A DNA stretch of 40,925 nt from the NCBI GenBank assembly GCA_903824045.1, contig CAIJVD010000012.1, forward strand, positions 1 to 40,925, in the 5' to 3' direction. Both the position numbers and the translations under genes were made by a program. The DNA is from an uncultured Chlorobiaceae bacterium. Lineage in GTDB: Bacteria; Bacteroidota; Chlorobiia; Chlorobiales; Chlorobiaceae. Positions 1 through 40,925 of this stretch are shown one piece after another (position 1 is the stretch's first letter; every line of letters starts with the position of its first letter). The notes below the pieces were generated by a model. That model saw only the letters and a program-made list of their open reading frames with translations. It did no database searches and was not told where the DNA came from.

Positions 1-87
1 AGGCCGCCAGAGCGGCACGTAAACAAAAAAGACTGGAAATGAGACAGAGTCTCGATTGCCACCAGATTTCGACAACTACAGGTAACA

Positions 88-582
88 TTAACTCGCTAAC
101 TCAACAGGGCAATTTCTCCATTTCCATCTGAGGCAAAACAGAACGTCAAGCGGATTGCTCGGATAGAGGTGGAGATCAAAGACCGGATTATTGGTTGAGT
201 TGAGTGGCAGACGACCAGCAAGGTAGTGGCTGCTTCCCTTATCTCCATAGAAGCGTCCAAAATAAAGCTGTGAGGCCCCAAGCGTATAGGTCTCAGTGTT
301 GCCAAAACCTACGGTCTGGAAACCGCCACCGCCTCCAAGTGCACCTGGCGCTTCGTTGCTAATAACCGTCCTGAAGATATAACCCTCTTCAAAGTCTACA
401 GCACCATTCAGGCGAAGCCTGTATGCATACTGGATATTGTCCTTGGTCTGATGGGCCGAATCATAGGAGCTGGATCGCAGGCGCACCGAGGCATCACCGC
501 CAATCTTCAACTCAGCGGCTGTTGCCGGTGATGCGTATGAAACTGCTGCAAGAACCGCAGCAAGTGATAACATTTTTTTCAT
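88..582 (-). pseudogene. Truncated outer-membrane porin-like protein (N-terminal part)
   Basis: This ORF has 164 codons. The first ~22 residues are a clear Sec signal peptide: a basic start MKK, a hydrophobic core, and likely cleavage after ATA before AELKIGG. What follows alternates in the manner of outer-membrane beta-strands (GGDASVRLR, YAYRLRLNGAVDFEEGYIFRTV), as in the single-barrel porins of green sulfur bacteria. Such porins normally exceed 350 residues. Here similarity seems to stop near residue ~147 (SNPLDV), and a short Cys/Trp-containing tail runs into a stop. None of the three minus-strand frames between the stop and position 1 continues a recognisable barrel, so I infer a truncated or rearranged gene. 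The start is supported by AAGGAAG about 7 bases upstream of ATG. Its leader carries a putative attenuator (654-826). A functional short protein cannot be excluded. Confidence 0.6.
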
Positions 583-645
583 GGTGTTCTTCCTTTTGTT
601 AAATGATTTGTTGGGGGTTGTGTGTTTACGAGAAAAAAATCCTGT

Positions 646-685
646 TAAAGAAAAAGCCGGCTCTCCATGGTGAGAAAGCCGGCTT
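646..685 (-). terminator. Hairpin plus U-tract in the porin leader (attenuator terminator)
   Basis: Read on the minus strand, AAGCCGGCT (677-685) pairs perfectly with AGCCGGCTT (654-662), with extra GAG/CTC pairing toward the loop. The downstream base run is TTTTTCTTT. This is the classic shape of a Rho-independent terminator. It lies 72 bases upstream of the porin ATG and 31 bases after the stop codon of the small Cys-rich ORF, so it would cut off transcription before the porin. No larger gene lies upstream for it to terminate, which makes attenuation the simplest reading. Confidence 0.7.
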
Positions 686-697
686 CAATAAGAGTCC

Positions 698-713
698 GCC
701 CGACTGACCGGGC
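698..713 (-). promoter_or_regulatory. Small hairpin between leader peptide and terminator
   Basis: GCCCG and CGGGC form a 5-bp GC stem with a 6-base loop immediately after the leader-peptide stop codon (716-718). It sits between the peptide ORF and the terminator hairpin, where a competing or pause hairpin is expected in a translation-coupled attenuator. A segment around 734-742 can also pair imperfectly with 688-695, so alternative folds are possible. The function is inferred from position only. Confidence 0.4.
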
Positions 714-715
714 AG

Positions 716-826
716 CTACTTCATAAATCCGACACTCCTCATGACGTCATCCGTCAGAAGACAACAACAACAACAGCTTGGCGAAGTGCCAGGAAGGTGC
801 AGTGCATGTGGTGTTGTTGTAATCAT
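716..826 (-). CDS. Small ORF with five consecutive Cys codons (putative leader peptide)
   Basis: This is a 36-codon ORF: ATG at 826-824, TAG at 718-716. AAGG lies 8 bases upstream of the start, which is good Shine-Dalgarno spacing. Residues 18-22 are five consecutive Cys codons (all TGT, positions 761-775), within SPSCCCCCLLTDD; the peptide ends RSVGFMK. It has no signal peptide, membrane segment or known domain. It lies directly upstream of a small hairpin, a terminator hairpin with U-tract and the porin gene, in the same orientation. Runs of the regulating amino acid's codons in a short ORF before a terminator are the hallmark of ribosome-mediated attenuation, and polycysteine upstream ORFs that sense cysteine are known in mycobacteria. 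The cysteine-sensing role here is inference. The Cys run is also a (TTG)n-type simple repeat, so chance is possible. Confidence 0.55.
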   Translation of the reverse strand: MITTTPHALHLPGTSPSCCCCCLLTDDVMRSVGFMK

Positions 827-1277
827 CAGAGTAACCTTGTTAATTTTTCGACTGCTCTAAAAAAGTCTATATCTTCTTTATTTACAAGCATATACCATAA
901 AAATACCCTGAATATGGTAGCAATTGCCCGCTTGCACTCTCCATTTGCCAATCCTTGCACGACCCGCTCTTTTCAATCAGCCACAGAGCACATATTCACG
1001 GAACAATAAAGTCCCTTATCTTGCAGAAATACAAGGATATACCGCAAATATACTGCAAACACGAGAGCTTTGTGACCCTCTCAAAATCGTCAGCAATCAA
1101 TGATGCCTTCAACGCTCACAGGGTCCGCCGCTCCCATACGGCAGGGTGTCGATCTAATCGGGACTTTTTTGGCTTTTTTACCTATATTTGGCGGGTCAGG
1201 AGTTTAGTCGGGACGCCCAGCTCAATCGTCCGCAATCACAACCATATGCCATACAGAGAGGGTTTGAAGGTACAGCC
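827..1277. other. Intergenic region between the leader ORF and aroK
   Basis: These 451 bases separate the divergent porin leader (minus) and aroK (plus). ORFs reported here are short and lack ribosome binding sites or recognisable domains. The right part is T-rich around 1166-1192, with TATATT-like sequence that could be the aroK promoter, but no convincing -35 partner is visible. No tRNA cloverleaf, CRISPR-like repeat or mobile-element end was seen. Confidence 0.4.
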
Positions 1278-1853
1278 GTGAAGAAACAGCACTCGCTCAT
1301 TTTTTTGACAGGATTCAGCGGATCGGGCAAGTCCACAATCGGACCTTTGCTTGCCAACTCGCTCGGCTATGATTTTCTTGACCTTGACCTCTCAATTGAA
1401 AAAAATGCCGGAAAGCCTATCACCCGCATATTTGCCGACCATGGAGAGGCCTACTTCCGGGGGCTTGAACTCGAAGCACTCAAAGGGATCAGAGAGCAGT
1501 CAAATTTGGTCGTCTCTCTTGGCGGCGGAGTGCTGGACAGCGATCTCTCCTATGAGATTATCAAGGCATCGGGAACTCTCGTCTATCTGAAGTCCTCATC
1601 GAAAACGCTTGCACGAAGGCTCTATAACAAAAGTGACCGGCCTCTCTTGAAAGGAGAGAATGAGCAGCGGCTCTCTTTTGAGGAGATCGAGGATAAGATC
1701 AACACGATCCTTTCAAAGCGTGAGGCGCGTTATGAACGCGCAAAAATCACCGTCATGACCGATGTCAAACGGATTGGATCGACAGTCGAGGAACTGACCC
1801 GAAAAATAGAGCGGTATCTGCGAAAGGCTGCCGTAGCCACAACGGACTTATAA
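1278..1853 (+). CDS. aroK: Shikimate kinase
   Basis: It phosphorylates shikimate to shikimate 3-phosphate with ATP in cytoplasmic chorismate synthesis. With the GTG start at 1278 the protein has 191 residues, close to the family norm. The P-loop GFSGSGKST is at 12-20, the substrate-binding DLD follows near 35-37, the shikimate-contacting Arg lies in the AYFRGLE segment, SLGGGVL is the family's GGGV motif, and SDRPLL is in the lid. I prefer GTG 1278 over the in-frame upstream start at 1188 because GAAGG lies 7 bases before it and because the extra 30 residues have no family counterpart. It lies 14 bases ahead of aroB, so the two probably form one transcript for consecutive branches of the same pathway. 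Confidence 0.93.
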   Translation: MKKQHSLIFLTGFSGSGKSTIGPLLANSLGYDFLDLDLSIEKNAGKPITRIFADHGEAYFRGLELEALKGIREQSNLVVSLGGGVLDSDLSYEIIKASGTLVYLKSSSKTLARRLYNKSDRPLLKGENEQRLSFEEIEDKINTILSKREARYERAKITVMTDVKRIGSTVEELTRKIERYLRKAAVATTDL

Positions 1854-1867
1854 TCAAACAACACCAG

Positions 1868-2968
1868 GTGAGCACCATCATTACAGCGACGCCGGTTACT
1901 GCCGGACTGGGGGAATTGTTCAAGAGACACGCTCTTTCCAACAAAACCGTCGTGCTCTTCGATGAGCACACCCGAAAGCTTTTCGGTGAGGGGATACTCA
2001 ACACCCTCCATCAAGAGGGGTTCCAGGTAAGGGAGCTTGTGGTACCGGCGCGTGAGGCATCGAAAAGCTTCAATGCCGCATACCGGCTCTACGGCAAAAT
2101 GATTGAGGGCGATGTCGACCGGAGCTGGAATATCCTTGCGGTTGGTGGCGGCGTAGTCGGGGATCTCGCCGGGTTTATTGCCGCAAGCTACTACCGGGGC
2201 ATACCGGTGATTCAGCTGCCCACAACACTTCTGGCAATGACCGACAGTTCGATCGGAGGAAAGGTGGCCATCAACCATCCTCTCGGCAAAAATCTTATCG
2301 GGTTCTTCCATCTACCCGAGCTTGTGCTTATCGACCCATCCTACCTCAAAACACTGCCCAGGCGCGAAATCTATGCCGGCATGGCTGAAGTTGTCAAATA
2401 CGGTTTTATAGCCGATGAGGCATTCCTCTCTTTTCTCGACCTTCACTTCACCCAGATCGTTGCCCTTCAGGAACCCTTTCTCACCCAGGCCGTCAAAAAA
2501 AGCGCTGGAATCAAGGACGATGTTGTCAAAAAGGATTACCGCGAGACCTCCGGATTGCGGGCGACACTGAATTTCGGACATACCTTTGCACACGGGCTTG
2601 AAAAGCTTGCCGAGTACCGCTACCTCCGACACGGCGAAGCGGTCTCGATTGGCATGACACAGGCACTCTTTCTGTCGCACAATCTTGGCTTTCTCGACCG
2701 CGCATCGCTGGATCAGGCACTCTCAATCATGAGCCGATTTATCTACCCAAAAGGGCTGCTGAAAAGGCGGTTTCTTGATCTCAACAGCAGTGAGCTGCTC
2801 CAAAACATGCTTTCCGACAAGAAAAAGCTCGACCGGAAACTCCGTTTCGTGCTGCTGAAAAAACTTGGCGAAGGGTTCCTTCTGGAGGAGAGTGTAGATG
2901 ACAGCAAGGTGCTGCAGGCAATTGAGGACGCAAAATCTTTTTTCAGGAAGCAAACGAAGGCGCATTAA
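1868..2968 (+). CDS. aroB: 3-Dehydroquinate synthase
   Basis: It converts DAHP to 3-dehydroquinate, the second step of the shikimate pathway, using NAD and a divalent metal. The 366-residue product has the family landmarks: the NAD-binding GGGVVGDLAGF, QLPTTLLAMTDSSIGGKVAIN, EVVKYG with the metal-ligand Glu, LNFGHTFAHGLE and RHGEAVSIGM carrying the metal-binding His residues. The GTG start at 1868 has only a weak ribosome binding site, so translation may be coupled to aroK, which ends 14 bases upstream. The last 26 bases overlap the 3' end of coaX on the opposite strand, an antisense tail-to-tail overlap. Confidence 0.95.
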   Translation: MSTIITATPVTAGLGELFKRHALSNKTVVLFDEHTRKLFGEGILNTLHQEGFQVRELVVPAREASKSFNAAYRLYGKMIEGDVDRSWNILAVGGGVVGDLAGFIAASYYRGIPVIQLPTTLLAMTDSSIGGKVAINHPLGKNLIGFFHLPELVLIDPSYLKTLPRREIYAGMAEVVKYGFIADEAFLSFLDLHFTQIVALQEPFLTQAVKKSAGIKDDVVKKDYRETSGLRATLNFGHTFAHGLEKLAEYRYLRHGEAVSIGMTQALFLSHNLGFLDRASLDQALSIMSRFIYPKGLLKRRFLDLNSSELLQNMLSDKKKLDRKLRFVLLKKLGEGFLLEESVDDSKVLQAIEDAKSFFRKQTKAH

Positions 2969-3764
2969 GCGTAAAGAGATAACGCGTGCCCTTAAGCACC
3001 GCATGCTTTTCAACGAGAGGCGCCGGAGCCATCATGGCGGTGATCATCTCGGCACTCCCCCCTGTGGCAATTACTCGAATGGCAGTTTCATTGCAGCTCT
3101 CAAGCAGCCAGTTCCGGATCTTTTCGACAACGCCCTCCAGCCCTGCGGCACATCCCCGTATGATGCCGTTCCCGATGCAATCAGCCGTAGAGAGGCCTAA
3201 CAGGCTTTCGGGCAGATCGAGAGTTATCAGAGGAAGCCTCGCGGTATGCTCATGAAGGGCTTTGGCCATCAAATCGAGACCGGGCATGATGAGACCGCCG
3301 TAATACATCCCGCCAGCGCCAAGCACATCGACCGTAATTGCCGTGCCGATATCGAGCGAGATAACCGCCGCGTCCGGGTGCAGCTGCCGACTTAGAGCAC
3401 AGAAAGCAATCCTGTCCGCACCGAAAGATTCAACCGCATCGTAGGTGAGGGAAAACGGGAGTTCAAGCAAAGAAGATACCTCGATAATCCGCCCTTCCAG
3501 TCGCCTCCGAAGCGCTGGCAAGAGAAGCCCGTCAAGGCGGGGAACGACGCTGCAGAACGCTGCATCGCGGAGCTCCGGATAGCTGGAGATTATCTCCGCT
3601 GTACAAGCTTCAGCGGCACCGGGCAAAAAGAGTCCAGAGGAATGCACCTTGCGCACCTCAAGAGGCTCTTCCCCCTCAAAAATGGCGAATGAAGCGGTTG
3701 TATTGCCGATTTCAACCGCAAGCAGCAGTTGATCGCGGGGCGGTTGCGCGAAGGAAGGAGTCAT
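2943..3764 (-). CDS. coaX: Type III pantothenate kinase
   Basis: It makes 4'-phosphopantothenate, the first committed step to coenzyme A, using the ASKHA-fold enzyme that is insensitive to CoA feedback. The 273-residue protein carries the N-terminal phosphate motif LLLAVEIGNTTASFAIF, the GADRIAFCALS loop, and SLDIGTAITVDVL with GGLIMPGLDLMAKAL in the second half. The first motif reads E-I-G-N-T where many homologs have D-x-G-N-T, a conservative change at a catalytic acidic position. The ATG at 3764 is preceded by AAGGG 9 bases upstream. It lies 27 bases behind a small membrane protein gene on the same strand and overlaps aroB tail-to-tail by 26 bases. Confidence 0.92.
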   Translation of the reverse strand: MTPSFAQPPRDQLLLAVEIGNTTASFAIFEGEEPLEVRKVHSSGLFLPGAAEACTAEIISSYPELRDAAFCSVVPRLDGLLLPALRRRLEGRIIEVSSLLELPFSLTYDAVESFGADRIAFCALSRQLHPDAAVISLDIGTAITVDVLGAGGMYYGGLIMPGLDLMAKALHEHTARLPLITLDLPESLLGLSTADCIGNGIIRGCAAGLEGVVEKIRNWLLESCNETAIRVIATGGSAEMITAMMAPAPLVEKHAVLKGTRYLFTLNAPSFAS

Positions 3765-3791
3765 GGAACACTTACCCTTGAAAATAGATGC

Positions 3792-4298
3792 TCAGCGAAG
3801 CTTCGCCTCAATACCGGTTCTTTTTGAGAGCGCCGCAATGAAACCTTTGTAGCCGGGCAGGTTTTTGGTAACAAAGAGCGAGTCCCTGCCCTTGCTGTTT
3901 TCCAGAACGACAAAGATTTTCGGCGGAGGATTGTAGGTAATAAGCTCCTGATGGATAGCCTTGATATCAGCGAGAGGGTAGCTTTTTTCATTGCCCTTGC
4001 GATCGCGATAATCGAGTCGGTCGGCGGAAATTTTTATAGAATCACCGTCCCTGCCGTGCTCCCCGTCAAACTTGGTGTTGTAGTACATTGGGCCTCCGAG
4101 CGCGACGGTAGTCATCATGATGAGCAGCGTGGTCTTCCATAGACAGCCAAGGTCGACGCCATAGGAGAATTTGCCATAGAGAAAAAAAAGGGCCCATCCC
4201 GTGGCAAGAAAAAACATCCCCAGAAACCATGTAGCATAAAAGTAATAATCCATCCACATTGCAGGATAGGGCATCGGGTAGCTGAAAACCTCTGGCAT
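3792..4298 (-). CDS. Unknown membrane protein with two transmembrane segments
   Basis: I do not recognise this family with certainty. Starting at ATG 4298 the protein has 168 residues: a short N-terminus rich in Pro, Tyr and Met, two hydrophobic segments (around FYATWFLGMFFLATGWALFFLYG and TTLLIMMTTVALGGPMYYN), and a soluble C-terminal domain of about 100 residues. The soluble part contains ISADRLDYRDRKGNEKSYPLADIKAI and IFVVLENSKGRDSLFVT, which reads like a small beta-rich PH-type domain such as those in YcxB-like proteins; that is a guess. The reading frame stays open upstream to 4436, but the extra residues look non-coding and no start has a strong ribosome binding site. It precedes coaX by 27 bases and probably shares its transcript. 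Confidence 0.6.
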   Translation of the reverse strand: MPEVFSYPMPYPAMWMDYYFYATWFLGMFFLATGWALFFLYGKFSYGVDLGCLWKTTLLIMMTTVALGGPMYYNTKFDGEHGRDGDSIKISADRLDYRDRKGNEKSYPLADIKAIHQELITYNPPPKIFVVLENSKGRDSLFVTKNLPGYKGFIAALSKRTGIEAKLR

Positions 4299-4716
4299 CT
4301 TGGGAACTGTTGGTTTTACGGAATAGGGCACACGGCTGAGTGAAACGAACAAGGTGAATTTACAAAAAAAAACGATTTCTGACGGGCTCGAAACGTTATC
4401 CACTGCCCGCCTTCGACAGACAGGGATCAGAACCACACAGAGTCATGCGCTGTGCCGGATATGCGTAAGATTTCGCCAATAATAAGCGTTGATAAACCAT
4501 CCGCCTTCGATGATTTTCGCCAAGAGCGTTGTCGCACATCAATGCTTTAATACGTTGATATTTGCATTCTTAAATTTATTTTTAATACTTTTCCATAAGA
4601 AAAACACTAATCTAACACCCCTTACTTAAAAGGCATGCCCCGCAAGACCATCTCCTTTTTCAACAATTGCTCCCCTTTATTAGCCTGGTAAATTTTACGG
4701 CATACCCTGAGCATAA
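4299..4716. other. Intergenic region upstream of the hybrid kinase
   Basis: This AT-rich stretch of about 420 bases lies between two divergent genes. Around 4560-4600 it contains TTGCAT, a 17-base AT spacer and ATACTT, a weak candidate promoter reading toward the kinase. No RNA gene, mobile-element end or convincing small ORF was seen. Confidence 0.3.
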
Positions 4717-7608
4717 ATGCATCCCCCCATGCAGAACCACAATGACAACAAACAATTGCGGCCAAATCTCTGTAACGAAATCTGTAACAGCCAGATCCAC
4801 ACTCTGTTTGACGCATTTCCCGAGTCAGTATGCATCATCGATCCGGAGGGCATCATCCTTGAGGCGAACGAAGCCTTTGCGGCCGAGTATGGCAAATGCG
4901 CAGTTGAATGGCAGGGTGCACGTATTTACCGATTACTGTCACCTGAACGCGCCGCAAACCTGAGCGAAAAGGTCAATGCCGTTTTCGTTGAGAAAAAAAA
5001 CCTGTCAATGGAGGAGGTACAGAACGAAAAAGTCCTCCTTCACTCGATCTATCCGCTCAGTGCCAATAACGGAGATATTGATCGCATGCTGATCACCACC
5101 AGGGATATTACGGAGTTAAGAAGTGCAGAAAGAAGCGTCATCAAGGAGAGGATATTCAGCCAGTCTCTTATCGAAAGCTTTCCTGGAACATTTTATATCA
5201 TTGATGCAGCTGGACGCATTATTGGGTGGAACGACAACTTGCGAGATGAAATCTTTGGCGTGTCGGAAATCGAGATGTCTGACACTTTGGCGCTGGATGC
5301 CATCCATCCAGACGACCGGCCGCGTATAGCTGAAAAGATCGCAAGCATTCTGACCAGAGGAATTAATGATACGGATGAAGCAAGGGTTCTGCTTCGAGGG
5401 GGACCGGAATACAGGTATCTCCTGCTGACGGGACGGCGAATCATGATTGACCAGAACCCGGTCCTTGTTGGATTAGGCATTGACATCACCGAACGACGGC
5501 AGGTGGAAGAAAAGCTGCGACAGAGCGAAGCTCGGTTCAGAAACCTTTTCGATGGCCATGCAGCAATCAAGATGGTTATTGATTCCGGTTCCGGCCGTAT
5601 CACCGAGGCAAACCAGGCGGCCGCAACTTTTTACGGCTGGCCGATTGAGGAGCTCTGCCGGATGAATATTCAGCAGATTAATACCTTGTCTCAGGCTGAA
5701 ATAAAGGCTGAAATGGCAATGGCTTTATCAGGAGAGAAACAGCACTTCTCTTTCCGGCACCGCCGCGCCGATGGATCTCTTCGTGATGTTGATGTGTTCA
5801 GCAACAGTATCACGATTGACGGCAAAGAGATGCTCTACTCAATTATCCAGGACGTTACCGATCGTAACCTTGCAGAAGCCGAAATCAAGCGTCAAAGCCG
5901 CGCGCTTCTGGCAATCAACAACTGCAATCATGCGCTGCTTCATGCAAAAAACGAACAGGAACTGTTGCAAAGAATTTGCTCCATCATTGTTGATACTGGC
6001 GGCTACAGGATGGCATGGGCTGGATTTGCAGAACATGATGACGCCAAAAGCATATCCATTGTTGCGGAGGCAGGGTTCTTCACCGCCTACGATCAGCATC
6101 GCAAGCTTACCTGGGCAGATGTTCCGCAAGGCAGAGGGCCTGCGGGAATTGCCATTCGCACCGCTCAGCCCTGTAAAATAAATGATATTCTCACCAATCC
6201 TCTTTTTGAGCCCTGGCGGAAGGATGCATTACATCATGGTTTTGCCTCACTCATAACCCTGCCACTGGTGGCAGATACTGAAACATTTGGGTTGTTGGGC
6301 GTCTATTCAGCCAGCCCTGATGCCTTTGACGCAGTTGAAACAAACTTCTTGATGTCGCTGGCCAATAATCTGGCTTATGGACTCAAAAATTCGCGAGATT
6401 CCGGGGCTAAAAAGATTGCTCTGGCAGAAAACGAAAAACTTCAGGACCAGCTTCAGCACGCCCAGAAAATGGAGATGCTCGGCCAGCTTGCCGGCGGCAT
6501 AGCACATGACTTCAATAATATGCTTGCGGTTATTCTCGGCCATTCAGAGATGGCACTCGAGGAGCCAGACCTTGCCCAACCGCTTCGTGCCGACATCAAC
6601 TCCATCCGCAAGGCTGCCATTCGCTCAGCCGACATGACGAACCAGCTTCTTGCCTTTGCCAGAAAGCAGTCAGTGCAGCCAAAAGTTCTCGAGCTGAACG
6701 CCGTTATAGAAAGTACACTTCCAGTTTTACATCGACTGATTGGCGAAAACATTACCCTGACCTGGAAGCCCGGAGGGGGTGAAGCATTGGTCATGATAGA
6801 CCCTGTCCAGATCGATCAGATTCTTGTCAATCTCTGCATAAACTCCCGGGATGCGATAGCCGGCGCCGGAACTATTTCTATTGAAACACAAAGGCTCTCT
6901 GTACGGGAAAATCAAATCCGGGATGGTTTTTCCTGTCTAATACCCGGCGAGTATCTAATGCTTATTGTTACTGATAATGGCAGCGGAATCAGCAAGACTG
7001 TCTTGCCGCATATCTTCGAGCCCTTCTTTACAACCAAGGAGATCGGCAAGGGAACCGGTCTTGGGCTCTCGACAGTCTATGGCATTATCAAGCAATCCCA
7101 GGGGTTTATCGACTGCCTCAGTGAGGTGGGAGAGGGGACTTCCATAAGGGTCTATCTGCCGAGAGTCAATCTCAAATCAGAAATTACCACACCGCAGCTA
7201 CCTGACACACCTCAAAGAAGTGATGCAACGATACTGCTGGTTGAAGATGAGCTGACTATCCTTACGCTCTGTAAAACCATGCTTGAAAAGAGCGGCTACC
7301 GGGTACTGAAAGCCTCGACTCCCGCTGAGGCTTTCAGTGTGGCCGAAGCATATAAGGGAGAATTTGAACTTCTCATCACGGATGTGATCATGCCCGAAAT
7401 GAACGGCTGCGAGCTTTCCAAAAGACTTCAGTTAACAAATCCCAATCTCAAAACTCTTTTCATTTCCGGCTATACCGCTGACGTTCTTTCCGATAGTGTT
7501 GGCTTTGACAGGGATACGGATATCTTGATCAAACCGTTCGGCACCAGAGCACTTACCGCCAAGGTATCAGAGCTTCTCCCCCCCCCCCCGCGTAGAGCGG
7601 TACGATGA
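4717..7608 (+). CDS. Hybrid sensor histidine kinase, PAS-PAS-PAS-GAF-HisKA-HATPase-REC
   Basis: The 963-residue protein has no transmembrane segment, so it is a cytoplasmic sensor. Domains in order: PAS ~28-145, PAS ~150-265, PAS ~270-385, a GAF-like domain ~395-560, a dimerisation/phosphoacceptor helix with LAGGIAHDFNNML (His at ~597), and an ATPase with an N-box (LVNLCINSRDAI), DNGSGI and a GTGLGLS G-box. A C-terminal receiver has the phosphoacceptor Asp at ~889 in LLITDVIMPEMNG. No output domain follows, so phosphate probably passes to a separate regulator. An in-frame ATG at 4729 is an alternative start; neither has a strong ribosome binding site. The gene ends in a run of 12 C (7578-7589) encoding four prolines nine codons before the stop. 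It stands alone and ends in a strong terminator. Confidence 0.9.
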   Translation: MHPPMQNHNDNKQLRPNLCNEICNSQIHTLFDAFPESVCIIDPEGIILEANEAFAAEYGKCAVEWQGARIYRLLSPERAANLSEKVNAVFVEKKNLSMEEVQNEKVLLHSIYPLSANNGDIDRMLITTRDITELRSAERSVIKERIFSQSLIESFPGTFYIIDAAGRIIGWNDNLRDEIFGVSEIEMSDTLALDAIHPDDRPRIAEKIASILTRGINDTDEARVLLRGGPEYRYLLLTGRRIMIDQNPVLVGLGIDITERRQVEEKLRQSEARFRNLFDGHAAIKMVIDSGSGRITEANQAAATFYGWPIEELCRMNIQQINTLSQAEIKAEMAMALSGEKQHFSFRHRRADGSLRDVDVFSNSITIDGKEMLYSIIQDVTDRNLAEAEIKRQSRALLAINNCNHALLHAKNEQELLQRICSIIVDTGGYRMAWAGFAEHDDAKSISIVAEAGFFTAYDQHRKLTWADVPQGRGPAGIAIRTAQPCKINDILTNPLFEPWRKDALHHGFASLITLPLVADTETFGLLGVYSASPDAFDAVETNFLMSLANNLAYGLKNSRDSGAKKIALAENEKLQDQLQHAQKMEMLGQLAGGIAHDFNNMLAVILGHSEMALEEPDLAQPLRADINSIRKAAIRSADMTNQLLAFARKQSVQPKVLELNAVIESTLPVLHRLIGENITLTWKPGGGEALVMIDPVQIDQILVNLCINSRDAIAGAGTISIETQRLSVRENQIRDGFSCLIPGEYLMLIVTDNGSGISKTVLPHIFEPFFTTKEIGKGTGLGLSTVYGIIKQSQGFIDCLSEVGEGTSIRVYLPRVNLKSEITTPQLPDTPQRSDATILLVEDELTILTLCKTMLEKSGYRVLKASTPAEAFSVAEAYKGEFELLITDVIMPEMNGCELSKRLQLTNPNLKTLFISGYTADVLSDSVGFDRDTDILIKPFGTRALTAKVSELLPPPPRRAVR

Positions 7609-7625
7609 GCGCGGTTTGAAAGCCT

Positions 7626-7666
7626 AAAAGAGAAGAGCCTCCTTGTGCAGGGGGCTCTTCTCTTTT
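7626..7666. terminator. Bidirectional terminator between the kinase gene and glnN
   Basis: A perfect 14-bp stem, AAAAGAGAAGAGCC (7626-7639) with GGCTCTTCTCTTTT (7653-7666), encloses a 13-base loop. A-rich and T-rich flanks on the two sides give a U-tract in both directions. It lies between the 3' ends of two convergent genes and can serve both. Confidence 0.85.
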
Positions 7667-7706
7667 AAATGCTGCCCTTTTTTGGCACAGCTTTGTATGC
7701 GGTTGT

Positions 7707-9851
7707 TCAGTGCTCGAACAGCATTTCCGAGTAGGTCGGGAGCTGCCAGCGGCTGCGATCGACCATCAGCTCAAGCCTGTCGGCAACTTCGCGCACACTG
7801 ACCATGAACGGAAGCAGCACATCAGCACAGTAATCGGCCTTGGCAAACTCAGTGTCAAGCGTTTCGAGCTTGTCGACAACCTTGTCGAGCTTCCCTGTCA
7901 GGTCGATCAGGCTGGAGAGGTTTTCAGCCAGAGCCTTCAGGTGGCCGGCCTGGCTCTTGAGGGCCTTGTCGGAAAGACCGATCGCCTCGGAAGCTGCAAG
8001 CAGGTTGTTGAAGGAGTTGCCGATATCACCCTGATACTCTGAAACATCAGGAATGACAAGGGTTTTGAGCATAAGCTGGAGCGTGCGGGCTTCGATATCG
8101 ATACCCTTGACGTAGCGCTCGAGACGGATATGCAGACGGGAGTGAATCTCCTCAACGCTCAGCACGCCATACTTGACGAACATTGCCTGAATATCCTTCT
8201 TCTCCAGTACCCTGATGGCCTGCGGCGTGTTCTTCAGGTTCGGCAGTCCATTCTTCTTAGCATACTTCTGAAGGGCATCGCTGTAGTTGTCGCCAGGGTA
8301 GCGGATCGCCTTGGTTGCGGTAATCTGCTCGCGAAGGGTCTCAAGAATTGCAGCATCCTTCTTCTTTCCTGCCTTGACTTTGGCAAGAATAGCATCGGCG
8401 AAGTCGTCGACGGCTTCAGCCATAAGCGTATTGAGCACCATGTTCGGCACAGAGGCAGCCTGTGAAGAACCGACAGCCCTGAACTCAAACTTGTTGCCGG
8501 TGAAAGCAAACGGAGACGTACGGTTACGGTCGGTATAGTCCTTGTTGACCACAGGAACCTGAGCAAGTCCAAGGTTAAGCACCTGTTTCTCTGTTTTGAG
8601 GTCGACCTTGCCGCTTTCGATGGCATCGAGCACATTCTCAAGAAGCCCGCCGAGGAAGACGGTGACAACGGCCGGAGGTGCCTCGTTGGCGCCAAGACGG
8701 TGATCGTTGCCCATGCTGGCGATGGACATCCTGAGCAGATCGGCTCTCTTGTGAACACCCTTGAGCACTGCAACAAGGAAGACAAGGAACTGAAGGTTCT
8801 TCTCCGGAGTATCACCCGGATCAAGCAGGTTGATGCCGGTATCGGTACCGATCGACCAGTTGTTGTGCTTGCCCGAGCCGTTGATGCCTGCAAAAGGCTT
8901 TTCAGCAAGCAAGAGGGCGAATCCTTTCTTTTCGGCAACCTTTCTCATCACTTCCATGACGAGCAGGTTGTGGTCGACGGCGATGTTGGCCTCTTCGAAA
9001 ATAGGAGCAATTTCGAACTGGTGAGGGGCAACCTCGTTGTGACGGGTCTTGGCGGGAATGCCCAGAAGGTAGAGCTCATGCTCGACATCCTGCATGAATT
9101 CAAGAACGCGATCAGGAATGGAGCCAAAATAGTGATCCTCAAGCTGCTGGCCCTTCGGTGGCAGTGCGCCAAGCAGTGTACGGCCGCACATGACCAGATC
9201 GGGACGCTCGGAGAAGAATTTCTTGTCGATCAGGAAGTACTCCTGCTCGCAGCCGGCAAAGGTTTTGACGCGAGATACACCGCTGAGACCAAGGATTTCG
9301 AGCAGCCTGATTGCAGACTTGCTGACCGCATCCATGGAGCGGAGCAGAGGGGTTTTTGCATCGAGAGCCTCGCCGTGGTAGGAGATGAATACGGTAGGGA
9401 TACAGAGTGTCAGGTCCTTGCCGCCCTTCATGAGAAACGCCGGGCTTGAAGGATCCCATGCTGTGTAGCCGCGAGCCTCAAAAGTTGTGCGCATGCCGCC
9501 TGACGGGAAGCTTGATGCATCAGGCTCACCCTGAATCAGCTGCTCGCCGGAGAACCGCTCAATCGGCGTGCCGTCACGGTCGATGGAGAGAAATGCGTCG
9601 TGCTTTTCAGCCGTAGAACCGGTCATCGGCTGGAACCAGTGGGTATAATGGGTTGCGCCATTATCCATAGCCCACTCTTTCATGCCATGTGCAACCGCAC
9701 CGGCAATATCTTCGGGAATTTTCTTTCCTGCCCTGATGGTATCCTGCAAGGCCGAGAAGACCTCTTTAGGAAGCCTTGCACGCATTGCCTTCTGATCGAA
9801 GGTCATTGCGCCAAAGTAGCTGGAAACCGCAATTTTAGTATCACTGCTCAA
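7707..9851 (-). CDS. glnN: Glutamine synthetase, type III (GlnN)
   Basis: It makes glutamine from glutamate, ammonia and ATP. At about 714 residues it matches the long type III (GSIII) class, not the ~450-residue GlnA. Family landmarks include THWFQPMTG near the N-terminus, AGCEQEYFLID, ETRHNEVAP-like KTRHNEVAPHQFEIAPIFEEAN, the ATP-site NGSGKHNNWSIGTD, and GNDHRLGANEAPPAVV. The reading frame opens at 9893 with ATG codons at 9893 and 9875, but AAGGAGG lies 6 bases before a TTG at 9851, giving MSSDTKIAV. I take that as the true start because it is the only one with a ribosome binding site. The gene follows an Lrp-family regulator by 62 bases on the same strand, which suggests nitrogen or amino-acid control. 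Confidence 0.93.
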   Translation of the reverse strand: MSSDTKIAVSSYFGAMTFDQKAMRARLPKEVFSALQDTIRAGKKIPEDIAGAVAHGMKEWAMDNGATHYTHWFQPMTGSTAEKHDAFLSIDRDGTPIERFSGEQLIQGEPDASSFPSGGMRTTFEARGYTAWDPSSPAFLMKGGKDLTLCIPTVFISYHGEALDAKTPLLRSMDAVSKSAIRLLEILGLSGVSRVKTFAGCEQEYFLIDKKFFSERPDLVMCGRTLLGALPPKGQQLEDHYFGSIPDRVLEFMQDVEHELYLLGIPAKTRHNEVAPHQFEIAPIFEEANIAVDHNLLVMEVMRKVAEKKGFALLLAEKPFAGINGSGKHNNWSIGTDTGINLLDPGDTPEKNLQFLVFLVAVLKGVHKRADLLRMSIASMGNDHRLGANEAPPAVVTVFLGGLLENVLDAIESGKVDLKTEKQVLNLGLAQVPVVNKDYTDRNRTSPFAFTGNKFEFRAVGSSQAASVPNMVLNTLMAEAVDDFADAILAKVKAGKKKDAAILETLREQITATKAIRYPGDNYSDALQKYAKKNGLPNLKNTPQAIRVLEKKDIQAMFVKYGVLSVEEIHSRLHIRLERYVKGIDIEARTLQLMLKTLVIPDVSEYQGDIGNSFNNLLAASEAIGLSDKALKSQAGHLKALAENLSSLIDLTGKLDKVVDKLETLDTEFAKADYCADVLLPFMVSVREVADRLELMVDRSRWQLPTYSEMLFEH

Positions 9852-9913
9852 GAGAACCTCCTTGTTGATTTGCATAATGTTGCTTTGTACCACGAATAAA
9901 CGAAAAATGCCGC

Positions 9914-10441
9914 CTATACTTTTCTTGATTTCTTTTCATCAAAGGTGATGAGAACCTGACGATCCTGCAGGTTGGTCCGGATAATATCCGCACTGATCTT
10001 CTTGTTTTTCTTAAGCTGGGAGAGCACAAAACTTGTATTGGTCCCAAGCACGCCAGGCCAGCTCTGGATTCTCGAGAGAAACTTCTCGAGTGAGGAGGTG
10101 TTGTGTGTCATGACCTTGAGGATGTGCGAGCCCTCACCGGTGACCGAGAATGCCTCCATGATCTCATCCTCTTTCATGACATGCTCCATGAACGACTTGT
10201 AATGCTTCGAGGAGTCAATTCTGACACGAACAAATGCATGAATGTCGAATCCGAGCTGACGCTCGTCAACCTCCATGGTAAACCCTTTGATAATGCCGTT
10301 CTTCTGGAGCTTGTCGAGGCGTTCGCTGACAGAGGGTATCGAAAGGCCCACTACCTCCGCGAGTTCACTCAACCGGATTCGGCCGTTCTCTCCGAGAGAC
10401 TCGATTATTTTGAGATCGATAAGGTCAAGGTGTCCGGACAT
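9914..10441 (-). CDS. Lrp/AsnC-family transcriptional regulator
   Basis: The 175-residue protein starts with the N-terminal helix-turn-helix of this family (DLKIIESLGENGRIRLSELAEVVGLS, then VSERLDKLQKNGIIKGF). An effector-binding RAM domain follows at about 65-150, with the IMEAFSVTGEGSHILKVM segment typical of the ligand loop. The C-terminal ~25 residues are a charged extension. It lies immediately upstream of glnN in the same direction, so a role in amino-acid or glutamine-responsive control of that gene, and of itself, is likely but unproven. On this strand TTGTGA and TAATTT with 16 bases between them, in the AT-rich region to its right, are a possible promoter. Confidence 0.88.
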   Translation of the reverse strand: MSGHLDLIDLKIIESLGENGRIRLSELAEVVGLSIPSVSERLDKLQKNGIIKGFTMEVDERQLGFDIHAFVRVRIDSSKHYKSFMEHVMKEDEIMEAFSVTGEGSHILKVMTHNTSSLEKFLSRIQSWPGVLGTNTSFVLSQLKKNKKISADIIRTNLQDRQVLITFDEKKSRKV

Positions 10442-10696
10442 AACTTGGTGTTATTTTGTTTACCGATAGGCGAAAATTAAACAATAATAAGAAATTCACA
10501 ACCGTTTTCTTTAATATTAGCAAGAAAAACAATGCTTATCTTTAAAAATTAAGGGGGGGCACGGATTGCGGAAGCGCAGAAAACGTTCACACATTGTTTT
10601 CTTTTTCCAATTTATTTAAAATAGAATCAATCTGCACAGCAGAGCGCGCCCTTTTTTTTTGCCGTTTTTTAAAACAGCCCCACCCTCCAATTTGTC

Positions 10697-10900
10697 ATGC
10701 CGGAAGAACCAAACAATCCGCCGCCCCCTCTTCAAAGCAATCAGGAGGGTTATGATAAGCCGCTATCGCCTGCCACCTGCAGCCGTCCTGCAAGCCAGGA
10801 TATGCGCGTGATCGTCAAAGGCACCATGCAGCTCGCCAACAGAGTGCCCACCGAGCTCGACAGAGCCCTGAAAACACTCAACTCGCTCAAGCCAAAATGA
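10697..10900 (+). CDS. Small protein of unknown function upstream of crtQ
   Basis: This 67-codon ORF encodes a proline-rich N-terminus (EEPNNPPPPLQ), then a segment with MRVIVKGTMQLANRVPTELDRALKTLN, which looks folded (a strand and helices). It has no signal peptide or membrane segment. Its codon use and the sensible C-terminal half suggest a real gene, and it is followed at 123 bases by crtQ on the same strand. The ribosome binding site is weak. I know no named family. A cofactor or regulatory role next to a carotenoid gene would be speculation. Confidence 0.5.
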   Translation: MPEEPNNPPPPLQSNQEGYDKPLSPATCSRPASQDMRVIVKGTMQLANRVPTELDRALKTLNSLKPK

Positions 10901-10950
10901 CCGGAAGCCCTCTCCAGTAGGCCAGTATGGCAACGCTTTCATTATCCATC

Positions 10951-10970
10951 CGCTATTATGTATATTAGCG
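10951..10970. promoter_or_regulatory. Interrupted palindrome upstream of crtQ
   Basis: CGCTATTATGTATATTAGCG is a near-palindrome (arms CGCTA/TAGCG plus inner AT pairs). It lies 53 bases before the crtQ start codon and contains TATTAT and TATATT, either of which could be a -10 element. It could be an operator over a promoter. No standard -35 sequence is present at the right distance. Confidence 0.3.
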
Positions 10971-11022
10971 CCCTGAATCGGGCTATCCCCGGCATCTTGA
11001 AACCCTGAAATCTTGGCAATCA

Positions 11023-12387
11023 GTGAAAGTAGCAATTTTCGGAGCAGGAGTTGCGGGCCTCTCTGCAGCAATCGATCTTGTAGATCAGGGCCACCAGGTT
11101 GAGATCTATGAAAAAAGAAAGGTTCTCGGCGGAAAAGTCTCCGTATGGAAGGATAGTGAGGGCGACTCCATAGAATCAGGGCTCCATATCGTTTTCGGAG
11201 GCTACAGTCAGCTTCAGGACTATCTCGAAAGGGTTGGTGCCGCCAGCAACTACCAGTGGAAAGACCATGCGCTCGTCTATGCAGAATCGGACGGCCGACA
11301 GTCGAGCTTCAGAAAAGCAAAACTGCCCAGCCCCTGGGCGGAGATAGTCGGAGGCCTGCAGGCCGACTTCCTTACCATGTGGGACAAAATCTCCCTGATC
11401 CGCGGACTTTTGCCGGCCATCATCGGCAATGAGGAGTACTTCCGGAGCCAGGACAGTATGACCTACTCCGAATGGCACCGCCTGAGAGGCGCTTCAGAGC
11501 ATTCGCTGCAGAAGCTCTGGCGGGCCATAGCATTAGCCATGAATTTCATCGAGCCGAACGTTATCAGCGCCCGACCGATGATCACCATTTTTAAATACTT
11601 CGGCACCGATTACACATCGACCAAATTCGGCTTCTTCCGCAAGAACCCCGGTGAGTCGATGATCGAGCCGATGCGCCAGTATATCCAGAGCCGGGGCGGC
11701 CGTATCTTTGTCGACGCAAAGTTGAGCCGCTTCGAACTGAACAGTGACGAAACCATCAGCCGGGCAGTACTTCAGGACGGACACACCATCGAGGCTGACG
11801 CCTATATATCAGCCCTTCCCGCGCACAACATCAAGAAAATATTCCCGGAGACGTGGCTTACTCATGACTACTTCCGCAATATTTTCCGTTTTGAGGGAAG
11901 CCCGGTAGCAAACTGCCAGCTCTGGTTTGACCGCAAGATCACCGACCTGGACAACCTGATGTTTTCACAGGGAACCATCTTCGCAACGTTTGCTGACGTC
12001 TCCATAACCTGCCCCGAAGATTTCCAGGAGGGGATGGGCTCCGCCAACGGCGGAAGCGTCATGAGCCTCGTGCTCGCCCCTGCGCACGACCTGATGGATA
12101 TGCCTAACGAGGTTATCACGCAGCTGGTCATGAAGGATATCCATGACCGCTTCCCGAAATCCCGTGACGCCAGACTTCTGAAGTCGACCATAGTAAAGAT
12201 ACCCCAATCTGTCTACAAGGCGGTCCCCGATATCGACCAGTACCGTCCCGACCAGATCACCCCCGTAAAAAACTTCTTTCTGGCTGGAGACTACACCTAT
12301 CAGCGCTATCTCGCGTCGATGGAAGGGGCTGCACTCAGCGGAAAGCAGGCTGCAGAAAAACTGATGGCTCAAATGGCAAAGCAATAG
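11023..12387 (+). CDS. crtQ: Zeta-carotene desaturase (plant/cyanobacterial CrtQ type)
   Basis: The 454-residue FAD enzyme starts with the dinucleotide-binding motif IFGAGVAGLSAAIDLVDQGH and then VEIYEKRKVLGGKVS, the standard amine-oxidase/desaturase opening. The body matches the plant-type carotene desaturases: GLHIVFGGY, KLPSPWAEIVGGLQ, LWRAIALAMNFIEP, SARPMITIF, NPGESMIEPMRQYI, and the C-terminal FAD motif NFFLAGDYTYQRYLASMEGAALSGKQAAE. Phytoene desaturase CrtP is the close paralog. I choose CrtQ from the overall pattern and remembered gene order beside glnN in Chlorobaculum. It would desaturate zeta-carotene toward lycopene for chlorobactene or isorenieratene. The start is GTG. CrtP remains the alternative. 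Confidence 0.85.
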   Translation: MKVAIFGAGVAGLSAAIDLVDQGHQVEIYEKRKVLGGKVSVWKDSEGDSIESGLHIVFGGYSQLQDYLERVGAASNYQWKDHALVYAESDGRQSSFRKAKLPSPWAEIVGGLQADFLTMWDKISLIRGLLPAIIGNEEYFRSQDSMTYSEWHRLRGASEHSLQKLWRAIALAMNFIEPNVISARPMITIFKYFGTDYTSTKFGFFRKNPGESMIEPMRQYIQSRGGRIFVDAKLSRFELNSDETISRAVLQDGHTIEADAYISALPAHNIKKIFPETWLTHDYFRNIFRFEGSPVANCQLWFDRKITDLDNLMFSQGTIFATFADVSITCPEDFQEGMGSANGGSVMSLVLAPAHDLMDMPNEVITQLVMKDIHDRFPKSRDARLLKSTIVKIPQSVYKAVPDIDQYRPDQITPVKNFFLAGDYTYQRYLASMEGAALSGKQAAEKLMAQMAKQ

Positions 12388-12497
12388 CCCGCAAGCGTAG
12401 CCAACTTTTTGGCTTCGGCAGCTGAACTAATTATGGCGTCTGGCGTTACATAGTGGTGTGCATCAAAAAAAACACTCATTTGACCTCAATACCCGCC

Positions 12498-13553
12498 ATG
12501 CTGAATCAGCAATCACGTTCAGAACGCAACTCCACCCTCCCTGATGCCTCCACCCAGGTGAAGCTTCTTGAAGAGACCGACTGCGGCATACTCCCCTTCG
12601 CAAGCAAAATTGCAGCGTCAGGCTCTCTCCCGCTGCGCTCAGGGGAAATCGAGGTACTGCAGATCAACACCGGCTACCGCTGCAACCTGCTCTGCCGCCA
12701 CTGTCACGTCGACGCAGGGCCGGATCGCACGGAGATGATGACGCGCCAGACCATGCAGCACTGCCTTGAGGCAATCAAGCGGGGCACTATCAAAACCATT
12801 GACATAACCGGAGGAGCGCCAGAAATGAACCCGGAGTTCCGGTGGTTCATTGAGAGCTTGCGAAGGGTGGCGCCTGAGGCGGAAATCATTGTACGTTCTA
12901 ACCTCACCCTCCTCTTAGCCGCCTCAACGTTCAGTTCACTCGGCGAATTCCTCAAGGAGCACAGGATCACCATCATCGCCTCTCTTCCCTGCTACACAAA
13001 GGAGAATGTCGACCTGATAAGGGGAAAAGGGGTGTTCGACCGATCCATTGAAGCGCTCAAGCGGCTCAACCTGCTCGGCTACGCAAAGAAGGAGAGCAAT
13101 CTCGAACTCAACCTGGTCTACAATCCGGGAGGGCCTTCACTGCCGGCGTGTCAGGCGCAGCTTGAAGCGGAGTACCGCAGTCACCTCATGGAGGAGCATG
13201 GCATTCACTTCAGCCATCTCTACACCATCACCAACATGCCCGTCAGCCGCTTTCTCGGAGAGCTTCTCGAAAACGGCAGCTACTGCCGATATATGAATCT
13301 GCTCGAAAAGAACTTCAATCCGCTCGCCCTCGAAACCCTCATGTGCAGAACAACACTCTCTGTCGGGTGGGATGGCGCGCTCTACGACTGCGATTTCAAC
13401 CAGATGCTCCACCTCCCCCTTCGAGACTCAGCAGTGCGCCACATCAGCCAGTTCAGCCTGGAGCGGCTGCAGAACCGCCAGATTTCGCTCGGCCAGCACT
13501 GTTACGGCTGCACCGCGGGCGCCGGATCGAGCTGTCAGGGATCACTGCTGTGA
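12498..13553 (+). CDS. arsS: Radical SAM protein, ArsS / TIGR04167 family
   Basis: The radical SAM motif CNLLCRHCHVDAGP supplies the CxxxCxxC ligands of the 4Fe-4S cluster, followed by DITGGAPEMNP. The C-terminal half is the family's Cys-rich domain: CRYMNLLEKNFNP, LMCRTTLSVGWDG, YDCDFNQM and the closing HCYGCTAGAGSSCQG. Some relatives carry selenocysteine in this domain; here only Cys codons are seen. ArsS is proposed to act in arsenosugar synthesis after methylation by ArsM. No arsM lies nearby, so the substrate here is inferred. I take ATG 12498 as start; an in-frame GTG at 12453 adds 15 residues without a better ribosome binding site. The stop overlaps the next gene's GTG, so translation is coupled. 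Confidence 0.85.
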   Translation: MLNQQSRSERNSTLPDASTQVKLLEETDCGILPFASKIAASGSLPLRSGEIEVLQINTGYRCNLLCRHCHVDAGPDRTEMMTRQTMQHCLEAIKRGTIKTIDITGGAPEMNPEFRWFIESLRRVAPEAEIIVRSNLTLLLAASTFSSLGEFLKEHRITIIASLPCYTKENVDLIRGKGVFDRSIEALKRLNLLGYAKKESNLELNLVYNPGGPSLPACQAQLEAEYRSHLMEEHGIHFSHLYTITNMPVSRFLGELLENGSYCRYMNLLEKNFNPLALETLMCRTTLSVGWDGALYDCDFNQMLHLPLRDSAVRHISQFSLERLQNRQISLGQHCYGCTAGAGSSCQGSLL

Positions 13554-14158
13554 AGAACGACCGGCTGCTCATCATATTCACCAGAAACCCTGTGGCGGGC
13601 GAGGTAAAAACTCGCCTTGCGAGCTCCATTGGAGCCGAGAGTGCACTCGAAGTCTATAAAGCGCTGAGAGCACACACCGCTGCGGTCTGCAGAGAGCTCG
13701 ATGCAAAAAAAAGAGCCTGTTACTGCGGCTTCATTCCCACGAATGATATCTTTCTCACCAACGGCTTCAGCGCTACCCTTCAGGTGGGCGAAGAGCTTGG
13801 CGAAAGGATGCTCAACGCTCTGAGAGCGGGATTTGACGATGGATACACGAAAATCGTGCTCATTGGAACCGACTGCCTCGAAATTACCCCCCTTATCCTT
13901 GAGCAGGCATTCATCGCGCTTGAAGGGGCGGACGCAGTTATTGGTCCGGCACGCGATGGCGGGTTCTACCTGATCGGCATGAAGAGAGTCATCGAGGAGC
14001 TCTTTCTGGGAAGAGCGTGGAGCACCCCGGAGGTCCTCGCCGAAACCACCCTCACGCTCCGCTCGCTCCAGGCAGACCATGAGCTGCTCGAAGAGCTGTC
14101 GGATATCGATACTCTTGAAGACCTCAAAGCAAGCGCACTATGGCCCCTCAAACCATAA
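13550..14158 (+). CDS. Glycosyltransferase-like protein, TIGR04282 family
   Basis: The 202-residue protein starts at GTG 13550, overlapping the arsS stop codon. It has a nucleotide-diphospho-sugar transferase fold similar to CofC/DUF2064 proteins: the opening LLIIFTRNPVAGEVKTRLAS, the GTDCLEI metal-binding Asp region, and PARDGGFYLIGMK. The family is named rSAM/selenodomain-associated transferase 1 because it co-occurs with ArsS-type radical SAM proteins, which is the case here. It probably activates or transfers a sugar to the radical SAM product. Its 3' end overlaps the next gene by 19 bases. Confidence 0.88.
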   Translation: MKNDRLLIIFTRNPVAGEVKTRLASSIGAESALEVYKALRAHTAAVCRELDAKKRACYCGFIPTNDIFLTNGFSATLQVGEELGERMLNALRAGFDDGYTKIVLIGTDCLEITPLILEQAFIALEGADAVIGPARDGGFYLIGMKRVIEELFLGRAWSTPEVLAETTLTLRSLQADHELLEELSDIDTLEDLKASALWPLKP

Positions 14159-14832
14159 GCATCATCATTCCGACCTGGAACGAGGAGCGCGTAATCGAAC
14201 ACTCCATCTGCTCTCTTCTCGAAATCACCCGTAACCATGGCGGAGTGGAGATCATTGTCAGCGATGCAGGCAGCGACCGGACTGCCGATATTCTCTCCTC
14301 CCTTCCGGTGAAGGTGGTGCGGAGCGCCAAAGGACGGGCCGTTCAGATGAATGCCGGAGCAAAGAGCACCGAGGGCGAAATCCTCTACTTTCTGCATGCC
14401 GACACTACTCCCCCAGAGAGCTTCATCGAGGATATCCGTTCAGCAATCGACTCCGGAAAAAAGGCCGGCTGTTTCAGAATGGCATTCGATGACCAGAATC
14501 CGCTCATGAGCCTTTTCGGATGGTTCACCCAGTTCCCCCTGCCGGTATGCCGGGGAGGCGACCAGTCGCTCTTTATCGAAAGGGAGTTATTTGATGCTAT
14601 CGGCGGATATGACGAAACACAGCTCATCATGGAGGACTACGATATCGTCAGGCGCATAGAAGAGCGGCACAGTGTCCACATCCTTAAGCCCGAGGTCACA
14701 ACATCGGCAAGAAAGTATCACCGCAACGGCATCATCCGGCTCCAGGTGATCTTTGGAACCCTCCACCTCATGCATGCGCTCGGAATGGACCAGGAAGAGC
14801 TCATCCGCTGCTACAGAGAGAATATCTCCTGA
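14140..14832 (+). CDS. Family 2 glycosyltransferase, TIGR04283 family
   Basis: The 230-residue GT-A enzyme opens with ISIIIPTWNEERVIEHSI and IVSDAGSDRTADI. It has AKGRAVQMNAGA and the nucleotide-sugar DxD-type segment FLHADTTPPE, then RGGDQSLFIERELFDAIGGYDET and MEDYDIVRRIEE with the catalytic ED. This is rSAM/selenodomain-associated transferase 2. With the two upstream overlapping genes it completes the standard arsS-transferase 1-transferase 2 cassette, most likely one mRNA. The product is predicted to be a modified sugar or glycolipid; arsenic as a substrate is from family knowledge only. Confidence 0.88.
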   Translation: MAPQTISIIIPTWNEERVIEHSICSLLEITRNHGGVEIIVSDAGSDRTADILSSLPVKVVRSAKGRAVQMNAGAKSTEGEILYFLHADTTPPESFIEDIRSAIDSGKKAGCFRMAFDDQNPLMSLFGWFTQFPLPVCRGGDQSLFIERELFDAIGGYDETQLIMEDYDIVRRIEERHSVHILKPEVTTSARKYHRNGIIRLQVIFGTLHLMHALGMDQEELIRCYRENIS

Positions 14833-14957
14833 AAAATCGGTTAAATACACCAAATACAGAGACTCAAAATACCTGCCGCAGTGAAGGACTTGGTAAATAG
14901 ATTTGCTATATTCAAAAAAATACACTTTCAACCACCTCCCTTTAACCAGATACGATT

Positions 14958-15677
14958 ATGGCAGCAGAAGAGCTCAACAAACCTGCAGGCACCCCGAAAC
15001 CTGCGGTGCAGCAGAACACTGAAGTCACTCCAGGCAGTGGGGATATCGCACAGCTGATCGGCAGCTTCGGTCAGTTTCTCGACTCCACCATCGAGTCAGC
15101 TCAGGGCGTTATCAGCTCCGTAACCACCAGTACCGGCCAGCTGATCGAAGGGGTCACCTCAACGATCAACTCCGAATCGGTTCAGGGTGCGATCACCTCT
15201 TTCGGCAATGCCACAGGCCAGCTCATCGACGGCGTAACGGCCACGATCAACTCCGAGTCGGTTCAGGGCGCAATCAGCTCTTTGGGCAATGCTACAGGTC
15301 AGCTCATTGATGGCGTAACCTCCACCATCAAATCCGAGTCGGTTCAGGGCGTCATCAACTCTGTCGGCAACGCTACCGGCCAGCTTATCGATGGCGTAAC
15401 CTCCACCATCAGCTCAGGCTCATTCGGGGATTTAGGCAAGCTCTGGACAGGTCTGCTTGAGAACCTCAACACCACGGTCAGCACCGGCAATGTGCAGAAC
15501 CTCTTCGACAATGTCAGCCACGGCCTTGGCCAGCTCGCCAGCAATATTTTCTCCCCTGGAAAGCCGTCTTTTGGTGAAGACCGTCAGAAAAAAGAGGTCA
15601 AGGAAATTATCTTTACCCCGAAGGAGAGCATCCCCTCAGTGCAGGTTCCGGCTCCGGCGCTCAAAGAGAATAACTGA
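14958..15677 (+). CDS. Repeat protein of unknown function (four 27-residue repeats)
   Basis: The 239-residue protein has no signal peptide. Residues 1-46 are Pro/Gly-rich. Residues 47-154 are four tandem 27-residue repeats sharing QG(V/A)I, TGQLI(D/E)GVT and TI, with a heptad-like spacing of hydrophobics that suggests amphipathic helices. Then comes a non-repeated helix-like part (GKLWTGLLENLNTTVSTGNVQNLF) and a charged, proline-rich tail. Short hydrophobic Ser/Thr/Gly-rich proteins of this style in green sulfur bacteria include chlorosome envelope proteins, so a chlorosome or surface-coat role is possible; I cannot assign it. It stands alone, with GCTATATT about 45 bases upstream as a possible -10 region and a strong terminator after it, which suggests independent and perhaps high expression. 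Confidence 0.75.
   Translation: MAAEELNKPAGTPKPAVQQNTEVTPGSGDIAQLIGSFGQFLDSTIESAQGVISSVTTSTGQLIEGVTSTINSESVQGAITSFGNATGQLIDGVTATINSESVQGAISSLGNATGQLIDGVTSTIKSESVQGVINSVGNATGQLIDGVTSTISSGSFGDLGKLWTGLLENLNTTVSTGNVQNLFDNVSHGLGQLASNIFSPGKPSFGEDRQKKEVKEIIFTPKESIPSVQVPAPALKENN
15096..15419 (+). repeat. Four in-frame 81-bp tandem repeats
   Basis: Four units of 81 bp (27 codons) start at 15096, 15177, 15258 and 15339. The middle units are the most alike at the DNA level (for example TCCGAGTCGGTTCAGGGC), which points to recent duplication or homogenisation by recombination inside the gene. Confidence 0.85.
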
Positions 15678-15745
15678 CAGGGAATACACAGAAAAGGCCG
15701 AGGGTTTATTGCTTCGTAAACATGCAATAATGAGCATGCCAAACT

Positions 15746-15780
15746 GAAAATCCCTGAGTTATCGTTTTTCAGGGATTTTC
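15746..15780 (+). terminator. Rho-independent terminator after the repeat protein gene
   Basis: GAAAATCCCTGA (15746-15757) pairs with TCAGGGATTTTC (15769-15780): a 12-bp stem with an 11-base loop and a T-rich 3' arm. It lies 69 bases after the stop codon and 55 bases before the next gene, and separates the two transcripts. Confidence 0.8.
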
Positions 15781-15834
15781 ATTGCCGCTCACATGAACTC
15801 GCCCCAATAACCCCACCCCTTCAAAAAAACGACC

Positions 15835-17310
15835 GTGGCATTGAAAGAGGAAAAATACAATCGCAATAACGTCGGCAGAAATGCGGCAACACGCAAGAGT
15901 GTGGTGCTGATTGCCGATGATGACAACACGTCGCGCCGCATCCTCAGTCATTTCGTCCAGAAAATGGGCTATCAGCCGATCGTGGCCGTTGACGGGGAGG
16001 AGTGCATAAGCGGCATCGAAGAACACGCTCCTGATGTGATTCTTCTGGATATCAACATGCCGAAAAAGGATGGCTTTGAGGTGATGCTGCATATGAAGGC
16101 GCACAATATAGCCACACCCGTCATCATGATCACCGCTTCGCATGACATTCCTCATGTTGTCAAGTGCATCAAGCTCGGAGCGTTTGAATACCTGACCAAG
16201 CCGCTGAGCATCGACCGTCTTGAGATAGTCATGAGAAATGCCCTTTCACAATCCGCACTCCAGGGCGAAGTTCAGCTGCTGAAAAAAGTTCTGAAAACAC
16301 AGTCCATCTTCCACAGGATAGTCGGCAAAAGCGAGGCGGTCAAGCTGGCCATCGAACAGGTCATGCAGGTCATGGAAACAGACCTGAACGTCCTCATTCT
16401 CGGCGAAAGCGGCACCGGCAAGGAGCTCTTCGCCCAGGCGATCCATGAGGGCAGCAAAAGAAAAAACGGCCCGTTCGTCTCCGTAAACTGCGCCGCGATC
16501 TCCAACAATCTTGCCGACAGCCTCCTCTTTGGACACGTCAAGGGATCCTTTACGGGTGCCAACAATGATCATATGGGCTTTTTCGAACAGGCAGACAACG
16601 GCACGATATTTCTTGACGAAATCGGGGATATGAACTCCGACATACAGGCAAAGGTGCTCCGGGCTCTGCAGGAGAGGAAAATCAGGCGCGTAGGCGAGAA
16701 ATCCGAACGAAGCGTCAACTTCAGGGTCATCTCCGCAACCAACAGGGACTTCTCCCTTGCCATCAAAAACAACCAGTTCAGGGAGGATCTCTACTACCGG
16801 CTGGAAGAGTTTACCCTCCTCATTCCCCCTCTCAGAGAGAGACGCGAAGATATTCCTCTCATTGCAAAACATTTTCTTTTCGAGTTTGCCAGCTCAAACG
16901 AAATCGAAACGCTGCAGTTCGGGCCGAATGCCTTTGAAAACCTTGCCGGCTACCAGTGGCCCGGAAACATTCGTGAGTTGAAAAATGCCATTCAGCGCTC
17001 AGCGGTAACCCGAAAAGGAAATATCATCGAAACGCTGAGGGCGGGACTCCTCCCCGGATCCGCTCAGAGAGAGCCTTCCGACAGGGGGATTGTCACGCAT
17101 CTCACCGAAATACCCCAACAGGAGGAGCGCAACGGCAACGGCACCACCATCGCCTATAGCCTCGAAGAACATGAGCGCGATGCGATCATCAAGGCATATA
17201 AAGCCTCACACGGCAACCTCACCAGAACGGCTCGCCTGCTCGGTATCGGTCGGGCAACGCTCTACAGAAAGCTCGACAAGTTCGGCCTCGAATACCTGAA
17301 GACAGGCTGA
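15835..17310 (+). CDS. Sigma-54-dependent response regulator (NtrC family)
   Basis: The 491-residue activator has an N-terminal receiver (acidic pair near ADDD 27-30, phosphoacceptor Asp ~72 in LLDINMP, Lys in YLTKPLS). The AAA+ domain has Walker A GESGTGKE at ~190-197, Walker B IFLDEIGDM at ~258-266 and the Arg-finger region REDLYYRL. A Fis-type helix-turn-helix at the C-terminus includes LTRTARLLGIGRATLYRKLDKFGL. The sigma-54 contact loop reads GSFTGA (~237-242) instead of the usual GAFTGA; some natural activators carry Ser here. No histidine kinase gene is adjacent, so it is an orphan regulator whose partner may be elsewhere. The start is GTG at 15835. It ends 25 bases from the convergent dut gene. 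Confidence 0.93.
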   Translation: MALKEEKYNRNNVGRNAATRKSVVLIADDDNTSRRILSHFVQKMGYQPIVAVDGEECISGIEEHAPDVILLDINMPKKDGFEVMLHMKAHNIATPVIMITASHDIPHVVKCIKLGAFEYLTKPLSIDRLEIVMRNALSQSALQGEVQLLKKVLKTQSIFHRIVGKSEAVKLAIEQVMQVMETDLNVLILGESGTGKELFAQAIHEGSKRKNGPFVSVNCAAISNNLADSLLFGHVKGSFTGANNDHMGFFEQADNGTIFLDEIGDMNSDIQAKVLRALQERKIRRVGEKSERSVNFRVISATNRDFSLAIKNNQFREDLYYRLEEFTLLIPPLRERREDIPLIAKHFLFEFASSNEIETLQFGPNAFENLAGYQWPGNIRELKNAIQRSAVTRKGNIIETLRAGLLPGSAQREPSDRGIVTHLTEIPQQEERNGNGTTIAYSLEEHERDAIIKAYKASHGNLTRTARLLGIGRATLYRKLDKFGLEYLKTG

Positions 17311-17335
17311 AGGGCCTTGCTGCCAGCTCGGAATC

Positions 17336-17791
17336 TCAGCGGGCAGCTATACCCGTATGACCAAACCCACCCTCTCCACGCATAGTGGTGCCAAGCTCCC
17401 CAAGCCCATCTACCTCTCTGAACTCTACATGCTCCACTTTTGCAACAACCATCTGGGCAATGCGGTCGCCGTGATTGACCATGAAAGCCTCTTTTCCGTA
17501 GTTGATGAGAATCACCTTGACCTCACCGCGGTAATCCGCATCAATGGTTGCCGGTGTATTCGGCAGCGAGATCATTGAGCGGAGCGCCAGGCCGCTTCGA
17601 GGCCGGAGCTGAGCCTCATACCCCTCGGGAAGCTCGATGGCAAAGCCGGAAGGAATAAGTGCCGTTGCCATCGGCTCGATCGTCACCGGGCCCTCAAGAC
17701 ATGCCGAAACGTCCATTCCCGCAGCATGCGAGGTTGCATAAACCGGAAACGTCGCTTGTTTGTTAAGCCGAACTATCTTTACTTGTAGCAT
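17336..17791 (-). CDS. dut: dUTP diphosphatase (dUTPase)
   Basis: It hydrolyses dUTP to dUMP and pyrophosphate, which keeps uracil out of DNA and feeds dTMP synthesis. The 151-residue protein is the usual trimeric size and shows all five family motifs in order: AGMDVSA, PRSGLAL, the [16 protein letters not shown] segment with its catalytic Asp, GDRIAQMVV, and the glycine-rich C-terminal arm [10 protein letters not shown]. The arm usually reads RGSGGFGSTG, so this copy differs at two positions. It is divergent from bshB1 and convergent with the sigma-54 activator gene. Confidence 0.95.
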
Positions 17792-17848
17792 TAGCGAAGA
17801 GTTACAGAGTTGAGGGTGATTTGCTGCACATCAATATATACCACTTTC

Positions 17849-18598
17849 ATGACAAGGCAATCCGGGAGTTCAGGTGACAATCTCTATGCGCTCGCATTCG
17901 GTGCCCATCCCGACGATGTCGAGCTTTCATGCGGCGCCACCCTTCTGAAAATCATCGCCGAAGGCCGCAGTGTTGGCGTCTGTGACCTGACCAAGGGAGA
18001 GATGGGTACGGCAGGAACCCCCGAAACAAGGGCTGCCGAAGCCGCTGAAGCCGCAAAGATTATGGGATACCAAAGCCGCACCACGCTCGACCTTGGCGAC
18101 TCAAAGCTCTTCTACACTGAAGAAAACCTGGCGGCAATCATACGGGTCATCCGGCAGTTCCGGCCCGAGGTGGTCTTTTCGAATCCTCCGGACGAACGCC
18201 ATCCGGACCATGGAAAAGCATCGAACCTTGTTACTGACGCCGTCTACTACGCAGGGCTCAAAAACCTCCCGACGGCTCTCGACGGCATACCCCAGGAGCC
18301 TCATCGTCCGCGTCACCTGCTCTACTACATCCAGTTTCGCCACCTCGAGCCCCGCTTGATTGTTGACGTCTCGGAAACATTTGAGACTTCAAGGCGCGCA
18401 ATTCTTGCCTTTAGCTCGCAGTTCTACCAGGAGGGTGCTGAGGACGAGCCCCAAACCCTGATTAAGCGAAAGGAGTTTCTTACCGGACTCGAAGCCCGCG
18501 CAAGGTATTTTGGCGAGCAGATCGGCGTCGTCTACGGCGAGGGGTTCATCAATCCCACAACACTCGCCGTTAACTCCTTCAGCGGCCTCTTTGGCTGA
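17849..18598 (+). CDS. bshB1: Bacillithiol biosynthesis deacetylase BshB1-like (PIG-L family)
   Basis: The zinc-dependent LmbE/PIG-L fold is marked by AFGAHPDDVELSCGATL, which holds the AHPDD metal ligands, and by the second ligand motif ERHPDHGKAS. With ATG 17849 the product has 249 residues. It resembles BshB1, which removes the acetyl group from GlcNAc-malate to give GlcN-malate in bacillithiol synthesis. Green sulfur bacteria make N-methyl-bacillithiol, so the assignment fits the organism. An in-frame TTG at 17810 would add 13 residues (including RVICC) without a better ribosome binding site. It is divergent from dut. Confidence 0.85.
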   Translation: MTRQSGSSGDNLYALAFGAHPDDVELSCGATLLKIIAEGRSVGVCDLTKGEMGTAGTPETRAAEAAEAAKIMGYQSRTTLDLGDSKLFYTEENLAAIIRVIRQFRPEVVFSNPPDERHPDHGKASNLVTDAVYYAGLKNLPTALDGIPQEPHRPRHLLYYIQFRHLEPRLIVDVSETFETSRRAILAFSSQFYQEGAEDEPQTLIKRKEFLTGLEARARYFGEQIGVVYGEGFINPTTLAVNSFSGLFG

Positions 18599-18686
18599 AC
18601 ATGCAGCCGCCTCTGCACCCCCCGAATGTGCTCAAAAATGGTTATACTGCACCGCCCTCTGAATTGACAATTATCGGCGATATCCC

Positions 18687-20381
18687 ATGAGACGAAAACT
18701 TCTTCGAGCCGCCCTGCTTCCGCTCTCCATAGTGCTGATCCTTGCCGGGATATTCGGCTGCAGGGGCAACAACGGTGAGCCGCAGCGCAAGGGAATCGTT
18801 ACGGCTGTATCGGCGGATTTTGACTATCTCAACCCGCTCCTCATCCAGCTCTCCATGTCCCGGGAGATCTGCAAACTCATCTATCCAGCGCTTGTCAGGC
18901 CATCACTTGACGACAGGAGCGGAACCATAATCTACCTGCCCGCTACGGCTAAAAGCTGGGAGTTCTCGAAGGATGGTCGCAATGCCACCTTCCACCTCCA
19001 AAGCCAGTGCGTCTGGGAAGACGGCAAGCCAGTCACTGCGCGCGACTTCAAATACTCCTACGGCCTCTATATCAACCCGAAAATTGCGAGCGCCCGCCAG
19101 CACTATCTCGACGACCTGCTTCTGCTCCCCGACGGAACCCCCGACATCAATCGTGCAGTTGAGACCCCGAATGACTCGACCCTCGTCCTCCATTTCAGCA
19201 AGCCAATGGCCCCTGATATCGTTCTGGACCATTTCAACGACCTCATGCCGGTTGCCGAGCATCTCTTCAAGGCATACTCACCCGAAGAGATCCGCGCAAA
19301 AGCCTCCGACATACCGGTGCTCGGCGCCGGACCGTTCAGGGTAAAAAAATGGGCACGCCAGGAAAAACTTGAGCTCGAGAGCAGTCCATCCTCCCGTCTG
19401 CCCCGCCCCGCCACCATAAAGTCCATGATTTTTGTTGTTGTTCCCGAATACACCACGCGACTTGCCATGCTCCGTTCCGGTCAGATTGACGCCATGATAT
19501 CGGCTGGAGGCATCAATCCCAAAGAGATTGCTGATCTTGCCAAAACCTCTCCCTCCATCGAGATAAAACCAGTCAAAAACCGCTACTTCGACAGCATTGT
19601 CTGGCTGAACATTGATGGAGATGCCTGGCGCACCAGCCGCCGGATAGTACCGCACCCCCTCTTCGGCGACAGCCGGGTCCGCCGGGCCCTTACCCTTGCC
19701 ATCGACCGCCAGTCGATTATCGACGGATTCATGGGGCCTCTTCACGCGACGATCGTCAACACCTCACTCTCCCCGGCCCACAGCAAAATCATCGACACAA
19801 CGCTCGACCCATACGAATACAATCCCAAAAAGGCATCGGCCCTTCTGTGCGAAGCGGGATGGGCGCCCGGAGCGGACGGCATCCTTCGCAAAAACGGCAA
19901 AAAGTTCACCTTCCAGCTCGCCGCCCCGGTTGGCAATCCCAGACGAAACTATGCGGCAACCATTGTCCAGCAGAACCTGCGCGATATAGGCATCGACTGC
20001 CGACTGAAATTCGATGAGAGCCTCGTCTTTCTGAAAAGCCAGAACGAATACCGATACGACGCCGCGCTCTCCGGCCTTGCTGCCGAAACGCTCCCCTTTC
20101 AGCTTGTCATCTGGGGATCCGATTTCGCCAAACGCCCCTTCAACTCATCGGCGTTCACCAACAAAGAGCTCGACGGGGTCATCTCAGAGCTTCAGCGCCC
20201 TCTTCCTGAAGAGCGCAAAATCCTGCTTTGGAAGCGCTACCAGAAAATCCTGCACGATGAACAGCCAAGAACCTTCCTTTACTACTATGATGAACTCGAA
20301 GGATTCAACAAGCGGATCACGAACGCGGAGGTCAACCTGATATCGACGCTCTACAACGCTCATGAATGGAGCGTCCGCTAA
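18687..20381 (+). CDS. ABC transporter substrate-binding lipoprotein (peptide/nickel family 5)
   Basis: The 564-residue protein has a lipoprotein signal peptide with the lipobox LAGIFGC (lipidated Cys at ~25). It also has the family-5 solute-binding fold seen in OppA/DppA: YPALVRPSLDD, FHLQSQCVWEDGKPVTARDFKYSYG, GAGPFRVKKWARQEKLELE, RVRRALTLAIDRQSIIDGF and a C-terminal YDAALSG. It probably binds peptides or a similar solute outside the cytoplasmic membrane. No permease or ATPase genes lie next to it, so it is an orphan binding protein that must use transport components encoded elsewhere. The next gene, bchF, starts 113 bases downstream. Confidence 0.88.
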   Translation: MRRKLLRAALLPLSIVLILAGIFGCRGNNGEPQRKGIVTAVSADFDYLNPLLIQLSMSREICKLIYPALVRPSLDDRSGTIIYLPATAKSWEFSKDGRNATFHLQSQCVWEDGKPVTARDFKYSYGLYINPKIASARQHYLDDLLLLPDGTPDINRAVETPNDSTLVLHFSKPMAPDIVLDHFNDLMPVAEHLFKAYSPEEIRAKASDIPVLGAGPFRVKKWARQEKLELESSPSSRLPRPATIKSMIFVVVPEYTTRLAMLRSGQIDAMISAGGINPKEIADLAKTSPSIEIKPVKNRYFDSIVWLNIDGDAWRTSRRIVPHPLFGDSRVRRALTLAIDRQSIIDGFMGPLHATIVNTSLSPAHSKIIDTTLDPYEYNPKKASALLCEAGWAPGADGILRKNGKKFTFQLAAPVGNPRRNYAATIVQQNLRDIGIDCRLKFDESLVFLKSQNEYRYDAALSGLAAETLPFQLVIWGSDFAKRPFNSSAFTNKELDGVISELQRPLPEERKILLWKRYQKILHDEQPRTFLYYYDELEGFNKRITNAEVNLISTLYNAHEWSVR

Positions 20382-20494
20382 CCGGACGGGTCACCTTTTG
20401 CGGCACTTGCCAAATTGCTATATTCATCTGGTTTTTGAAGGGAAAACCGAAGAGTTTGAAACCATTTTTCACCATCCAAGAAGGTATTGGCCCT

Positions 20495-20968
20495 ATGCCC
20501 CGCTACACCCCTGAACAGCTTGCACGCAGAAACGCATCGGTCTGGACGACGGTCCAGGGAGTTCTTGCCCCGATACAGTTCGTCATGTTCCTTGCTGGCC
20601 TCACCGTCACCTGGCTCTACTCTTCGGGAATCTGGATCCACGACTTTTACTGGATCACCTTTTTTGTGACCCTGAAAACCCTGATGCTTCTGTTGATATT
20701 TGTAACCGGAGGATTTTTTGAGCTGGAAGTTTTTGGCGCATTTGCCTTTGCACCGGAATTTTTCTGGGAGGATTTCGGCAGCGCCATAGCCATGGTGGTG
20801 CACCTCTCATACTTTGTCCTCTTCTTTCTGCATCTCGAAGAGAGCACGCTCATCTGGACTGCGCTTCTCGCCTATCTGAGCTATCTGGTCAACGCCGCCC
20901 AGTTTGTCATCCGCCTGCTTCTTGAAAAGCACAACGAGAAAAAGCTTCGCCAGCAAAAGACGGCCTGA
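20495..20968 (+). CDS. bchF: 3-Vinyl bacteriochlorophyllide hydratase
   Basis: It hydrates the C3-vinyl group of the chlorin ring to 3-hydroxyethyl, a step for bacteriochlorophyll a and for the chlorosome pigments. The 157-residue membrane protein opens with MPRYTPEQLARRNASVWTTVQGVLAPIQF, characteristic of BchF. It has about four hydrophobic segments and a basic C-terminus. The reading frame continues upstream to 20366, but the family start motif and AGAAGG about 10 bases upstream select ATG 20495. It is followed by bchC 22 bases later and then bchX, forming a bchF-bchC-bchX operon. TATATT at 20414-20419 is a possible -10 region. Confidence 0.92.
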   Translation: MPRYTPEQLARRNASVWTTVQGVLAPIQFVMFLAGLTVTWLYSSGIWIHDFYWITFFVTLKTLMLLLIFVTGGFFELEVFGAFAFAPEFFWEDFGSAIAMVVHLSYFVLFFLHLEESTLIWTALLAYLSYLVNAAQFVIRLLLEKHNEKKLRQQKTA

Positions 20969-20990
20969 CCCCCCTGAACAGGAAATCATT

Positions 20991-21959
20991 ATGAAAGCAA
21001 AAGCAGTCATCTTCACCGGAGTCAAGCAGATAAAGCTCTCTGAGGTCACCCTCAAGCCGCTCTCCTCAAACGATGTGCTTGTAGAGACCTGGTGGTCCTC
21101 AATAAGCGCAGGAACCGAAAAGATGGCCTATAACGGCCTTATCCCGTCATGGCCCTTCATCTTCCCGTTTATTCCCGGTTATGAAACTGTCGGAAAGATC
21201 ATCAAGGCAGGTGATCAGGTCAACCAGGAGCTGATCGGCAAGTTCGCCTATGTCGCCGGTTCTTTCGGCTACGAAGGGGTTCAGGGGGCGTTCGGAGGCG
21301 CATCAGAGTTCATCGTCTGCCCGGTTGAGAGCATTACCCTCCTGGAAGGCATAGAAAACCCGGAACTCGGTATAGCCCTCCCGCTTGGAGCAACAGCGCT
21401 GCATATTGTTGATCTTGCCTGTGTTGAAAATAAACAAGTGCTGGTCCTCGGCCAGGGTGCGGTAGGACTGCTCGCTTCCGAACTTGCAAAACACCAGGGC
21501 GCAAAGCTGGTGGCGGCAACCGATCTCAAGCAGAACCGTCTCGACTGCTCCGCAGCAGATTTGAAAGTTAACCCTGAAAGCGAAGATCTCGCAGCCGCAC
21601 TTGCCGTTCATGAATTTGACGTGCTTATAGACAGCACCGGCATCATGAGCGCCATCGACGCCGGGCTCAAGTTCCTGAAATTCCACGGAACGGTGATCTT
21701 TGGCGGATACTACCAGCGAATGAACATCGACTACTCCCAGGCCTTCAACAAGGAGCTCTCATTCATAGCTGCAAAGCAGTGGGCAAAGGGTGACCTGGAG
21801 CGTGTGAGAGAGCTTGTCGCCCTGGGCAAACTCAATGCCGAAAAGATATTTACCCACCGCTGCACGCTCGACGAAAACATCGAGGCAGCTTATCTGACAG
21901 CGTTCAACGACCCCGACTGCCTCAAGATGGTGGTAAACTGGAAAACCGACAAGAACTGA
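20991..21959 (+). CDS. bchC: Bacteriochlorophyllide a 3-hydroxyethyl dehydrogenase
   Basis: It oxidises the C3 1-hydroxyethyl group to the acetyl group of bacteriochlorophyll a. The 322-residue protein is a medium-chain dehydrogenase/reductase relative: ISAGTEKMAYNG, IPGYETVGKII, and the nucleotide-binding VLVLGQGAVGLLASELAKHQGA. Most of the catalytic-zinc Cys pattern of alcohol dehydrogenases is absent, as is normal for BchC. The start ATG 20991 has AGGA 8 bases upstream. It lies between bchF and bchX, 44 bases before the latter. Confidence 0.93.
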   Translation: MKAKAVIFTGVKQIKLSEVTLKPLSSNDVLVETWWSSISAGTEKMAYNGLIPSWPFIFPFIPGYETVGKIIKAGDQVNQELIGKFAYVAGSFGYEGVQGAFGGASEFIVCPVESITLLEGIENPELGIALPLGATALHIVDLACVENKQVLVLGQGAVGLLASELAKHQGAKLVAATDLKQNRLDCSAADLKVNPESEDLAAALAVHEFDVLIDSTGIMSAIDAGLKFLKFHGTVIFGGYYQRMNIDYSQAFNKELSFIAAKQWAKGDLERVRELVALGKLNAEKIFTHRCTLDENIEAAYLTAFNDPDCLKMVVNWKTDKN

Positions 21960-22003
21960 AGGGCAGAGAGAAAACCGAAACCACATATTTCCGGCGGAAG
22001 AAA

Positions 22004-23116
22004 ATGGCAGCAAGAACGATTGCAATTTATGGAAAGGGCGGCATAGGCAAAAGCTTTACGACGACCAACCTCAGCGCCACGTTCGCCATGATGAACAAGC
22101 GGGTGCTGCAGCTTGGTTGCGATCCCAAGCACGACTCCACCACCTCGCTCTTCGGAGGAATTCCCCTGCCGACCGTCACCGACCTCTTTGCCGAAAAGAG
22201 TGCACTGAACCAGCCGCTCACCATCAGCGACATTGTCTTCCGCCGAGATATCCCCGGCTTTCCCCAGCCGATTTACGGCATTGAGCTCGGAGGGCCCCAG
22301 GTTGGACGAGGGTGCGGCGGAAGGGGGATCATCTCGGGCTTCGACACCCTCGAAAAGCTCGGCATCTTCAAGTGGGATATCGACATCATCCTCATGGATT
22401 TCCTCGGTGATGTGGTCTGCGGCGGATTTGCCACACCGCTTGCCAGATCGCTCAGCGAGGAAGTGATACTGGTCACAAACAACGACCGCCAATCGATCTT
22501 CACAGCCAACAACATCTGCCGCGCCAACAACTACTTCAAAACCATCGGCGGCTCATCTCGCCTGCTCGGCCTCATCATCAACCGCGACGACGGCAGCGGC
22601 ATCGCCGAAAAATATGCCCGTGAAGCCGGCATACCGGTACTCATGAAGGTGCCTTATGATGCCTCCGCCCGTGACATGGACGACAGTTTTGACTTCGCCG
22701 TAAGGCTGCCCGACATACGCGACCGTTTCCGGAAGCTTGCCACCGACATTCTCGAAAACCGTATCCAGCCATCCCCTTCAGGCGGTCTTGATTTTCAGCA
22801 ATTCGTCAGGATCTTCGGAGCGGTGAGCGACGACGCACCCACGCCCGCCACCGCCGAAGAGCTTTTCGGCAAAACGCAAAAACCGGCAGCCGCAATCGAA
22901 AAAGCCGGCGTCGCTCAGCAGGAGAGTGATGAAATGAAGATGCAGCGCGCAATCGAACAGCTCACGGCGGAAGAAAAAGAGCTCTACCTGCTCTTTGAAC
23001 AAGAGTCGAAAAGCATTAGCGAAATAGCCGCCATAACCCGGCGAAGCGAACCCGAGGTCCGTGAACTGCTCTCAAGCGCCAGAGCCCAACTAAAACGCCT
23101 CTTCTTCGAAAGCTAA
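22004..23116 (+). CDS. bchX: Chlorophyllide a reductase iron protein BchX, with a C-terminal helix-turn-helix-like extension
   Basis: This is the ATP-driven NifH-like component that feeds electrons to BchYZ to reduce ring B of chlorophyllide a. The 370-residue protein has the P-loop GKGGIGKS at 10-17, the switch region LGCDPKHDSTTSLF, and two 4Fe-4S ligand Cys residues at 104 (GRGCGGRGI) and 139 (DVVCGGF), so the reductase core is intact. Core homology ends near ~270. A linker follows, then residues ~313-368 carry LTAEEKELYLLFEQE, SISEIAAITRRSEPEV and RAQLKRLF. That tail aligns without gaps to the sigma-70 region 4 helix-turn-helix. Rhodobacter BchX is shorter and lacks it. It is the last gene of bchFCX. 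bchY and bchZ are not in the window. Confidence 0.93.
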   Translation: MAARTIAIYGKGGIGKSFTTTNLSATFAMMNKRVLQLGCDPKHDSTTSLFGGIPLPTVTDLFAEKSALNQPLTISDIVFRRDIPGFPQPIYGIELGGPQVGRGCGGRGIISGFDTLEKLGIFKWDIDIILMDFLGDVVCGGFATPLARSLSEEVILVTNNDRQSIFTANNICRANNYFKTIGGSSRLLGLIINRDDGSGIAEKYAREAGIPVLMKVPYDASARDMDDSFDFAVRLPDIRDRFRKLATDILENRIQPSPSGGLDFQQFVRIFGAVSDDAPTPATAEELFGKTQKPAAAIEKAGVAQQESDEMKMQRAIEQLTAEEKELYLLFEQESKSISEIAAITRRSEPEVRELLSSARAQLKRLFFES

Positions 23117-23142
23117 CCCCAAAAAAAGAAGGGGACGTTCAC

Positions 23143-23164
23143 AACTAATTAAACTAATGGGAAC
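23143..23164. repeat. Dispersed repeat, copy 1
   Basis: Twenty-two bases with the core ATTAAACTAA followed by GGGAAC match 30014-30035 with two mismatches. The preceding GGGGACGTTCACA is typical of short repeat or insertion-element ends. It lies in the gap between bchX and typA. No transposase is present beside this copy. Confidence 0.5.
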
Positions 23165-23228
23165 GAGGCAAACTCCTCAACACCTATCAGCCCCATCTCA
23201 TCTCCTGAAGCACACCCCATTCGCTCCA

Positions 23229-23265
23229 AACAGAAAAGCCCCCGAAATCCGGAGGCTTTTCTGTT
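23229..23265. terminator. Bidirectional terminator between bchX and typA
   Basis: AACAGAAAAGCC (23229-23240) pairs with GGCTTTTCTGTT (23254-23265), and the inner bases CCCG/CCGGA can extend the stem. T-rich and A-rich arms give a U-tract for both convergent genes. Confidence 0.8.
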
Positions 23266-23298
23266 ATCATCGTGAGCTGAAAAGCTTCAGTCTGTTAC

Positions 23299-25125
23299 TC
23301 AGGCCTTGTCACGCTTCGTCTGCTTAGCCCTCAGGTTCATGTCAAGAATCTTCTTGCGAAGCCTGATGCTCTGGGGGGTTACCTCCAGCAGCTCATCGTC
23401 ATTGATGAACTCAAGCGCCTGTTCCAGCGAAAGAATTTTCGGCGGGGTGAGGCGAAGCGACTCGTCGGTGCCCGAAGAGCGCATGTTGCTGAGCTTTTTG
23501 GTCTTGCAGACGTTGAGGGTAATATCGAGCCCTCTGGTGGACTCACCGACAATCATGCCGGCGTAAACCTTGGTGTTCGGTGAAACAAAGAAGGTACCGC
23601 GGTCTTCGAGAGCGCTGAGCGCATAGGCCACGCAGGTTCCGGTCTCGGCAACCACAAGAGCGCCTGACTCCCTTGAGGGCAGCTTGCCCTTGAACGGCTG
23701 ATAGTTATAGAAGACGTGGGAGAGAATACCCTCGCCCTTGGTATCGGTGGTAAACTCGAGATTATAACCGATCAGACCCCTTGTCGGGATTTCAAACTCA
23801 AGGCGAACCATACCGCCACGAAGAGTGCCCATATGAGTCATCTCAGCCTTTCTGCGGCCCATCTTTTCAATGATCACGCCGGTATACTCATCCGGAATGT
23901 CGATGGTGACATGCTCGATCGGCTCAATCATAACGCCATTTTCATCATTGTGCATGATGACCTCCGGCCTTGCAATGGCGAGTTCGTACCCCTCACGCCT
24001 CATGGTCTCAATCAGCACGGAGAGGTGAAGCTCACCCCTGCCTGAAACGCGGAAGGTATCAGCACTGTCGGTCTCCTCGACGTTGAGGGCGACATTGGTC
24101 ATGACCTCTTTCATCAGCCTTTCGCGAATTTTGCGGCTGGTAACCTCCTTGCCCTCAAGTCCGGCAAAGGGAGAGTCGTTCACCGAGAAGAGCATGGAGA
24201 GTGTCGGCTTGCTGATTTCGAACGACTCGAGCAGTTCCGGTGCATCTATGGCCGCAAGAGTCATACCAACGTTGGCGTCGGCAATGCCCGCCAGAGCGAT
24301 GATATCGCCCGAAGAGGCCTCTTTGGCCTCAACCTTCTGAAGCTTATCGAACTGGAAGAGCTTGGTAACCGTACCGCGACCGGCAAGTCCCTCGGGGCTT
24401 ACCACTGCGAGCTGGGTTCCGGGGCTCACTGTACCGCGATGGATACGGCCGATGGCGATCTTGCCGATGTACTCGCTGTAGTCGAGGCTGGTCACCAGCA
24501 TCTGGAATGGCGCATCATCATTGGTCTCCGGAGGCGGAATCTCCTTGATGATGATATCAAGCAGGAGGCTCATGTCGCCATCCTCGTCATCCATGCTGTA
24601 CTTGGCAATGCCATTCTTGGCGGAAGTAAACAAATAAGGGAAATCGAGCTGCTCCTCTTCTGCACCGAGAGCAATGAAGAGATCGAGCACCTGATCGTGA
24701 ACCTTGACCGGGTCAGACTGCGGACGGTCGATCTTGTTGATAACGACGATAGGCTTCAAATGAAGCTCAAGAGCCTTGCGCAACACAAACTTGGTCTGCG
24801 GCATAGGGCCCTCGAAGGCGTCGACAAGAAGCAGCACACCGTCAACCATCTTGAGAATGCGCTCCACCTCACCACCGAAATCAGCGTGGCCCGGTGTATC
24901 GACAATATTGATCTTGTAATCCTTGTATACGGCAGAAGCATTTTTTGAAAAAATCGTAATGCCCCGCTCCCGCTCCTGGGGATTGGAGTCCAGCACCCTT
25001 ACATTGACCTGCTGATTATCCCTGAATGCGCCGGTCTTCTGGAAGATCGAATCAACAAGTGTGGTTTTCCCATGATCAACGTGCGCGATAATGGCTATAT
25101 TTCTAATATTCTTTTTCGAGCTCAT
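23299..25125 (-). CDS. typA: Ribosome-associated GTPase TypA/BipA
   Basis: This translational GTPase acts on the ribosome and 50S assembly, mostly under stress. Starting at ATG 25125 the protein has 608 residues, the family's usual length. G motifs are [10 protein letters not shown], the switch [19 protein letters not shown] and NKIDRP. They are followed by the EF-G-like domains III and V ([37 protein letters not shown]) and the BipA-specific C-terminal domain ([35 protein letters not shown]). The frame is open to 25266, but AAGGAT just upstream of 25125 and the family alignment decide the start. It is divergent from hemX and convergent with bchX. Confidence 0.95.
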
Positions 25126-25293
25126 CTTTTTATCCTTGTAAATAAAAGTATATTTATACCCCATGACGGCCGGAATATACATTTTTTCTTTGTAATTCAG
25201 ACCACAATCTTTGCGCCGGGAAGATGCTTCATCTGAAAGGTTCTCCCGTATGCTCAAGGCAACCATTTAACTGCCAGATCCCCCCCCTCTACC

Positions 25294-26148
25294 ATGAATA
25301 CAATGAACAATATATTGCTCAGCAACCTGCCGCTGCTCGTACTCAATCAGATCGTCTCGCTCCTCTATGTAACGACGGCATTTCTCTACGGCGCACACTT
25401 CTTCAAGGACACCCCGCTCGGCAAGAATTACAAGCAGCCCCTTTTGGCCCTCACCGTGTTTTCCCATGTGCTCTATCTCGGACTTCTCACCTCTATGGAA
25501 GGCTACCGGATCAGCTATTCGATTGTCAATATGATGACCATGGTTGCCCTTACCCTGACAATAACCTACCTCTTCATAGAGTTCACCACAAAGAGCGACA
25601 AGACCGGATTTTTTGTCATCTCCTTTGCCGCCGGCGCCCAGCTCATTTCCTCGATACTCACCGCACAGACCGCCAGTCGCGGAATAACCTTCAGCGGCGT
25701 CGGCATCGGCGTCCACCTGATCTCCTCAATTTTCGGCTTCAGTGCCATTGCCATAGCCGGTCTCTACAGCATACTCTACCTGCTGCTCTTCCGCCAGATA
25801 CAGAAAAACCGCTTTGAGCTGCTCTTTCAGCGCCTGCCGAACCTCGAAGTGCTCGAACAGCTTACCATGCATGCCGTTGCATTCGGATTCCTCTTTCTCT
25901 CCATCACCCTCTTTGCCGGCATCATCGAGCAGAGAGCATCAAAAGAGGCCATCAATCTCCTCGAGCCGAGAATGATAACCCTCATCATCATCTGGCTGCT
26001 CTACGGAACAAGCATCTTCGTCAAGCCGATTCTCGGATGGGATATCAAACATATGGCTTACCTTCTGATTATACTTTTCGTTTTCGTCACCGCACTGATT
26101 GTTCTGATGACCTTTTCTTCACCAACATTCCACGGGATAGCCTTTTAA
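25294..26148 (+). CDS. hemX: HemX/CcsA-like multi-spanning membrane protein
   Basis: The 284-residue protein has about eight hydrophobic segments and the layout of the cytochrome c assembly (CcsA/HemX) family, with LLYVTTAFLYGAHFF, IGVHLISSIFGFSAIAIAGLYS and FLSITLFAGI. HemX homologs sit upstream of hemA in many bacteria; in Bacillus HemX affects the amount of glutamyl-tRNA reductase, and CcsA relatives handle heme for cytochrome c maturation. The position directly before hemA, in the same direction, supports the HemX assignment. An internal ATG four codons in (25303) is an alternative start. The upstream gap also serves the divergent typA promoter. Confidence 0.8.
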   Translation: MNTMNNILLSNLPLLVLNQIVSLLYVTTAFLYGAHFFKDTPLGKNYKQPLLALTVFSHVLYLGLLTSMEGYRISYSIVNMMTMVALTLTITYLFIEFTTKSDKTGFFVISFAAGAQLISSILTAQTASRGITFSGVGIGVHLISSIFGFSAIAIAGLYSILYLLLFRQIQKNRFELLFQRLPNLEVLEQLTMHAVAFGFLFLSITLFAGIIEQRASKEAINLLEPRMITLIIIWLLYGTSIFVKPILGWDIKHMAYLLIILFVFVTALIVLMTFSSPTFHGIAF

Positions 26149-26161
26149 ATCAGGCTTGTGT

Positions 26162-26190
26162 TTGAAAATATCGGGGCGAAAGGCTATATT
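26162..26190 (+). promoter_or_regulatory. Sigma-70-type promoter ahead of hemA
   Basis: TTGAAA (26162-26167), a 17-base spacer, and TATATT (26185-26190) form a near-consensus promoter about 70-100 bases before the hemA start codon. It lies just after the hemX stop. hemA-hemC-hemD can therefore be transcribed separately from hemX. A second TATAAT occurs at 26205-26210. Confidence 0.6.
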
Positions 26191-26192
26191 TT

Positions 26193-26204
26193 ACGCTTAA
26201 GCGT
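26193..26204. promoter_or_regulatory. Perfect 12-bp palindrome at the hemA promoter
   Basis: ACGCTTAAGCGT is a perfect palindrome immediately downstream of the -10 TATATT, covering the expected transcription start and touching a second TATAAT. Its place suits a repressor operator controlling the hem operon. No known regulator is assigned to it. Confidence 0.4.
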
Positions 26205-26265
26205 TATAATGCTCGAAGCTTTTGTTTTGCATCGCACGATATAGGCTCACTTAAACAGTTCTGCT

Positions 26266-27543
26266 ATGAACATCATTTCGATCGGTGTCAACCACAAAAC
26301 CGCACCTATTGAAATCCGCGAAAGGATATCCCTTTCCGAAGTCCAGAACAAGGAGTTCATCACCGAACTGATATCCAGCGGGATTGCTGACGAGGCGATG
26401 GTGATCTCGACCTGCAACCGCACAGAGCTCTACGTCGTCCCTGCAATGAGTGAGGTCACAGGAGAGTATCTCAAGGAGTATCTCATCTCCTTCAAGGACG
26501 CCCGCAAGGATGTCCGCCCCGAACACTTTTTCAGCCGATTCTACTGCGGCACCGCCCGTCATATTTTCGAAGTCGCAAGCGCCATAGACTCCCTTGTCCT
26601 CGGTGAAGGACAGATTCTCGGCCAGGTCAAGACCGCCTACCGCATCGCCGCGGAATCCCAGGCCGCAGGAATCCTCATCACCCGCCTTGCTCACACCGCA
26701 TTCAGCGTCGCCAAAAAGGTCAAGACCAAGACCAAGATCATGGAAGGCGCGGTTTCGGTCAGCTATGCGGCCGTTGAGCTCGCCCAGAAGATATTCTCAA
26801 ACCTCTCTATGAAAAAGGTGCTGCTCGTCGGCGCCGGCGAAACCGGCGAACTGGCCGCCAAACACATGGTCGCCAAGAACGCACGCAACATCGTCATCAC
26901 CAACAGGACGTTTGCAAAAGCCGAAGCCCTTGCCGAAGAGCTCGGCACCAACCAGGTGCTTCCCTACGAGAGCTACAAGGAGCATCTCCACGAATTCGAT
27001 ATCATCATCACCGCCGTCAGCAGCAAGGAGTATGTCCTTGGTGAAGCGGAGATGCACCAGAGCATGATCAAGCGCCGCCTGAAGCCAGTCATCATTCTCG
27101 ACCTCGGCCTGCCGCGCAATGTCGACCCCGACATCGCAAAGCTCCAGAACATGTTCCTCAAGGACATCGATGCCCTCAAGCATATCATCGATAAAAACCT
27201 CGAAAAACGTCGTCTGGAACTTCCCAAAGTCAACGCAATCATCGAAGAGGAGCTTGTCGCCTTCGGCCAGTGGATCAACACGCTGAAAGTTCGTCCCACT
27301 ATTGTCGATCTCCAGTCCAAATTCATCGAAATCAAGGAGAAAGAGCTCGAGCGTTACCGCTTCAAGGTGAGCGATGAAGAGCTTCAGAGAATGGATCACC
27401 TGACAGACCGGATCCTTAAAAAAATTCTGCACCACCCGATCAAAATGCTCAAGGCACCGATCGACACATCCGACTCTATTCCAAGCAGAGTCAACCTTGT
27501 ACGCAATGTTTTCGATCTTGAAGAACCAAACCAGTCACACTAA
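26266..27543 (+). CDS. hemA: Glutamyl-tRNA reductase
   Basis: It reduces glutamyl-tRNA(Glu) to glutamate-1-semialdehyde with NADPH. This is the first committed and usually rate-controlling step of the C5 route to heme, bacteriochlorophyll and corrinoids. The 425-residue protein opens with [23 protein letters not shown], has the catalytic Cys at 50 in STCNRTELY, the [15 protein letters not shown] segment, the NADPH-binding [16 protein letters not shown], and the C-terminal dimerisation helices. It is the first gene of hemA-hemC-hemD, 20 bases before hemC, with a strong candidate promoter upstream. Confidence 0.97.
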
Positions 27544-27562
27544 ATAAAAATCTGTAATTGCC

Positions 27563-28504
27563 TTGAAAAAACAGCTTATCATCGGTACCAGGTCCAGCCC
27601 TCTCGCTTTGTGGCAGGCAGAATTCACCAAGACGGAACTTTCCAGACACTTTCCAGAGCTCGATATCACGCTCAAGCTCGTCAAAACCACCGGCGATGTG
27701 CTTCTCGACTCCCCTCTCTCCAAAATCGGAGACATGGGCCTGTTCACCAAAGACATCGAAAAACATCTTATCGCCAAAGAGATCGATCTTGCAGTTCACA
27801 GCCTGAAGGATGTTCCTACCGGCACCCCTGAGGGACTGCTCATCACCTCCTTCACCGAACGTGAAGACACTCGCGACGTCATTATCTCCAAAGGCGGCGT
27901 AAAGCTTCAGGATCTGCCGAAAGGCGCAAGAATGGCTACCAGCAGCCTCCGCCGCATGTCGCAGCTCCTCAGCCTGCGTCCCGACCTTCAGATTCTCGAC
28001 ATCAGAGGCAACCTCAACACCCGCTTCAAGAAGTTCGACGAGGGTGAATTCGACGCCATGATGCTCGCCTACGCAGGCGTCTTCCGCCTCAACTTCAGCG
28101 ACCGTATCTCCGAAATCCTGCCACACGAAGTGATGCTTCCTGCGGTTGGCCAGGGTGCGCTCGGCATTGAGACCCGCGTTGACGACGAACAGACCAGAGA
28201 GATCGTCAGAGTGCTCAACCACTCCACCACCGAATACTGCTGCCGTGCAGAGCGTGCGCTTCTGCGCCACCTCCAGGGCGGCTGCCAGATTCCCATCGGC
28301 GCCTACGCATCCTTCAAGAACAGCACGCTCCACCTGCTGGCCTTTGTCGGCTCGGTTGACGGCAAAATCGGAATCCGTAACGAAATCACCAAAACCGGCA
28401 TCACCTCGCCCGAGCAGGCAGAAGAGGTTGGCATTGCACTCGCCGAGGAGCTCCTCAAGCAGGGTGCAGACGAGATTCTCTCACAGATCCGCAAGACGCG
28501 CTGA
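27563..28504 (+). CDS. hemC: Porphobilinogen deaminase (hydroxymethylbilane synthase)
   Basis: It polymerises four porphobilinogens to hydroxymethylbilane. The 313-residue protein matches the family length. It starts [19 protein letters not shown], includes [13 protein letters not shown] and [11 protein letters not shown], and holds the dipyrromethane cofactor on Cys 241 in [13 protein letters not shown]. The start is TTG at 27563, which agrees with the family N-terminus. Its stop codon overlaps the hemD start in TGATG, so the two are translationally coupled. Confidence 0.96.
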
Positions 28505-29244
28505 TGAAAACCGTTCTCGTCACACGACCGGAACATCAGGCAGCATCATTCGTCAAAGAACTGGAACAGTACGGCCTGAACTCATTTGTCTTCCCGACAA
28601 TTGAGATCAGGCCGGTGTCCGGCTGGAAGGTCCCCGACCTTAGCCGCTTTGACGGTGTATTCTTTACCAGCGCAAACAGCATCAGCTTTTTTATGGAGCG
28701 GCTTCTTCAGGAGAGCCCCGAAGAGCTTAAAACCCTTCAGCAGCTCAAAGTATGGGCTGTCGGCAAAACCACATCAAAAGACCTTTCCGCACACGGCATT
28801 GTTACCCAGCCAGTACCAAAAATCGCCGACGCCGTAACACTCATGGAGGAGATCAGTGGTGAGGAAATTACAGGTAAAACCTTTCTCTTCGTAAGAGGCA
28901 ACCTCTCACTCGGCATCATCCCCGCCATCATCGCCAAACGCGGCGGCACCTGCACAGAGTTAACCGTTTACGACAACATCAAACCCTCTCTTGAAGCCAG
29001 CGCCAACGTCAAAAAGCTGCTCCAGGACGGCAAACTCGACTGCATCTCCTTCACCAGCCCCTCCACAGCCGACAATTTCTTTGAAACCATCGGCACAACC
29101 GCCCTGCCCAAAGGGGTTCTCCTTGCCGCAATAGGCACCACAACCGCCAACGCCCTCGTAAAACTCGGCCTCAACGCCGACATCATCCCCGAATCCTTCG
29201 ACGCCCCCTCCTTCGCCAAAGCCATAGCCCAAGCCCTCGCCTGA
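28504..29244 (+). CDS. hemD: Uroporphyrinogen-III synthase
   Basis: It closes hydroxymethylbilane with inversion of ring D to give uroporphyrinogen III. The 246-residue protein shows the weakly conserved family pattern: [21 protein letters not shown] at the start, [16 protein letters not shown], and the late motif [14 protein letters not shown] with [17 protein letters not shown]. The ATG overlaps the hemC stop by one base. It is the last gene of this hem cluster here. hemB, which I recall lying next to this cluster in other green sulfur bacteria, is absent; IS debris follows instead. Confidence 0.93.
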
Positions 29245-29545
29245 AACCAGCCTCAGAGACCGGCGCACCGCTCAATTACAGAAATTTGCAACTCAACTTC
29301 GCCCTAAGTGCCGCCACGTTCTGTGCCGGTAACTGCGTGTTATGACTACCGTCCCCGAAATTTCCCGTCCTAAATTTCCTAATACCCATGAACGGAAGTT
29401 CCCGATCGCCTTCTCCTAATGAGGGGCCACTGAATAATAGGTAAATCCTTTTACTGTAATGAATTAAGCGATTATTTCCGTATATTGTGTGCAAGGAAAA
29501 CCCTGAAAAAGCCTCAAAATCCTTGCACCTCGAAATCGCCGATTC
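29245..29545. other. Intergenic stretch after hemD with probable IS left-end sequence
   Basis: These 301 bases hold no convincing gene. From about 29430 the sequence is AT-rich and leads directly into the transposase start, as an IS promoter and end would. The central part (29330-29400) has a C/T-rich palindrome-poor stretch with CCCGTCC and CCTAATACCC. It looks like repeat debris but cannot be assigned without a search. Confidence 0.35.
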
Positions 29546-29905
29546 ATGTACCAGACGAAGTTTCAGCAGCTCGCCTTTGAGAATTTCCATCTGCCGTTTG
29601 GCGGCAAACTCGATCCTGAAAATCGCTGGATGAAACTGGCTGATGCTATTGCGTTGCATGTTGCCAAGAATCTTTATGCCAAGAACTTCCCCTCGAAAAG
29701 AGGGGCCCCTGCTCTCACGGTACGCATGGCGCTGGGCTCTTTGATCATCAAGGAAAAGCTGGGTCTTTCAGACATGGAGACAGTCGCTCAAGTGAAAGAA
29801 AATCCATACCTCCAGTACTTCATCGGCCTTCTACAGAGTGGCGCCCGGTTGCCGCTTAGAGATGGCTTGAATTCTTCAGTAAACCCGAATTGGAGATCAG
29901 CCTGA
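29546..29905 (+). pseudogene. Truncated IS transposase (IS5/IS1182-like N-terminal domain)
   Basis: This ORF has 119 codons. Residues ~1-96 (MYQTKFQQLAFENF, RMALGSLIIKEKLGLSDMETVAQVKENPYLQYFIGL) match the DUF772 N-terminal domain of IS5/IS1182-type transposases. Full proteins continue for several hundred residues with the DDE catalytic core. Here the similarity ends after the YFIGL motif, and the tail is unrelated sequence running into a stop, so the catalytic residues are missing and the element is dead. It lies between the conserved hem genes and the secretion operon, which marks a rearrangement point. Confidence 0.85.
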
Positions 29906-30013
29906 TGGCACTGTATAGAAAATGATCGAACGCATAGGTGAGGTTAATATCTGTGTCAACCAATAACAACTCCTGAGCCTAAAGCCAAAGAATAAATCAG
30001 GCGACACAGTCAG

Positions 30014-30035
30014 AACTGATTAAACTAAAGGGAAC
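30014..30035. repeat. Dispersed repeat, copy 2
   Basis: It matches the copy at 23143-23164 over 22 bases with two differences (core ATTAAACTAA, then GGGAAC). It lies 40 bases beyond the tolC-like stop codon and 110 bases after the broken transposase, consistent with leftover mobile-element sequence. Confidence 0.5.
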
Positions 30036-30073
30036 AGGGCCAATATTCGGTTGTTCTAAAAACTGAGACGATC

Positions 30074-31528
30074 TCACGGCTGCTCCTCCAGAAAATCCGC
30101 CTTTCCCATATGTCCGGAATTGGCCTGCAATCTCAGACGAGCCGATCGCCACTCTGCCACAGCACGATTCCGCTCCTGCTCAGCGTCTGCAAGTGATGAC
30201 TGGCAATTGAGAACCTCAAGAATATCGGCTGCATGACGCTCATAGCGACGCAAGGAAGAGTTCAGACTCTGTTTTGCTGCTCCCATAAGCCGCAAGGCAG
30301 CTTTGAGGGTCCCCAGCGATGTTAGTGCATCCGCATGCGCCTTGACGACCTCAGTGAGAATCTGATTACTTGTATCCTGAAGCTGGGCCTCACTCTGTTC
30401 CGCCTGGGCTTCTGCACCCCGAATCTTGTAGGTTCTGCCAAATCCCTCAAATATCGGCACATTTAAAGTTAAGCCAGCCACTTTCACAGACTGATTGCTA
30501 AACGACAGCCCCTGATTTGGATATCCGTTTGTGGAAAAATAGGCAGTCGCCTCCAGCGATGGCAACCCCTCAGAGCGCGCCATGGAAATTTTCGCCTTGT
30601 CAGCAGCCGATTTTGCACGAGCCTGCCTGATAGCCGGATGTTGTTCTTTCGCCTCCTGTAGCCAGAGGCTCAGCTCTTTCACCTCATCTGCCCGATTCAG
30701 CTCCAGTGTCTGAGGCAAAAGCAGGGCTGTGCCTGGTGCCAGGCCCATCGACTGTACCAGCTGACTCTGCGATTTGCTGAACTCTCCCTTAGCTCGCGCT
30801 TCATTCAGCTGCGCCTTGGCTAGTGCAGTAGCCGCCTGCAACGTATCAGACAATGGTGCCGCACCACCAGCCTCACGCCGTTTGGTTGCCGAAAAAACCG
30901 TCTCGGCAATATCCGCCATTTTTTTTCGTGAAACATAGTTTGACTGGGCCATCATCGCATCAAAATAGGCCTGTATAACGCCGGCCATAATCTTTTGCAG
31001 CGATGCCTCATGCGCTGCAAGAGCCGCCAAGAGCATCTGCGAGGCCATATTATTGTTAGCGCTTCGTCCCCCAAAATCCAGCAAGCTCCAGTTTATCGAG
31101 CCATAGATCTGATCACCGGTCAGAACCGAACTCGGAGTTCCGGTGAAGGAAGAATAACTGGTGCGGGTTGCCAATCGACTTATTGAAATTTTTATGGTTG
31201 GCAGATACTTGGCACGCGCTTCACCCAGCACCGCCGACTGAGTCTTGATTCCCGCCCAGGCAGAACGAATTTGTGGATTATTGCACAATGCAATATCAAT
31301 AGCGCTTTCGAGTGCCAACGGCTGAGAGAGATCTGCAGCACAAGTAGATGCAATGAGACTCCCGTCAGGAAAAGTGGCACCCGTATGCAAGCGATCAGGC
31401 TGAACTCGCAAGGGATCCTGAAGAATATCAGGAACACCTGGGGCGACTGTCGGCAAAAAAAGCACCGAGATAAGCGTTGTCAGAATGCAACAGCGCCTCT
31501 TAACGCTGATTAAAACTTTCGTGTACAT
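30074..31528 (-). CDS. TolC-family outer-membrane channel of a type I secretion system
   Basis: The 484-residue protein has a hydrophobic N-terminal segment consistent with a signal peptide. Two outer-membrane efflux repeats follow, rich in long helices: ALESAIDIALCNNPQIRSAWAGIKTQSA, QAYFDAMMAQSNYVSRKKMADIAETV, and in the second half AAKQSLNSSLRRYERHAADILEVLNCQSSLADAE, ending near RLRLQANSG. This pattern is the coiled alpha-barrel plus beta-barrel of TolC. It should form the outer-membrane exit duct for the giant repeat protein. Its first 29 bases overlap the 3' end of the HlyD-type gene, so they are translated from one mRNA. Confidence 0.88.
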   Translation of the reverse strand: MYTKVLISVKRRCCILTTLISVLFLPTVAPGVPDILQDPLRVQPDRLHTGATFPDGSLIASTCAADLSQPLALESAIDIALCNNPQIRSAWAGIKTQSAVLGEARAKYLPTIKISISRLATRTSYSSFTGTPSSVLTGDQIYGSINWSLLDFGGRSANNNMASQMLLAALAAHEASLQKIMAGVIQAYFDAMMAQSNYVSRKKMADIAETVFSATKRREAGGAAPLSDTLQAATALAKAQLNEARAKGEFSKSQSQLVQSMGLAPGTALLLPQTLELNRADEVKELSLWLQEAKEQHPAIRQARAKSAADKAKISMARSEGLPSLEATAYFSTNGYPNQGLSFSNQSVKVAGLTLNVPIFEGFGRTYKIRGAEAQAEQSEAQLQDTSNQILTEVVKAHADALTSLGTLKAALRLMGAAKQSLNSSLRRYERHAADILEVLNCQSSLADAEQERNRAVAEWRSARLRLQANSGHMGKADFLEEQP

Positions 31529-32987
31529 GCTGTATTAGCGGAGAGAGAAAATATTCAATAATGCGCCGACTACCGGTCTTGATCTCGATTGACACGCTCA
31601 TGCCGGGCGTCAGCACAACCTGACGACCATCAATATTCATGGCGGTATGCTCCAAAAGAACCCTGACGGCATAGACCGGTCCTTTTGGCATTTGCTTTTT
31701 CATCTCATCCTGAGAACCAGGCACTGAGGCTGCATTGCTGGCCCGGGTATTCTGATCTATCGCATCACGCGATACATGAGAAATGCGACCGGAGAGCATC
31801 CCGTATTTGGTGTAATCGAAGGTTTCGATCTTGACCTGTGCAGCCTGGCCTTGTGCAACAAATCCGACATCCCTGTTTTCTATAAAAGCCTCGATTTCGA
31901 CCTGATGCTGACGTGGAACAATCACCATCAATGGCTGAGCCGACTGCACAACACCGCCTACCGTATGGACCGCCAACTGCTGCACTGTGCCGGCAACAGG
32001 GGCTGTCAGGCGTAAGAGGTCACTGTGCGCAGCGGCACGCTCTGCATCCTGTCCGGATGCTTGTGCCTGCCGCATGCCTTCATTCAGTGCATCCTCTGCA
32101 TTTTTTCGCATCTCGGCAATATGGGCGCGGCGCTGGTTGGCAGCATCCGCAAGCCGACCTTCCAACTCAATCAGCTCCTGCTCTTTTTCCAGCCAGGAGT
32201 GTACCGATACATCATGGTCTCTTGCCAGAGCCTTGTAATCATTCGCCCTTTGAGAGATGAGAGGGCGTTGCCGTTTATACCGTGCGATCTCGCCATCCAG
32301 ACGTATCAGCTTCGCCTCAAAATCCTGCCACTGACTTTCCAGATGATGCCGAGCGTCCGCAATACGATCAGCACGCACCCATTCCATTCCAACCATCGGT
32401 TTGAGTTTACCCGCATCAATTGACGCCAGGAGAGCCCGGGAACGCGACACCTGCAAGAGCGCCGTTTCCCGGTCACCAGCGGCCTTGTCCCGCTCCCGGT
32501 CACTCATGCGGGTATCAAGCGATATCAAGAGATCACCGGCAACAACCGAATCACCCTCTTTAACAAAGAGTCGATCCACACGAGCCGTCTCAACGGAAGC
32601 GATGGTTTTGCTGTAGTCGGACGGTATGATTTTGCCCGACGCATTAACAATAATATCCATCTTCCCCAAAAACGACCACAAGAGCAGCGCCAAAAGCAAC
32701 GCCATCAGAATACGCCCAACCCAGCGACCGGTTGGTGAAACGGGCGCCCGCTGCAACGAGAGCGCTGAGGGTAAAAATTCCGATTCATGCGCTTTCAGCT
32801 CCGGCAGTGTTACCTCATGCCTGCGCGACCAAAAACGGGTAACATGCTGCTGGTAACGTTCAATCAGTTCACGGAAGGCCAGAATGCGCAACCTGAGCGC
32901 CCCTGCCCCCAGGCAATCTCTCTTTGGAAAGAGGCGTCGCCTTATTGTTGACAGCAGACGTTTTATCCTCGCAGCAAACCGGCTCAT
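31500..32987 (-). CDS. HlyD-family periplasmic adaptor (membrane fusion protein)
   Basis: The 495-residue protein has a ~90-residue cytoplasmic N-terminus, one transmembrane segment (ILMALLLALLLWSFLGKM), and then the HlyD pattern. That comprises IIVNASGKIIPSDYSKTIASVETARVDRLFVKEGDSV (lipoyl half), a long coiled coil (~170-310), the second lipoyl half LTAPVAGTVQQLAVHTVGGVVQ, and a beta-barrel domain ending VVLTPGMSVSIEIKTGSRRIIEYFLSPL, the typical C-terminus. It links the ABC exporter in the inner membrane to the TolC-like duct. Its start overlaps the exporter stop codon by four bases. Confidence 0.92.
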   Translation of the reverse strand: MSRFAARIKRLLSTIRRRLFPKRDCLGAGALRLRILAFRELIERYQQHVTRFWSRRHEVTLPELKAHESEFLPSALSLQRAPVSPTGRWVGRILMALLLALLLWSFLGKMDIIVNASGKIIPSDYSKTIASVETARVDRLFVKEGDSVVAGDLLISLDTRMSDRERDKAAGDRETALLQVSRSRALLASIDAGKLKPMVGMEWVRADRIADARHHLESQWQDFEAKLIRLDGEIARYKRQRPLISQRANDYKALARDHDVSVHSWLEKEQELIELEGRLADAANQRRAHIAEMRKNAEDALNEGMRQAQASGQDAERAAAHSDLLRLTAPVAGTVQQLAVHTVGGVVQSAQPLMVIVPRQHQVEIEAFIENRDVGFVAQGQAAQVKIETFDYTKYGMLSGRISHVSRDAIDQNTRASNAASVPGSQDEMKKQMPKGPVYAVRVLLEHTAMNIDGRQVVLTPGMSVSIEIKTGSRRIIEYFLSPLIQHVHESFNQR

Positions 32988-35161
32988 ACCGCCACCTCAG
33001 CCGACTGCATGCCGATCTGTAACTTGTAAAGGCGGGAGTAGATTCCGTTTGTTACCTTCAGCAACTCAGCGTGAGTGCCCTCCTCGACAATCTGGCCCCG
33101 CTCCAATACGATGATGCGGTGCGCATCACGCACGGCAGAGAGGCGATGGGCAATGATCAGCACCGTTCTTCCCTTACAAATACGCCGCATGTTGTCCTGG
33201 ATGATCTTCTCGGACTCATAATCAAGAGCACTGGTTGCCTCATCAAAAATCAACACGCGTGGATTTGTGATGAGAGCCCTGGCAATGGCGATCCGCTGCC
33301 GCTGTCCTCCTGAGAGCCCGGTACCGTGTTCACCGACGATGGTATCATACCCTTCAGGCAGTTCGCAGATAAACTCATGTGCGCCAGCGAGTTTGGCAGC
33401 ATCAATCACCACTTCAAGTGGCAAGGAGGGATTGGAGAGTGCAATATTGGCTCTAATCGACCGGTTAAACAGCGTATTCTCCTGCAAAACCACGCCAATC
33501 TGCTGACGCAACGAAACGATATCCACCACGGACAAGTCGTAACCATCGACAAGTATGCGGCCACGGTCCGGTATAAAAAGCCGCTGGACCAGCCGTGCGA
33601 GGGTGCTTTTGCCCGACCCGGATCGCCCTACAATACCGATCACCGCACCCGGTTCAATCCTCAGATCAACCTGTCGTATCACATCTGAAGCATCCGGCCG
33701 ATAACGAAAGGATACCTGATCGAATTCAATCGTCCCGGCGATTTTCGGCAAACGGGTTCTTTGGGCGGCAACCTCTGTTGGAGCATTGAGGATATCACCC
33801 AAGCGACTCATGGAAATTCCTACCTGCTGGAAATCATTCCAGAGTTGAGCCAGACGCACAATCGGACTCGACACCTGTCCGGCCAGCATGTTAAAGGCGA
33901 CCAACGCTCCCACCGTCAACTCATTATCCAGCACAAGTCCTGCCCCCCGCCAGAGAATAGCGACGGTTACCAGCTTGCTGACCAGCGTGACGCCGCCGCC
34001 GGCGATCGTCGCCACATTGGTAACCGACAGCCCAGCTGTAACATAGGCCGCAAGTTGCTGATCCCACTTGTGCGTCCAGCGAGGTTCAACCGCCATCGCC
34101 TTGAGGGTATCGACTCCGCTTATGGTTTCTACCAGAAAGGACTGGTTCTCTGCGGAACGATTAAATTTTTCATCGAGACGACCGCGAATCATGGGCGTAA
34201 AGACGATCGATAACGCCACATAAAAGGGTATCGAACCGAGCACGATCAGCGTAAGTGGCATGCTGTACCAAATCATCACCCCAAAAAACACAAACGAAAA
34301 GGCGATATCGATCACCACCGTCAAGGCATTACTCGTCAAAAATGAGCGTATATTCTCCAGCTCACGGATCCGGGCAACCGAATCGCCGACCCTGCGACTC
34401 TGGAAGTAGGTAAGCGGTAGACCAAGCAAATGACGAAAGATCCGGGCTCCCAACTCCACGTCGATTTTGCTGCTCGTATGAGCAAAGACCCAGGTACGGA
34501 TTCCGCTCAAACCAGCTTCAAATAAAGTGGCGGTGACAAAACCGATTGTAATGACATTGAGGGTTTTCAGGGCGTGGTTGACAAGCACCTTATCCATTAC
34601 CACCTGAAAAAAAAGCGGCGTCACCAGTCCAATGAGCTGCAGGAAAAGTGAAATAAGCAGGATTTCACCCAGTAACCGGCGGTACTTGATAATCACCGGG
34701 ATAAACCAGGTAAAGTCGAATCGGGCGAGCGCTCCAGTAAAGGTCGCTTTGCTCATAAAGAACATCAATTCGCCGGTACTCTCTGAGACAAAATCCTCCA
34801 CAGAGATAATCTCCGGGGGGCTCCCGGCGTGCTGCACCAGCAGTCTCGGGGCTCCCAACTGAACGCCCTCACCCTGACCCCGTTCAAACCGTGCAACAAT
34901 AAAATATCGACCATCAAGATGCCGGGCAATAGCCGGCAAAGGCGCCTTGTCCAGACGCGAGGGCTCCTGCCGGACCAGCCTGGCCGTCATCGCGAGCTCC
35001 TTGGCCGCGAGAAGGAGCGCTGTGTTGCCGAATACCGGTTCCCCGGCAACGTCATCCAGCTCCATTTCAGCCGACAGGCTGTGTTTGAGGGTCATCTCAT
35101 CCACCACAACCTGATGAAAGGCCCCAATGACCTGCAGGCAAAAAAATCCTGTATCCATCAC
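32984..35161 (-). CDS. HlyB-type ABC exporter (permease-ATPase) of a type I secretion system
   Basis: The 725-residue protein has three parts. Residues ~1-130 are a C39-peptidase-like domain opening with MMDTGFFCLQVIGAFH. The catalytic Cys of the D-C-G motif is replaced (D-T-G), so it should bind the substrate without cleaving it, as in HlyB. Next come about six transmembrane helices (~165-440). The ATPase has Walker A GRSGSGKST, signature LSGGQRQRIAIARAL, Walker B VLIFDEATSALD and the switch His in IIAHRLSAVRDA. It lies 34 bases after the giant repeat gene and overlaps the HlyD gene, so cargo, exporter, adaptor and duct form one operon. Confidence 0.95.
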   Translation of the reverse strand: MMDTGFFCLQVIGAFHQVVVDEMTLKHSLSAEMELDDVAGEPVFGNTALLLAAKELAMTARLVRQEPSRLDKAPLPAIARHLDGRYFIVARFERGQGEGVQLGAPRLLVQHAGSPPEIISVEDFVSESTGELMFFMSKATFTGALARFDFTWFIPVIIKYRRLLGEILLISLFLQLIGLVTPLFFQVVMDKVLVNHALKTLNVITIGFVTATLFEAGLSGIRTWVFAHTSSKIDVELGARIFRHLLGLPLTYFQSRRVGDSVARIRELENIRSFLTSNALTVVIDIAFSFVFFGVMIWYSMPLTLIVLGSIPFYVALSIVFTPMIRGRLDEKFNRSAENQSFLVETISGVDTLKAMAVEPRWTHKWDQQLAAYVTAGLSVTNVATIAGGGVTLVSKLVTVAILWRGAGLVLDNELTVGALVAFNMLAGQVSSPIVRLAQLWNDFQQVGISMSRLGDILNAPTEVAAQRTRLPKIAGTIEFDQVSFRYRPDASDVIRQVDLRIEPGAVIGIVGRSGSGKSTLARLVQRLFIPDRGRILVDGYDLSVVDIVSLRQQIGVVLQENTLFNRSIRANIALSNPSLPLEVVIDAAKLAGAHEFICELPEGYDTIVGEHGTGLSGGQRQRIAIARALITNPRVLIFDEATSALDYESEKIIQDNMRRICKGRTVLIIAHRLSAVRDAHRIIVLERGQIVEEGTHAELLKVTNGIYSRLYKLQIGMQSAEVAV

Positions 35162-35195
35162 ACCAAACGAAATATTATGACCACCCTAACCCAGA

Positions 35196-38100
35196 TCAAT
35201 TCCAGCTGGTTGCCAATACAGATGCCTGTTGCGTTTGACTGGCCATTTGTAAAACGGGTTCAAGATTACCGGCAGTCGAACCAGTCAAGACCGCCATTGC
35301 CTGAACCAGAACATCAACATTGGCAATGCAAAATATCATCCCATCCCCATTACCAAGTTGCGCCGTATCGGTTACTGAACCAGAATACCACTCATCTATT
35401 GCCAGCGTATCAATGCCCTCGAAAGGAGTGACGACAAGATCATTGCCCAGGCTGCCATTTAACGTATCGTTACCGCCTCCAGCAACTACCGTGTCGCTCC
35501 CCATATCTCCGGAAATCACATTACTGCCATCTCCAGCAAATGGAGTGACGTCATCAGGCGTGCTCATTGCAAAATACCACCAATTCGACTGAACAGTTAG
35601 AGAGAAAGACTGACTTGCAAAAGCGCCATAACTATCAGTTGCAACCACGGCAATTTCATAATTCCCGACATCGCTGTTTGTTGGTGTACCATAAAAGGTC
35701 AAACCATTTCCAGGCCAACCATAGTTCGAATTACTAAAGGTTAGCCATGAAGGAAGGTTCGATACCGAATAACTCAGATAGTCACCAGCATCCGGGTCGA
35801 TGAACAGATCTGACGGCAGTGTCAGGTAAAACTGACTGTTTTCATAGGCAACCTGCTGTGGTATGTAACCGTTTACTATCGGCGCATCGTTAACGTTGAT
35901 CACCGCTATCTCAAAGGTGGTGGAGGCCGTTGCACCGAACTGGTCGCTGGCCGTCACCGTAATATTGCTATTACCGACATCGCTGTTTGTTGGTGTGCCA
36001 TAGAAGGTCAAACCATTTCCAGGCCAACCATAGTTCGAATTACTAAAGGTTAGCCATGAAGGAAGGTTCGATACCGAATAACTCAGATAGTCACCAGCAT
36101 CCGGGTCGATGAACAGATCAGACGGCAGTGTCAGGTAAAACTGACCGTGTTCATAGGCAATCTGCTGTGGTATGTAACCGTTTACTATCGGGGCATCGTT
36201 GACGTTGATCACGGATATCACAAAGGTGGTGGAGGCCGTTGCACCGAACTGGTCGCTGGCCGTCACCGTAATATTGCTATTACCGGCATCGCTGTTTGTT
36301 GGTGTACCATAGAAGGTCCATCCATCAAAGTTGAGCCATGAGGGGAGCGAATATTCTTCATCCATGGATGCAGTGATGCGTAGTGTATCACCGATCTCCG
36401 CATCAGGATCCGTAAAAGTATTCAACGGTAATGCATACTGGAACGGCACATTCTGGATTGCCGTCGGACTGTCATACAAAATCTGAACAACGGGCCGTAA
36501 ATTGGTCATCATCCTCAGATCGGAGGCATTCCACACCGTTCCATCTGCGAACTCGATCCGTTCAACCGAGTTCGCATCAGCCATGAACCACCCATCCACA
36601 CGCACCTGATCGTTGTCGCTATTAAAGAGTAGCAGATCCATCTCCTGTCGTGATACAATAACATTGTCAGGAGTAATCCCTCCGCCAAAAACGATACGAT
36701 CGCTCCTCTCCGGCGAGTCACGTTCCCAGACTGTATCACAGCCAAAAGATCCATCGAAATAATAGGTATCCCGTCCCGATCCACCCTGCAGTGTATCGTT
36801 GCCCGATCCGCCGGTCAGGAGGTTCTCTCCGCTATTGCCAACAAGCAGATTATCCAGTTCATTGCCGAATCCGTTAATATCTGCTGATCCGGTCAACATC
36901 AGAGTTTCAATGTTGGAACCAAGAGAGTACGTGATACTTGACTGTACCGTATCAATGCCTTCGTTGAAAGCCTCAATCACATTATCGCTTTCATTGTCAA
37001 CAAGATACGTATCATCACCCAAGCCCCCCTGCATCGTATCACCACCGCCTCCGCCGTTCAGAGTATTGGCTGCGCTATTGCCAGTCAGAACATTATCCTG
37101 TTCATTACCAGTGCCATCAATAGCAGCCGTACCGATCAACGTCAGATTTTCAACGTTATCGATCAAGGTCCAGCTCAAACTTGACTGAACAAGGTCAATG
37201 CCTTCATTCAGGTTCTCTATAACTATATCACCGATGTTATCAACAACAAATGTGTCGCAACCGGATCCTCCCGTCAGCATGTTGGCGCCGATGTTACCGA
37301 TGAGTATATTATCCAATGCATTGCCTGTCCCATTGATGTCTGCCGAGCCGGTAAGGGTAAGGTTCTCAATGTTCAAGCCAAGAGTGAAGGTAACGCATGA
37401 GAGAACACTATCCGTGCCATCGTTTGGTTTTTCTATGACCACATCGCGGGTGTTATCGACATCGTAGGTGTCGTTACCCGCACCACCGATCATGACGTCA
37501 GCTCCAGCCCCTCCGTTCAGCGTGTCGTCCCCGTCTCCCGCACTCAGCGTATTGGCTGCGCTGTTGCCGCTGATCGAGTTGTTCAACGCGTTCCCGGTGC
37601 CGCCGATAGCCACCGAACCAGTCAAAATGAGGTTCTCGATATTGGTACCGAGCGCGTAGTAGATCGTTGAGATCACAAGGTCGCTGCCTTCGTTCAGCTT
37701 CTCGATAACGACATCGTTAGAGTTATCGACATAATAGGCATCATCTCCAGCCCCTCCGTTCATGGTATCGGCTCCAGCACCCCCATTCAGTGTATCGTTG
37801 CCATCTCCACCGGTAAGCTTATTGGCTGCGCTGTTGCCGGTGATCGAGTTGTTCAGTCCGTTTCCAGTGCCGTTGATCGCCGTTGAGCCGGAAAGAGTCA
37901 GATTCTCGACATTCTCTCCAAGCGTAAAGGAAAAACTGGCCGTCACCAGGTCACTGCCTTCATTGAGAGCCTCGACCACGCTATCCAAAACGTTATCGAC
38001 AACGTAACTATCGCTGCCAGGGCCGCCGATCATGGTATCGACCCCGGCACCCCCATTCAGCGTGTCGTCCCCTGCTCCCCCAAAGAGCATGTTGGCTGCG

Positions 38101-40925
38101 CTGTTGCCGGTGATGGAGTTGTTAAGCGCGTTTCCGGTTCCGTTGATAGCCGCAGAACCTGTCATGATAAGGTTCTCAACGTTGGAGCCAAGCGTGTAAG
38201 TAAAGCTGGATTCGACAACATCTCTACCCTCGTTCAGATTTTCGACAACCGAGTCGCCGGCGTTTTCGATAACGTAGATGTCGTTACCCTGACCGCCGAC
38301 CAATGTATCGGCTCCAGCTCCACCATTCAGTAGATCGTTACCATCTCCGCCACTCAAAGTGTTGGCCGCGATATTGCCGTAAAGAAAATTATTGAGTGCA
38401 TTACCAGTTCCATTGATAGATGCCAGGCCGGTCAGGGTAAGGTTCTCAATGTTGGCGTCAAGAGTGTAGGTGACGCTTGACTGAACAATATCTGTGCCTT
38501 CGTTCAGATTTTCGATGATCGAATCGCCACTGTTATCGACAACATAGGTGTCGTTACCCTGGCCACCGATCATGGTATCGACTCCAGCCGCGCCATTCAG
38601 CGTATCGTTACCATCTCCACCAAAGAGCGTGTTTGCTGCGCTGTTGCCATAGAGCAGATTATTCTGTGCATTGCCAGTTCCATTGATAGCTGCCAAACCC
38701 GACAGGGTAAGATTCTCGACATTCTCTTCAAGCGTGAAGGAGACACTGGCCGTCACCAGGTCACTGCCTTCATTGAGCGCCTCGATCACTCTGTCCAAAA
38801 CGTTATCGACAAAGTAGCTATCGTTACCCTCTCCGCCAGCCATGGAATCGGCTCCGGCACCGCCATTGAGCGTGTCGTCCCCTGCTCCCCCAAAGAGCAT
38901 GTTGGCTGCGCTGTTGCCGGTAAGCATGTTATCGAGCGTATTACCACTGCCATCGATGGCAACCGACCCCGTCAAAATCAGGTTTTCAACGTTATCGGAT
39001 AAGATCCATGTCAAACTTGAGAAAATCAGGTCAATACCTTCATTCAAATTCTCAATAACTATATCACCAATGTTATCGACAAGGAACGAGTCGTTACCGT
39101 CTCCCCCTGTCATGGAATCGGCTCCAGCGGCGCCATTCAACGTATCGTCACCCGCTCCGCCAAAGAGCGTGTTAGCAGCGCTGTTGCCGGTGATCGAGTT
39201 GTCAAGCGAGTTTCCGGTGCCGTTGATGGCTGCAAAACCTTTTAGTGTGAGGTTCTCGACGTTCTCTCCAAGCGTAAAAGAAATGCTGGCGTTAACCTCC
39301 TCAATCCCTTCGCTCAAGTACTCGATGACCGAATCGGACGCATTATCGATATCATAGTTGTCGTTACCCAATCCGCCGATCATGGTATCAGCCCCTGCTC
39401 CGCCTTTCAGCGTATCGTTACCAGCTCCGCCGCTAAGCGTGTTAGCAGCAGCGTTGCCATAGAGCAGATTATTCTGTGCATTGCCAGTTCCATTGATAGC
39501 TGCCGATCCTGTCAGGATCAGAGTCTCAATGTTGGAGCTCATAGTGTAAGTGACGCTCGACAGGACAATATCACTGCCCTCGTTCAGATTTTCGACGACC
39601 AAATCGCCGGCGTTTTCGATAATGTAGGTGTCGTTACCCAATCCGCCGATCATGGTATCAGCCTCTGCTCCGCCTTTCAGCGTATCGTTACCAGCTCCGC
39701 CGCTAAGCGTGTTAGCAGCAGCGTTGCCATAAAGCATATTATCCCCTGCATTGCCAGTGCCGTTGATAGCTCCCGATCCTGTCAGGATCAGAGTCTCAAT
39801 GTTGGAGCTCATAGTGTAAGTGACGCTCGACAGGACAATATCACTGCCCTCGTTCAGATTTTCGACGACCAAATCGCCGGCGTTATCAACAACATAGATG
39901 TCGTTACCCTGGGCACCGATCATGGTATCAGCTCCACCAGCACCATTCAGCGTATCGTTACCATCTCCTCCACTCAGCATGTTGGCTGCGCTGTTTCCGA
40001 TAATCGAGTTGTTCAGCGCGTTTCCGGTGCCGTTGATAGCCTCAGCGCCCGTCAGGAGGAGGTTCTCGACATTCTCTCCAAGCGTGAAGGAAAGACTCGC
40101 CATCACCAGGTCAATGCCTTCATTGGCCAGCTCCGTGACGACATCGCCTTCGTTCTCAACCACATAGGTATCGTTGCCCGGGCCGCCAACCATGGAATCG
40201 GCTCCAGCACCACCATTCAGCGTATCGTTGCCAGCCAAACCTGCAATCGAGTCACGCATTGAACTGCCGATAATAGTATCAGCCAATGTCGAGCCAACGA
40301 TATAGTGGAAAATGTCGATCCGGAAATCAGCACTGACCTGGGCAGCATGCTGATCGGTTGCTGTAACACGCAAATTCAAAACACCAACGTCGCCATCGGT
40401 CGGCGTACCGCTGAAGGTGCATGTAGTGACATTAAAGCTTAGCCATGAAGGCAGCAGAGAGCCGTCAGCCCGCGTGGCGCTGTAACTCAGCGTATCTCCG
40501 GCATCGATATCAACAAAAGAGTTGGATGGAAGAGTAAAACTGAATACCGCACCATCAACGGCACTCTGTGCGCAGAGAGGCACCGAAACAATGGGAGCAT
40601 CGTTGTTGTTGGCTACAAAATCCGTCCCGACCGAGCTGATCGACTCCTGCATACCATAGCCATCCGTATAACTCGCCACTGCATGCACCTTGCAACCCAC
40701 TTCATTTTGCGTCAGCGTGAATGTCGCGCCCGTTGCACCGATGATATTCTCCCACGCCACGCCGTCGCGGCTCGACTGCCACTGGTAATCGATAGAGCCA
40801 AGACCATCCGCATCAGCCAGGCTGTTGCTCGCCATGAGGAGCTGCCCCTGCCTCGCCGTACCGCTCACCGTGACCGTGCCCATCGGGGCATCGTTCAAAT
40901 TGAGAACAGCAACCGTTGCCGCAGA
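35196..40925 (-). CDS. Giant RTX-type repeat protein with cadherin-like domains (partial, open at right edge)
   Basis: At least 1,909 codons are visible. The frame is open to position 40925, so the N-terminus lies outside. In order from there: an Ig-like segment (QWQSSRDGVAWENI), a cadherin/He_PIG-like domain (LPSNSFVDIDAGDTLSYSA ... GTPTDGDVGVLNL), and about 13 units of 90 residues. Each unit contains GGxGxD calcium-binding nonapeptides plus a NEGxDxVxSS-ENLxLTG-INGTGN segment. A linker follows (RVDGWFMADANSVERIEFADGT), then three cadherin-like domains with GTPTNSD, a short RTX block (GGGNDTLNGSLGND) and an acidic, aliphatic tail with no sequence motif. The tail is the expected place of the uncleaved type I secretion signal. 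No protease or lipase active site is visible. With the HlyB/HlyD/TolC genes downstream it is probably exported and acts as an adhesin or surface protein in calcium. Confidence 0.9.
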   Translation of the reverse strand, partial: SAATVAVLNLNDAPMGTVTVSGTARQGQLLMASNSLADADGLGSIDYQWQSSRDGVAWENIIGATGATFTLTQNEVGCKVHAVASYTDGYGMQESISSVGTDFVANNNDAPIVSVPLCAQSAVDGAVFSFTLPSNSFVDIDAGDTLSYSATRADGSLLPSWLSFNVTTCTFSGTPTDGDVGVLNLRVTATDQHAAQVSADFRIDIFHYIVGSTLADTIIGSSMRDSIAGLAGNDTLNGGAGADSMVGGPGNDTYVVENEGDVVTELANEGIDLVMASLSFTLGENVENLLLTGAEAINGTGNALNNSIIGNSAANMLSGGDGNDTLNGAGGADTMIGAQGNDIYVVDNAGDLVVENLNEGSDIVLSSVTYTMSSNIETLILTGSGAINGTGNAGDNMLYGNAAANTLSGGAGNDTLKGGAEADTMIGGLGNDTYIIENAGDLVVENLNEGSDIVLSSVTYTMSSNIETLILTGSAAINGTGNAQNNLLYGNAAANTLSGGAGNDTLKGGAGADTMIGGLGNDNYDIDNASDSVIEYLSEGIEEVNASISFTLGENVENLTLKGFAAINGTGNSLDNSITGNSAANTLFGGAGDDTLNGAAGADSMTGGDGNDSFLVDNIGDIVIENLNEGIDLIFSSLTWILSDNVENLILTGSVAIDGSGNTLDNMLTGNSAANMLFGGAGDDTLNGGAGADSMAGGEGNDSYFVDNVLDRVIEALNEGSDLVTASVSFTLEENVENLTLSGLAAINGTGNAQNNLLYGNSAANTLFGGDGNDTLNGAAGVDTMIGGQGNDTYVVDNSGDSIIENLNEGTDIVQSSVTYTLDANIENLTLTGLASINGTGNALNNFLYGNIAANTLSGGDGNDLLNGGAGADTLVGGQGNDIYVIENAGDSVVENLNEGRDVVESSFTYTLGSNVENLIMTGSAAINGTGNALNNSITGNSAANMLFGGAGDDTLNGGAGVDTMIGGPGSDSYVVDNVLDSVVEALNEGSDLVTASFSFTLGENVENLTLSGSTAINGTGNGLNNSITGNSAANKLTGGDGNDTLNGGAGADTMNGGAGDDAYYVDNSNDVVIEKLNEGSDLVISTIYYALGTNIENLILTGSVAIGGTGNALNNSISGNSAANTLSAGDGDDTLNGGAGADVMIGGAGNDTYDVDNTRDVVIEKPNDGTDSVLSCVTFTLGLNIENLTLTGSADINGTGNALDNILIGNIGANMLTGGSGCDTFVVDNIGDIVIENLNEGIDLVQSSLSWTLIDNVENLTLIGTAAIDGTGNEQDNVLTGNSAANTLNGGGGGDTMQGGLGDDTYLVDNESDNVIEAFNEGIDTVQSSITYSLGSNIETLMLTGSADINGFGNELDNLLVGNSGENLLTGGSGNDTLQGGSGRDTYYFDGSFGCDTVWERDSPERSDRIVFGGGITPDNVIVSRQEMDLLLFNSDNDQVRVDGWFMADANSVERIEFADGTVWNASDLRMMTNLRPVVQILYDSPTAIQNVPFQYALPLNTFTDPDAEIGDTLRITASMDEEYSLPSWLNFDGWTFYGTPTNSDAGNSNITVTASDQFGATASTTFVISVINVNDAPIVNGYIPQQIAYEHGQFYLTLPSDLFIDPDAGDYLSYSVSNLPSWLTFSNSNYGWPGNGLTFYGTPTNSDVGNSNITVTASDQFGATASTTFEIAVINVNDAPIVNGYIPQQVAYENSQFYLTLPSDLFIDPDAGDYLSYSVSNLPSWLTFSNSNYGWPGNGLTFYGTPTNSDVGNYEIAVVATDSYGAFASQSFSLTVQSNWWYFAMSTPDDVTPFAGDGSNVISGDMGSDTVVAGGGNDTLNGSLGNDLVVTPFEGIDTLAIDEWYSGSVTDTAQLGNGDGMIFCIANVDVLVQAMAVLTGSTAGNLEPVLQMASQTQQASVLATSWN
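35668..36285 (-). repeat. Two 309-bp tandem repeats encoding cadherin-like domains
   Basis: The sequence from 35668 recurs from 35977 with a 309-base (103-codon) offset, and the two copies are almost identical over more than 200 bases. A third, more diverged domain adjoins at its right. Both copies encode DPDAGDYLSYSV and GTPTNSDVGN. Such identity indicates recent duplication or gene conversion. Confidence 0.85.
36782..40238 (-). repeat. About 13 tandem 270-bp repeats (RTX units)
   Basis: The unit is 270 bases (90 codons). Thirteen INGTGN-type marker segments can be counted, followed by GNSAAN and the GGxGxD nonapeptides. Twelve units are full length. One (near 37230-37300) lacks about 18 codons of the nonapeptide block and reads GGSGCDTF. 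Neighbouring units at 39361-39630 and 39631-39900 are nearly identical, including an exact match of more than 100 bases (39508-39614 and 39778-39884). All copies stay in frame. Confidence 0.85.

Follow-up and report, generated by a model that had tools for sequence, protein, structure and literature searches.

A probable cysteine-sensing transcription attenuator ahead of porin and sulfate-transport genes in sulfate-assimilating, partly photoferrotrophic Chlorobia

Cysteine leaders in other bacteria and in Chlorobium

Classical attenuators (trp, his, leu, ilv) combine a leader peptide rich in the sensed amino acid with mutually exclusive antiterminator and terminator structures, and use the stalled ribosome as the sensor. 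For cysteine, a close parallel is the uORFC-8-2 motif, predicted upstream of cysS in Rhodobacterales, in which a short uORF with tandem Cys codons is followed by an intrinsic terminator, and which has been proposed to act by Cys-tRNA-sensing, ribosome-mediated transcription attenuation (PMC8632094). This motif controls cysteinyl-tRNA synthetase, occurs only in Alphaproteobacteria and carries its two Cys codons inside the first stem (PMC8632094). Cys runs in short ORFs before sulfur and cysteine genes are also found in mycobacteria, where such polycysteine uORFs, predicted earlier in PMC1262725, answer to cysteine according to PMC13236596 and PMC9094748 (citing Canestrari 2020); as described in these papers, they are leaderless, lack a conserved terminator and act on translation.

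We analysed a 40,925-nucleotide stretch of DNA from an uncultured Chlorobiaceae bacterium (contig CAIJVD010000012.1 of assembly GCA_903824045.1; hereafter, the window), in which a Cys-rich leader precedes a porin gene, together with related loci of the genus. Chlorobium leaders resemble the classical attenuators in having a short ORF in which codons for one amino acid cluster (2–5 adjacent Cys codons in 51 leaders), an intrinsic terminator between this ORF and the controlled gene and, in the model set out below, the same stalled-ribosome design. Unlike them, they would sense cysteine, they precede genes for uptake (an outer-membrane porin and a sulfate ABC transporter) rather than for biosynthesis, and they sit behind a second regulatory site. 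Compared with uORFC-8-2, their 2–5 Cys codons lie upstream of the stems, a conserved regulator element is present, and the downstream genes are a porin, Sbp or an ABC operon, not cysS. In contrast to the mycobacterial uORFs, they possess an intrinsic terminator and a predicted transcriptional switch, with the element and a probable promoter located well upstream of the ATG. The Chlorobium leaders are of the same mechanistic kind as known and predicted cysteine attenuators, and differ from these in host, targets and anatomy.

A known RNA family was excluded as the identity of the leader, as Rfam covariance models, T-box and riboswitches included, gave no match at gathering score in window positions 560–1100 and only two matches at chance level. 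A previous reading of the window, made from its letters alone (the sequence-only reading), had proposed ribosome-mediated attenuation with Cys as the sensed amino acid and knew of no description in Chlorobi; in the literature that we searched, leader-peptide attenuation by cysteine in Chlorobia was likewise not described. The proposal itself is supported by a conserved Cys run and terminator, by covarying terminators and by constrained Cys codons, and we conclude that the leader is, with high probability, a cysteine-sensing ribosome-mediated transcription attenuator of sulfate-assimilating, partly photoferrotrophic Chlorobia.

The leader ORF and its conservation

All features named by the sequence-only reading sit on the minus strand of the window (Table 1). 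There, its 36-codon ORF with a spaced AAGG and five TGT codons was recovered (ATG at 826–824, TAG at 718–716), as were the 5-bp hairpin just after the stop codon, which lies inside 715–696, and the porin-type start placed 72 bases past the terminator hairpin, which corresponds to an ATG at 582, ~70 nt beyond the terminator. The GC-rich terminator hairpin with a U-tract is also present, but its stem is longer than the 9 bp originally described. A run of five Cys codons was expected 0.00 times per window, as estimated from 100 Markov samples of the window. The possible promoter box GATATA was missed by a consensus promoter scan, and a recognisable Shine-Dalgarno motif is absent at 42 of the 51 leader ORFs, so that efficient translation of the leader ORF is not self-evident.

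Table 1. Positions of the leader, its signals and neighbouring features in the window, and of linked RNA genes at related loci.
Feature	Position	Strand	Remarks
End of insertion sequence interrupting porin gene	1..141	.	Inverted repeats CTGTTTTG/CAAAACAG
Porin, N-terminal part, predicted to be controlled by the leader	142..582	-	Remainder on another contig beyond the insertion sequence; full-length relative matches Pfam Porin_4
Intrinsic terminator stem, then U-rich tract	653..686	-	Scan: 14 pairs, 7 G-C, T-rich tail
Predicted antiterminator 3' arm, overlapping terminator 5' arm	671..689	-	Fold with upstream RNA covered by stalled ribosome
Hairpin GCCCG-GTCAGT-CGGGC, directly after leader stop codon	696..715	-	Nested inside predicted antiterminator
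Leader ORF, 36 codons, MITTTPHALHLPGTSPSCCCCCLLTDDVMRSVGFMK	716..826	-	Comparable ORFs at the equivalent place in 50 other loci
Predicted antiterminator 5' arm, within last 8 codons of leader ORF	719..741	-	Fold with upstream RNA covered by stalled ribosome
Five consecutive TGT (Cys) codons, codons 18-22 of leader ORF	761..775	-	In relatives, purifying selection acts on the Cys codons
AAGG, possible Shine-Dalgarno site of leader ORF	835..838	-	8 nt before ATG
GATATA, possible -10 box of a putative leader promoter	868..873	-	17 nt after the element's GGTATA
Conserved upstream DNA element TACCATATTCAGGGTATTTTTATGGTATATGCTTG, likely binding site of a putative regulator, overlapping promoter	885..919	-	
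Linked tRNA-Cys	L182:7671-7745; L178:13655-13729; L185:13168-13242 (window's genome, C27); L226:5195-5269; L155, L143, L157, L130		
Conserved RNA between porin and tRNA-Cys	L185:13246-13338 (-); L178 ~13560-13655; L182 ~7570-7668; 25 more loci		

The window starts inside the porin gene because an insertion sequence sits at ~141; the leader itself is intact. The sequence-only reading had allowed for a broken porin copy, with the leader possibly intact at paralogs. Window positions 1–147 match, at 99% identity, the end of a further contig of this genome (C16:1–147), and the end of the insertion sequence is matched by an inverted repeat on the end of contig C27, which carries the remaining porin; the insertion sequence, with an apparent 2-bp target duplication, breaks both the gene and the assembly. 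The same genome carries a second Cys leader, ahead of its sulfate transporter, with the Sbp gene on contig C27 preceded by an ORF that begins MNVPMATKKHTIILSCDERCCRCMRL.

A DNA search of 41 genomes revealed two conserved blocks whose order and spacing are kept in many members of the genus, one, of ~50 bp, upstream of the ORF and the second around the terminator. The upstream block is an element of type TACCATATTNACGGTATTTTTATGGTATATGCTTG, likely the binding site of a regulator overlapping the promoter. Sites matching its pattern occur in 42 of 61 genomes of the genus and, among 84,980 bacterial and archaeal species, almost only in Chlorobiaceae, with carriers including Chlorobium ferrooxidans DSM 13031, which has both leaders, and the Chlorobium sp. 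isolates L227, L304 and L442; behind the few matches outside the group (L115, L132, L136, L148, L170), no leader was found. A short ORF with several Cys codons follows at a similar place downstream of 53 of the 68 distinct element sites, its ATG mostly 76–83 bases after the element start, and 51 of these 53 ORFs, from Chlorobium genomes and MAGs, contain a run of 2–5 adjacent Cys codons. The layout common to these 51 loci is element, ORF, Cys run, terminator and gene. A terminator lies behind the leader ORF in 50 of them, the exception (L121) having lost its terminator 3' arm, and the terminator is placed 69–72 nt past the final Cys codon in the 18 Sbp-type loci and 67–80 nt past it in 32 of the 33 non-Sbp loci. 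The Cys run and terminator are thus conserved upstream of other porins, where the sequence-only reading would have been contradicted by their absence, and a chance origin of the leader features is excluded because they are conserved in 50 related leaders.

When loci were retrieved by the Sbp gene, with the element not used, 16 of 18 readable upstream regions, that of the window's own genome among them, contained a terminator and an ORF in which Cys codons adjoin; Sbp leaders also persist at several loci whose element has a decayed third half-site. Degenerate leaders were also seen, with displaced stops (L141, L163, L165) or without a start codon (L130), and one sulfate-assimilating genome (G076) has the element before Sbp, but the leader is absent. 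Further elements include a degenerate second copy in the window (1054–1033, minus strand, 2 mismatches), ~150 bp upstream of the main element, and tandem copies ~200 bp apart in two genomes (G015, at L063, and G042); at one locus (L215; G008:C29, ~7785–7500, minus strand), a further Cys-rich frame, CGTTGTTGTTGTCC, lies behind an element with a repetitive spacer. As candidate regulators of the element, LysR-type proteins were rejected, with mostly one weak LysR-like HTH match per genome that does not track the element; Rrf2-type proteins number about two in every genome, pathway-less ones included, so their presence cannot identify the regulator. One Rrf2-type gene adjoins an hcp-like gene.

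Elements with no leader behind them stand ahead of a second Sbp gene (Sbp2), sulfite reductase-CysH (SiR-CysH) genes and some tRNA-Cys genes, as would be expected if regulation lay with the element alone, a constant fraction of transcripts passed the terminator and the Cys run were incidental, or a trinucleotide repeat. We consider this explanation very improbable, since both TGT and TGC occur in the Cys runs, which stay in one frame across 51 loci (Cys fraction of leaders 0.118 in frame vs 0.024 and 0.037 in the other frames), and since leaders survive where the element has decayed. A coincidental repeat as the origin of the Cys run is excluded by its conservation and its mixed TGT and TGC codons.

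Selection on the leaders was estimated from 36 pairs of related sequences. For Cys codons, dN was 0.092 and dS 0.267, compared to 0.197 and 0.227 for all other leader codons, with a bias in that leaders were recognised by their Cys codons, though retrieved by the element or the downstream gene; Cys codon usage was TGT 136 and TGC 78. As judged from these sequences, the two sets of rates together with the codon mix indicate that the amino acid is kept at the Cys codons, not the nucleotides, and that the remaining peptide is close to neutral, a pattern expected of a codon-made sensor and not of a functional peptide. A functional small Cys-rich peptide (metal-binding, redox or modified), made from the same promoter with the hairpin merely as its terminator, would account for the conserved ORF and Cys residues and for the terminator directly behind them, yet it appears unlikely: outside the Cys codons the peptide is almost free of amino-acid constraint, the two leader classes (porin-type and Sbp-type) have almost nothing but the Cys run in common, and no peptide family matches the leader peptide. 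It also gives no role to the fixed distance between Cys run and terminator, or to the pairing of the ORF end with the terminator arm described below.

Terminator, predicted antiterminator and proposed mechanism

In the window, the terminator folds with −23.2 kcal/mol (z = −6.6), and a hairpin resembling the one after the stop codon is present in most porin-type leaders. Among 31 porin-type leaders, the terminator is 91.4% paired, compared to 88.3 ± 0.4 in shuffles, and four of its pairs show compensatory changes, providing the covariation that the earlier reading had suggested looking for; in the 18 Sbp-type leaders, it is 97.5% paired. Such a covarying intrinsic terminator, found between ORF and gene in nearly all loci, argues against a translational attenuator of the mycobacterial type, in which stalling or termination at the uORF would act on the downstream gene at the level of translation, leaving its transcription unchanged. 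Mycobacterial Cys-rich uORFs ahead of sulfur genes do act in this manner, according to PMC13236596 and PMC9094748 (citing Canestrari 2020), but ~130 nt separate the end of the Chlorobium leader ORF from the controlled gene, and at nearly all loci this gene is equipped with a Shine-Dalgarno site of its own, making translational control a highly improbable explanation here.

Transcription attenuation would require an alternative to the terminator. With the ribosome placed on the Cys codons and the upstream RNA covered, a fold that the earlier reading had also proposed, an antiterminator enclosing the post-stop hairpin is predicted in the window at −34.7 kcal/mol, compared to −23.2 kcal/mol for the terminator hairpin. 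Across the family, predicted blocking of the terminator arm is 0.55 with the ribosome on the Cys run and 0.29 with the ribosome at the stop codon, and shuffling the ORF end lowers the stalled value to 0.46 (p = 0.001). Paired positions of the antiterminator changed on both sides in four cases in the Sbp set, against a shuffle mean of 1.4 (reached by 6 of 500 shuffles), and in 13 cells in the porin set, against 6.3 (reached by 0 of 500); one position in the latter set has switched from C-G to U-A. An antiterminator that excludes the terminator is thereby predicted, strongly in the window and moderately across the family. Unlike the Cys run and the terminator, which are directly observed, it is graded as a prediction from folding and partial covariation, because its register varies between subclades, the proportion of paired cells in the porin set is not above shuffles (71.3% vs 70.5%) and the duplex z-scores are weak (mean −0.68).

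In the mechanism that we propose, transcription would begin downstream of the conserved site, to which a regulator may bind, and a ribosome would translate the leader ORF. When Cys-tRNA is plentiful, this ribosome would reach the stop codon and mask the last codons, and with them the antiterminator 5' arm, allowing the terminator to fold and leaving the downstream gene untranscribed. When Cys-tRNA is scarce, it would stall on the Cys run, leaving the last ~eight codons free to pair with the terminator 5' arm; with the terminator blocked, RNA polymerase would continue into the porin in the window, or into the sulfate ABC transporter at the sister loci. Transcription would most likely pass the leader only when the cell is short of cysteine, a response open to experiment in C. 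ferrooxidans DSM 13031, which is in culture.

Downstream genes, sulfate assimilation and linked tRNA-Cys

About two thirds of the 51 loci precede porins, and 18 precede a sulfate ABC transporter (Sbp-CysT-CysW-CysA), the target families being Porin_4, the sulfate-binding protein TIGR00971, CysT TIGR02139 and CysA. At one locus (L149), the leader stands ahead of an ABC operon whose binding protein is NMT1-like and may serve sulfonates. One cluster (G015) contains the porin together with a sulfite-reductase-like gene, APS/PAPS reductase, CysD, CysN/C, siroheme genes and the transporter. Presence of the element agrees with that of CysH (APS/PAPS reductase) in 54 of 61 genomes (38 with both, 16 with neither, 4 and 3 discordant; Fisher p = 1.8e-8), and experiments have established sulfate assimilation for both C. 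ferrooxidans and C. phaeoferrooxidans (PMC5498476).

Cysteine as the signal is supported because the targets include the sulfate transporter as well as the porin; the amino acid that would be sensed is the product of the controlled pathway, with the sulfate transporter and the sulfate-assimilation genes leading to cysteine. The sequence-only reading had tied the porin to cysteine or sulfur status in a sulfide-oxidising phototroph, of which the cysteine signal stands, whereas the hosts are Chlorobium that assimilate sulfate, with several photoferrotrophs among them, and not typical sulfide users (PMC5498476). From linkage and co-occurrence, we infer that the porin belongs to the cysteine pathway, where it probably passes sulfate, as a sulfate entry pore. 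The leader links to sulfur uptake an outer-membrane porin that would otherwise stay anonymous, and it suggests that the import of nutrients across the outer membrane can be gated by amino-acid attenuation. It also offers a convenient marker for the regulon of sulfate import in photoferrotrophic Chlorobia, which serve as models for primary production on the early Earth when sulfur was low (PMC5498476).

Additionally, a tRNA-Cys gene (anticodon GCA) is located right after the porin or directly behind the element in sulfate-assimilating Chlorobium. Of 16 genus genomes searched, 11 contain the linked tRNA-Cys sequence; it was not detected in any of the four genomes of this set that lack CysH. A second, ordinary tRNA-Cys was not found by ARAGORN in about a fifth of the window's genome. 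Between porin and tRNA-Cys lies a conserved RNA of ~85–100 nt, with a long closing stem (CATCCGGGC/GCCCGGATG), a U-tract and an almost invariant inner motif, GTGTGTGCATCT, that matches nothing in Rfam at gathering score and is possibly a regulatory terminator for the tRNA. We tentatively entertain, as a doubtful extension of the attenuation model, a closed cysteine circuit peculiar to sulfate-assimilating Chlorobia, in which the element might switch the whole sulfate pathway, Cys-codon attenuators might gate import, and the regulon would carry its own tRNA-Cys preceded by the conserved RNA; if this were true, the regulated genes would also set the level of the sensed tRNA. The unit of RNA and tRNA-Cys is duplicated in tandem at three loci (L159, L167, L173). 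One tandem tRNA-Cys copy (L183:15489–15564, with the same copy in L173) has the anticodon CTA, which would read amber UAG, and is labelled tRNA-Pyl by ARAGORN; it is probably a degenerating duplicate.
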